DNA from: a virus
Virus record (IMG/VR): IMGVR_UViG_3300006921_000071
Location: 1 to 32,388 of that record
Length of the DNA stretch: 32,388 nt
Strand: one strand, 5' to 3'
The number at the start of each line of letters is the position of its first letter. The first letter of the stretch is position 1. Below the pieces are notes generated by a model. It was not told the DNA's origin. It searched no databases and saw only the letters and a list, made by a program, of their open reading frames with translations. Positions 1 to 32,388 of this stretch are shown one piece after another. Position numbers and translations under genes: made by a program.

Positions 1-2
1 CT

Positions 3-524
3 ATTGGTAGAATTGACGGAATCGCAGGGCAGTCAGGTAGTGTTAGTAATGTAACAGAGTTAAATAGAGGGTCTTTTGCTCAAAAACCTTTTCATATTTG
101 TACAATAGCTTCTACAGCAGGAAATCCTGATCATGTTCTAAATGAAGTGTTAAGTAGTCCTTTATTTACGCATCAATTTACTACTTTTAATTATTCAGGT
201 AATAGAAAGTTTATTATTCAGGCTGGCGTAGATTATGAAGGGACTATAAGTAGTAGTTCAGAGTCTCTTTTTGTTATGTCTATGAGACAGACTTCTAATA
301 CGAGTGCTTACACAAGTACTACGGCGGGTGATTACTTAGCTTCAGAACGCTTTAGTGGCAGTAGCAGTTTTGCTATTGGCATTAAAAATTTAAATGCTCA
401 AGTTTCTTTACCAGGAAACACAACTTTTACTATTTGGTGTTTTGGCAAAACAGATGATGTTAGTGGTAGTAGTGCTGGAAATTTTGAGGGTGGGTATATT
501 CAAGTTTTTGGTTTAAATAAATAA
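3..524 (+). CDS. Tail-fibre-like virion protein, C-terminal part (5' truncated by window)
   Basis: The frame is open from the first bases of the window to the stop at 522-524, so this is the C-terminal end (about 173 residues) of a longer protein. The GTG at 147 is internal. The visible part is rich in Ser, Thr, Gly and aromatic residues in alternating beta-strand-like runs and ends with a Gly-rich stretch before YIQVFGLNK. This composition is typical of the receptor-binding or tip domains of phage tail fibres. The next gene is a tail assembly chaperone, which fits the end of a tail module. No specific family is recognised, so a fibre or appendage role is an inference from composition and position. 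Confidence 0.6.
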   Translation: MGRIDGIAGQSGSVSNVTELNRGSFAQKPFHICTIASTAGNPDHVLNEVLSSPLFTHQFTTFNYSGNRKFIIQAGVDYEGTISSSSESLFVMSMRQTSNTSAYTSTTAGDYLASERFSGSSSFAIGIKNLNAQVSLPGNTTFTIWCFGKTDDVSGSSAGNFEGGYIQVFGLNK

Positions 525-525
525 T

Positions 526-777
526 ATGGCAGATTATAGAAAAGTTTGGGACGCAGTAGTAGAAAAAAGGAATCTTAAATTAGAAGCTTCTGATTGGACT
601 CAAATGGCAGACAGTCCGCTTACAGATTCTAAAAAAGCTGAATGGGCTACATACAGACAGACCTTACGAAATATACCTAATACTTTACGTAGTCATTCTA
701 ACTATGTAGATGATACGAACAGCCACCCTGATGATGGTTCAATTGTAGCTTGGACATGGCCAACAAAACCTTCTTAA
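526..777 (+). CDS. Phage tail assembly chaperone-like protein
   Basis: This 83-residue protein carries the signature of the small phage tail assembly chaperone family (Phage_tail_APC type). It has a basic start, then LEASDWTQMADSPL, then a WATYRQTLRNIP block at about residues 42-53. The R-x-L-x-x-SDWTQ...YRQxLR-x-IP pattern is highly characteristic. Such proteins usually follow tail fibre genes and are thought to help fibre or tail assembly, which matches the position one base after the preceding stop. The C-terminus contains WTWPTKP. There is no clear Shine-Dalgarno sequence, so translation probably couples to the upstream gene. Confidence 0.8.
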   Translation: MADYRKVWDAVVEKRNLKLEASDWTQMADSPLTDSKKAEWATYRQTLRNIPNTLRSHSNYVDDTNSHPDDGSIVAWTWPTKPS

Positions 778-798
778 TTAATATGGTAGAATAAAAAT

Positions 799-963
799 AT
801 GAAACGACCAGGAATGAAACTAAAAAAGAAAGGCGTGTCTAAAAGACAACAGCGTTCTATTGACAAACTTCCCCAGGACAGACGTGCATTTGTAAAACGT
901 CGTATGCTTATGGGCGACAACCTTAGGCAAGCCAAGAAACGTGCTAAGCCTATAAACGCCTAA
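799..963 (+). CDS. Small basic protein, 54 residues
   Basis: An ATG at 799 opens a 54-codon frame ending in TAA at 961-963, filling the gap between the tail chaperone and the next membrane protein. The product is strongly basic (many Lys and Arg), begins MKRPGMKLKKKGVSK and contains the run FVKRRMLMGDNLRQAKKRA. It is probably a nucleic-acid-binding or virion-associated peptide. I recognise no family. Support is the tight fit between neighbours and an amino-acid composition shared with the Lys-rich small genes at 24822-26119. Confidence 0.6.
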   Translation: MKRPGMKLKKKGVSKRQQRSIDKLPQDRRAFVKRRMLMGDNLRQAKKRAKPINA

Positions 964-967
964 GACA

Positions 968-1318
968 ATGGAAGAAGCTATCAAGCTCATTAATGAAGTG
1001 GGCTTTCCAATAGCAGCGGCCGGAGGCTTAGGGTGGTTTATTTACAAGTTAGTAATAAAAATTGTAGATGGTATGGAAGCAAAACTAGACGTTGTAGATG
1101 ATAAAGTAGCTGAACAAATAGAACAGATGGAACAGCGTCTTGGCACAAAACTTGACTCACAGCACGGTATACTTGTAGCATTGATAGACAGAGTGCGTAG
1201 TCTTGATAATGAAATCATACGTCAAGACACCATGATTAAAACAATTTTAGGAGTACCTAACTTAATAGATACAGACAAAATAGCAAAAGCAGATAGAGAT
1301 GACCAAAGAAAAGATTAA
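968..1318 (+). CDS. Single-pass membrane protein with coiled coil (holin- or spanin-like candidate)
   Basis: This 116-residue protein has one hydrophobic segment at about residues 12-31 (GFPIAAAGGLGWFIYKLVIK). A long helical, heptad-like region follows (EAKLDVVDDKVAEQIEQMEQRL onward), with a charged C-terminus. One N-terminal membrane anchor plus a coiled coil is common among small phage lysis or accessory membrane proteins. A holin or an i-spanin-like role is possible, but no diagnostic motif is visible. The gene starts 4 nt after the preceding stop, and its last 20 nt overlap the start of csgF, which suggests translational coupling into the curli cassette. Confidence 0.55.
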   Translation: MEEAIKLINEVGFPIAAAGGLGWFIYKLVIKIVDGMEAKLDVVDDKVAEQIEQMEQRLGTKLDSQHGILVALIDRVRSLDNEIIRQDTMIKTILGVPNLIDTDKIAKADRDDQRKD

Positions 1319-1841
1319 AAAGAAACGCGGAAGACCTAGTAATGCTGAGTTAAAGCGTAGAAAGGATGAAGCTGAAAAGATTTTAATTACTCGTATTGTA
1401 GCGGCTATTGGTATTATTTTAATTCTTGGTATTTTTGTTCAAAGTGTTACTGCTGATGAGATGGTGCACAAGTTTAAGAACCCTTCTTTTAATGGCGTAG
1501 GTACTTCTAGTCATTACCTTACAATAGAAAATCAAGAATTTAATCGTAAGAAAGCGATTAAAGAAGAGATTAAAGCTTATAGAGAAGAGTTAGAACGAGA
1601 AAAAGAAAACACTACTCTCGCAAGATTTATTAGGAATTTAGAGTCTAGAATCTACGCTCAGTTATCCAGGCAGTTAGTAGAACAACTGTTTGGTGAAACC
1701 CCCAGCACAAGTGGTGTGTTAGAATTAATGGGTAACACAATTGAGTATTCGGTGGATGGAGACTATATTACACTTAAAATTACAGATGCTGATGGGAATA
1801 CTACAGAAATTACCCTTCCTATTGGTTCCTTTACTTTCTAG
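1299..1841 (+). CDS. csgF: CsgF-like curli assembly protein with N-terminal extension
   Basis: In enterobacteria CsgF is a periplasmic/outer-membrane partner that binds the CsgG pore and anchors curli nucleation at the cell surface. The 180-residue product contains the CsgF hallmarks. After a hydrophobic export segment (about residues 31-50) comes HKFKNPSFNG, matching the E. coli FRNPNFGG region that inserts into CsgG. A middle helix follows (about 106-130, LARFIRNLESRIYAQLSRQL). The C-terminal block resembles the VxITDxxTG...I region (DYITLKITDADGNTTEI). Unusually, about 30 residues precede the export segment and include a Lys-rich, AT-hook-like KKKRGRPSNAEL. The gene overlaps csgG, which makes the assignment much firmer. 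Confidence 0.85.
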   Translation: MTKEKIKKKRGRPSNAELKRRKDEAEKILITRIVAAIGIILILGIFVQSVTADEMVHKFKNPSFNGVGTSSHYLTIENQEFNRKKAIKEEIKAYREELEREKENTTLARFIRNLESRIYAQLSRQLVEQLFGETPSTSGVLELMGNTIEYSVDGDYITLKITDADGNTTEITLPIGSFTF

Positions 1842-2640
1842 CTGTGCGCTAATTCTTGACCCTATTGAAAATAATCTAGGGCCAATTGAACGCATTGAAG
1901 AAGCTCAAGTTGAACAAATTGTCCTTACCGAACTAGCTCACGTAAAACGTAATACAGACACATCAAAACCTGTAGTTGCTGTGTACGCCGACGCTTTTAA
2001 AGATGATACAGGACAGCGTAGAAGTAATAGTTCGTTTGCTACATTCTCTACTGCAGTTACTCAAGCCCCGTATGTATACCTTATTCGTGCATTAAAACAT
2101 GCAGGAACTAATGCTGATGGTTTTTTTGATGTAGTAGAACGAGTTGGTTTAGATCATGTAACTAAAGAACGTCAACTCATTCGTAGTACCCGCCAAGACT
2201 TTGAAGAAAAGCAAAAATTACCGGCCCTTTTGTTCGCAGGTTTAATAATAGAGGGGGGTGTGGTAGGATATGAAAGTAATATTGAGTCTGGAGGCGCGGG
2301 AGCACGTCATTTAGGGATTGGCGGCTCAAAAGAATTTCGACGTGACACTGTGTCCGTTTCCCTTCGTGTAGTTTCAGTAGCCACAGGTAAAGTATTAATT
2401 GACGTCTTAGTTACTAAGACTATTTTAAGTGCTTCTGTAAGTCAAGACGTCTTTAGGTTCATATCAACAGGAACTGAGTTGGTTGAGATTGAGAGCGGTA
2501 GAGTACGTAACGAATCTATTAATTTAGCATTACGTGCAGCTATTGAAACAGCGGTATTAGAAGTAATCAAGGAGGGTGAAAACGCTGGTTTTTGGAGATT
2601 AGAAAATGAAAACGAGCAAGAGAAGAAGCCTTCTACTTAG
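1786..2640 (+). CDS. csgG: CsgG-like outer-membrane curli secretion lipoprotein
   Basis: CsgG forms the nonameric outer-membrane channel that exports curli subunits. The product (about 284 residues from ATG 1786; ATG 1792 is equally possible) begins with a lipoprotein signal peptide ending in LLSSC, lipidated Cys codon at 1843. Conserved CsgG landmarks are present: an FxxxTGQ-like KDDTGQRR, SNSSFATFSTAVTQAP, an ALKHAG/FFDVVER stretch, and GYESNIESGGAGARHLGIGG, which is nearly identical to the E. coli GYESN-SGGxGARYFGIG motif. LRVVSVATGKVL, TKTILS and VFRFI also match. An upstream in-frame TTG at 1741 would place residues before the signal peptide and is rejected. The start lies inside csgF and the end overlaps the curlin gene. 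Confidence 0.92.
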   Translation: MLMGILQKLPFLLVPLLSSCALILDPIENNLGPIERIEEAQVEQIVLTELAHVKRNTDTSKPVVAVYADAFKDDTGQRRSNSSFATFSTAVTQAPYVYLIRALKHAGTNADGFFDVVERVGLDHVTKERQLIRSTRQDFEEKQKLPALLFAGLIIEGGVVGYESNIESGGAGARHLGIGGSKEFRRDTVSVSLRVVSVATGKVLIDVLVTKTILSASVSQDVFRFISTGTELVEIESGRVRNESINLALRAAIETAVLEVIKEGENAGFWRLENENEQEKKPST

Positions 2641-3331
2641 CATTTTTCTACTATTTCCTTTGGTTACGTTTGCAGCGGATAACGAGATTTATATAGATCA
2701 GTCAGGAGCGACAGCTAATATAGACTTAGAGCAATTAGGATCAGGGAATATAATAGGAGGACTGAACTCGGTTGCAGGCACACTTACACCTCTAGATTTA
2801 GATGGTACTAGCTTAACGCTAGACATTAATCAAATTGGAGACAGTAATAAATTCTTAGGTGACATCTGGGGAGATTCACTAACAGGGTTTTTTGAATTTG
2901 ACGGCGATAGCAACACCTTTACTTTTCAAGGTGATCCTACAAATACCTACGGTATTGACAGCTCTAACTGGAATGTTGATGTAACAGGGTCAAGTAACAC
3001 GTTTACTTTTGACCAGGGCACTAATGCGTTAGCTAGCGGTTTGGATTTAGATTGGATTATACAAGGGGATAGCAACACTTTTACTATAGATATTGATTAT
3101 GATGGAGCAACAAATTATGTTGATGTTGATGGTGACAGCAACACTCTTACTTTTGATGCAGATGGTTATGCGGGTGGTTATTTTTACCTAGACCAAACAG
3201 GTAATAGTAGAACGTTTAACATTGAGCAACAAAGTACATTAGATAATGACTGGCTTAAAATTATTTCTTCTGGCAACAACGGTACTGTTTGCGTCATTCA
3301 AAACGACGGCGGAACAAGTACAGGTTGTTAA
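2606..3331 (+). CDS. Secreted curlin-repeat (CsgA/CsgB-like) protein
   Basis: The product has 241 residues with a Sec signal peptide (residues 1-23, cleavage after TFA), followed by a low-complexity Asn/Gly/Ser/Thr/Asp-rich beta region. Curlin-type Q-x-G-x-x-N motifs occur at about 32-37, 43-48 and 76-81. A related G-D-S-N-T-F unit recurs near residues 78, 100, 128, 154, 176 and 199, a spacing of 22-28 residues close to the 22-residue curlin repeat. Curlin repeats stack as a beta-solenoid amyloid. Position directly after csgG makes it the likely CsgG substrate. The repeats are more divergent and more acidic than enterobacterial CsgA, and a Cys lies near the end and another at the end. GGAG precedes the start at 2606, which lies inside csgG. 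Confidence 0.8.
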   Translation: MKTSKRRSLLLSIFLLFPLVTFAADNEIYIDQSGATANIDLEQLGSGNIIGGLNSVAGTLTPLDLDGTSLTLDINQIGDSNKFLGDIWGDSLTGFFEFDGDSNTFTFQGDPTNTYGIDSSNWNVDVTGSSNTFTFDQGTNALASGLDLDWIIQGDSNTFTIDIDYDGATNYVDVDGDSNTLTFDADGYAGGYFYLDQTGNSRTFNIEQQSTLDNDWLKIISSGNNGTVCVIQNDGGTSTGC

Positions 3332-4361
3332 TATAGGGAACGTATCTGAGTTAACAGGTTTTGCTAGAGTTATAAGAGAAAAACCTTATGACGCAGAATT
3401 AAAACTAGGGATACAATCTCAAGACGATGTACGCACTAGCAATGGGCGTATAGGACTTCGTTTTCTAGATGACTCAGTTGTACGTTTAACTGAGCATTCT
3501 AAACTTATTGTAGATAAATACATCTATGATCCTGATCCATCTAAATCTAAGATGGCATTACAATTTGCCAGTGGGACTATCCGTTACGTATCCGGCAAAA
3601 TAAATACAATTCGTAAAGAAAATATAAGCATACGTACACCAACTGCAAATATTGCAATTAGAGGCACAGACTTTACTTGCACTGTAGATGAGTTAGGTAG
3701 ATCTTTAATTATATTGTTACCTGATGTTAATGGTATTTCTTCTGGAGAAATAATTGTATCTACTGCAATGGGAGATGTTGTACTAAACAAACCTTACCAG
3801 GCTACAACTGTAAGTGTATTTGAAACTTCTCCTAGTAAGCCAGTTGTTTTAGATATAACACTTGAGCTTATAGATAACATGTTGATTGTGACACCTCCTG
3901 AAGAAGACGTACAAACGGAGACGGTGAACGCTGTTTCTAGTAGTGCAAGTTATTTAGATTTTAATGATTTAGATATAGATTATCTTGCAGAAGATTTTTT
4001 AGATAATGAGTCTGACCTTGAGTTTACTGAGCTAGATATAAATTACTTAGATACTAACTTTCTAGAAGACCTGTTAGCTGTATTAGACGAACTAGATGTA
4101 CTTCAAGATGATGGTTTAAAAAGCGATGTTACTTCTACTGTAGTAAAAGGCACACAAATAGGACAAGACCCACAAACGCAAATTACAACTATTATCCAGG
4201 GAGAAGTGTTAAGTTTGCGTAGATCGGTTAGTCAATCTGTTCGTATAGATTTAAACATTTCTCAAGGATATACCGTTATACTTATACAAGACGGTAAATC
4301 TAATCAAATTATTGTAAACGGTGGTGGATCAAATATTACTATTAAACAGAACTCGGGGTAA
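3246..4361 (+). CDS. Secreted FecR-domain protein
   Basis: The 371-residue product begins with a signal peptide (about residues 1-22). A FecR domain spans about 30-190, recognisable from the LGIQSQDDVRTSNGRIGLRF segment, the VVRLTEHSKL strand and SIRTPTANIAIRGTDF. FecR domains occur in periplasmic signalling and cell-envelope proteins. Residues 241-275 contain an acidic tandem duplication (DLDIDYLAEDFLDN, then ELDINYLDTNFLED). The C-terminal 70 residues are Gln/Ser/Ile-rich with Q-G elements recalling curlin repeats. The start lies 86 nt inside the curlin gene in another frame and encodes the signal peptide there, with no clear Shine-Dalgarno. It probably works with the cyclase that starts 3 nt downstream. 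Confidence 0.8.
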   Translation: MTGLKLFLLATTVLFASFKTTAEQVQVVNIGNVSELTGFARVIREKPYDAELKLGIQSQDDVRTSNGRIGLRFLDDSVVRLTEHSKLIVDKYIYDPDPSKSKMALQFASGTIRYVSGKINTIRKENISIRTPTANIAIRGTDFTCTVDELGRSLIILLPDVNGISSGEIIVSTAMGDVVLNKPYQATTVSVFETSPSKPVVLDITLELIDNMLIVTPPEEDVQTETVNAVSSSASYLDFNDLDIDYLAEDFLDNESDLEFTELDINYLDTNFLEDLLAVLDELDVLQDDGLKSDVTSTVVKGTQIGQDPQTQITTIIQGEVLSLRRSVSQSVRIDLNISQGYTVILIQDGKSNQIIVNGGGSNITIKQNSG

Positions 4362-4364
4362 AAA

Positions 4365-6143
4365 ATGAATAAGTGGTTAACAGGAGTACTTACTGCTATA
4401 GCATTATCAATGCCACTTATATTAGATTGGGGGGCATTAGAAGTACTTAGGCTTAAAACCTTTGATGCACTTATACAAGAACAAACTCCCAGCGGCCACT
4501 TTGTAATACTAGATATCACTGAGAATGATATTAGTAAAGAAGGAGGGTGGCCTTTTCCTAGAGAGCGGCTAGCAGAAATACAGCTTGATCTAATCGACCG
4601 TGGAGCTTTAGGCGTGGGTTGGGTAATTATGTTCCCACAAGCAGATAGATTTGGTGGAGACGCTGACTTCGCAATGAGCCTGCAGCAAGGCACAAATGTA
4701 CTAGCTATACCTGAATACGAAAACCGAATATACCCATCGACTGACGGTACTGTAATACTTGGGGATAACCCTGTGGATATGATTACTTTATCAGGGCACT
4801 TAGCTAACGTAAGTCTGCTAGAACTTTCGGCTTATCAGGGTATTGTGTCTGCACCGACAGATGTGGATAACTTAATTAGACGCGTCCCACTTATTGTACA
4901 AACTCCTGAAGGCTGGGTTGCATCGTTTGCTACACAAGTACTAAAAGCCCTGACCGGGGAAGGTACGTATCAAATAAAAACTTATGAAAGTGGTATACAA
5001 GCTGTTCGGATACCTGAGCTAGGTGTAATACCTACTGACAAGTACGGCAGAAAATGGATCTCTTGGGTTAATACTCCTAAAACTACGTTACAAGACCCCC
5101 AGGTAGATGGGAAGTTTGTGTTTGTTGGAGTTACAGCAGCTGGTGTTATGCCTCAATTAGCCACGCCCCACGGTCTACTTAATCCTCATCACATACAAGC
5201 AGCCTTAGCAGAAAGTTTATTACTGCCTAATAGCCCACAAATACCAGCAGACAGACTTACGTATGAGCTATTTATATTTTTAATTTTGTGTACATTTGGT
5301 CTCCTGCTTGGACGTAAATGTACGCCTGCATACATGGCAGGGGGAGCTGCAGTACTTCTTGTAAGTACAGGAGCACTTGAATGGTATTTTGTAGTTAAAA
5401 ACTCATTACTTATAGACACTACTTATAGCGGTATATCACTAGTACTTATATTAAGTCAGCAGTTCTGGCTTAATTTTAGAGAACAATCACTCCTTCGCCA
5501 GCAAATTAAGAAACAATTTGAACATTACTTAGATCCTCGCCAGGTAAAACGTCTGCAAGATGATCCAGATATACTTAAGTTAGGTGGTGAAAAGAAAGAA
5601 GCTACGTTTTTATTTACAGATGTAAGGGGTTTTACCTCTATGTCTGAACGATTAAAGCCTGAAGAAGTGACTTATGTAATGAATAAAGCTCTGACAGCGC
5701 AACAAAAAGCAGTACAAAAACACAACGGGATGGTAGATAAGTACATAGGAGACGCTATGATGGCTATCTTTAACGCTCCACTAGACTTAGTTAACCACCC
5801 TCGAGCAGCGTGTGACTGCGCAAAAGATATAGTTAAAAACATGGAAGTTTTAAATACAGAACTAAAAGCCGAAGGCCTACCTCCGATTGCAATTGGTATT
5901 GGGGTAAACACAGGTGAAGCTGTGATAGGAAACATGGGCAGCGAGTCACGGTTCGATTACACAGCTATAGGAGATGCAGTTAATTGTGGTGCAAGACTTG
6001 AATCTGCAACCAAAGAAGCTGGAGTAGACATACTTATAGGTGAGAAAACTGAATCTTTATGCGGATATTACTTACAAGAACTAGATCCGATGCCCGTAAA
6101 AGGTAAGGCAAAACCTTTGAGAGTGTTTACATTTATGAAATAA
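4365..6143 (+). CDS. CHASE2-domain class III adenylate cyclase (membrane receptor cyclase)
   Basis: The 592-residue product starts with a membrane segment, then an extracytoplasmic CHASE2 sensor (about 25-290, with LRLKTFDALI, VILDITENDIS and GGWPFPRERLAEI). Three membrane helices follow at about 300-368, a linker helix, and a class III nucleotide cyclase domain at about 410-592. Metal-binding Asp residues are D419 (FTDVRGFT) and D463 (DKYIGDAMMAIF). K459 and the FDYTAIGDAVN block (about 530-540) with R544 suit ATP rather than GTP, so cAMP is the likely product. In bacteria CHASE2 cyclases sense unknown external signals. GGGG lies shortly before the ATG. A full-length receptor cyclase in a phage is unusual. 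Confidence 0.9.
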   Translation: MNKWLTGVLTAIALSMPLILDWGALEVLRLKTFDALIQEQTPSGHFVILDITENDISKEGGWPFPRERLAEIQLDLIDRGALGVGWVIMFPQADRFGGDADFAMSLQQGTNVLAIPEYENRIYPSTDGTVILGDNPVDMITLSGHLANVSLLELSAYQGIVSAPTDVDNLIRRVPLIVQTPEGWVASFATQVLKALTGEGTYQIKTYESGIQAVRIPELGVIPTDKYGRKWISWVNTPKTTLQDPQVDGKFVFVGVTAAGVMPQLATPHGLLNPHHIQAALAESLLLPNSPQIPADRLTYELFIFLILCTFGLLLGRKCTPAYMAGGAAVLLVSTGALEWYFVVKNSLLIDTTYSGISLVLILSQQFWLNFREQSLLRQQIKKQFEHYLDPRQVKRLQDDPDILKLGGEKKEATFLFTDVRGFTSMSERLKPEEVTYVMNKALTAQQKAVQKHNGMVDKYIGDAMMAIFNAPLDLVNHPRAACDCAKDIVKNMEVLNTELKAEGLPPIAIGIGVNTGEAVIGNMGSESRFDYTAIGDAVNCGARLESATKEAGVDILIGEKTESLCGYYLQELDPMPVKGKAKPLRVFTFMK

Positions 6144-6166
6144 TGTAGGTAAGGAGGTAAAAACTT

Positions 6167-6328
6167 ATGCTATATATTAATATATTTATGTGGATAACAT
6201 CTATTATTGCTATCGCGTCTTTGATTGCAGCAATTACACCAACTCCACAAGGAGATAAACTCTTAGCTAAACTATACAAAGTCATAGATTTTCTGGCTTT
6301 AAATATAGGGAAAGCAAAGGAAAAGTAA
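6167..6328 (+). CDS. Small holin-like membrane protein, 53 residues
   Basis: An ATG at 6167 follows a strong AAGGAGG Shine-Dalgarno (6151-6157). The frame encodes 53 residues and its TAA (6326-6328) is directly followed by the next GTG. There is one hydrophobic segment (about residues 4-24), then TPTPQGDKLLAKLYKVIDF, then LALNIGKAK. Short proteins with a membrane helix followed by a TPTP...KxYKxIDxLALN tail are frequent in phage lysis regions and are often annotated as holin-like. No endolysin is visible in the window, so the lysis role is inferred from form and family resemblance. Confidence 0.6.
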   Translation: MLYINIFMWITSIIAIASLIAAITPTPQGDKLLAKLYKVIDFLALNIGKAKEK

Positions 6329-6580
6329 GTGGCTAGAAATTACCGTAACGAGTACGATAAATATCAAGGTAGTTCAGCTCAAAAAAAGAGACGAGCTATG
6401 CGTAACAAAGCCAGGCGGGCTGCGTTACGTGCTGGCACTGTTAAAAAAGGTGATGATAAAGACATACATCACAAAGATGGTAATCCGTTTAATAACGCAA
6501 AAAAGAATATTGCAGTACGACATAAGAGTCATAATAGATCTTTTGCACGTACAAAAACGGCTAGGAAGAAACGGTCGTAG
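6329..6580 (+). CDS. Small basic HNH-like protein
   Basis: This GTG-started frame is contiguous with the upstream stop and encodes 83 residues, very rich in Lys and Arg. The central IHHKDGNPFNNAKKNI followed by HKSHNRSF resembles the core of HNH homing-type nucleases (H-H-x-D-G-x-x-x-N-N...N...H-x-x-H). The protein is too short for a full DNA-recognition module. It could be a minimal HNH nuclease or a basic DNA-binding derivative. Its last 20 nt overlap the 3' end of the convergent thermonuclease gene, with no intergenic terminator. Confidence 0.6.
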   Translation: MARNYRNEYDKYQGSSAQKKRRAMRNKARRAALRAGTVKKGDDKDIHHKDGNPFNNAKKNIAVRHKSHNRSFARTKTARKKRS

Positions 6581-6989
6581 GGTCGAACTGACCTAATTCA
6601 ATAAGTTTAGTCCTATTACTTAGATGTGCAGCTTCTACTGCAGCTTTGTTTTGTCCAAAATAAGGAACAGCTAAGAACTTGTCGCACATAGCCTGGTTAA
6701 TATCAACGCCGTCAACCACTACTGTGCCTAACACCCGCCCATACTTACCTTTAGAATCTTTAAGTTCAGTCCTTATAATGACAGAACCACTGCTAACAGC
6801 ATCTGAAAGAAATTTGCTAGCCATTTTTCCACGAACTTTTTCGTCTTTGTCACGAGTACGTGACTCGGGAGTATCAATAGCATATAAACGCACCCTAGAC
6901 TTATAAAGAACAGAAAAACCAAGATCGAGAACAACGTCAATAGTGTCCCCGTCAACAACCCGTTCAACTGTGCAATTATATTCGTACAT
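6561..6989 (-). CDS. Thermonuclease (staphylococcal nuclease-like, SNase) family protein
   Basis: The 142-residue protein has the SNase OB-fold signature. VVDGDTIDVVLDLGF is the metal/beta-strand region, VRLYAIDTPE carries the catalytic Arg and Glu, and SKGKYGRVLGTVVVDG holds the second catalytic Arg. DINQAMCDK follows. SNases cut DNA or RNA with calcium. In phage it may degrade host DNA or recycle nucleotides. There is no signal peptide, so it acts in the cytoplasm. It is the last gene of the replication operon and starts one base after the DUF3310 gene, with GGAAGAG upstream. Confidence 0.88.
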   Translation of the reverse strand: MYEYNCTVERVVDGDTIDVVLDLGFSVLYKSRVRLYAIDTPESRTRDKDEKVRGKMASKFLSDAVSSGSVIIRTELKDSKGKYGRVLGTVVVDGVDINQAMCDKFLAVPYFGQNKAAVEAAHLSNRTKLIELGQFDPTTVSS

Positions 6990-7208
6990 TTACTCTTCCA
7001 AGAAAGATCCTCTAAGCTTTGTAAGATACCAGTTTGCTTTATCAAGGTCTTCTTTTCCTCCTTTATGTTCGTATCTCCAAAGATACTTTAACATATTTCC
7101 TTTTAAATAGCCTCTAAATGCTTCTTCTGACATAGACGCTTCTATTGCTTCTATGCACTCTATTCCGCCATCATTGTAATGTGGTGGACTGTTTACCATA
7201 TCAACCAT
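6990..7208 (-). CDS. DUF3310 family phage protein
   Basis: The 72-residue protein matches the DUF3310 family closely: VNSPPHYNDGGIECIEAIEA at the start, then FRGYLKGNMLKYLWRYEHKG and a KANWYLTKL segment. DUF3310 proteins are small, widespread in phages, and sometimes called nucleotide kinase-like, but no activity is established. The gene overlaps the upstream nuclease gene by 8 nt. Its ribosome binding site AGGAGG lies in a small possible hairpin (GTTT-AGGAG-GAAC, one wobble pair), a weak version of the RBS hairpins described elsewhere. Confidence 0.85.
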   Translation of the reverse strand: MVDMVNSPPHYNDGGIECIEAIEASMSEEAFRGYLKGNMLKYLWRYEHKGGKEDLDKANWYLTKLRGSFLEE

Positions 7209-7677
7209 CGGTTCCTCCTAAACGTGCGTTTAATAAAAAGACAGCTTGTTTAAAATCCATAGCGTCTTCTAAAAATGTTTGTTTGGTATATTCGTTTACT
7301 TTGCCAAAGTTATAGCTCACTTGAACTACTTTATCTTCGCAACCTGCTAATACATACACGGACACCTGGTGATCTCGACGGTCTGTAAGCCAAATTTCTT
7401 GTTGTTTAGATAAGCCAAAGTTTATTTTAGACGTGTCTCTTGCTGGCAGCTTGGGTTTGTACTTGTATTCTACAAAGCACATTCCAGCAGGACCACTGTA
7501 GTAAACGTCAGGCACACCCCCGTGATAAGGGTCGTTAATCTTCCACTTATAAATATTAGTAGAGAGCGCTTTGTTTACTTTATTAATAAAGCCTGTTTCA
7601 TTCACAGGCTCAGCATAGCATAAAAAATACATACACGCCGCGACAGTATATGTCGCAGCATGTACGCACACAGTCAT
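7201..7677 (-). CDS. PD-(D/E)XK nuclease-like phage protein
   Basis: The 158-residue protein contains GGVPDVYYSGPAGMCFVEYKY, which reads as the PD...(D/E)xK catalytic pattern (Asp in VPDVYY, then EYK). LSKQQEIWL and VYVLAG follow, as in VRR-NUC/phage endonuclease-like folds. The annotated ATG directly follows the upstream TAA and has GGAG 5 nt upstream. Its first 25 residues (Ala/Cys/Tyr-rich) look atypical, so an internal start near the VNETGFINKV segment is possible. Likely substrates are branched or single-stranded DNA during replication or recombination, inferred from family and operon context. Confidence 0.65.
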   Translation of the reverse strand: MTVCVHAATYTVAACMYFLCYAEPVNETGFINKVNKALSTNIYKWKINDPYHGGVPDVYYSGPAGMCFVEYKYKPKLPARDTSKINFGLSKQQEIWLTDRRDHQVSVYVLAGCEDKVVQVSYNFGKVNEYTKQTFLEDAMDFKQAVFLLNARLGGTDG

Positions 7678-8364
7678 TTAGGCTCCTGTGTTACCTGATA
7701 CACCCTTGTAGACTTTCTTAGCTATTTCGTAGTCATCATCTGTAACCCAACCTTCTTTCATAACACTGAGGTTTTGAAATGGTTGTCCAGCCCTATTTTG
7801 GGTTTTTACAGAAGAGACTTTCCACAACGTAGAAAATCTGTCGCCGCCAAGCTGAGCAATCTGCGTGTTCCATTCACGAGATACTCTTAACTTAGAAGAT
7901 GCAAAGTCCATTAAAAATGGTGTTGATTCCATTTCTCCTGTTGTTGCATCTTTGCGAATCAATAAGTGAGACTGAGTTTGGATTATTTCGTAATCATTGG
8001 GGCTACCGTCTTGGTTCCCAATCATTTCATCCGCATCAGCTCTTGACGCACAACTAGCTACAAGGCCACCACCTTTCTCACGTTTTCTCCAAACGACAAA
8101 GTCTTCAGTAAAATGTACGTTAATAACGTATATTTCTGTACCGTAGATTTCGTTGGTTACCGTGTTTAACAAATCACCAGGCTTAGCTCCTTCAACGTAT
8201 GCGTCGTGACTTTCGTCAACTTCGCTATTCATTTGTTGAAGTAGTTTTACCCTGGGGGTTTGTAGGTGTTGGGTGGAAACATTTTCGTTTCCAAGGCCCG
8301 CAGACTCTTTAACATGCGCAGGCACGTTAGCAGAGACTAGGGATACAGCTTTTGATTCAGCCAT
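7678..8364 (-). CDS. Conserved phage replication-region protein (possible ssDNA-binding/recombination accessory)
   Basis: The 228-residue protein starts with a flexible Ser/Ala-rich N-terminus. Conserved-looking blocks follow: TPRVKLLQQMNSEVD, VEGAKPGDLLNTVTNEIYG, VHFTEDFVVWRKREKGGGL and a C-terminal VTDDDYEIAKKVY. Proteins of this form sit in replication operons of marine podoviruses and siphoviruses, usually without a function. The acidic end and aromatic-rich beta core are compatible with single-stranded DNA binding, but that is a guess from context. A clear AAGGAAGG precedes the ATG. Confidence 0.55.
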   Translation of the reverse strand: MAESKAVSLVSANVPAHVKESAGLGNENVSTQHLQTPRVKLLQQMNSEVDESHDAYVEGAKPGDLLNTVTNEIYGTEIYVINVHFTEDFVVWRKREKGGGLVASCASRADADEMIGNQDGSPNDYEIIQTQSHLLIRKDATTGEMESTPFLMDFASSKLRVSREWNTQIAQLGGDRFSTLWKVSSVKTQNRAGQPFQNLSVMKEGWVTDDDYEIAKKVYKGVSGNTGA

Positions 8365-8394
8365 CGTTCACCTTCCTTCTTTCATGGTTAATGT

Positions 8395-8772
8395 TCACTT
8401 ACTGCGATAGTTAATCTTAGTAAGCTCCGTAGACTTAACTCCTGGAACAGAACCGTCCAGTTGTAAAGCCTCTCTAAATGAAGTAGCCGACATACGTTTT
8501 TGCAATAACTCAAACCGACCAGTGTCGATTATGTGTTTATGCAATACGTCCCAGTCTTCTACAGTAGGTACAACATCTATTTTTTTAGAAATTGTACATA
8601 CATCACTCGCAATCTGGTCGAGACCTTGCTCTTCCATTTTGTAAATGATTTCACTATCGAGATCGTTTTGACGTAACTTAAGGACCTTCTCCTGTTCTTG
8701 TAAAGATTTAATGTCTTTACGTACAGATGACAGCTCATCCATAAGTTGGTTCAAATTCTTTTTTTCTTCCAT
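8395..8772 (-). CDS. Coiled-coil phage protein of unknown function
   Basis: The 125-residue protein has an N-terminal coiled coil (about residues 3-48, heptads in MDELSSVRKDIKSLQEQE). A C-terminal region contains VPTVEDWDVLHKHI, FELLQKRMSATSFREAL and VPGVKSTELTKINYR. Similar proteins recur beside helicase and recombination genes of phages, and the coiled coil recalls Gp157-type recombination accessories, but homology is not proven. The ribosome binding site is unusual: AGGAG is the loop of a perfect 7-bp hairpin abutting the start codon (8773-8791), which also overlaps the stop of the upstream helicase gene. Confidence 0.6.
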   Translation of the reverse strand: MEEKKNLNQLMDELSSVRKDIKSLQEQEKVLKLRQNDLDSEIIYKMEEQGLDQIASDVCTISKKIDVVPTVEDWDVLHKHIIDTGRFELLQKRMSATSFREALQLDGSVPGVKSTELTKINYRSK

Positions 8773-8791
8773 AACAATTCTCCTAATTGTT
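8773..8791 (-). promoter_or_regulatory. RBS hairpin: AGGAG in the loop of a 7-bp stem
   Basis: On the minus strand AACAATT-AGGAG-AATTGTT forms a perfect 7-bp stem with the Shine-Dalgarno as a 5-nt loop. The 3' arm is immediately followed by the ATG at 8772. The stop codon of the upstream helicase (8783-8785) lies inside it. The same architecture recurs at 16675-16691, 19811-19827 and 32352-32370 with different stems. Confidence 0.75.
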
Positions 8792-10129
8792 TAATTTATT
8801 TAAAATGTGGAGAAGATTCTCCATCTTGCCTAATTTCCCATTAAGCTTTTCATACACTGTTTCTTCCCAGGTATTACGTGCTGCAATGAGGATAGTCTCA
8901 GTTTTACTAGTTTGACCTGACCTATGTATACGTCGGTTAAACTGCTGAAAATGTTCTGCATTGTAAGTGGGACTACACCAAATGCAGGTTGTAGCTTTAG
9001 TTAGTGTAAGACCATGACTCGCAGATTGAGGATGAGCAAACAATACTTTTATCTGCCCGGCCTGAAATCTTTGTACGATATCAACACGTTTTTGTGGGTT
9101 AGTTTCACCATCAATAATTTCGTACGTATAGCCACGTTTGTCAGCTAATGCAGTCAAAGCATTACGTTCATGACGCCAATTGAATGCAACAAGACTGTGT
9201 TTGCGTACTTCTAATAGATCCATAATCATGTCGTAACGTTGCTGGTGAATGTATTTAGCATCACCTTGCTCGTCATACACAGCTCCAGAAACTAATTGCA
9301 GTAATTTTTTAACACGAGCGCCAGCGTTAACTGCGTTAATAGTCCCTTGTTTTGTGTACAAGACAGACTCTTCAGAGAGCGTTTTGTACATCTTTTGCAC
9401 AGCGGGTGTTAGATCTGTATGCATTACACGAGTTACGTTATCTGGTAAATCAATGCAATCTTCTAAAGCATAACGAATATTAATATCGTTTAGTTGGTGT
9501 GCTACTGTTTCTTCAATACCTGGTTTGTCTATCCATTCATTAGCAAAGCCATTGAACTTAGGAGTACATACTTGGTTACGAAAACTGTAGTAGCGAGTGC
9601 CTAAACGTTGCCCGTCATCTACACAAAGTGTTGGGTGCCAGACATCTATAATGCTATTAGTATTAGGAGTACCAGACATAAACACCCTGGTATCAAACTG
9701 TGACACAATCTTTCTAAGGTTTTTGGATCGTTTAGAATCTTTGTTCTTAAAGGCTGTGAATTCGTCAACCACCAACGTATTGAATCGGTCAAGTAACGAT
9801 GGATCTTTTGATAGGTAGTTAACAGCTTCGAAATTAGTAATGACCATGTCAAGTTCTTGGTCAGCGAATATTTTCTGGCGGTTCTTAGCATAAGCTACTC
9901 CGTAATTAAGGTTGGGTTGAAACTTTTTAATATCATCTACCCAAGCAGCTTCTAAGATAGATAGCGGTGCTATGACTAAGGTCACACTTTTAGTTTGCAC
10001 TAAAGCGTCTAACACAGAACGTGTTTTACCTGTGCCAGGGTCCGATGTAATAAGACATCGAGGGTTGTTTAGAATAAAGTTTGTGGTATCAGTTTGATGC
10101 GCATAGGCGGGCGGTGAATCTAATTTCAT
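8783..10129 (-). CDS. SNF2/SF2-type DNA helicase
   Basis: The 448-residue protein carries the full set of superfamily 2 motifs. Motif I is SDPGTGKT (about 29-36), motif Ia VIAPLSIL, motif II VDEF (121-124), motif III SGTP (152-155), and motif VI QQFNRRIHRSGQ near residue 400, preceded by the motif V region (SASHGLTLTKA). The R-I-H-R-x-G-Q form is typical of SNF2-like remodelling translocases, and phage relatives act in replication or recombination as ATP-dependent DNA translocases. It lies in the replication operon. Its ribosome binding site is CAGGA within a set of direct repeats at 10131-10192. Confidence 0.88.
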   Translation of the reverse strand: MKLDSPPAYAHQTDTTNFILNNPRCLITSDPGTGKTRSVLDALVQTKSVTLVIAPLSILEAAWVDDIKKFQPNLNYGVAYAKNRQKIFADQELDMVITNFEAVNYLSKDPSLLDRFNTLVVDEFTAFKNKDSKRSKNLRKIVSQFDTRVFMSGTPNTNSIIDVWHPTLCVDDGQRLGTRYYSFRNQVCTPKFNGFANEWIDKPGIEETVAHQLNDINIRYALEDCIDLPDNVTRVMHTDLTPAVQKMYKTLSEESVLYTKQGTINAVNAGARVKKLLQLVSGAVYDEQGDAKYIHQQRYDMIMDLLEVRKHSLVAFNWRHERNALTALADKRGYTYEIIDGETNPQKRVDIVQRFQAGQIKVLFAHPQSASHGLTLTKATTCIWCSPTYNAEHFQQFNRRIHRSGQTSKTETILIAARNTWEETVYEKLNGKLGKMENLLHILNKLNN

Positions 10130-10130
10130 A

Positions 10131-10192
10131 TTTAATCCTGTATTTATTATTTAATTCTGTATTTAATTCTGTATTTATCATTTAATTATACT
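10131..10192. repeat. Four short AT-rich direct repeats between nuclease and helicase genes
   Basis: TTTAATYCTGTA occurs at 10131-10142, 10150-10161 and 10162-10173, with a degenerate fourth copy (TTTAATTATACT) at 10181-10192. Steps are 19, 12 and 19 nt. On the transcribed strand the copies read TACAGRATTAAA, and the one next to the helicase start supplies its Shine-Dalgarno (CAGGA). This is the only real gap inside the otherwise packed replication operon. It could be an operator, a small iteron set or a translational control site. Confidence 0.7.
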
Positions 10193-10948
10193 TTATTTAA
10201 TAGCGTGCTGACAAGCTGGGTACTCTCCTTCTTTATAAGAACACCACTTACAATTGTAATTGGAAGGGTTAGGAGGAAACTTAGTAGCAGTAGTCATAGC
10301 TACAGCTCGCTGATGGAGTTTAGGCATAAACAACATCGCTTCATCTCTAGTATAAGCTTGTACTGTAGTTTCGTTTTGATCTAAATACCACAACTCTGTT
10401 TGTACGTGTTGTAAATCTGGGTATCTAAAAAAACTACCGATTGCATAAGTTAATGCTTGCTGAGCGTGTGCTATCTCATTACCAAACTTTTTACCTGTTT
10501 TGTAATCAATAACGCGTGCTGATGTATCAGTTTCATGGACCATAGCATCTAACTTAATACGTGCCCAGGTCTCTGGTACTAACCAACCACAAGGTTCCCA
10601 ATCAATTGTAAATCCCCAGTCGCCTTCAAGTTCTACTTTAGCTTCTATATATAGCTCTCGTAGTATTTTGAATTGACTCTCGAATTTTTTTAACTCTAAT
10701 GGAAACTCACCTAACGTACCGTTAACATAGTCTTCTGCTTTTTGGTGTATTTCACTACCACGTGCTGCAGCAGGGCCAAAGTTTTCTTGTATGCGTTTAA
10801 CTTTAGAGATGTAACTACGATAAGCGCAGCTCTCAAATGTTTTTAAAGTCGAGTGTGACCAGGCTGGTATGAGTCCCAACTCTTTTGGGGCGTCCGTTGC
10901 TATTACGTTCTCTAGATCTGGACGCTTGTCTTGTACAAGCTTTGACAT
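10193..10948 (-). CDS. Cas4/RecB-like PD-(D/E)XK exonuclease with probable Fe-S cysteines
   Basis: The 251-residue protein fits the PD-(D/E)XK nuclease family of phage RecB/Cas4-like exonucleases. WSHSTLKTFESCAYRSYI lies near the N-terminus, an ARGSEIHQKAEDYV helix follows, then a catalytic segment with LDAMV and VIDYKTGKKF (Asp and D-x-K), and a QALTYAIG helix. Four cysteines (C41 early, then CKWC and a final C in PACQHAI) are arranged as in the Fe-S cluster of Cas4 and AddB. The likely role is 5'-3' DNA end processing in recombination or replication. It starts 3 nt after the primase stop without a clear Shine-Dalgarno. Confidence 0.82.
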   Translation of the reverse strand: MSKLVQDKRPDLENVIATDAPKELGLIPAWSHSTLKTFESCAYRSYISKVKRIQENFGPAAARGSEIHQKAEDYVNGTLGEFPLELKKFESQFKILRELYIEAKVELEGDWGFTIDWEPCGWLVPETWARIKLDAMVHETDTSARVIDYKTGKKFGNEIAHAQQALTYAIGSFFRYPDLQHVQTELWYLDQNETTVQAYTRDEAMLFMPKLHQRAVAMTTATKFPPNPSNYNCKWCSYKEGEYPACQHAIK

Positions 10949-10951
10949 AGT

Positions 10952-13432
10952 TTAATGTGTAGCCATATTCCTAGTAAGTTCCATGTCTTTCTTGTCAAAA
11001 TGTTCTTCAAGTAAAGACTCTTTTACCTCTTTATCTAAGACCCAAGTGATTAATATACCTCTTGGAGCTGACTTGTTTTCACCTTCACCCATTCTTTTAC
11101 GGGTTGTTGCGATACTTAATCGGCTCATAGCCTTAGTAAAGTCTCTTGTAGATAACACTTTTTTGTTATCTGTTAATACATCATACACGACTTTCATGTG
11201 TTGCATAGGAATTATAAGTTCTTGACCTGACGCTGCAATCCAATTCTTTATGTAGCGTTGTGCTGTACTTATTCCCCCGGCGTCAAATGTGTTTGTAAGC
11301 GGTATATCTAAAATCTCTACAAAGTATTCTAAATTGTTGAGTTTTATAGCGTTTGCAAATTCTTCTAGTACTGACATGCTGACTAACTTCATGTCTCGTT
11401 TAGCATCATTATCTAATGCTGTGTGAGCCATACGTTCATCAACTTGAAACTTTTCTAGTAAACCAGAAAACATGTACAGTTCTTTATCGAGATCTTCCAG
11501 TCGTGTAAGTAACTCAGGGAATGTTTTATCTAACTTACGTTCTTGCCTGGGAGCTACGTTGTAACGTCTGTCGCCATCTTCTATTTTGACCGCGTCAGCT
11601 CTGTTAGTAAGAAATAAGAAATTACAAAAACTAGGTAGCTCTACTTGGTTAGCACGCATAGCACGTACTGTTAATGTTGGTTCTGTAATTTGATGTTTTA
11701 ACTTGTCTGCCATACGTCCTATGTTACCTGAGTCTCCCATTCGGAATTCATCAACTACTAAAAACAAGGCCATACGCATGTATAAATTAAATTGTTCTTC
11801 TATATTTTCTAATGAACGCATAGGAACTTGTGCATCACCAAACAAAGGTTTTAGTATTTTATGTACAAACAAACCTTTACCCGTGCCCGGTACACCTGTA
11901 AGTATCCATGCAGTCATAGTTTTTTGTTTTTTCTGATATATGTATGCAAGCCAGTTAACAAAGTGTTCTGTTTCTGTTACACCACCGCCGAGAATCTGTT
12001 GAATAAGCTTGTACGTTAGAGGTACATACTTTTTAAAATTCTCTGACTCTCCATACTTTACCTCTGGTAAATCTTGCTCTGCAGCTAACATGTATTGTGT
12101 TTTTCTAAACAAGTTTACATAGTACGGAGCTTTCTCCATCTCTATACCTTTACCTGATGCTGGATCAAACACTACTTGTGCGTCCGGAACAAAGTCTGGC
12201 ATAGGACGATTGTGGGTACGCATAAACCCTTCGAGAGATCCTTTTTGTGTAGGTGTAAGTGGAAAGTCATCAGTAAACTGCTGCTTGCCTTTATCAAACA
12301 CACCGTTGTAAAAAGTATCTGTGTAGTAATCTCTAAGAACTACTGGTCTTGCGTCTTTTCCGCCTTCCATTGCTTCAGCAAACGTATCGAATACGCTTTT
12401 GTAGAAGTCTGGATCTGCTTTCTGTATTTCAAATACAGGCTCACCTTTAAAATTGTACATATAGTGAGGGTTGGATAAAATAAAATAATAGGCACCGCTA
12501 TCTCCTCCGTTTATATTGCAGTTAACATAAGGTTCACTAACCCTGCAAACTTCAATAGTCATTCTGTCAGGGTTCTGTAGAACTTCTTGAGACTCGCCTC
12601 CTATATTAACTGTAGTAACACGTTCGGCTTTCTTAGTAAGTCCTGCTTTTTTTCGTAAACCATCTTTTATTTGTACACCTAAATTGTGTACTTTCTCAGG
12701 ATTAACATCCTTGAGTAATGGAACTATGTCCACGGTCGGTTGACCACGAGTAATACATACAAACCTGTCTCCCGAGATTGGGTCTTGTATACCCACAAAC
12801 TTAGGTGGCGCTATGTAAATTAACTTTGAGTTATCAGCAAGACTGACATCTAAAGGAAATGCTAAACTCTGACCGTTGGCTGAAAGATTTAATTGATTAG
12901 CAAGAAAATCTATTTCGTAATTTAAAGTCCTAAACCATTCTTTTAATACTTTTGGGTACACAGGGTATTTAAGTAAAAAGAATAAATGCATAGAAACTTT
13001 GTTACCTTTTAAGCCCAGGGACGCAGATGCTTGTGCAATGTAACTTACATCCTGAAACTCCGGGGGCAGATATGTAACGAACTGCTCAGCAATAGTTTGT
13101 ATATCAAACTCGCTAAGTGTTGATTTAGTAGATGATATTGGAAATTCAATGCCATCTAAATCTAATACTAACAAATCTGTTTGAGCAGCTCTGTCTGTGA
13201 GCATTGCTCTTGATTCGTTTTTTAACTTACGTTTAAGAAGCCCTTTGTGTAACGCGGCTCCTTGTTTTGAATATTGTTTTAATAAATCAAAGAACTCTTG
13301 AAATCCTTCTTCTGTTTTATCAAACTTGTGGTGATGTGATGTAAACTTTTTTACTAGTGGGTAAGGTTTTTTACCTTCTAACGATATCTCTTTGACTAAT
13401 CGTTGTTTAGCCTTAAGAAAAACAACTTCCAT
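10952..13432 (-). CDS. Primase-helicase (AEP-like N-terminus, SF3/D5-like helicase C-terminus)
   Basis: The 826-residue protein joins two activities. The N-terminal third contains DLLVLDLDGIEFP (DLDG at 91-94) and a KVSMHLFFLLKYP segment, resembling the metal-binding and nucleotide-binding motifs of archaeo-eukaryotic primase/PrimPol domains. The C-terminal half has Walker A GVPGTGKG (513-520), Walker B LFLVVDEF (557-564) and a later NFLFLTNRADAVKIEDGDRR sensor/arginine region typical of D5/P4-type SF3 helicases. It would open and prime the replication fork for the phage polymerase. A GAGGGAG ribosome binding site lies upstream of ATG 13432. Confidence 0.85.
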   Translation of the reverse strand: MEVVFLKAKQRLVKEISLEGKKPYPLVKKFTSHHHKFDKTEEGFQEFFDLLKQYSKQGAALHKGLLKRKLKNESRAMLTDRAAQTDLLVLDLDGIEFPISSTKSTLSEFDIQTIAEQFVTYLPPEFQDVSYIAQASASLGLKGNKVSMHLFFLLKYPVYPKVLKEWFRTLNYEIDFLANQLNLSANGQSLAFPLDVSLADNSKLIYIAPPKFVGIQDPISGDRFVCITRGQPTVDIVPLLKDVNPEKVHNLGVQIKDGLRKKAGLTKKAERVTTVNIGGESQEVLQNPDRMTIEVCRVSEPYVNCNINGGDSGAYYFILSNPHYMYNFKGEPVFEIQKADPDFYKSVFDTFAEAMEGGKDARPVVLRDYYTDTFYNGVFDKGKQQFTDDFPLTPTQKGSLEGFMRTHNRPMPDFVPDAQVVFDPASGKGIEMEKAPYYVNLFRKTQYMLAAEQDLPEVKYGESENFKKYVPLTYKLIQQILGGGVTETEHFVNWLAYIYQKKQKTMTAWILTGVPGTGKGLFVHKILKPLFGDAQVPMRSLENIEEQFNLYMRMALFLVVDEFRMGDSGNIGRMADKLKHQITEPTLTVRAMRANQVELPSFCNFLFLTNRADAVKIEDGDRRYNVAPRQERKLDKTFPELLTRLEDLDKELYMFSGLLEKFQVDERMAHTALDNDAKRDMKLVSMSVLEEFANAIKLNNLEYFVEILDIPLTNTFDAGGISTAQRYIKNWIAASGQELIIPMQHMKVVYDVLTDNKKVLSTRDFTKAMSRLSIATTRKRMGEGENKSAPRGILITWVLDKEVKESLLEEHFDKKDMELTRNMATH

Positions 13433-13447
13433 AATTTAACTCCCTCT

Positions 13448-13633
13448 TCATTTATTCTTTTCATAAACTTCCTTTCGGTCGATCCTAATATTAGTGTCAG
13501 CTTCAAAAGCTAACTTAACCTGTTTAATGCCAAGAGAGGTAACAACAATCTCACACAAGATAACGTCTGGTGCGTCTTTATCATAGATAACTATGCACTC
13601 CTGTTTCTTTCTCGTTAGTATAAGATTGCTCAT
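13448..13633 (-). CDS. csrA: CsrA/RsmA-family RNA-binding translational regulator
   Basis: The 61-residue protein aligns along its whole length with bacterial CsrA. NLILTRKKQECIVI matches the first strand (LILTRRxGExxxI), including the RNA-binding Leu and Arg. VTSLGIKQVKLAFEA matches VLGVKGNQVRIGVNA, and IRIDRKEVYEK matches VxVHREEIYxR, including the second RNA-binding Arg. CsrA dimers bind GGA motifs in hairpin loops, usually over a ribosome binding site, to repress or stabilise mRNA. The gene directly follows the polymerase stop with no spacer and no Shine-Dalgarno. A five-residue insertion (KDAPD region) follows strand 1. Confidence 0.88.
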   Translation of the reverse strand: MSNLILTRKKQECIVIYDKDAPDVILCEIVVTSLGIKQVKLAFEADTNIRIDRKEVYEKNK

Positions 13634-15442
13634 TTATTTGTCATAGACTTCGCTATAACCTCCTTCAGCATCTAACGGTAACTTCTCACACCATTCTGGT
13701 GGACTTTTCATTATAGCCATAATTTTGTCTAACGTCACTTCTGCGTCTTGCTTAGACCCTGAGCATATAATTTCATCATGAACTGTAAGTACAACATCCA
13801 GCTCTGGTAATTCTTTTTTGATTGTAAGCATTTGATTTGTAATAACTATACGAGCTAAAGCCTGAATAATGTTCTCACAAAGTCTAGGACCGTGAGTACG
13901 TATAGGGGCTTTGTTAAAGCTTGAGTGGTACAAAAACTCTCCAGCTGCGTATTGTAAGTGCGGATATTTTAAGAACATTTTGTTTGGCAGCTGAATGGCG
14001 TTGTTTGATACAGTCAAAGGGCCGTACGTATTACCATACTGAGCACGATCAATCATGCCGTATAGAAAACTTTTACATACATTCCATAGCCTGGGAATGC
14101 TTGGATACATACCTCGGTACTGAGAAACAATACCTTGAGCTGTAGCTAACGTTACGTCTACAGATGGTGATCCTTGAGTAAGTGTTGCTTGATATCGTTC
14201 TGCACCCATACCATAACCTAAACCTAAGATAGCTGTTTTACCTACATATCTTTCTAGTTTGTTAGCTTTGGTAATAGGTCTACCATATATCTCAGAAGCA
14301 AAAATACTGTACACATCTTCGCCTGCTGCAAAAGCTTCTAGTAATGGTTCTTCGTTGGCTAACCACGCAAGCATTCTCGCTTCGATGTTTGATAAGTCAG
14401 CTACGTACAAATAGTTACCGTCGGGAGCTGTAAGTGCACTACGTAACTTAGATCCTCGTGGCAGGTTTTGTAAGTTTATTTTTTCTGAACCACCAAATCT
14501 ACCAGTGTGGGCTGCGTAATAACGTAATGGAACTGAGAAAGTACCGTCTGGGTTAACTGCAGACAAAAATCGTTCAGCTCTAGTTTCTTCTATACGAGAC
14601 TTAACAGCTTCACGTGCATCCCAGATATGTTTGTACTCGGGATACATAGCCTGCATTTGAATGTACGCAGCATCAGATTTACTGAACGCTGGTATCATTT
14701 CACCTGTGCGTGGACTTTTCTTAGTTGGCACAGTTATACCCAGGGACTCTATGTGTGCAGCAAACTTTGGCTGAGAAGCGAGTGTTTCACGTGTTGTCCC
14801 ACTGTCTTCTATGTGTTGTGCTGTTTCAGCAGCTATTTGTTCTTTGTGCTGTATCACAAGTTCACGGTCGAGTGTAATTTTAGGCTCTACAAACATACGA
14901 ACTGTCAGGTCAATCAGGTCAAGTTCACTTTGTGGATACCCAATGGCCATCTTCTCAAAGATTTCGTACGTTAGATCTACGTCTTGTATGCAATAACCAG
15001 CAATTGTAGTTTCTAATTGAGGGTCAAGGTCACGTATACCTTTGGCATTGACAAGTTCTTCTCCTTTACGCATCGACTTGTCATCTGGAAACAAACGTTC
15101 TGCTACATTTTTAAGTGCTGCAGATTCGTTTGGGTACAACCCACGGCTCATTGCAGCTGTATCGTAGTAATACTTTGGATAGACCTGGTAAACTTGTGTA
15201 AGTATATAAGCATCAAATAGTGTGTTGTGACATACAACCGCGAGATCTTCCCAATTGTATTGTGCAAATAGCTCTGGTATTTCATCTTCGTTATACCATT
15301 CAGTTTCGCCATCCTCGTTCCATTTAACGCCTACACCCCACACTTTAAACTCCGGGGAGTGTACATACTCTGCTGTGGTCATCTTTGTAAGCGAATAGCC
15401 TACGTCATAAAATGTTTCAAAATCTAAATATAATTTGTTCAT
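13634..15442 (-). CDS. polA: Family A DNA polymerase with 3'-5' exonuclease domain
   Basis: The 602-residue replicative polymerase has exonuclease motifs LDFETF (D7, E9), VCHNTLFDAYI (about 70-80) and a YCIQDVDLTYE segment (150-160). Polymerase motif A is DLSNIEARMLAW (D349), motif B is R398-x3-K402-x3-L406-x3-Y410-G, and motif C is VHDE (554-557). Motif B alignment puts Leu at the position equivalent to E. coli Pol I Phe762. In viral surveys Leu at this site has been associated with slower or temperate lifestyles, unlike Tyr/Phe. There is no insertion domain. The start ATG overlaps the previous stop as ATGA, indicating coupling. Confidence 0.93.
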   Translation of the reverse strand: MNKLYLDFETFYDVGYSLTKMTTAEYVHSPEFKVWGVGVKWNEDGETEWYNEDEIPELFAQYNWEDLAVVCHNTLFDAYILTQVYQVYPKYYYDTAAMSRGLYPNESAALKNVAERLFPDDKSMRKGEELVNAKGIRDLDPQLETTIAGYCIQDVDLTYEIFEKMAIGYPQSELDLIDLTVRMFVEPKITLDRELVIQHKEQIAAETAQHIEDSGTTRETLASQPKFAAHIESLGITVPTKKSPRTGEMIPAFSKSDAAYIQMQAMYPEYKHIWDAREAVKSRIEETRAERFLSAVNPDGTFSVPLRYYAAHTGRFGGSEKINLQNLPRGSKLRSALTAPDGNYLYVADLSNIEARMLAWLANEEPLLEAFAAGEDVYSIFASEIYGRPITKANKLERYVGKTAILGLGYGMGAERYQATLTQGSPSVDVTLATAQGIVSQYRGMYPSIPRLWNVCKSFLYGMIDRAQYGNTYGPLTVSNNAIQLPNKMFLKYPHLQYAAGEFLYHSSFNKAPIRTHGPRLCENIIQALARIVITNQMLTIKKELPELDVVLTVHDEIICSGSKQDAEVTLDKIMAIMKSPPEWCEKLPLDAEGGYSEVYDK

Positions 15443-15642
15443 GTTTTTTTCTTCTTGGTTAGTTTACACCAGTGTTCATAGTCTCCTTTTTTAGCTCGCT
15501 CCCAACCGATTCGCTTACTGTGAATCATGTTGAAAGCTGTACCCATAGGTACATACTTGAATTCTATATGGGGGGCATCTACGTCGTGGTACGTATACGG
15601 GTGCTTGTTGTTACGTTTAACGTAAACATAGGTCGCCATCAA
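15439..15642 (-). CDS. Small hypothetical protein at head of replication operon
   Basis: The 67-residue basic protein begins MMATYVYVKRNN and contains aromatic-rich segments (YTYHDVDAPHIEFKYVP, GWERAKKGDYEHW) with a Lys-rich C-terminus. No family is recognised. It is the first gene of the leftward replication operon and overlaps the polymerase gene by 4 nt (ATGA). AAGGAG lies upstream, flanked by a short ATA/TAT stem, so it may be a weak member of the hairpin-RBS group. A small DNA-binding or regulatory role is possible but unsupported. Confidence 0.6.
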   Translation of the reverse strand: MMATYVYVKRNNKHPYTYHDVDAPHIEFKYVPMGTAFNMIHSKRIGWERAKKGDYEHWCKLTKKKKT

Positions 15643-15658
15643 TACTCCTTATCTTGGC

Positions 15659-15686
15659 TTGACTTTTCGGAAAAACCGCTTATGTT
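15659..15686 (+). promoter_or_regulatory. Candidate sigma70-type promoter for the isolated plus-strand gene
   Basis: TTGACT at 15659-15664 and TATGTT at 15681-15686 are separated by 16 nt, in the gap between the leftward replication operon and the rightward gene at 15746. The decamer CTTGACTTTT (15658-15667) also occurs at 24228-24237 in the other divergent gap. The -10 match is only 4 of 6, so this is tentative. Confidence 0.4.
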
Positions 15687-15745
15687 CAAATATGGTAGCA
15701 CAAAAAAGTGCTGAACTTTAAACTTAAACTAAATAGGTGGTAATT

Positions 15746-16153
15746 ATGGCAACATATAAATCAGGTCCTGTAGAAGGAAATCAATCTTTTAAACCTTTCC
15801 CAGACGGAAATCTTGGCGTTAGATACGCTAAATTTACGGCTACAACTGCAATTGCAGTAAATGATGTAATTCAAATGGTAGACGTGTTTGCTGGTGAAAC
15901 GGTTCATAACATTGTAATCAAAACTGGCGACTTAGACACAGGTACTGCACTTGTGCTTGACGTTGGCGATGGTTCAGATGCTGACTGCTACATTGACGGA
16001 TCAACAATCGGTCAAGCTGGTGGTACAGATACACTAGATGCTAACACCGCACCAAAAACTTACACAGCTGACGACACAATTGATGTCTTAGCTCAAGTTG
16101 GTCCTGGTGGCGGCGGTACTGGTGACATTGAATTATGGGTAACAGTATCGTAA
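15746..16153 (+). CDS. Virion-type protein (head decoration/structural candidate), isolated gene
   Basis: The start chosen is ATG 15746 (MATYKSGPVEG), because AGGTGG upstream is its Shine-Dalgarno; the GTG at 15737 is part of that site. The 135-residue product is acidic, Gly/Thr/Asp-rich and beta-like, with VFAGETVHNIVIKTGD, LDVGDGSDADCYIDGS, PKTYTADDTIDVLAQV and a GGGGTGDIEL end. This pattern resembles small phage structural proteins found near capsid genes, possibly decoration or stabilisation proteins. It is the only rightward gene between two leftward operons, so it probably has its own promoter and may be strongly expressed. Confidence 0.6.
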   Translation: MATYKSGPVEGNQSFKPFPDGNLGVRYAKFTATTAIAVNDVIQMVDVFAGETVHNIVIKTGDLDTGTALVLDVGDGSDADCYIDGSTIGQAGGTDTLDANTAPKTYTADDTIDVLAQVGPGGGGTGDIELWVTVS

Positions 16154-16194
16154 AATACTAACTTCCATGATTTTCCTTTAAGCCCTCTTCAGCA

Positions 16195-16209
16195 TTTAGG
16201 AAACCTAAA
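16195..16209. other. Short hairpin between convergent genes
   Basis: TTTAGG-AAA-CCTAAA is a perfect 6-bp inverted repeat at the convergence of the genes ending at 16153 and 16205. No U-rich tail follows on either strand, so it is not a standard intrinsic terminator. It may still stabilise mRNA ends. Confidence 0.35.
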
Positions 16210-16417
16210 AGGGGTTATCGTTTCTCGAACGGTAGCTCCTTTTTTTTAACACCATACTTTTTGTTCCAGGTAACTCGTGTACTGTAAGCACATCTCCTAC
16301 CTGTAAGCTTAAGTTCTCAATGTTAAGTTCTTTATCAAACTCAATGGTTTTGTCTGCACGCAATATAAAGTTGTAATCTATAAAAGTTATTGATTTTGCT
16401 TCCGTTTGGCTAGCCAT
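16205..16417 (-). CDS. Hypothetical small protein, 70 residues
   Basis: The 70-residue protein contains ITFIDYNFILRADKTIEFDKE and VGDVLTVHELPGTKSMVLKKR, suggesting a small beta-barrel-like fold. No family is recognised. It overlaps the upstream gene by 31 nt in another frame. Its ribosome binding site GGAA lies in the 4-nt loop of a 5-bp hairpin (16420-16433) two bases before the start codon, similar in layout to the other hairpin RBSs. Confidence 0.55.
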   Translation of the reverse strand: MASQTEAKSITFIDYNFILRADKTIEFDKELNIENLSLQVGDVLTVHELPGTKSMVLKKRSYRSRNDNPF

Positions 16418-16674
16418 ACATGAATTCCTTCATCCCATTCTTCTTTAGTTACTCGTATATCGTTAAATTTATAACTAGCACCCTCTTGTGCAATAACATC
16501 TGTAACCTCTTTAAAGTTACCTACGTCTTGATCAAGCAGATCTGCAATCATAATTTGTACTAAATCATTTAGTTCTTTACGACTAATTAATTTAGATGAT
16601 TTTTTGTTGTGAAATATATTACTAAGATGATCTCGTTGTTCATCATTTAGCTCAATTGATATGTTTGTTTTCAT
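16387..16674 (-). CDS. Hypothetical protein, ribbon-helix-helix-like N-terminus
   Basis: The 95-residue protein starts MKTNISIELNDEQRDHL, a beta strand then helix resembling small ribbon-helix-helix DNA-binding proteins. A helical segment (SRKELNDLVQIMIADLL) and a C-terminal YKFNDIRVTKEEWDEGIHVWL region follow. A transcriptional regulator is possible, but the N-terminal resemblance is weak. The ATG at 16674 is directly preceded by a perfect hairpin carrying AGGAG in its loop (16675-16691). A noncoding, structured gap of about 200 nt lies upstream. Confidence 0.55.
   Translation of the reverse strand: MKTNISIELNDEQRDHLSNIFHNKKSSKLISRKELNDLVQIMIADLLDQDVGNFKEVTDVIAQEGASYKFNDIRVTKEEWDEGIHVWLAKRKQNQ
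16420..16433 (-). promoter_or_regulatory. RBS hairpin: GGAA loop, 5-bp stem
   Basis: On the minus strand ATGAA-GGAA-TTCAT places the Shine-Dalgarno in the loop, and the start codon (16417-16415) follows two bases later. It lies inside the coding region of the upstream gene. It is weaker than the AGGAG-loop hairpins but has the same arrangement. Confidence 0.45.
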
Positions 16675-16691
16675 ATAACTCTCCTAGTTAT
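16675..16691 (-). promoter_or_regulatory. RBS hairpin: AGGAG in the loop of a 6-bp stem
   Basis: On the minus strand ATAACT-AGGAG-AGTTAT is a perfect 6-bp stem with the Shine-Dalgarno as its 5-nt loop, abutting the ATG at 16674. It has the same form as the sites at 8773, 19811 and 32352 with an unrelated stem sequence. Confidence 0.75.
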
Positions 16692-16906
16692 TAATAAAAG
16701 CGATGGAACTATTTGCATCCTACTCCTGGCGTGTAGTAAGAGTATTAGATTATGTGCGCTACTCTCTTCTTAAATTTTGGCACAACCATCTATCCGGCGC
16801 GGAATTAGGTTACCAAGACGACCGTGTGTCTGGAAGGTAGTAGGCGGCAGGTTTTAAACTACTTCTGCGAACGCACGCCTCATCGGTCGTTACTGGTCGT
16901 CTTGGT
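16692..16906 (-). other. Structured noncoding gap with 12-bp inverted repeat
   Basis: No gene was seen between 16692 and 16889. ACCAAGACGACC at 16812-16823 and GGTCGTCTTGGT at 16895-16906 are a perfect 12-bp inverted repeat enclosing 71 nt. The right arm overlaps the last codons of the acidic gene ending at 16890. Smaller pairings lie inside (GTAGT with ACTAC) and to the left (AGAGTA with TACTCT). A structured mRNA end or a small RNA is possible. No tRNA cloverleaf could be drawn. Confidence 0.5.
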
Positions 16907-17033
16907 CTCCCTCGGAGTCATCTTCGTCATCATCAACACTACCGTTATTGATTTGATCGAAGAGACTCCGAAGAAGCTCGATTAATTCGTCAGCGTCATC
17001 ATCGCTGAATTTTATGATTATTTCTTTAGGCAT
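16890..17033 (-). CDS. Small acidic protein, 47 residues
   Basis: The start chosen is ATG 17033 (MPKEIIIKFSDDDADELIELL). A further-upstream in-frame start at 17102 would run through a strong hairpin at 17057-17093 and give an unlikely N-terminus. AGGGG lies about 10 nt upstream. The product has a short basic/hydrophobic start, a helical middle and a very acidic tail (DDDEDDSEGDQDDQ). Such acidic peptides can mimic DNA or bind host regulators, but nothing specific is recognised. Its 3' end forms one arm of the 12-bp inverted repeat. Confidence 0.5.
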   Translation of the reverse strand: MPKEIIIKFSDDDADELIELLRSLFDQINNGSVDDDEDDSEGDQDDQ

Positions 17034-17056
17034 ACTATAGTGTACCCCTAATGAAC

Positions 17057-17093
17057 GGGGGAGCAACCAAAGAGTAAACTTTGGCTGTCCCCC
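17057..17093 (-). other. Strong hairpin upstream of the small acidic gene
   Basis: GGGGGA (17057-17062) pairs with TCCCCC (17088-17093), and CCAAAG (17067-17072) pairs with CTTTGG (17079-17084) around a 6-nt loop. It sits in the 125-nt gap 17034-17158. No U-run follows, so it looks like a leader or processing structure rather than a terminator. Confidence 0.6.
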
Positions 17094-17158
17094 AAGGGTC
17101 AATGTTATAGGTGGTAATATGTGGAGGCAACACCCCTAGTAACACTGAACTGAAGAGT

Positions 17159-17362
17159 CTATAACGGTTTCGTAGTATATAAAAACTCAAACCTAATGTT
17201 CAAGCTAGACTCGTAATTTTCTTTGATACGTACAGCATCAGCTAAATCTTCTACCATATGGTCAGCAATTTTTGTTCCATTTGTGTATACGAACATACGC
17301 ATTTTGCCTTCTTCACCATTCTCTTTATAAGTTTTATGAATAGTGATCTCGTTGCAAGACAT
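17159..17362 (-). CDS. Hypothetical protein, 67 residues
   Basis: The 67-residue protein begins MSCNEITIHKTYKENGEEGKM and contains ADHMVEDLADAVRIKENYE, then a beta-like end. The mix of short strands and one helix suggests a small alpha/beta fold. No family is recognised. It starts 2 nt after the upstream zinc-ribbon gene with AAGAGG as ribosome binding site, and it belongs to the leftward MoxR operon by position. Confidence 0.5.
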   Translation of the reverse strand: MSCNEITIHKTYKENGEEGKMRMFVYTNGTKIADHMVEDLADAVRIKENYESSLNIRFEFLYTTKPL

Positions 17363-17363
17363 A

Positions 17364-17564
17364 TTACCTCTTCCAACATTTGTAACCAGTGCACTCTTCT
17401 AAATGAGAACCACAATGTTCACAGTAATCTTCGTCATTGTCCATGGTCATGTCGGTGTCTATAACTAGATGGTCTTGCATCCACGCTTCAGATACACCGT
17501 TAGCTTTGAGCTTATCTTTAATAAGACTTTGAAGCTCTTTGTTTTTTTCTTTTATTCCACTCAT
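17364..17564 (-). CDS. Small zinc-ribbon-like protein
   Basis: The 66-residue protein has a helical N-terminal half (KEKNKELQSLIKDKLKAN) and a C-terminal metal-binding-like motif with CEHC followed by CTGYKC (C-x2-C...C-x4-C). The Cys spacing suggests a small zinc ribbon. It overlaps the upstream gene by 4 nt, indicating coupling. A DNA- or protein-binding role is likely, but no family is recognised. Confidence 0.55.
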   Translation of the reverse strand: MSGIKEKNKELQSLIKDKLKANGVSEAWMQDHLVIDTDMTMDNDEDYCEHCGSHLEECTGYKCWKR

Positions 17565-18115
17565 CCTATTTCAAATCCTCCAGATGCTTTACAGAATTTA
17601 CCAAATTCTATGACATTGTCCATATCAAACGGATAACTTTTTGCAAAACTGTCTTTCATACCGTCTTCACAGGCATTACATTTACCTTTGACATACTGGT
17701 CATCACGTACGCCAGAGCCATCACAGATATCACATTTTTCTTTAGGTAAGTTGTCTTGACTAACTTTATACCAGTCAGCAAATTTTTGTAGCTCACCTGT
17801 TTTGTGAGCTTCGGTTATTTTGTCCGCGATATAATTAGCTTTAATAGCATTAATATGATGGTAGTCATTGAAATCGCCTCCTTTTTTATCTTCATCAGTT
17901 AAAATGTCAGGCGCTATGTAATCACATATGTATGACCAAAGTGGTCTCCACCACCATACATTGTTACGAAAGTAATAACCTGGATTGTCTTGTTCAAACT
18001 TTTCCAGGTCTTCAATAAACTTATCGCGTTCTTCGTTACTTGGTTGTTTCTCCCAATCTATGTCGGGTTTTGTACCGACAAGCTGTGGGTTTTTACCATA
18101 TATATCAAATCCCAT
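17561..18115 (-). CDS. Conserved phage protein with DnaJ-type zinc-finger motifs
   Basis: The 184-residue protein begins MGFDIYGKNP and contains GYYFRNNVWWWRPLWSYI, a block I recognise from hypothetical proteins of marine T4-like and podophages. Near residues 128-148, CDICDGSG and CNACEDG form a C-x2-C-x-G-x-G / C-x2-C-x-x-G pair as in the DnaJ zinc finger. Function is unknown; chaperone-like or metal-binding roles are possible. GGAGG precedes ATG 18115. It overlaps the following gene by 4 nt. Confidence 0.6.
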   Translation of the reverse strand: MGFDIYGKNPQLVGTKPDIDWEKQPSNEERDKFIEDLEKFEQDNPGYYFRNNVWWWRPLWSYICDYIAPDILTDEDKKGGDFNDYHHINAIKANYIADKITEAHKTGELQKFADWYKVSQDNLPKEKCDICDGSGVRDDQYVKGKCNACEDGMKDSFAKSYPFDMDNVIEFGKFCKASGGFEIG

Positions 18116-18117
18116 AC

Positions 18118-18435
18118 CTACCTCCAGTCCGGGTCATGTTGTTTCCATTTAACTGTTGGACCCGTAAAATCAACAGTAAATATTTTGTATTTCTTTTTAG
18201 TCATAGCAAGCTTTTCGTGCGCCATTGTTTTTTTCATAACAAATAAAACAACTGATGCACATAAACCACCTACCATGGCTGCGGCCATACCGCTGAAAGT
18301 TCCATAAAAACAGACCATTAGAGTCACAGTGATCATGACATCAACGAAGATGTCATGACCAATTGCTTTGCGTCCGCCAGCTTTAAGCGCTAGCAAAAGC
18401 AGACCTAATGCGCTGAATATTCCGATTAGCAACAT
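18118..18435 (-). CDS. Multi-pass small membrane protein
   Basis: The start chosen is ATG 18435 (MLLIGIFSALG), because GGAGGG lies about 10 nt upstream; a TTG at 18474 has no such support. The roughly 105-residue product has hydrophobic segments at about 1-18 and two more between about 30 and 70 (VMITVTLMVCFYGTFSGMAAAMVGGLCASVVLFV), then a basic tail ending HDPDWR. It is the third of three consecutive small membrane proteins. No function is recognised; a superinfection-exclusion or holin-like role would fit form only. Confidence 0.55.
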   Translation of the reverse strand: MLLIGIFSALGLLLLALKAGGRKAIGHDIFVDVMITVTLMVCFYGTFSGMAAAMVGGLCASVVLFVMKKTMAHEKLAMTKKKYKIFTVDFTGPTVKWKQHDPDWR

Positions 18436-18532
18436 TATTTCTTTCCCTCCACATAAGGTAAGCCATATAAGCAAATTGTATGGCTTCGATTAATATCCAC
18501 AAAACTGTGGTAACAGTTGAAACTACGTTCAT
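18383..18532 (-). CDS. Single-pass membrane peptide, 49 residues
   Basis: The ATG at 18532 overlaps the preceding stop as ATGA and has AGGAG six bases upstream, so it is well supported despite its size. The product begins MNVVSTVTTVLWILIEAI and has one hydrophobic helix followed by a basic tail (WRERNNVANRNIQRIR). Its last 53 nt overlap the next membrane protein in another frame. Tight coupling of three membrane peptides (18711, 18532, 18435) suggests a small envelope-acting cassette. Confidence 0.55.
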   Translation of the reverse strand: MNVVSTVTTVLWILIEAIQFAYMAYLMWRERNNVANRNIQRIRSAFASA

Positions 18533-18711
18533 TGTTTACTCCTATATAGTAGATACATACACACACTCACAAGAAACAATACAGACATCAGTGTAATGAC
18601 ATGATGCAATGTTGATGCAAGTGCAACTAAACCTAATAAAATACTGGCTCCGATCAATACAGAGTTTTTGTAATCTATTAGGAATTCTTTAAATTTTGAT
18701 AACTTCACCAT
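18529..18711 (-). CDS. Small two-helix membrane protein, 60 residues
   Basis: The start chosen is ATG 18711 (MVKLSKFKEFLIDY), with AGGAGG seven bases upstream; the longer frame from 18843 lies inside the VWA gene and is rejected. The product has a basic N-terminus and two hydrophobic helices (SVLIGASILLGLVALAS and HVITLMSVLFLVSVCMYLLY). This holin-like topology is suggestive only. Its first 23 nt overlap the end of the VWA gene. Confidence 0.55.
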   Translation of the reverse strand: MVKLSKFKEFLIDYKNSVLIGASILLGLVALASTLHHVITLMSVLFLVSVCMYLLYRSKQ

Positions 18712-19807
18712 AAGGTGCCTCCTCACTAGCTGTTGTAACCCATAAAACTGGGTATGGTGGTTGATCTCCGAAGTCGTTTGACTCCAAGTCGGTAAGATAC
18801 ACAAGAGCAGATACTGCTGGGTGTCGTTCATTGATGTAATCAATTACTGGACTAAAGCAGGTACCACCTCTACCTTCGTAAGTAACTTTAAGTGGTAGAT
18901 TTTCTCTAGTGTATTCTTCATCGGCACGTACTTCGGTATCACATTGTAGAAAATGAATACGCTCAGGATTTGTGTCATGAAGTATAGAAGTGATCTCGCC
19001 AGTAAACTGTTCTAGCTCTGCATTACTGATTGAGCCAGAAGTATCTACAGCAACTGCGATTTCTTCTAAACATGGAGTATGCAATGACGGTAAGTACATA
19101 CCTTGTGCAATGAACCTACGATTAGGTCGTATCCATGTAAAGTCTGATTTGTTGTTGGAACGTAAGAACCTAGCCAACGTCATCTTCCAATCAACTTTAG
19201 GTGCTAATGCTTTTTCTATAAGTTCTTGTAAATGACCAGGTAATTTACCCATTGACTTAGCAGCTTCTGCTGCTTGTTGAATAGCAATTTCTATATCAGC
19301 TTCGAATTTACCTGACGCTGAACCATCACCGATAGATGGGTGGTCCATAACTCCACCACACCCACCGGGATCGTCTCCGTCTAGAAGTATTACTCCAAAC
19401 GGACTATTGCCGTCTCCTAAATCGTCAGGCAGCAAATTGTATACTTCTTCTGTAGACATACCGTCGTACTTGTCATCCAAGAGTTCGGTATGTGGAAGTA
19501 TGAAATTACTTTTCTTAAGAGCAAGATTGATTACATAATCAGCAGCGATATTCCACTTTTGTGGGTCACGATGATCACGACGTAGCATGTGCATAAGAGC
19601 TACATGCATAACTTCGTGTGCAATAAGACCAATGCGTTCTTCGTCACGTAATTTTAGAAACCACTTTGGGTTGTACTTGATGCACTCACCATCGGTTGCT
19701 GCTGTACCTACGCTTTCATCTTCAATAGGTTTTAAGCGTAGAGCTAGCGTCCCGAAAAATGGGCTACTAAGAATTAGCTGGGATCTAGCTTTTGTATACT
19801 CTTGCAT
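18689..19807 (-). CDS. DUF2201-type VWA domain/putative metallopeptidase, partner of MoxR ATPase
   Basis: The protein has about 372 residues from ATG 19807 (MQEYTKARSQL). The ATG at 19816 sits inside the RBS hairpin with no spacing from AGGAG, so it is less likely. The N-terminal half contains a zinc-peptidase-like HEVMH (about 64-68) within LIAHEVMHVALMHML. The C-terminal half is a VWA-like domain with MIDAS residues DTSGS in IAVAVDTSGSIS. Proteins with this architecture pair with MoxR-like AAA ATPases, as here (20541-21557), in ATP-dependent chaperone-like assemblies, for example for metal insertion or protein remodelling. Its presence in a phage is unexplained. Confidence 0.85.
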   Translation of the reverse strand: MQEYTKARSQLILSSPFFGTLALRLKPIEDESVGTAATDGECIKYNPKWFLKLRDEERIGLIAHEVMHVALMHMLRRDHRDPQKWNIAADYVINLALKKSNFILPHTELLDDKYDGMSTEEVYNLLPDDLGDGNSPFGVILLDGDDPGGCGGVMDHPSIGDGSASGKFEADIEIAIQQAAEAAKSMGKLPGHLQELIEKALAPKVDWKMTLARFLRSNNKSDFTWIRPNRRFIAQGMYLPSLHTPCLEEIAVAVDTSGSISNAELEQFTGEITSILHDTNPERIHFLQCDTEVRADEEYTRENLPLKVTYEGRGGTCFSPVIDYINERHPAVSALVYLTDLESNDFGDQPPYPVLWVTTASEEAPYGEVIKI

Positions 19808-19808
19808 A

Positions 19809-20531
19809 TTACTCATCTCCTATGAGTGACGCAGTCAGAATGGTTTTGTTTAAGTCGTTGTCTACAACAACTTGGTCAGCCATTTCTTTCTGCTGTTCTT
19901 GTTTACGCTTGCGTTGTTGTTTCTCATGAACTTTGGCAAGCTTTTCTGGTTCTACTAATTTAGACAACGCAGGCCAAGCCTTCATAGCTTGGTTTAACGT
20001 AGTAAATTTAAGCAGTAACATATTTACTTTGTGACCTGCTATCTCACGTTGTGCTTGTACTTTGCTGTTGTACTCTATGCATTCACATAAGTAATTAAGA
20101 TCTGCGTCTTCGTATCTATTGAAATTATATTGAAGATGCTCCATAGACGAACTGTAACTACTAGTAGAAACACCCATAGGTACAGCACGTTCTGTAGATA
20201 GGGGTACTGATATGCGATAATCTTCATTTAGTTCTGTTTCAGATGTCATATCTTCATCATCATAAGCATGACTAGTTCTTGTATCATTAATAGGAACTAG
20301 ACAAGTAAGATTACTCGTTTTACTGAACATAGCGTCAGGATCTATAATGTCACCCAGATGTTCACGCATAGCTTCTTTAGCAGCTTCTACTTTAGGGCCG
20401 ATGTATCTGTTGTAGATAGCATCGCCACGTGTAACATCTAGTTCCATTGTTGGATTAGACTTTTTATGTGAGTCTTCAAATTTGTTGACGATGTCACGTC
20501 GCAAATAGTCAGACATTCTTACTGTACTCAT
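19809..20531 (-). CDS. Unknown protein between MoxR and VWA genes (possible Nmad5-like)
   Basis: The 240-residue protein begins MSTVRMSDYLRRDIVNKFED and contains LTCLVPINDTR, a Ser/Tyr-rich middle and a C-terminal LNQAMKAWPALSKLVEP followed by a Lys/Gln-rich coiled coil. The pattern loosely recalls phage nucleotide-modification-associated (Nmad5-type) proteins, but this is a weak impression. Its position between the MoxR and VWA genes suggests a substrate or adaptor of that pair. A GGAGG ribosome binding site precedes ATG 20531, flanked by a short TATA/TATA stem. Confidence 0.45.
   Translation of the reverse strand: MSTVRMSDYLRRDIVNKFEDSHKKSNPTMELDVTRGDAIYNRYIGPKVEAAKEAMREHLGDIIDPDAMFSKTSNLTCLVPINDTRTSHAYDDEDMTSETELNEDYRISVPLSTERAVPMGVSTSSYSSSMEHLQYNFNRYEDADLNYLCECIEYNSKVQAQREIAGHKVNMLLLKFTTLNQAMKAWPALSKLVEPEKLAKVHEKQQRKRKQEQQKEMADQVVVDNDLNKTILTASLIGDE
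19811..19827 (-). promoter_or_regulatory. RBS hairpin: AGGAG in the loop of a 6-bp stem
   Basis: On the minus strand ACTCAT-AGGAG-ATGAGT is a perfect 6-bp stem, followed after three bases by the preferred start at 19807 of the VWA gene. The upstream gene's stop region overlaps it. The stem differs from those at 8773, 16675 and 32352. Confidence 0.75.
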
Positions 20532-20540
20532 ATATACCTC

Positions 20541-21557
20541 CTATAAAATTACAGTTGAGTTATGAGACAACCACTTATCTACAGCGTCGTGTGTGATAAT
20601 TGATTTGTCTTTAATAACAGATTGTTTAATTGAAATAACTTGAAACTCTGTAGGTAACTTCTTGATTACCTTAACAATGTTTTCTATTTTCTCTGGACAC
20701 GCACGAGCTGCCAGAGCACCTGATAGAGCATACAAAACAGCCGGACTGTCGTCTGACTTGTAAGATGCTGGATTGTCTATGAGATAATCTATATCAGGCA
20801 AAGCTGAATAAATTTCTCTAAACGCTACGTATTCACCCGCTGGACCGTCACCGACAAGAGAAGATACACCGTAGAACAGTGTTTCTTCGTCCACGGCCGG
20901 TAACTTTAGTCGTTTGTCAACGAACGACCAGCTCCGAGGAGTCGGAAAAGCGTAGTTTTCAGCATTGAAATCAAACAGCAAGTTGGGTCTGTATCGTAAG
21001 AACGATACGAGAGACGTATCCACTCCATTGGATACTGCCCACTCACACCAATCATCCAGATCGGCTGAAAGCTCGTAGTGCGCCAATCTGTTTCTAACAG
21101 GTGATGGCATTTGATAGACAGCTGCAGCATCAGTAAGTCTGTTACCAGCCGCAATGATTGACCAGCCGTCAGGTAATTTGTAATTACCGACTTCCCTGGT
21201 TATCAACAACTGTAGGAACGCGTTCTGAGTTGCAGGTGGTGCAGTTGGTAATTCGTCAATAAGAAAAATACCTTCTGTACCGTCTCTGTCTGCTATTGGA
21301 AACACATCAGGCACAGCCCAACGTGTAAATCTTTTTGCAGATTCTTTGAGTTGTGCTACGTACGGCACACCTCTAACATCTACCGGGTCAAACAGGTTAG
21401 CCCTGAAGTCCAGTAGTTTCTTGTTGGTTTCATCAGCGATCTGTTGTGGGATCTCCGACTTACCTATGCCGGGACCACCCCATATCATGGTGTTGATGCC
21501 CGCTTGCATGTTTTGTTTTATCTCAGACTTTAGATGAGATGGTTTAATTGAATGCAT
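20541..21557 (-). CDS. MoxR-like AAA+ ATPase
   Basis: The 338-residue protein has Walker A WGGPGIGKSE (about 26-35), Walker B GIFLIDELP (96-104) and sensor I SIIAAGNRL (133-141). Next comes MPSPVRNRLAHYEL, the arginine-finger region of MoxR-type ATPases. These act as hexameric chaperones with VWA-domain partners, and such a partner is encoded two genes downstream. GAGGAG precedes ATG 21557. Phage MoxR proteins have been noted elsewhere without a known job; possible roles are virion protein maturation or host takeover. Confidence 0.88.
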   Translation of the reverse strand: MHSIKPSHLKSEIKQNMQAGINTMIWGGPGIGKSEIPQQIADETNKKLLDFRANLFDPVDVRGVPYVAQLKESAKRFTRWAVPDVFPIADRDGTEGIFLIDELPTAPPATQNAFLQLLITREVGNYKLPDGWSIIAAGNRLTDAAAVYQMPSPVRNRLAHYELSADLDDWCEWAVSNGVDTSLVSFLRYRPNLLFDFNAENYAFPTPRSWSFVDKRLKLPAVDEETLFYGVSSLVGDGPAGEYVAFREIYSALPDIDYLIDNPASYKSDDSPAVLYALSGALAARACPEKIENIVKVIKKLPTEFQVISIKQSVIKDKSIITHDAVDKWLSHNSTVIL

Positions 21558-21578
21558 AATTTACTCCTCGTTCATGAT

Positions 21579-21797
21579 TCATGTTTCTATTGGTTCGATA
21601 TCGCGAATCTTTATGTGACCCGCAGACACTTGTTCTAAAAAAGAACGCAAAGCTAACTGGCTATACTCAATTGACTCATCCCTAGGGAACGGCGCTTCGA
21701 ACTCAACAGTTATTTGCATGTCTACACAAGCTGCATCTACAAACGTAGCTCGGTAATAACGTTGCTTAGGCTCTTTTATATCTATTTGCTTACTCAT
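21579..21797 (-). CDS. Hypothetical protein at head of the MoxR operon
   Basis: The start chosen is ATG 21797 (MSKQIDIKEPKQRY), preceded by GGAGGAG; a start at 21812 would lie before that site. The 72-residue product has beta-strand-like segments (YYRATFVDAACVDMQITVEFEAPF) and ends in a short helix and IKIRDIEPIE. No family is recognised. It begins about 31 nt after an intrinsic-terminator-like hairpin (21829-21856), leaving no room for a promoter, so it is probably controlled by read-through of that terminator. Confidence 0.55.
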   Translation of the reverse strand: MSKQIDIKEPKQRYYRATFVDAACVDMQITVEFEAPFPRDESIEYSQLALRSFLEQVSAGHIKIRDIEPIET

Positions 21798-21828
21798 ATT
21801 TAACTCCTCCACGTAAAGTGTAATTACT

Positions 21829-21856
21829 AAAAAAAGTGCAATAACTTAACTTGCAC
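21829..21856 (-). terminator. Intrinsic terminator/attenuator before the MoxR operon
   Basis: On the minus strand GTGCAA (complement of 21856-21851) pairs with TTGCAC (complement of 21841-21836) around a 9-nt loop, followed by seven U (complement of 21835-21829). It lies only about 31 nt before the 21797 start codon, so it is best read as an attenuator. Confidence 0.7.
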
Positions 21857-22051
21857 ATAAACCAGTGTACTCTACGTGGCGTCATTTACTGTCGCAGGGA
21901 CATAAGTTCCACGTGGAACATGGCGAGCGTAGTCACGCTAAGAGCGGATCCGGGCCGTATTGTAAGCCGAAGGTTTAAGCGGACAGCTCGCGAGAGATGT
22001 ACGCGACAAATCGGCGGGATCGGCCTGCGTGATAGCGAGCCGACTAGACAT
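21857..22051 (-). ncRNA. Noncoding leader or small RNA between two terminators
   Basis: About 195 nt, visibly richer in G and C than the genes, lies between minus-strand terminators at 22052-22087 and 21829-21856. No coding frame is convincing. A TACAAT -10-like element (complement of 21959-21964) could start a transcript of about 95-120 nt ending at the 21829 terminator. Local hairpins include AGCGT-AGTC-ACGCT (21926-21939) and TCGCG/CGCGA pairing near 21988-22006. It may be a riboregulator leader for the MoxR operon or a free small RNA. Confidence 0.45.
21905..21920. other. parS-like palindrome (candidate ParB binding site)
   Basis: AGTTCCACGTGGAACA matches the bacterial chromosomal parS consensus TGTTNCACGTGNAACA except at its first base. 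The central 14 bp, GTTCCACGTGGAAC, are a perfect palindrome. No ParA or ParB gene is present in the window, so binding by a host ParB would be required. As RNA it could instead fold as GTTCC-ACGT-GGAAC in the leader. Confidence 0.55.
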
Positions 22052-22087
22052 AAAAAAAGGGAGAACTACCGAAGTAGAACTCCCTTT
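22052..22087 (-). terminator. Intrinsic terminator of the 22850 gene
   Basis: Read on the minus strand, AAAGGGAG pairs with CTCCCTTT and CTAC pairs with GTAG around a TTCG tetraloop, followed by a run of U (complement of the seven A at 22052-22058). This is a textbook intrinsic terminator ending the transcript of the gene at 22101-22850. Confidence 0.9.
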
Positions 22088-22100
22088 AGTGCTATTGCCA

Positions 22101-22850
22101 CTAAGCGTTAGCAAAGACCGACTCACAATGCTGTATTGACGCATTGTTGTAAGTGTTTGCAACTTTACCTGACGAATCGGCGTGTTGTCTGAAATTCCAT
22201 TCAGATAACCTTTGTAGTCTTCGCTCAACTTCGTTCTGCACACGGTCACGGTCTAGTGAAGTGCTTTTCAGTCCGAACTTGTCGTCTATAGCGGCTATTG
22301 CATCACGCAACATACGAGCTTTTCTACCTAGCTGCATCATCTTATCTTCTCGTTGGATGAGCCAATCAGGTATCTCGTCATTTGCATTGATGCTGGACAA
22401 AGAGTCACTGTATTCATAAGCAATACTGATAAACTCTGCCCACGTTCTGGTGTTCAACGATAGCACGTTGATACCAGTTGATTGAGGGTCAACCTCCAAC
22501 AACTGACTAATACCTTCTACAATGGTATTGACCTGGTTGTCGTAATATATCTCCTCGTCAGCGGCTTTGTCGCCGTTGAATGTAAGAGCTGTTGTAGCTT
22601 TCTGGTCGAACACGGCCATGATGCTACCAACTACAGACTCGTTGAACGTCGGGTTACCTTCGTTATCGAGCTTGTATCTCTTGAAGAAGAAATCAGGGAG
22701 CGCAATTGCTGGTTTCTCAGCGCGTGCTTCCGAGCCTTCTGGGTCACCGTTGGTGTCAGGTCGAAACGCTGCTTCTTCGGTGAATTGTGGTTGAACCAAT
22801 TCTGGTCCTATTTCTTGATCGTCTGGATCAAAGTAATCGTCATTAGACAT
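22101..22850 (-). CDS. Hypothetical protein in its own transcription unit
   Basis: The start chosen is ATG 22850 (MSNDDYFDPDDQEIG); AGGAGG lies five bases upstream, partly in the loop of a TGCC/GGCA stem. An ATG at 22868 precedes that site and is rejected. The roughly 249-residue product has an acidic, disordered N-terminus (Asp/Glu/Pro-rich), then LPDFFFKRYKLDNEGNPTF and several amphipathic helices, for example RTWAEFISIAYEYSDSL and LGRKARMLRDAIAAIDDKFG. No family is recognised. A repeated hairpin element lies about 130 nt upstream and a strong terminator follows, so it is a separately regulated unit. Confidence 0.6.
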   Translation of the reverse strand: MSNDDYFDPDDQEIGPELVQPQFTEEAAFRPDTNGDPEGSEARAEKPAIALPDFFFKRYKLDNEGNPTFNESVVGSIMAVFDQKATTALTFNGDKAADEEIYYDNQVNTIVEGISQLLEVDPQSTGINVLSLNTRTWAEFISIAYEYSDSLSSINANDEIPDWLIQREDKMMQLGRKARMLRDAIAAIDDKFGLKSTSLDRDRVQNEVERRLQRLSEWNFRQHADSSGKVANTYNNASIQHCESVFANA

Positions 22851-22983
22851 ATGTGCCTCCTTTGGCATTTATTATTAATAATATGTACATGGGGTATTGG
22901 TGGTTTGCGTCAACACTCTTGGATAATAGTTGTTACGATTAGTGGCCTTGCTACTAGACCAACACCCAACGTACACAATAACC

Positions 22984-23022
22984 ATGTATTAATGACGACG
23001 GAGGAGTCATTCCTGTACCGGA
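22984..23022 (-). promoter_or_regulatory. Hairpin element A (covarying copy of element B)
   Basis: AATGAC (22991-22996) pairs with GTCATT (23006-23011) around the loop GACGGAGGA. It is flanked by ATGTATT (22984-22990) and GTACCGGA (23015-23022). The same flanks and loop occur 1100 nt away at 24084-24125 with stem AACATC/GATGTT: three base pairs differ and all are compensated. Both copies lie upstream of minus-strand genes (22850 and 24019), where the loop would read UCCUCCGUC. Confidence 0.7.
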
Positions 23023-23349
23023 TGTCTGAAAGTAGTGGTACAGGGCTAAGTGCTTGATATAACGGGAGTTTATGGAAAACTGTACCAGAACGATATTAGT
23101 AGTGGTACAGGACAGAAGCCTCTCGGCGTAAGGCTTAGAGGCGTATCTGTACCAGATGTACCATTAGTTATGAATATTAAACCTAAAATCTATAACTATG
23201 GTCCACGGTCGATTACTGTTATCTCCTAGAAAGTACTGGTACATTCGGTACAAAGACGTAGTTTTAGCCGGCATCGTAGATCTGCTGTGCGTCTCAGCTG
23301 TACCAGCAAGGGAGAATGTACGTGGTACACACCCGGTACAGGCGGTACA
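23014..23349. repeat. Array of 12 TGTACC/GGTACA half-sites
   Basis: TGTACC occurs at 23014, 23081, 23148, 23157 and 23299; GGTACA at 23037, 23104, 23238, 23247, 23324, 23335 and 23344. The first three TGTACC are spaced exactly 67 nt apart. Two pairs form CTGTACC-N17-GGTACAG units whose spacers both end in AGTAGT. TGTACC-3nt-TGTACC at 23148 mirrors GGTACA-3nt-GGTACA at 23238. The dyads suggest multiple operator sites for a dimeric DNA-binding protein, or cruciform/origin iterons. Confidence 0.75.
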
Positions 23350-23400
23350 GTCGAGACTGCACACCAGCCTAGAGGCAGGCAACCACGTTCCTTGACGATG

Positions 23401-23416
23401 CATCAGCAAGCTGATG
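23401..23416. other. Perfect 16-bp hairpin
   Basis: CATCAGC-AA-GCTGATG is a 7-bp inverted repeat with a 2-nt loop (or 6 bp with CAAG loop) in the noncoding region just left of the 23451 terminator. No U-run follows. Role unknown. Confidence 0.4.
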
Positions 23417-23450
23417 ATAGTAGTACGGCACACTGGGATGGTCTGTACAT

Positions 23451-23483
23451 AAAAAAAGGTGAAGGACATAAGCCCCTCACCTT
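23451..23483 (-). terminator. Intrinsic terminator after the 23494-24019 genes
   Basis: On the minus strand AAGGTGA (complement of 23483-23477) pairs with TCACCTT (complement of 23462-23456), followed by a U-run (complement of the seven A at 23451-23457). It ends the two-gene leftward unit starting at 24019. Confidence 0.85.
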
Positions 23484-23493
23484 ATTGTTAACG

Positions 23494-23817
23494 TTAACTG
23501 TTACGATGCTGCTCGAAGTCGAACTCCATCTGTTGTGGTTCACGTTTAGTAGCCATTGGTTTTGGCTCTTGGTCTTCGGTTGTTAGTAACTCATCAGTCT
23601 TATGATAACCTTTCTTGGTTTCATCATATGCTTGTTTACCTACTGAACCGAGTACACGTACTGACTTGTCTGCTACATAGACTGTTGCGCCTATAGCTTT
23701 GAAGCCTAAGCTAATGGTGTTACCCACTAGCCTAGTTGTACCTTTGACCATGTCTGTCATTGACATGTTGGTTGCTTGTTGTACATGACCTTTTACTTTA
23801 TTAGATAGGTTGTCCAT
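23494..23817 (-). CDS. Hypothetical protein, 107 residues
   Basis: The product begins MDNLSNKVKGHVQQATNM and has a Gly/Ala/Val-rich amphipathic middle (TTRLVGNTISLGFKAIGATV, then YVADKSVRVLGSVGK) resembling membrane-associating helices without a true transmembrane span. A charged C-terminus follows (EPKPMATKREPQQMEFDFEQ). No family is recognised. GGAGG lies upstream of ATG 23817, which is inside the end of the preceding gene. It is followed by a strong terminator. Confidence 0.55.
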   Translation of the reverse strand: MDNLSNKVKGHVQQATNMSMTDMVKGTTRLVGNTISLGFKAIGATVYVADKSVRVLGSVGKQAYDETKKGYHKTDELLTTEDQEPKPMATKREPQQMEFDFEQHRNS

Positions 23818-24019
23818 TGCTGGCCTCCTTCTTCTCGATAGGGAATAGAAAGATTGGTTCGACCTTTCCGTCTATTACTAATGGTTGAAAGTTAGGGTAG
23901 AGCGTGATGCCTTTCCCACCGTTGTTGGCTATACCAATGTCAGTCCAGCCTGGATTGTCTTTGGTTGTGCCGTTCTCATCCTTAGATGTATAAGGACGTT
24001 TTACTTTAGCTACGTACAT
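23801..24019 (-). CDS. Hypothetical small protein, 72 residues
   Basis: The product begins MYVAKVKRPYTSKDENG and contains NPGWTDIGIANNGGKGITLYP, then VEPIFLFPIEKKE. The pattern of short beta strands with WTDIGIA...GKGITLY is reminiscent of small phage single-domain beta proteins, but no family is assigned. GGAGG lies before ATG 24019 inside a TGTG/CACA stem. It is the first gene of a short leftward unit whose upstream region carries hairpin element B. Confidence 0.55.
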   Translation of the reverse strand: MYVAKVKRPYTSKDENGTTKDNPGWTDIGIANNGGKGITLYPNFQPLVIDGKVEPIFLFPIEKKEASNGQPI

Positions 24020-24083
24020 TGTGTTACCTCCACATTATGTAGTTGTTATGTCTACGTCTGATTGACCTAGATTCATATGACCT

Positions 24084-24125
24084 ATGTATTAACATCGACG
24101 GAGGAGATGTTGGAGGGGTACCGGA
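24084..24125 (-). promoter_or_regulatory. Hairpin element B (covarying copy of element A)
   Basis: AACATC (24091-24096) pairs with GATGTT (24106-24111) around the loop GACGGAGGA, flanked by ATGTATT (24084-24090) and GTACCGGA (24118-24125). Loop and flanks equal those of element A; the stem differs with compensating changes. It lies about 65 nt upstream of the leftward gene starting at 24019. Confidence 0.7.
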
Positions 24126-24164
24126 CAAGGTTCCAAGGCGAAAAAATTAGAAACAAGGTTCCAA
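24125..24164. repeat. 12-bp direct repeat upstream of the terminase genes
   Basis: ACAAGGTTCCAA occurs at 24125-24136 and 24153-24164, 28 nt apart. It lies immediately before a G-rich tract and the small terminase gene, a common location for packaging recognition sites. Confidence 0.6.
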
Positions 24165-24174
24165 AAAGCGAATC

Positions 24175-24210
24175 GGGGAAGGGTACTGGCTCTGGGGCGG
24201 AGAGGGGGGG
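24175..24210 (+). other. G-rich tract with quadruplex potential
   Basis: Four G-runs (24175-24178, 24181-24183, 24194-24197 and 24204-24210) are separated by 2, 10 and 6 nt in an otherwise AT-rich genome. This fits a two- or three-tier G-quadruplex or a packaging/terminus signal close to terS. No function is shown. Confidence 0.45.
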
Positions 24211-24266
24211 CCTGAGTGAGCGATAGTCTTGACTTTTTCTAATATATATTTTTTTTGGTAAAAATT

Positions 24267-24295
24267 TTCAATTTCACGTATATTGACACTATAAT
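24267..24295 (+). promoter_or_regulatory. Candidate promoter for the packaging/head operon
   Basis: A perfect -10 TATAAT lies at 24290-24295 and a weak -35 (TTCAAT, 24267-24272) is 17 nt upstream. Transcription would start a few bases before ATG 24305, giving an almost leaderless mRNA. TTGACA at 24283-24288 and CTTGACTTTT at 24228 lie nearby but at the wrong distance. Confidence 0.45.
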
Positions 24296-24304
24296 ATTAG
24301 GAAC

Positions 24305-24829
24305 ATGTCAAAAGTGCTTGAAAAAATAGAACTATCTGATACAGACCGAGCGGAGCTACAATCTCACTATCCGTACATGGACGTGAAACTTAACGAGCTA
24401 TCTGTACAAGAAGAACGCCTGATCTTATTCCATCTACGTGGAATGACAAAAGCTGCCGCCGGCCGTGCAGCGGGGTACGCAGACGCAGAACATGTGTACA
24501 AGATTTTTAAAAAACCTGTAGTGCAAAAAGCCCTAGGTCATTTGCGTAATGAATTTAAAGAAGACATAAAGTTCGATAAGCACCAAGCAACTTCTATGTA
24601 CTTAGAAGCGCACCGTAAGTCAGCAACATCTACCGAAGAAAAAAATGTAGTAGATTCTTTATGCAAGCTTCACGGTCTATTTACCCCAGAAAACGCAACC
24701 CAGATTAATATCAATGTTGATTCTATAGAACAACTTGAGAAGCTACCCGACTCCGAGCTTTTAAAAATAGCAGGAGTTGATAACCAGTATTTAATACCCA
24801 ATAGCGGTAAGGGAGGTAAAGATGACTAA
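24305..24829 (+). CDS. terS: Terminase small subunit-like protein (TerS)
   Basis: The 174-residue protein has an N-terminal helical region with a helix-turn-helix-like segment (about 35-60: VQEERLILFHLRGMTKAAAGRAAGYAD, then VYKIFKKP). This is the usual DNA-binding form of phage small terminases. FKEDIKFDKHQATSMYLEAH, a helical oligomerisation region and an Ile/Asn-rich C-terminus follow. It is the first gene of the rightward packaging module, with TerL about 1.3 kb downstream. AGGA lies three bases before the ATG. Direct repeats and a G-rich tract just upstream could be its recognition site. Confidence 0.7.
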   Translation: MSKVLEKIELSDTDRAELQSHYPYMDVKLNELSVQEERLILFHLRGMTKAAAGRAAGYADAEHVYKIFKKPVVQKALGHLRNEFKEDIKFDKHQATSMYLEAHRKSATSTEEKNVVDSLCKLHGLFTPENATQININVDSIEQLEKLPDSELLKIAGVDNQYLIPNSGKGGKDD

Positions 24830-24968
24830 GTACCATCAGCAAGCGCAAGCTACCAATAAAAAAAGAACCACTTGGAGAGCGAACATTAAACAAGACGACA
24901 AAGGTATGTTTACCTTAAAGCCCGTCAAAACGGAGAAACGACATGCGAAAAAAGAAAGCACCAGCTAA
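24822..24968 (+). CDS. Small basic protein, 48 residues
   Basis: ATG 24822 overlaps the end of terS by 8 nt, with GGGAGG upstream. The product begins MTKYHQQAQATNKKRTTW and ends with a Lys/Glu/Ser run (KRHAKKESTS). It is first of seven tiny basic genes between terS and terL. Function unknown; DNA binding is likely from charge. Confidence 0.6.
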   Translation: MTKYHQQAQATNKKRTTWRANIKQDDKGMFTLKPVKTEKRHAKKESTS

Positions 24969-25047
24969 GAAGATGACTGCTAAGCAAAAAACTTTGCCAA
25001 AATTTTTACAGAAAAAAATAATGGCTAAAAAGAAGAAGAGTAAGTAA
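24943..25047 (+). CDS. Tiny Lys-rich peptide, 34 residues
   Basis: ATG 24943 has CGGAG upstream and overlaps the previous gene. The product is mostly Lys/Ala/Thr (MRKKKAPAKKMTAKQK start, MAKKKKSK end). The stop TAA overlaps the next ATG (TAATG). The composition resembles histone-tail-like DNA condensing peptides. Confidence 0.55.
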   Translation: MRKKKAPAKKMTAKQKTLPKFLQKKIMAKKKKSK

Positions 25048-25217
25048 TGGCTAAAGGAATGAAGCATTACAAACGAGATGGTACCGAGTACAAAGGTAAC
25101 ACTCATAAAATGCCTAATGGTCACTTACACTCAAACAAGACTCATACTAAAACAAGCGTAAGACTTTTTCATTTTAAAGATCTTTCTAAGACTGCTAAAA
25201 AGAAAGCTAAATCATAA
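25047..25217 (+). CDS. Small basic protein, 56 residues
   Basis: The ATG overlaps the upstream stop (TAATG). The product begins MAKGMKHYKRDGTEYKGNTH and contains KMPNGHLHSNKTHTK and FKDLSKTAKKKAKS. The MAKGMKHY...G..YKG..HKMPNG..HSGKTHT form is familiar from marine phage proteins of unknown function. The stop again overlaps the next start. Confidence 0.6.
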   Translation: MAKGMKHYKRDGTEYKGNTHKMPNGHLHSNKTHTKTSVRLFHFKDLSKTAKKKAKS

Positions 25218-25390
25218 TGGCTACTAAAAGAAAAACGACTAAAAAGAAGAGTGGAGCAAAGCCTACTAACCCAAAGCTCTATGCAAGAGTGAAAGCTGAG
25301 GCTAAAAGAAAGTATAAGGTATGGCCTTCTGCATATGCGTCAGGTTGGCTAACTAAAACGTATAAAGCTAGAGGCGGAAGATACAAGTAA
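25217..25390 (+). CDS. Small basic protein with VWPSAYASGW motif (DUF5872-like)
   Basis: The 57-residue protein ends with a conserved block: NPKLYARVKAEAKRKYKVWP, then SAYASGWLTKTYKARGGRY. This VWPSAYAS...W..K.YK..GG.Y pattern recurs in phage and giant-virus proteins of unknown function and is assigned to DUF5872-like domains. Start and stop both overlap neighbours as TAATG, indicating coupled translation through the cluster. Confidence 0.7.
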   Translation: MATKRKTTKKKSGAKPTNPKLYARVKAEAKRKYKVWPSAYASGWLTKTYKARGGRYK

Positions 25391-25725
25391 TGGCTAATAC
25401 CAAACCCAAAGGTGGACTAACAAAATGGTTCAAAGAAGATTGGGTTGATATTGGTTCACGTAAGAAGAAAGGGAAGTACCAACCTTGCGGTAGAAAATCG
25501 GCAAAGGGAAGTAGTAAACGTAAATACCCTAAGTGTGTGCCAAAATCTAAAGCGGGTAAAATGACAACTGCACAAAAACGTAGTGCAGTTTCTAGAAAAC
25601 GAGCGGCGGGAAATCCAGGAGGCAAGCCTACTAGAGTAAGGACTATAGTAAAGAAAAAATCTACTGCTAAGACAAGGAAGCCAGCAGTTAGAAGGAGGAC
25701 AAGGCGTGCCAAGAAAAAAAGCTAA
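25390..25725 (+). CDS. Basic protein with GLTKWFKEDWVDIG motif (DUF5872-like)
   Basis: The 111-residue protein has GGLTKWFKEDWVDIGSRKKK near the N-terminus. A Cys-containing segment follows (YQPCGRKSAK...YPKCVPKSKA), then MTTAQKRSAVSRKRAAGN and a long Lys/Arg tail. Related proteins occur in phages and large DNA viruses, function unknown; the basic tail suggests DNA or virion binding. It overlaps the next gene by 20 nt. The ATG overlaps the preceding stop. Confidence 0.7.
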   Translation: MANTKPKGGLTKWFKEDWVDIGSRKKKGKYQPCGRKSAKGSSKRKYPKCVPKSKAGKMTTAQKRSAVSRKRAAGNPGGKPTRVRTIVKKKSTAKTRKPAVRRRTRRAKKKS

Positions 25726-26002
25726 GGCAATACGAAGAACAACGGGTAAAGGCGGTAATTATCGTAAGACTAAGTCTGGCGCGGGGATGACTAAGAAAGG
25801 GGTAAAAGCTTATAGAAAGGCGAACCCTGGTTCAAAGTTAAAAACTGCAGTTACAGGTAAAGTTAAAAAAGGTAGTAAAGCTGCTAAAAGACGTAAGTCA
25901 TATTGCGCTCGTTCTGCAGGACAACTTAAACGTAGTTCAGCAAAAACGAGGAATGATCCTAATTCTAGAATAAGGCAAGCTAGAAGAAGGTGGAAATGTT
26001 AA
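25706..26002 (+). CDS. Basic phage protein (DUF6321-like)
   Basis: The GTG start at 25706 has AGGAGG nine nt upstream. The 98-residue product contains SGAGMTKKGVKAYRKANPGS and then KAAKRRKSYCARSAGQLKRS, ending RQARRRWKC. The GAGxTxKGxxxYxxxNPGSxLKxxVT...RRKSxCARxxG...RRWxC pattern is a recurrent phage family (DUF6321-like) of unknown role. It is the last larger member of the basic-protein cluster before terL. Confidence 0.72.
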   Translation: MPRKKAKAIRRTTGKGGNYRKTKSGAGMTKKGVKAYRKANPGSKLKTAVTGKVKKGSKAAKRRKSYCARSAGQLKRSSAKTRNDPNSRIRQARRRWKC

Positions 26003-26026
26003 TTTGCCTACACAACGGAGAATAGT

Positions 26027-26119
26027 ATGGGATACGGAAAAATGAGTTACCCAAAAGGGCCAACTAAAAAGAAAAAGAAAACGACCAAGAAGAAGTCTAA
26101 GAAAAAAGGTAAATGCTAG
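26027..26119 (+). CDS. Tiny Lys-rich peptide, 30 residues
   Basis: ATG 26027 has CGGAG upstream. The product begins MGYGKMSYPKGPTKKKKK and is nearly all Lys/Thr/Ser after that, ending KGKC. Peptides beginning MGYGKMxY followed by a Lys run are familiar in phage genomes. It ends 3 nt before the terL start codon. Confidence 0.6.
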   Translation: MGYGKMSYPKGPTKKKKKTTKKKSKKKGKC

Positions 26120-26122
26120 CGG

Positions 26123-27769
26123 ATGCAAATAGACAAACAAGAATGCGAGGTTTGTAAAGCCTTACATCCTGACACACTATTCCCGTCCGACGACGGCGTA
26201 TGTGTATATTGTAAAGCCGAGGAAGCGGAACGGCTAGAACCCCCTGAGCCAAAACTTACCAAAGCAGAAGCTAAGAAAATTTCTCAGGAAGAAGCTGCTC
26301 ATAGGGAACTTGCTTTACGCGCACTTTCACGTAAACACATGTTGCCGTTTGTAGAGCGGTTTGATCCTAACTACCAAGCTGGTTGGGTACATAAAGATAT
26401 TTGTAGAAGGCTAGAACAATTTAGCCAGGACGTAGCAGATAGAAAATCACCAAGACTAATGTTGTTCATGCCCCCTAGACATGGCAAATCAACCTTGGCT
26501 AGTGTTGCGTTTCCCGCTTGGCATCTAGGAAGAAATCCAGAACACGAGTTTATTAGTTGTTCATACTCAGGCTCTTTGGCCATGTCCTTTTCTAGAAAAG
26601 TCCGACATCAATTAAGAGAGCCAAACTATAAAAATATATTTAATGGCGCAATCCTAGATCCAACATCTCAGTCTGTAGAGTCCTGGTTAACTACTAAAGG
26701 TGGTGGTTATGTAGCTGCCGGTGTTGGTGGTGGTATTACAGGTAAAGGTGCGCACGTATTAGTAATTGATGACCCAGTTAAAAACAGAGACGATGCTGAA
26801 TCAGAATATAGCCGTGATTCAGTTTGGGATTGGTATACATCAACGGCTTATACCCGTCTTGCTCCTGGAGGCGGAATACTTGTTATTTTAACAAGGTGGC
26901 ACGATGACGATTTAGCAGGAAGATTATTACAAGCAGCAAACAACGGCGCTGATGAATGGGAAGTAGTTAAATATCCTGCGTTAGCAGAACAAGACGAAGA
27001 ATACAGAGACCAAGGCGAAGCCCTACACCCAGAAAGGTATGACGTACCTTCTTTAGAAAAAATACAACGAGCTATTGGACCTAGAGATTGGTCAGCTCTA
27101 TATCAACAGAATCCAGTTGCGGATGAAGGTGATTATTTTAATAGAGAGATGATTAACTATTATGATGAACCTGATTTAGATTATGACAGGTTAAAGTACT
27201 ATTGTGCGTGGGACTTAGCGATTGGACAAAGAGAACGGAACGACTACTCTGTAGGTTTAGTTGTAGGCATAGATGAGTATGATAAATTATTTGTGGTAGA
27301 CTGCGTAAGAGGACGATGGGACGGGTTCGAGTTAGTAGAACAAATACTGGACTTGTACGAGACCTGGAGGCCTGGAGTTGTAGGTATAGAAAAGAGTCAT
27401 ATAGAAATGGCGATTGGTCCGTTCCTACAAAAAAGAGTTAGAGAGAGAAATTTACACGAGGCGTATTTTCGTGATCTAAAAACAGGAAGGAGAGACAAAG
27501 AAGCTAGAGCAAGAGCAATTCAAGGTAGAATGCAACAAGGCATGGTATACTTTCCAAGAGACCCTGTTTGGGTTGGCCCATTAGTTGCAGAACTATTGCG
27601 TTTTCCAAACGGTGTACATGATGACCAAGTGGATGCTTTAGCATGGATAGGTTTAATGATGACGGAGTTCGCTACGTATTTTGAACCTATAGAACATGTC
27701 CCTTCTTGGAAGGATAGGTTACGCGATATAGCAAAAGGTGACAATAAGAAAACGGCAATGAACGCATAA
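26123..27769 (+). CDS. terL: Terminase large subunit (TerL) with N-terminal zinc-ribbon-like segment
   Basis: The 548-residue packaging motor has Walker A MPPRHGKS (116-123) and Walker B HVLVIDDP (211-218). The coupling motif region LTRWHDDD (256-263) follows, then a C-terminal RNase H-like nuclease with CAWDLAIG (D364), a GIEKSH segment and HDDQVDAL near residue 505. The first 35 residues carry CEVC (8-11) and CVYC (27-30), a zinc-ribbon-like pair not usual in TerL. It overlaps the portal ATG by one base (TAATG). It docks on the portal and cuts and pumps DNA into the head. Confidence 0.93.
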   Translation: MQIDKQECEVCKALHPDTLFPSDDGVCVYCKAEEAERLEPPEPKLTKAEAKKISQEEAAHRELALRALSRKHMLPFVERFDPNYQAGWVHKDICRRLEQFSQDVADRKSPRLMLFMPPRHGKSTLASVAFPAWHLGRNPEHEFISCSYSGSLAMSFSRKVRHQLREPNYKNIFNGAILDPTSQSVESWLTTKGGGYVAAGVGGGITGKGAHVLVIDDPVKNRDDAESEYSRDSVWDWYTSTAYTRLAPGGGILVILTRWHDDDLAGRLLQAANNGADEWEVVKYPALAEQDEEYRDQGEALHPERYDVPSLEKIQRAIGPRDWSALYQQNPVADEGDYFNREMINYYDEPDLDYDRLKYYCAWDLAIGQRERNDYSVGLVVGIDEYDKLFVVDCVRGRWDGFELVEQILDLYETWRPGVVGIEKSHIEMAIGPFLQKRVRERNLHEAYFRDLKTGRRDKEARARAIQGRMQQGMVYFPRDPVWVGPLVAELLRFPNGVHDDQVDALAWIGLMMTEFATYFEPIEHVPSWKDRLRDIAKGDNKKTAMNA

Positions 27770-29883
27770 TGGCATACGGTAAAAAAGATAAAAAGCTCTC
27801 TAAGGCAGAGCAACACGAGTTGGCAAAAAGCCAATGGAACTGTTACACACGTGCCCGCGATAATGGTCACGATGATTATATTGATATCGCTCAACAATGT
27901 GATGCGTTTTACCGTGGGCATCAATGGGATGCTGCAGATATGGCGGCACTAGATGACCAAGGACGCCCTGCTTTAACAATCAACACAATTTTACCTACTA
28001 TTAATGCTGTTCTTGGGGAGCAAACTACCCGAAGAATGGATATTAGTTTTAAACCTAGGGGTAGAGGGGTACAACCAGTCGCGGATGTACTTACAAAATT
28101 ATTTTTACAGATATCAGATAACAACAAACTTGAATGGATAGAGTCCCAAGTGTTTGCTGATGGCCTTATACAAGATCGCGGGTGGTTCGATGTCCGCGTA
28201 GACTTTGATGATCATATCCAAGGGGAAGTTAGAGTCACCCCTAAAGACCCCTTGGATATACTTATTGATCCAGACGCTAAAGAATATGATCCAAGAACGT
28301 GGAATGAGATTTTTGAAACCAAATGGATGACTTTAGACGAGATAGAAGAGCAATATGGGCAAGATAAAGCTGATAAATTGCGTATTACAGTCGAACAAGG
28401 CTCTACTTTAGGTACAGATTCGGTCGAATATGAAGAAAATAGGTACGGAGATACCGCTGCAAGCGTTGAATACAACCAAAACAGCAGTACAAACCCCGAA
28501 GAAAACAGAACTTTACGTTCAATACGCGTTATTGAGCGCCAATACTACCAATTAAAGGAGTGTATGTTCTATGTAGACTCTGTAACAGGAGATATGCGCG
28601 AAATTCCTTATAATTGGAGCAAAAAGAAGCGAGAAAACTTCGCAGACCAGTTTGGATTAGAAATTTTAACAAAACAACAGAAAAAAGTACGTTGGACAGT
28701 AACTGCAGACCTAGTTGTACTGTTTGATGACTGGTCTCCGTATGACACTTTTACTCTAGTACCCTATTTTCCTTACTGGAGAAGGGGACGCCCGTTCGGT
28801 ATGGTGCGAAATCTTATCTCGCCACAAGAACAGCTCAACAAAATATCCTCTCAAGAGTTACATATAGTAAACACCACAGCCAATAGTGGTTGGATAGTAG
28901 AAACTGGCTCTTTAAACGGGATGACTGCAGATGATCTCGAAGAACACGGTGCCGAAACGGGTCTTGTACTAGAGTTTAATAGAGGATCTAGTCCCCCCGC
29001 TAAGATTCCTCCTAATCAGATACCAACTGGATTAGACAGAATTAGCCAAAAAGCTGCTATTAACATTAAAACTATTAGTGGTATTAGTGACGCAATGCTA
29101 GGAACTGATAGTCCAGAAGTATCTGGTGTGGCTATTCAAGCTAAACAAAACCGTGGCGCTATGATGATTCAAGTGCCATTAGATAATTTAACTAAAACTA
29201 GACAGTATTTAGCCGAAAAAATACTAAACTTAGTACAGTCTTACTATACAGAAGAGCGTTTGATACAGATAACTGATGAATCAGACCCTATGAAAGAAAG
29301 AATACCTATGAAAGTTAATGAAATAACTCCAGAAGGTATCATTATTAATGATCTAACTTTAGGAGAGTATGACGTAATAGTTGGTACAGCTCCTGCAAGA
29401 GATACATTTGAAGAAATACAATTTGCCGAAGCTATACAATTACGCCAAGTAGGCGTTCCCATACCGGACGATCTAATTGTTGAGTATTCACATTTATCAC
29501 GTAAAGGCGAGATAGCTCAAAGAATTCGTATGATGCAAGGTACCGAACCACCATCAGAAGCTGAAGCAGCACTACAACAATTCCAGGCTGAAGCACAAAT
29601 CAAACAAACGCAGCTTGAAATTGCTAAACTTGAAGCTGAAGTACAGAACCTACAATCTCTATCAGAACTTAATATGGCTAAAGCCCAAGGTACTGCAGAG
29701 ATTGATCCACAACTGCAAGTTGCAGAAATGGAAGGCAAGCTTCAAATGAAGCGAGAAGAACTGGCGTTACGTGAAAGGTTATCTCAGATGACTAATCAAG
29801 TTAGGTCAGGTCAGAGTGAAACACAGGCAGCATCAAAAATAGCCGTTGCTGCAATGAAACCTACAGGAGGTAAAAATGGCTGA
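27769..29883 (+). CDS. P22-like portal protein
   Basis: The 704-residue protein resembles P22-type portals. CDAFYRGHQWDAADMAALDD is near residues 46-65, followed by GRPALTINTILPTINAVLGEQ, then VTPKDPLDILIDPDAKEYDP. A central FPYWRRGRPFGMVRNLISPQEQLNKI-type region and ISGISDAMLG follow. The C-terminal 130 residues form a long Gln/Glu/Ala-rich coiled coil (barrel-like helix). The length agrees with P22-like portals (about 700). The dodecameric portal is the DNA entry pore and head-tail joint. The C-terminus overlaps the scaffold gene by 8 nt with AGGAGG upstream of that start. Confidence 0.9.
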   Translation: MAYGKKDKKLSKAEQHELAKSQWNCYTRARDNGHDDYIDIAQQCDAFYRGHQWDAADMAALDDQGRPALTINTILPTINAVLGEQTTRRMDISFKPRGRGVQPVADVLTKLFLQISDNNKLEWIESQVFADGLIQDRGWFDVRVDFDDHIQGEVRVTPKDPLDILIDPDAKEYDPRTWNEIFETKWMTLDEIEEQYGQDKADKLRITVEQGSTLGTDSVEYEENRYGDTAASVEYNQNSSTNPEENRTLRSIRVIERQYYQLKECMFYVDSVTGDMREIPYNWSKKKRENFADQFGLEILTKQQKKVRWTVTADLVVLFDDWSPYDTFTLVPYFPYWRRGRPFGMVRNLISPQEQLNKISSQELHIVNTTANSGWIVETGSLNGMTADDLEEHGAETGLVLEFNRGSSPPAKIPPNQIPTGLDRISQKAAINIKTISGISDAMLGTDSPEVSGVAIQAKQNRGAMMIQVPLDNLTKTRQYLAEKILNLVQSYYTEERLIQITDESDPMKERIPMKVNEITPEGIIINDLTLGEYDVIVGTAPARDTFEEIQFAEAIQLRQVGVPIPDDLIVEYSHLSRKGEIAQRIRMMQGTEPPSEAEAALQQFQAEAQIKQTQLEIAKLEAEVQNLQSLSELNMAKAQGTAEIDPQLQVAEMEGKLQMKREELALRERLSQMTNQVRSGQSETQAASKIAVAAMKPTGGKNG

Positions 29884-30949
29884 GGATAAAAACGATATAA
29901 TACTAGATAGTATGCCAGGAGCAGATGTAAAAACTGAGGAAGAGACAAAATCTTTTGAGGTAGATCTTAACTTTGGGGACGAAACTCCTACAGAAGATGT
30001 AGTAGAAGAATCATCTGAAGAAGAAGAGGTAGAATTTCCATCTGAAGAAGTAGTAGAAGAAGAAGAAATAACTTCTGAATTAGAGGAGGAAGAAGATGCC
30101 GAGGATATTGAAGACCCAGAGGATCAAGATGAGGTTGAAGTATCAGGAGAACTTGAAGAAGAAGCCGAAGAAGAAGTCGTAGAACTTGCGGAAGAAGAAC
30201 CAAAAACTCCTAAAATTGCTGAAAAGTCTCCTATGGTACCTAAATCTAGACTAGATGAAGTATTAGCAAAGAATAAAAAAATGCAGAAGCAATTAGATGA
30301 CATTGAGCAGCAACAAGCTGAAACGCAAGCTGCAGCTCCAACGTATGACTTTGAGTCTAAGGAAGTAGCCTATCAAGAAGCTATTTTAGATGGAGATTCT
30401 GCTAAAGCTTCTTCTATTAGGTCTGAAATTAGAGCGGCTGAAAAAGAACAGCTAATGTTTGAAATGCAAGCGCAGATGGGCCAAACAGTATCTATGAGCC
30501 AAGCCGAACAAGAACTAGCAGTAAAAGCTCAAGAGATTGGAGATACGTTTGAGGTCTTAAACGAAAACAGTGAAAACTTTGATGTAGAACTTGCGGAAGA
30601 AGTACGTGACTTACGAGATGCTTTTGTTACTCAGGGTTACACTCCTGCAGATTCTTTAGCTAAAGCAACTGAATATACATTAGCAGCTAAAAGACCTGAT
30701 TTATTGCGCACGGATGAAGATAATGCTGCTGTACAAACTACACAACAAAATAAAGCTGTTGTAGAAAAAAGAAAGAAAACAACAGTTAAAAAGAAATTAG
30801 AAGCATCTAAATCACAACCTCCAAAGATGAAAGGCGAAGGCACATCTAAGAGGGGAGACAAAGTAGCAGATATAAATGTTCTCTCAGATGACGAGTTTGG
30901 AGCATTACCTGATGACACCTTAAAGCGAATGCGTGGTGACTTTGGTTAA
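29876..30949 (+). CDS. Head scaffolding-like protein
   Basis: The 357-residue protein lies between portal and major capsid genes, the usual scaffold position. The first 110 residues are extremely acidic (runs of Glu, Asp and Val). A helical, Gln/Ala-rich coiled-coil middle follows (about 125-230), then a short basic C-terminus (KRKKTTVKKKLEASKSQPP and later) ending GALPDDTLKRMRGDFG. The acidic N-terminus, helical body and basic C-terminal capsid-binding helix are typical of phage scaffolds. It probably directs capsid assembly and leaves or is cleaved from the prohead. Confidence 0.75.
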   Translation: MAEDKNDIILDSMPGADVKTEEETKSFEVDLNFGDETPTEDVVEESSEEEEVEFPSEEVVEEEEITSELEEEEDAEDIEDPEDQDEVEVSGELEEEAEEEVVELAEEEPKTPKIAEKSPMVPKSRLDEVLAKNKKMQKQLDDIEQQQAETQAAAPTYDFESKEVAYQEAILDGDSAKASSIRSEIRAAEKEQLMFEMQAQMGQTVSMSQAEQELAVKAQEIGDTFEVLNENSENFDVELAEEVRDLRDAFVTQGYTPADSLAKATEYTLAAKRPDLLRTDEDNAAVQTTQQNKAVVEKRKKTTVKKKLEASKSQPPKMKGEGTSKRGDKVADINVLSDDEFGALPDDTLKRMRGDFG

Positions 30950-30986
30950 AACTGTGATACGATAGTAATAACTTCGTCCGCTAAAA

Positions 30987-31116
30987 CGATATTTAGCCTG
31001 AGTCGTTTCAGTAAAAAAACGCATTCGCCTACCACGGCGTTAATCTGGTCAAGGTCGTTCTTGTAAAACATACGATGTCGTAGCCCCAACGATAAAGGGT
31101 ATACGGGTAAATATCG
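30987..31116 (+). ncRNA. Structured RNA leader of the major capsid gene
   Basis: The 209-nt gap 30950-31158 holds no gene but a closed RNA domain. CGATATTTAGCC (30987-30998) pairs with GGGTAAATATCG (31105-31116), 11 of 12 positions. Inside are hairpins CTGA-GTCGTT-TCAG (30998-31011), AACGC/GCGTT (31018-31041) and CAAG-GTCGTT-CTTG (31050-31063), plus TACGA/TCGTA (31071-31082). Two hairpins share the loop GTCGTT with different stems, and AACGAT (31089-31094) could pair with that loop. A cis-regulatory element, ribozyme-like or processing element for capsid mRNA is likely. Confidence 0.6.
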
Positions 31117-31158
31117 CCCCAAAAGTCGGTTAGTTTTTAACTTAAATTGGAGTACAAA

Positions 31159-32304
31159 ATGGCTAATACAAACTTTAGCGCACTGACCAGCGAACAGCTT
31201 ACAATCTGGTCACGTGATTTCTGGCGTGTTGCTCGAAATATGTCCTTCATTAACCAATTTGCGGGTAGTGGTCCTAACGCTATGGTTCAGAGAATATCTG
31301 AATTAACCCAATCTGAAAAAGGAGCAAGAGCAGTAATTACTCTTCTTGCCGATATGACAGGTGACGGTATCGTTGGAGACAACACTCTCGAAGGTAATGA
31401 AGAAGCATTAAGAGCGTACGACATCGTTGTTCAATTAGATCAATTAAGATTTGCAAACAGACTATCTGGTAGGCTTGCTGATCAAAAATCTGTTGTCAAC
31501 TTCCGTGAGCACTCAAGAGATGCACTTGCATACGCAATGGCAGATCGTATTGACCAGTTAGCGTTTCTAACGATGGCTGGTGTTTCATACGGAGTCAAGA
31601 ATAATGGCTCATTAAGAACTAGCCTGGGTTCAGGTCAAAATCTTAGTGATCTTGCATTCTCTGGTGACGTATCCGCCCCTACGTCTAATAGACATAGAAG
31701 GTATGATGCTACCAATGGTATCGTAGCTGGTGATGTTACTGCAGTTGCTGCAGCTGACACTCTAGACTATAAAGCTATTGTGCAGTTGAAAGCTTATGCT
31801 AAAGATAATTACATCAGAGGCATGAGAGGCGCAGGAAACGAAGAGGTATATCATTTATTTATATCACCTCAAGTAATGGCTGACCTTAAACTTGATTCAG
31901 ATTTCTTAACTAACGTTAGGAATGCTGGAATCAGAGGACCAAACAATGAGTTATTCTCAGGTTCTTCAAGCTTAATGGTTGACGGCGTTATGGTTCATGA
32001 ATTCAGACACGTGTTTAACACAAGTGGCGCGACTTCAGGAGCTTCTGGTAACGCTGGTTCTAACGGATACAAGTGGGGCGCTAACGCTGACGTTGACGGT
32101 TCTGCATGTCTATTTGTTGGAGCACAAGGCCTTGCAATGGCTGATATCGGTCTTCCAGAAATTGTCGAAGATAGTTTTGACTATGGAAACCAAAATGGTA
32201 TCTCTATTGGTAAGATTTTCGGCTTTAAGAAACCAGTTTATCATTCAGATGTCTCAGGACAGAATGAAGACTTTGGTATCGTAAGGTTGGACGTTGCTTA
32301 CTAG
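31159..32304 (+). CDS. Major capsid protein (N4-gp56 family)
   Basis: The start chosen is ATG 31159 (MANTNFSALTSEQL), with GGAG upstream; a TTG at 31147 is part of that region. The 381-residue protein matches the N4-gp56/P22-type major capsid family: LTIWSRDFWRVARNMSFINQ, VQRISELTQSEKGARAVITL, an ADRIDQLAFLTMAG segment and a C-terminal GQNEDFGIVRLDVAY. It would build the HK97-fold icosahedral head with the upstream scaffold. It follows the structured leader at 30987-31116 and is followed by a strong terminator-like hairpin, as expected for a very highly expressed gene. Confidence 0.92.
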   Translation: MANTNFSALTSEQLTIWSRDFWRVARNMSFINQFAGSGPNAMVQRISELTQSEKGARAVITLLADMTGDGIVGDNTLEGNEEALRAYDIVVQLDQLRFANRLSGRLADQKSVVNFREHSRDALAYAMADRIDQLAFLTMAGVSYGVKNNGSLRTSLGSGQNLSDLAFSGDVSAPTSNRHRRYDATNGIVAGDVTAVAAADTLDYKAIVQLKAYAKDNYIRGMRGAGNEEVYHLFISPQVMADLKLDSDFLTNVRNAGIRGPNNELFSGSSSLMVDGVMVHEFRHVFNTSGATSGASGNAGSNGYKWGANADVDGSACLFVGAQGLAMADIGLPEIVEDSFDYGNQNGISIGKIFGFKKPVYHSDVSGQNEDFGIVRLDVAY

Positions 32305-32318
32305 AGCACAGGTTGTAG

Positions 32319-32358
32319 GTAGCCCTTCGGGGCTACTTACTTTTATTAATTCTTTTTT
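32319..32358 (+). terminator. Intrinsic terminator after the major capsid gene
   Basis: GTAGCCC (32319-32325), a TTCG tetraloop and GGGCTAC (32330-32336) form a strong 7-bp hairpin, followed by a T-rich stretch (TTACTTTTATTAATTC and a T6 run). It probably gives partial termination after the capsid gene. The T6 run is also the 5' arm of the next RBS hairpin. Confidence 0.85.
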
Positions 32359-32370
32359 AGGAGAAAAAAG
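32352..32370 (+). promoter_or_regulatory. RBS hairpin: AGGAG in the loop of a 7-bp stem
   Basis: CTTTTTT-AGGAG-AAAAAAG is a perfect 7-bp stem with the Shine-Dalgarno in the loop; the last G is the first base of the GTG start codon. This is the plus-strand member of the group at 8773, 16675 and 19811. Confidence 0.75.
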
Positions 32371-32388
32371 TGAAAATTAAATCAGATA
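32370..32388 (+). CDS. Start of next head/tail gene (truncated by window end)
   Basis: A GTG at 32370, preceded by AGGAG (32359-32363), opens a frame of six codons (reading Met-Lys-Ile-Lys-Ser-Asp) before the window ends. From its position after the major capsid gene it is probably a head or head-tail connector gene. Nothing else can be said. Confidence 0.5.

Follow-up and report, generated by a model that had tools for sequence, protein, structure and literature searches.

The presence of curli secretion genes in a virus raises the question of how many genes of the locus belong together, where they came from and what they could do for the phage. The window, i.e. the whole stretch of 32,388 nucleotides analysed here (IMG/VR record IMGVR_UViG_3300006921_000071), is derived from a marine bacterial virus and contains a six-gene cassette (968-6143) which is a conserved unit, coding in this order for P116, CsgF, CsgG, a curlin-like protein, a FecR-domain protein and a CHASE2 adenylate cyclase (Table 1). 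The preliminary description of this DNA had seen a "minimal" cassette of CsgF, CsgG and a repeat protein, which is incorrect: six genes recur together, and three of them had been missed. A further 80 viral loci, identified by CsgG similarity, have these genes in identical order; shorter gene lists among them mostly reflected contig ends. The CsgF, curlin-like and FecR genes were retained in nearly all loci that were long enough. Exceptions to the pattern were some viral loci with sufficient room and no detected cyclase, and two of the fetched viral loci (L057 and L060) in which the cyclase is on the opposite strand. A divergent cassette (L048:5926-12818) has two P116 genes and an additional curlin-like gene upstream of CsgF. 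Promoter and terminator scans gave matches at chance level only; Rfam and tRNA scans were empty and thus provided no clue to the host.

Table 1 Features of the cassette and its upstream flank (positions in the window)
Feature	Position	Strand	Remarks
Tail assembly chaperone/fibre assembly gene (flanking)	526..777	+	End of structural block, outside cassette
P116, 116-residue membrane protein	968..1318	+	Single predicted TM helix followed by coiled coil
CsgF homologue	1299..1841	+	Pfam PF10614, E 1.9e-19; signal/TM segment
CsgG homologue, predicted outer-membrane pore lipoprotein	1792..2640	+	PF03783, 6.5e-44; LSSC lipobox
Curlin-like exported repeat protein, predicted beta-solenoid	2606..3331	+	Two conserved C-terminal Cys
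FecR-domain protein, plausible signal peptide	3246..4361	+	Pfam; exact start uncertain
CHASE2-sensor class III adenylate cyclase	4365..6143	+	Pfam; catalytic motifs intact

The earlier identification of CsgF and CsgG was confirmed by Pfam profile search, with scores well beyond the cut-offs (Table 1), and the motifs claimed for them were found. CsgF carries F-K-N-P-S-F-N-G and ITDADG, and the GYESN..SGG.GAR..GIG block of CsgG aligned with the E. coli CsgG chains, which the CsgG family profile matched at 2.4e-58. The CsgF profile had no useful match among PDB sequences. The claimed overlap of the CsgF, CsgG and repeat protein genes also agreed with the ORF coordinates (Table 1, with the CsgG ORF taken as 1741-2640; its likely start, an ATG at about 1792, was picked from a conserved Met). 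CsgE, described previously as absent, had no match in the window or in a relative of 60 kb; E. coli served as the positive control. Three alphaproteobacterial genomes with CsgFG had no CsgE match either, so CsgE is not a defining component of that branch. In a CsgG tree, which has several long branches, the viral copies were separate from five alphaproteobacterial ones. The N-terminus of CsgF (window 1299-1420) has an unusual basic extension of RGRPS type ahead of the signal segment, seen in the window lineage and a few others (L006, L007, L009, L103).

The third gene had been reported to encode exported Q-x-G-x-x-N repeats. Predicted export and repetition stood up to analysis: the N-terminus is signal-like, GxxN occurs 8 times compared with 2.8 expected from shuffles (p about 0.002), and the looser pattern hydrophobic-x-[IVQF]-x-GxxN occurs 5 times compared with 0.15 expected. 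The strict form QxGxxN, on the other hand, is present in only 2 copies. The proposed check by curlin profile and structure also had a divided outcome. Pfam Curlin_rpt was sub-threshold in the window (0.58; best value within the family, 0.0015), and the profile of the curlin-like family had no useful match among PDB sequences. The AlphaFold model is a beta-solenoid (pLDDT 77.6) which matched the CsgA fibril 8enq (Z 11.2, 109 of 111 residues, rmsd 8.8) and also other beta-helices, those of enzymes scoring higher. The product is described here as curlin-like, rather than as a proven curlin, and is a likely substrate.

The P116 gene overlaps CsgF by 20 nt. In a search with P116 only, CsgF adjoined P116 in 78 of the best 80 independent relatives; one of the two other loci is cut off, and the other (L193:4001-4864), the sole P116 locus with downstream room and no CsgF, is followed by the phrog_1544 gene instead. 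The gene at this position in related phages has been published as a histidine kinase (HK; PMC9599517). No HisKA domain was found in the P116 family or in the five viral genomes searched, and identification of P116 as a histidine kinase was rejected, the positionally equivalent small gene being present. The P116 family gave weak similarity scores to phrog_4898/1296 and to YvrJ/holin-type proteins.

The FecR gene overlaps the curlin-like gene by 86 nt, and this overlap (median 86 nt) is conserved among relatives. Classic FecR sigma regulators have an inner-membrane TM segment and a cytoplasmic regulatory domain and act with a partner ECF sigma factor. The FecR domain of the phage protein follows a signal-like N-terminus with no clear internal TM segment, and no Sigma70_r4_2 domain was found in G000, G001, G040, HTVC008M or Melnitz. 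A role as sigma regulator is not supported, as both the expected architecture and, in these genomes, a partner ECF sigma domain were missing. FecR and CHASE2 genes occurred within 5 kb of each other 40 times in a set of 115 alphaproteobacterial genomes, compared with about 1 expected by chance if genomes of 3.5 Mb are assumed, and FecR was just upstream of CHASE2 on the same strand in 21 of these 40 pairs. Because the pair is widespread in Alphaproteobacteria, the FecR protein reads as the exported partner of the CHASE2 cyclase and not as an iron regulator. Structure prediction for it was poor (mean pLDDT 38.6), and a curlin-like motif that could be seen by eye in its C-terminus gave nothing with Pfam. 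The putative cyclase retains the metal Asp pair, the adenine Lys and the Asn-Arg motifs of class III enzymes. The Lys and first metal-Asp motifs were present in all 48 full-length copies; among relatives, seven copies failed one motif regular expression.

The phage carrying the cassette is a KPP25-like podovirus, and not one of the published HTVC023P-type or myovirus backbones. Its portal is of P22 type, and among annotated phages the KPP25-like Pseudomonas phages are its best relatives. Matches to KPP25 were found for 9 of 25 window proteins and matches to HTVC023P for 3 of 25, and with only three matching genes an HTVC023P-type origin was rejected. Identity with Pseudomonas phage KPP25 (Kochitakasuvirus) was 54 % for the capsid and 40 % for both portal and terminase, and the polymerase and helicase are similar. 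The cassette, however, was not found in KPP25 (50 kb compared; the remainder was covered by a phage-wide CsgG search). Two further KPP25-like records (60 kb and 35 kb) have it at the same site, after the tail genes. CsgG was detected in 1 of 26 KPP25-like fragments, most of which may stop short of this genome region.

The HTVC115P/HMO-2011-like podovirus G040 (53.5 kb), in contrast, has all six cassette genes in the same order with 41-72 % identity, whereas the remaining 19 of the 25 proteins compared from the window had no match to it at E 1e-5. As the two phages share only these six genes, the cassette appears to move as a unit, and transfer of the block between unrelated backbones is the simplest reading of the sequence comparison. 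Cassette transfer between phage families has been proposed previously (PMC9599517). Backbone labels of contigs are not dependable when phrog_1544 and lysozyme were the only matches. The phrog_1544 proteins of a KPP25-like and an HTVC115P-like contig (L105:6346-6828 and L032:6773-7246) are about 80-84 % identical, which exceeds the identity of the curli proteins and hints at a separate, recent exchange.

A genome scan with CsgG found only 4 loci. Two of these, L084 and the Maricaulis contig L082, resemble phage fragments that had been placed in bacterial bins. Such phage curli contigs within Maricaulis and Synechococcus MAGs (L082/L101, L084), probably misbinned, could mislead surveys of bacterial curli.

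The novelty claimed in the preliminary description was overstated, as the set including the fibre gene had already been published in pelagiphages. A curli module is carried by pelagimyophages (PMC7029224), Melnitz (PMC9004378) and HTVC023P-type podoviruses, in which it consists of HK, CsgF, CsgG, CsgA/B, FecR and cyclase (PMC9599517). The GenBank records of the cultured phages HTVC008M (KC465899) and Melnitz (MZ577097) show the module. Two curlin repeat proteins are annotated in MZ577097 (L087:6701-7420 and 8479-9495), contrary to the statement in the Melnitz paper that csgA and csgB are lacking (PMC9004378). The pelagiphage type VIII secretion (T8SS) module has small upstream gene(s), CsgF, CsgG, curlin, FecR and adenylate cyclase in the same order as the window, but with two upstream genes rather than one, and with a second curlin between FecR and cyclase that the window does not have. 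HTVC008M has a different backbone, and its cassette proteins are 32-43 % identical to those of the window. Alphaproteobacterial curli loci (L097-L100, L102) share CsgF and CsgG, and most have curlin-repeat genes, but no FecR/cyclase or P116 was detected with the viral profiles in the neighbourhoods fetched. Compared with the curli system of E. coli, CsgG and CsgF are homologous and a CsgA-like solenoid is predicted, but the window has no detected CsgE and its repeats are only loosely curlin-like. New is the occurrence of the cassette, itself a known module, in a KPP25-like podovirus with a P22-type portal, a lineage for which no earlier literature report of a curli cassette was found.

Judged from its gene content, the cassette is expected to enable the infected cell to export curli-like amyloid to its surface and to synthesise cAMP. 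We consider late surface display of amyloid, coupled to cAMP signalling and encoded by a horizontally mobile six-gene cassette, to be the best explanation, with a probability of roughly 0.6. Sec would export CsgG and CsgF as well as the curlin-like and FecR proteins; CsgG would assemble into an outer-membrane pore capped by CsgF, through which the solenoid protein would be secreted and, with no CsgE involved, nucleated as a fibre on the surface. The inner-membrane cyclase may read the exported FecR protein through its CHASE2 domain and so raise cAMP in the infected cell, with P116 as a putative inner-membrane accessory, and the amyloid might aggregate or shield infected cells. Either aggregation or blocking of superinfection, both suggested in the preliminary description, may be its effect. 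The cassette follows the structural genes at the promoter-distal end of their block, and this position suggests late expression. The gene identities support the pore, anchor and likely substrate on which the idea of phage-specified amyloid had been based; the weak curlin sequence match and the absence of clumping in Melnitz infections under the conditions used (PMC9004378) count against it. As the FecR/cyclase pair was undetected near the alphaproteobacterial curli loci tested, its coupling to curli is unseen in those bacteria and is putative in the phage. The function of phage curli has been discussed since 2020, and the cited papers contain no gene-deletion test. That unrelated backbones share the cassette intact, that the small membrane gene ahead of CsgF almost always belongs to it, and that FecR and cyclase can be recast as a sensor pair, together give testable predictions for that function.

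A variant, which we regard as rather doubtful, is a surface-sensing circuit in which the exported FecR protein would report curli secretion or cell contact to the CHASE2 cyclase, such that cAMP in the infected cell, and possibly lysis timing via P116, would depend on amyloid display. Equally unlikely is an aid to lysis, in which CsgG/CsgF and P116 would form a pore or pinholin-like device depolarising or permeabilising the envelope, as proposed for Melnitz. Of 129 testable loci, 48 have lysozyme and/or phrog_1544 (two C-terminal TM segments) no more than 1.5 kb upstream of P116, and in 40 phrog_1544 is the immediate neighbour of P116; the holin-type similarity of P116, though weak, points the same way. 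Lysis genes often adjoin the cassette in HTVC115P-like phages, unlike the window lineage, which gives a link with lysis some standing. In the window lineage, lysozyme and phrog_1544 are about 5 kb away and so exist independently of the cassette. A near-complete close relative encodes its own lysozyme and the holin-like phrog_1544 protein, so the exit pore suggested in the preliminary description is not required and that suggestion is weakened. Moreover, a lysis pore does not explain the conserved curlin, FecR and cyclase genes, and CsgG is by homology located in the outer membrane.

Still less probable than either is an uptake pore (PMC7029224; PMC9599517), i.e. an ungated CsgG channel admitting nutrients that feed replication, the repeat protein not being a fibre; the missing CsgE gate fits this, but CsgE matches are also missing in alphaproteobacterial genomes with CsgFG, and an uptake channel does not account for the consistent retention of the CsgF, curlin-like and FecR genes. 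That the cassette is passive cargo under little selection is very improbable given six open frames, invariant motifs across very divergent phages and reported transcripts of the pelagiphage versions (PMC9599517), even though KPP25, the closest annotated relative, has no cassette match and the cyclase of the related contig L075 is broken into several frames.

A CsgG with 39 % identity was also found in OR851715 (L088:322-972), an unverified clone of 1.5 kb labelled "Salmonella phage", which is probably not from that phage. In the replication block of the window (18689-21557), a DUF2201 VWA/metallopeptidase protein is encoded near a MoxR-like AAA protein.
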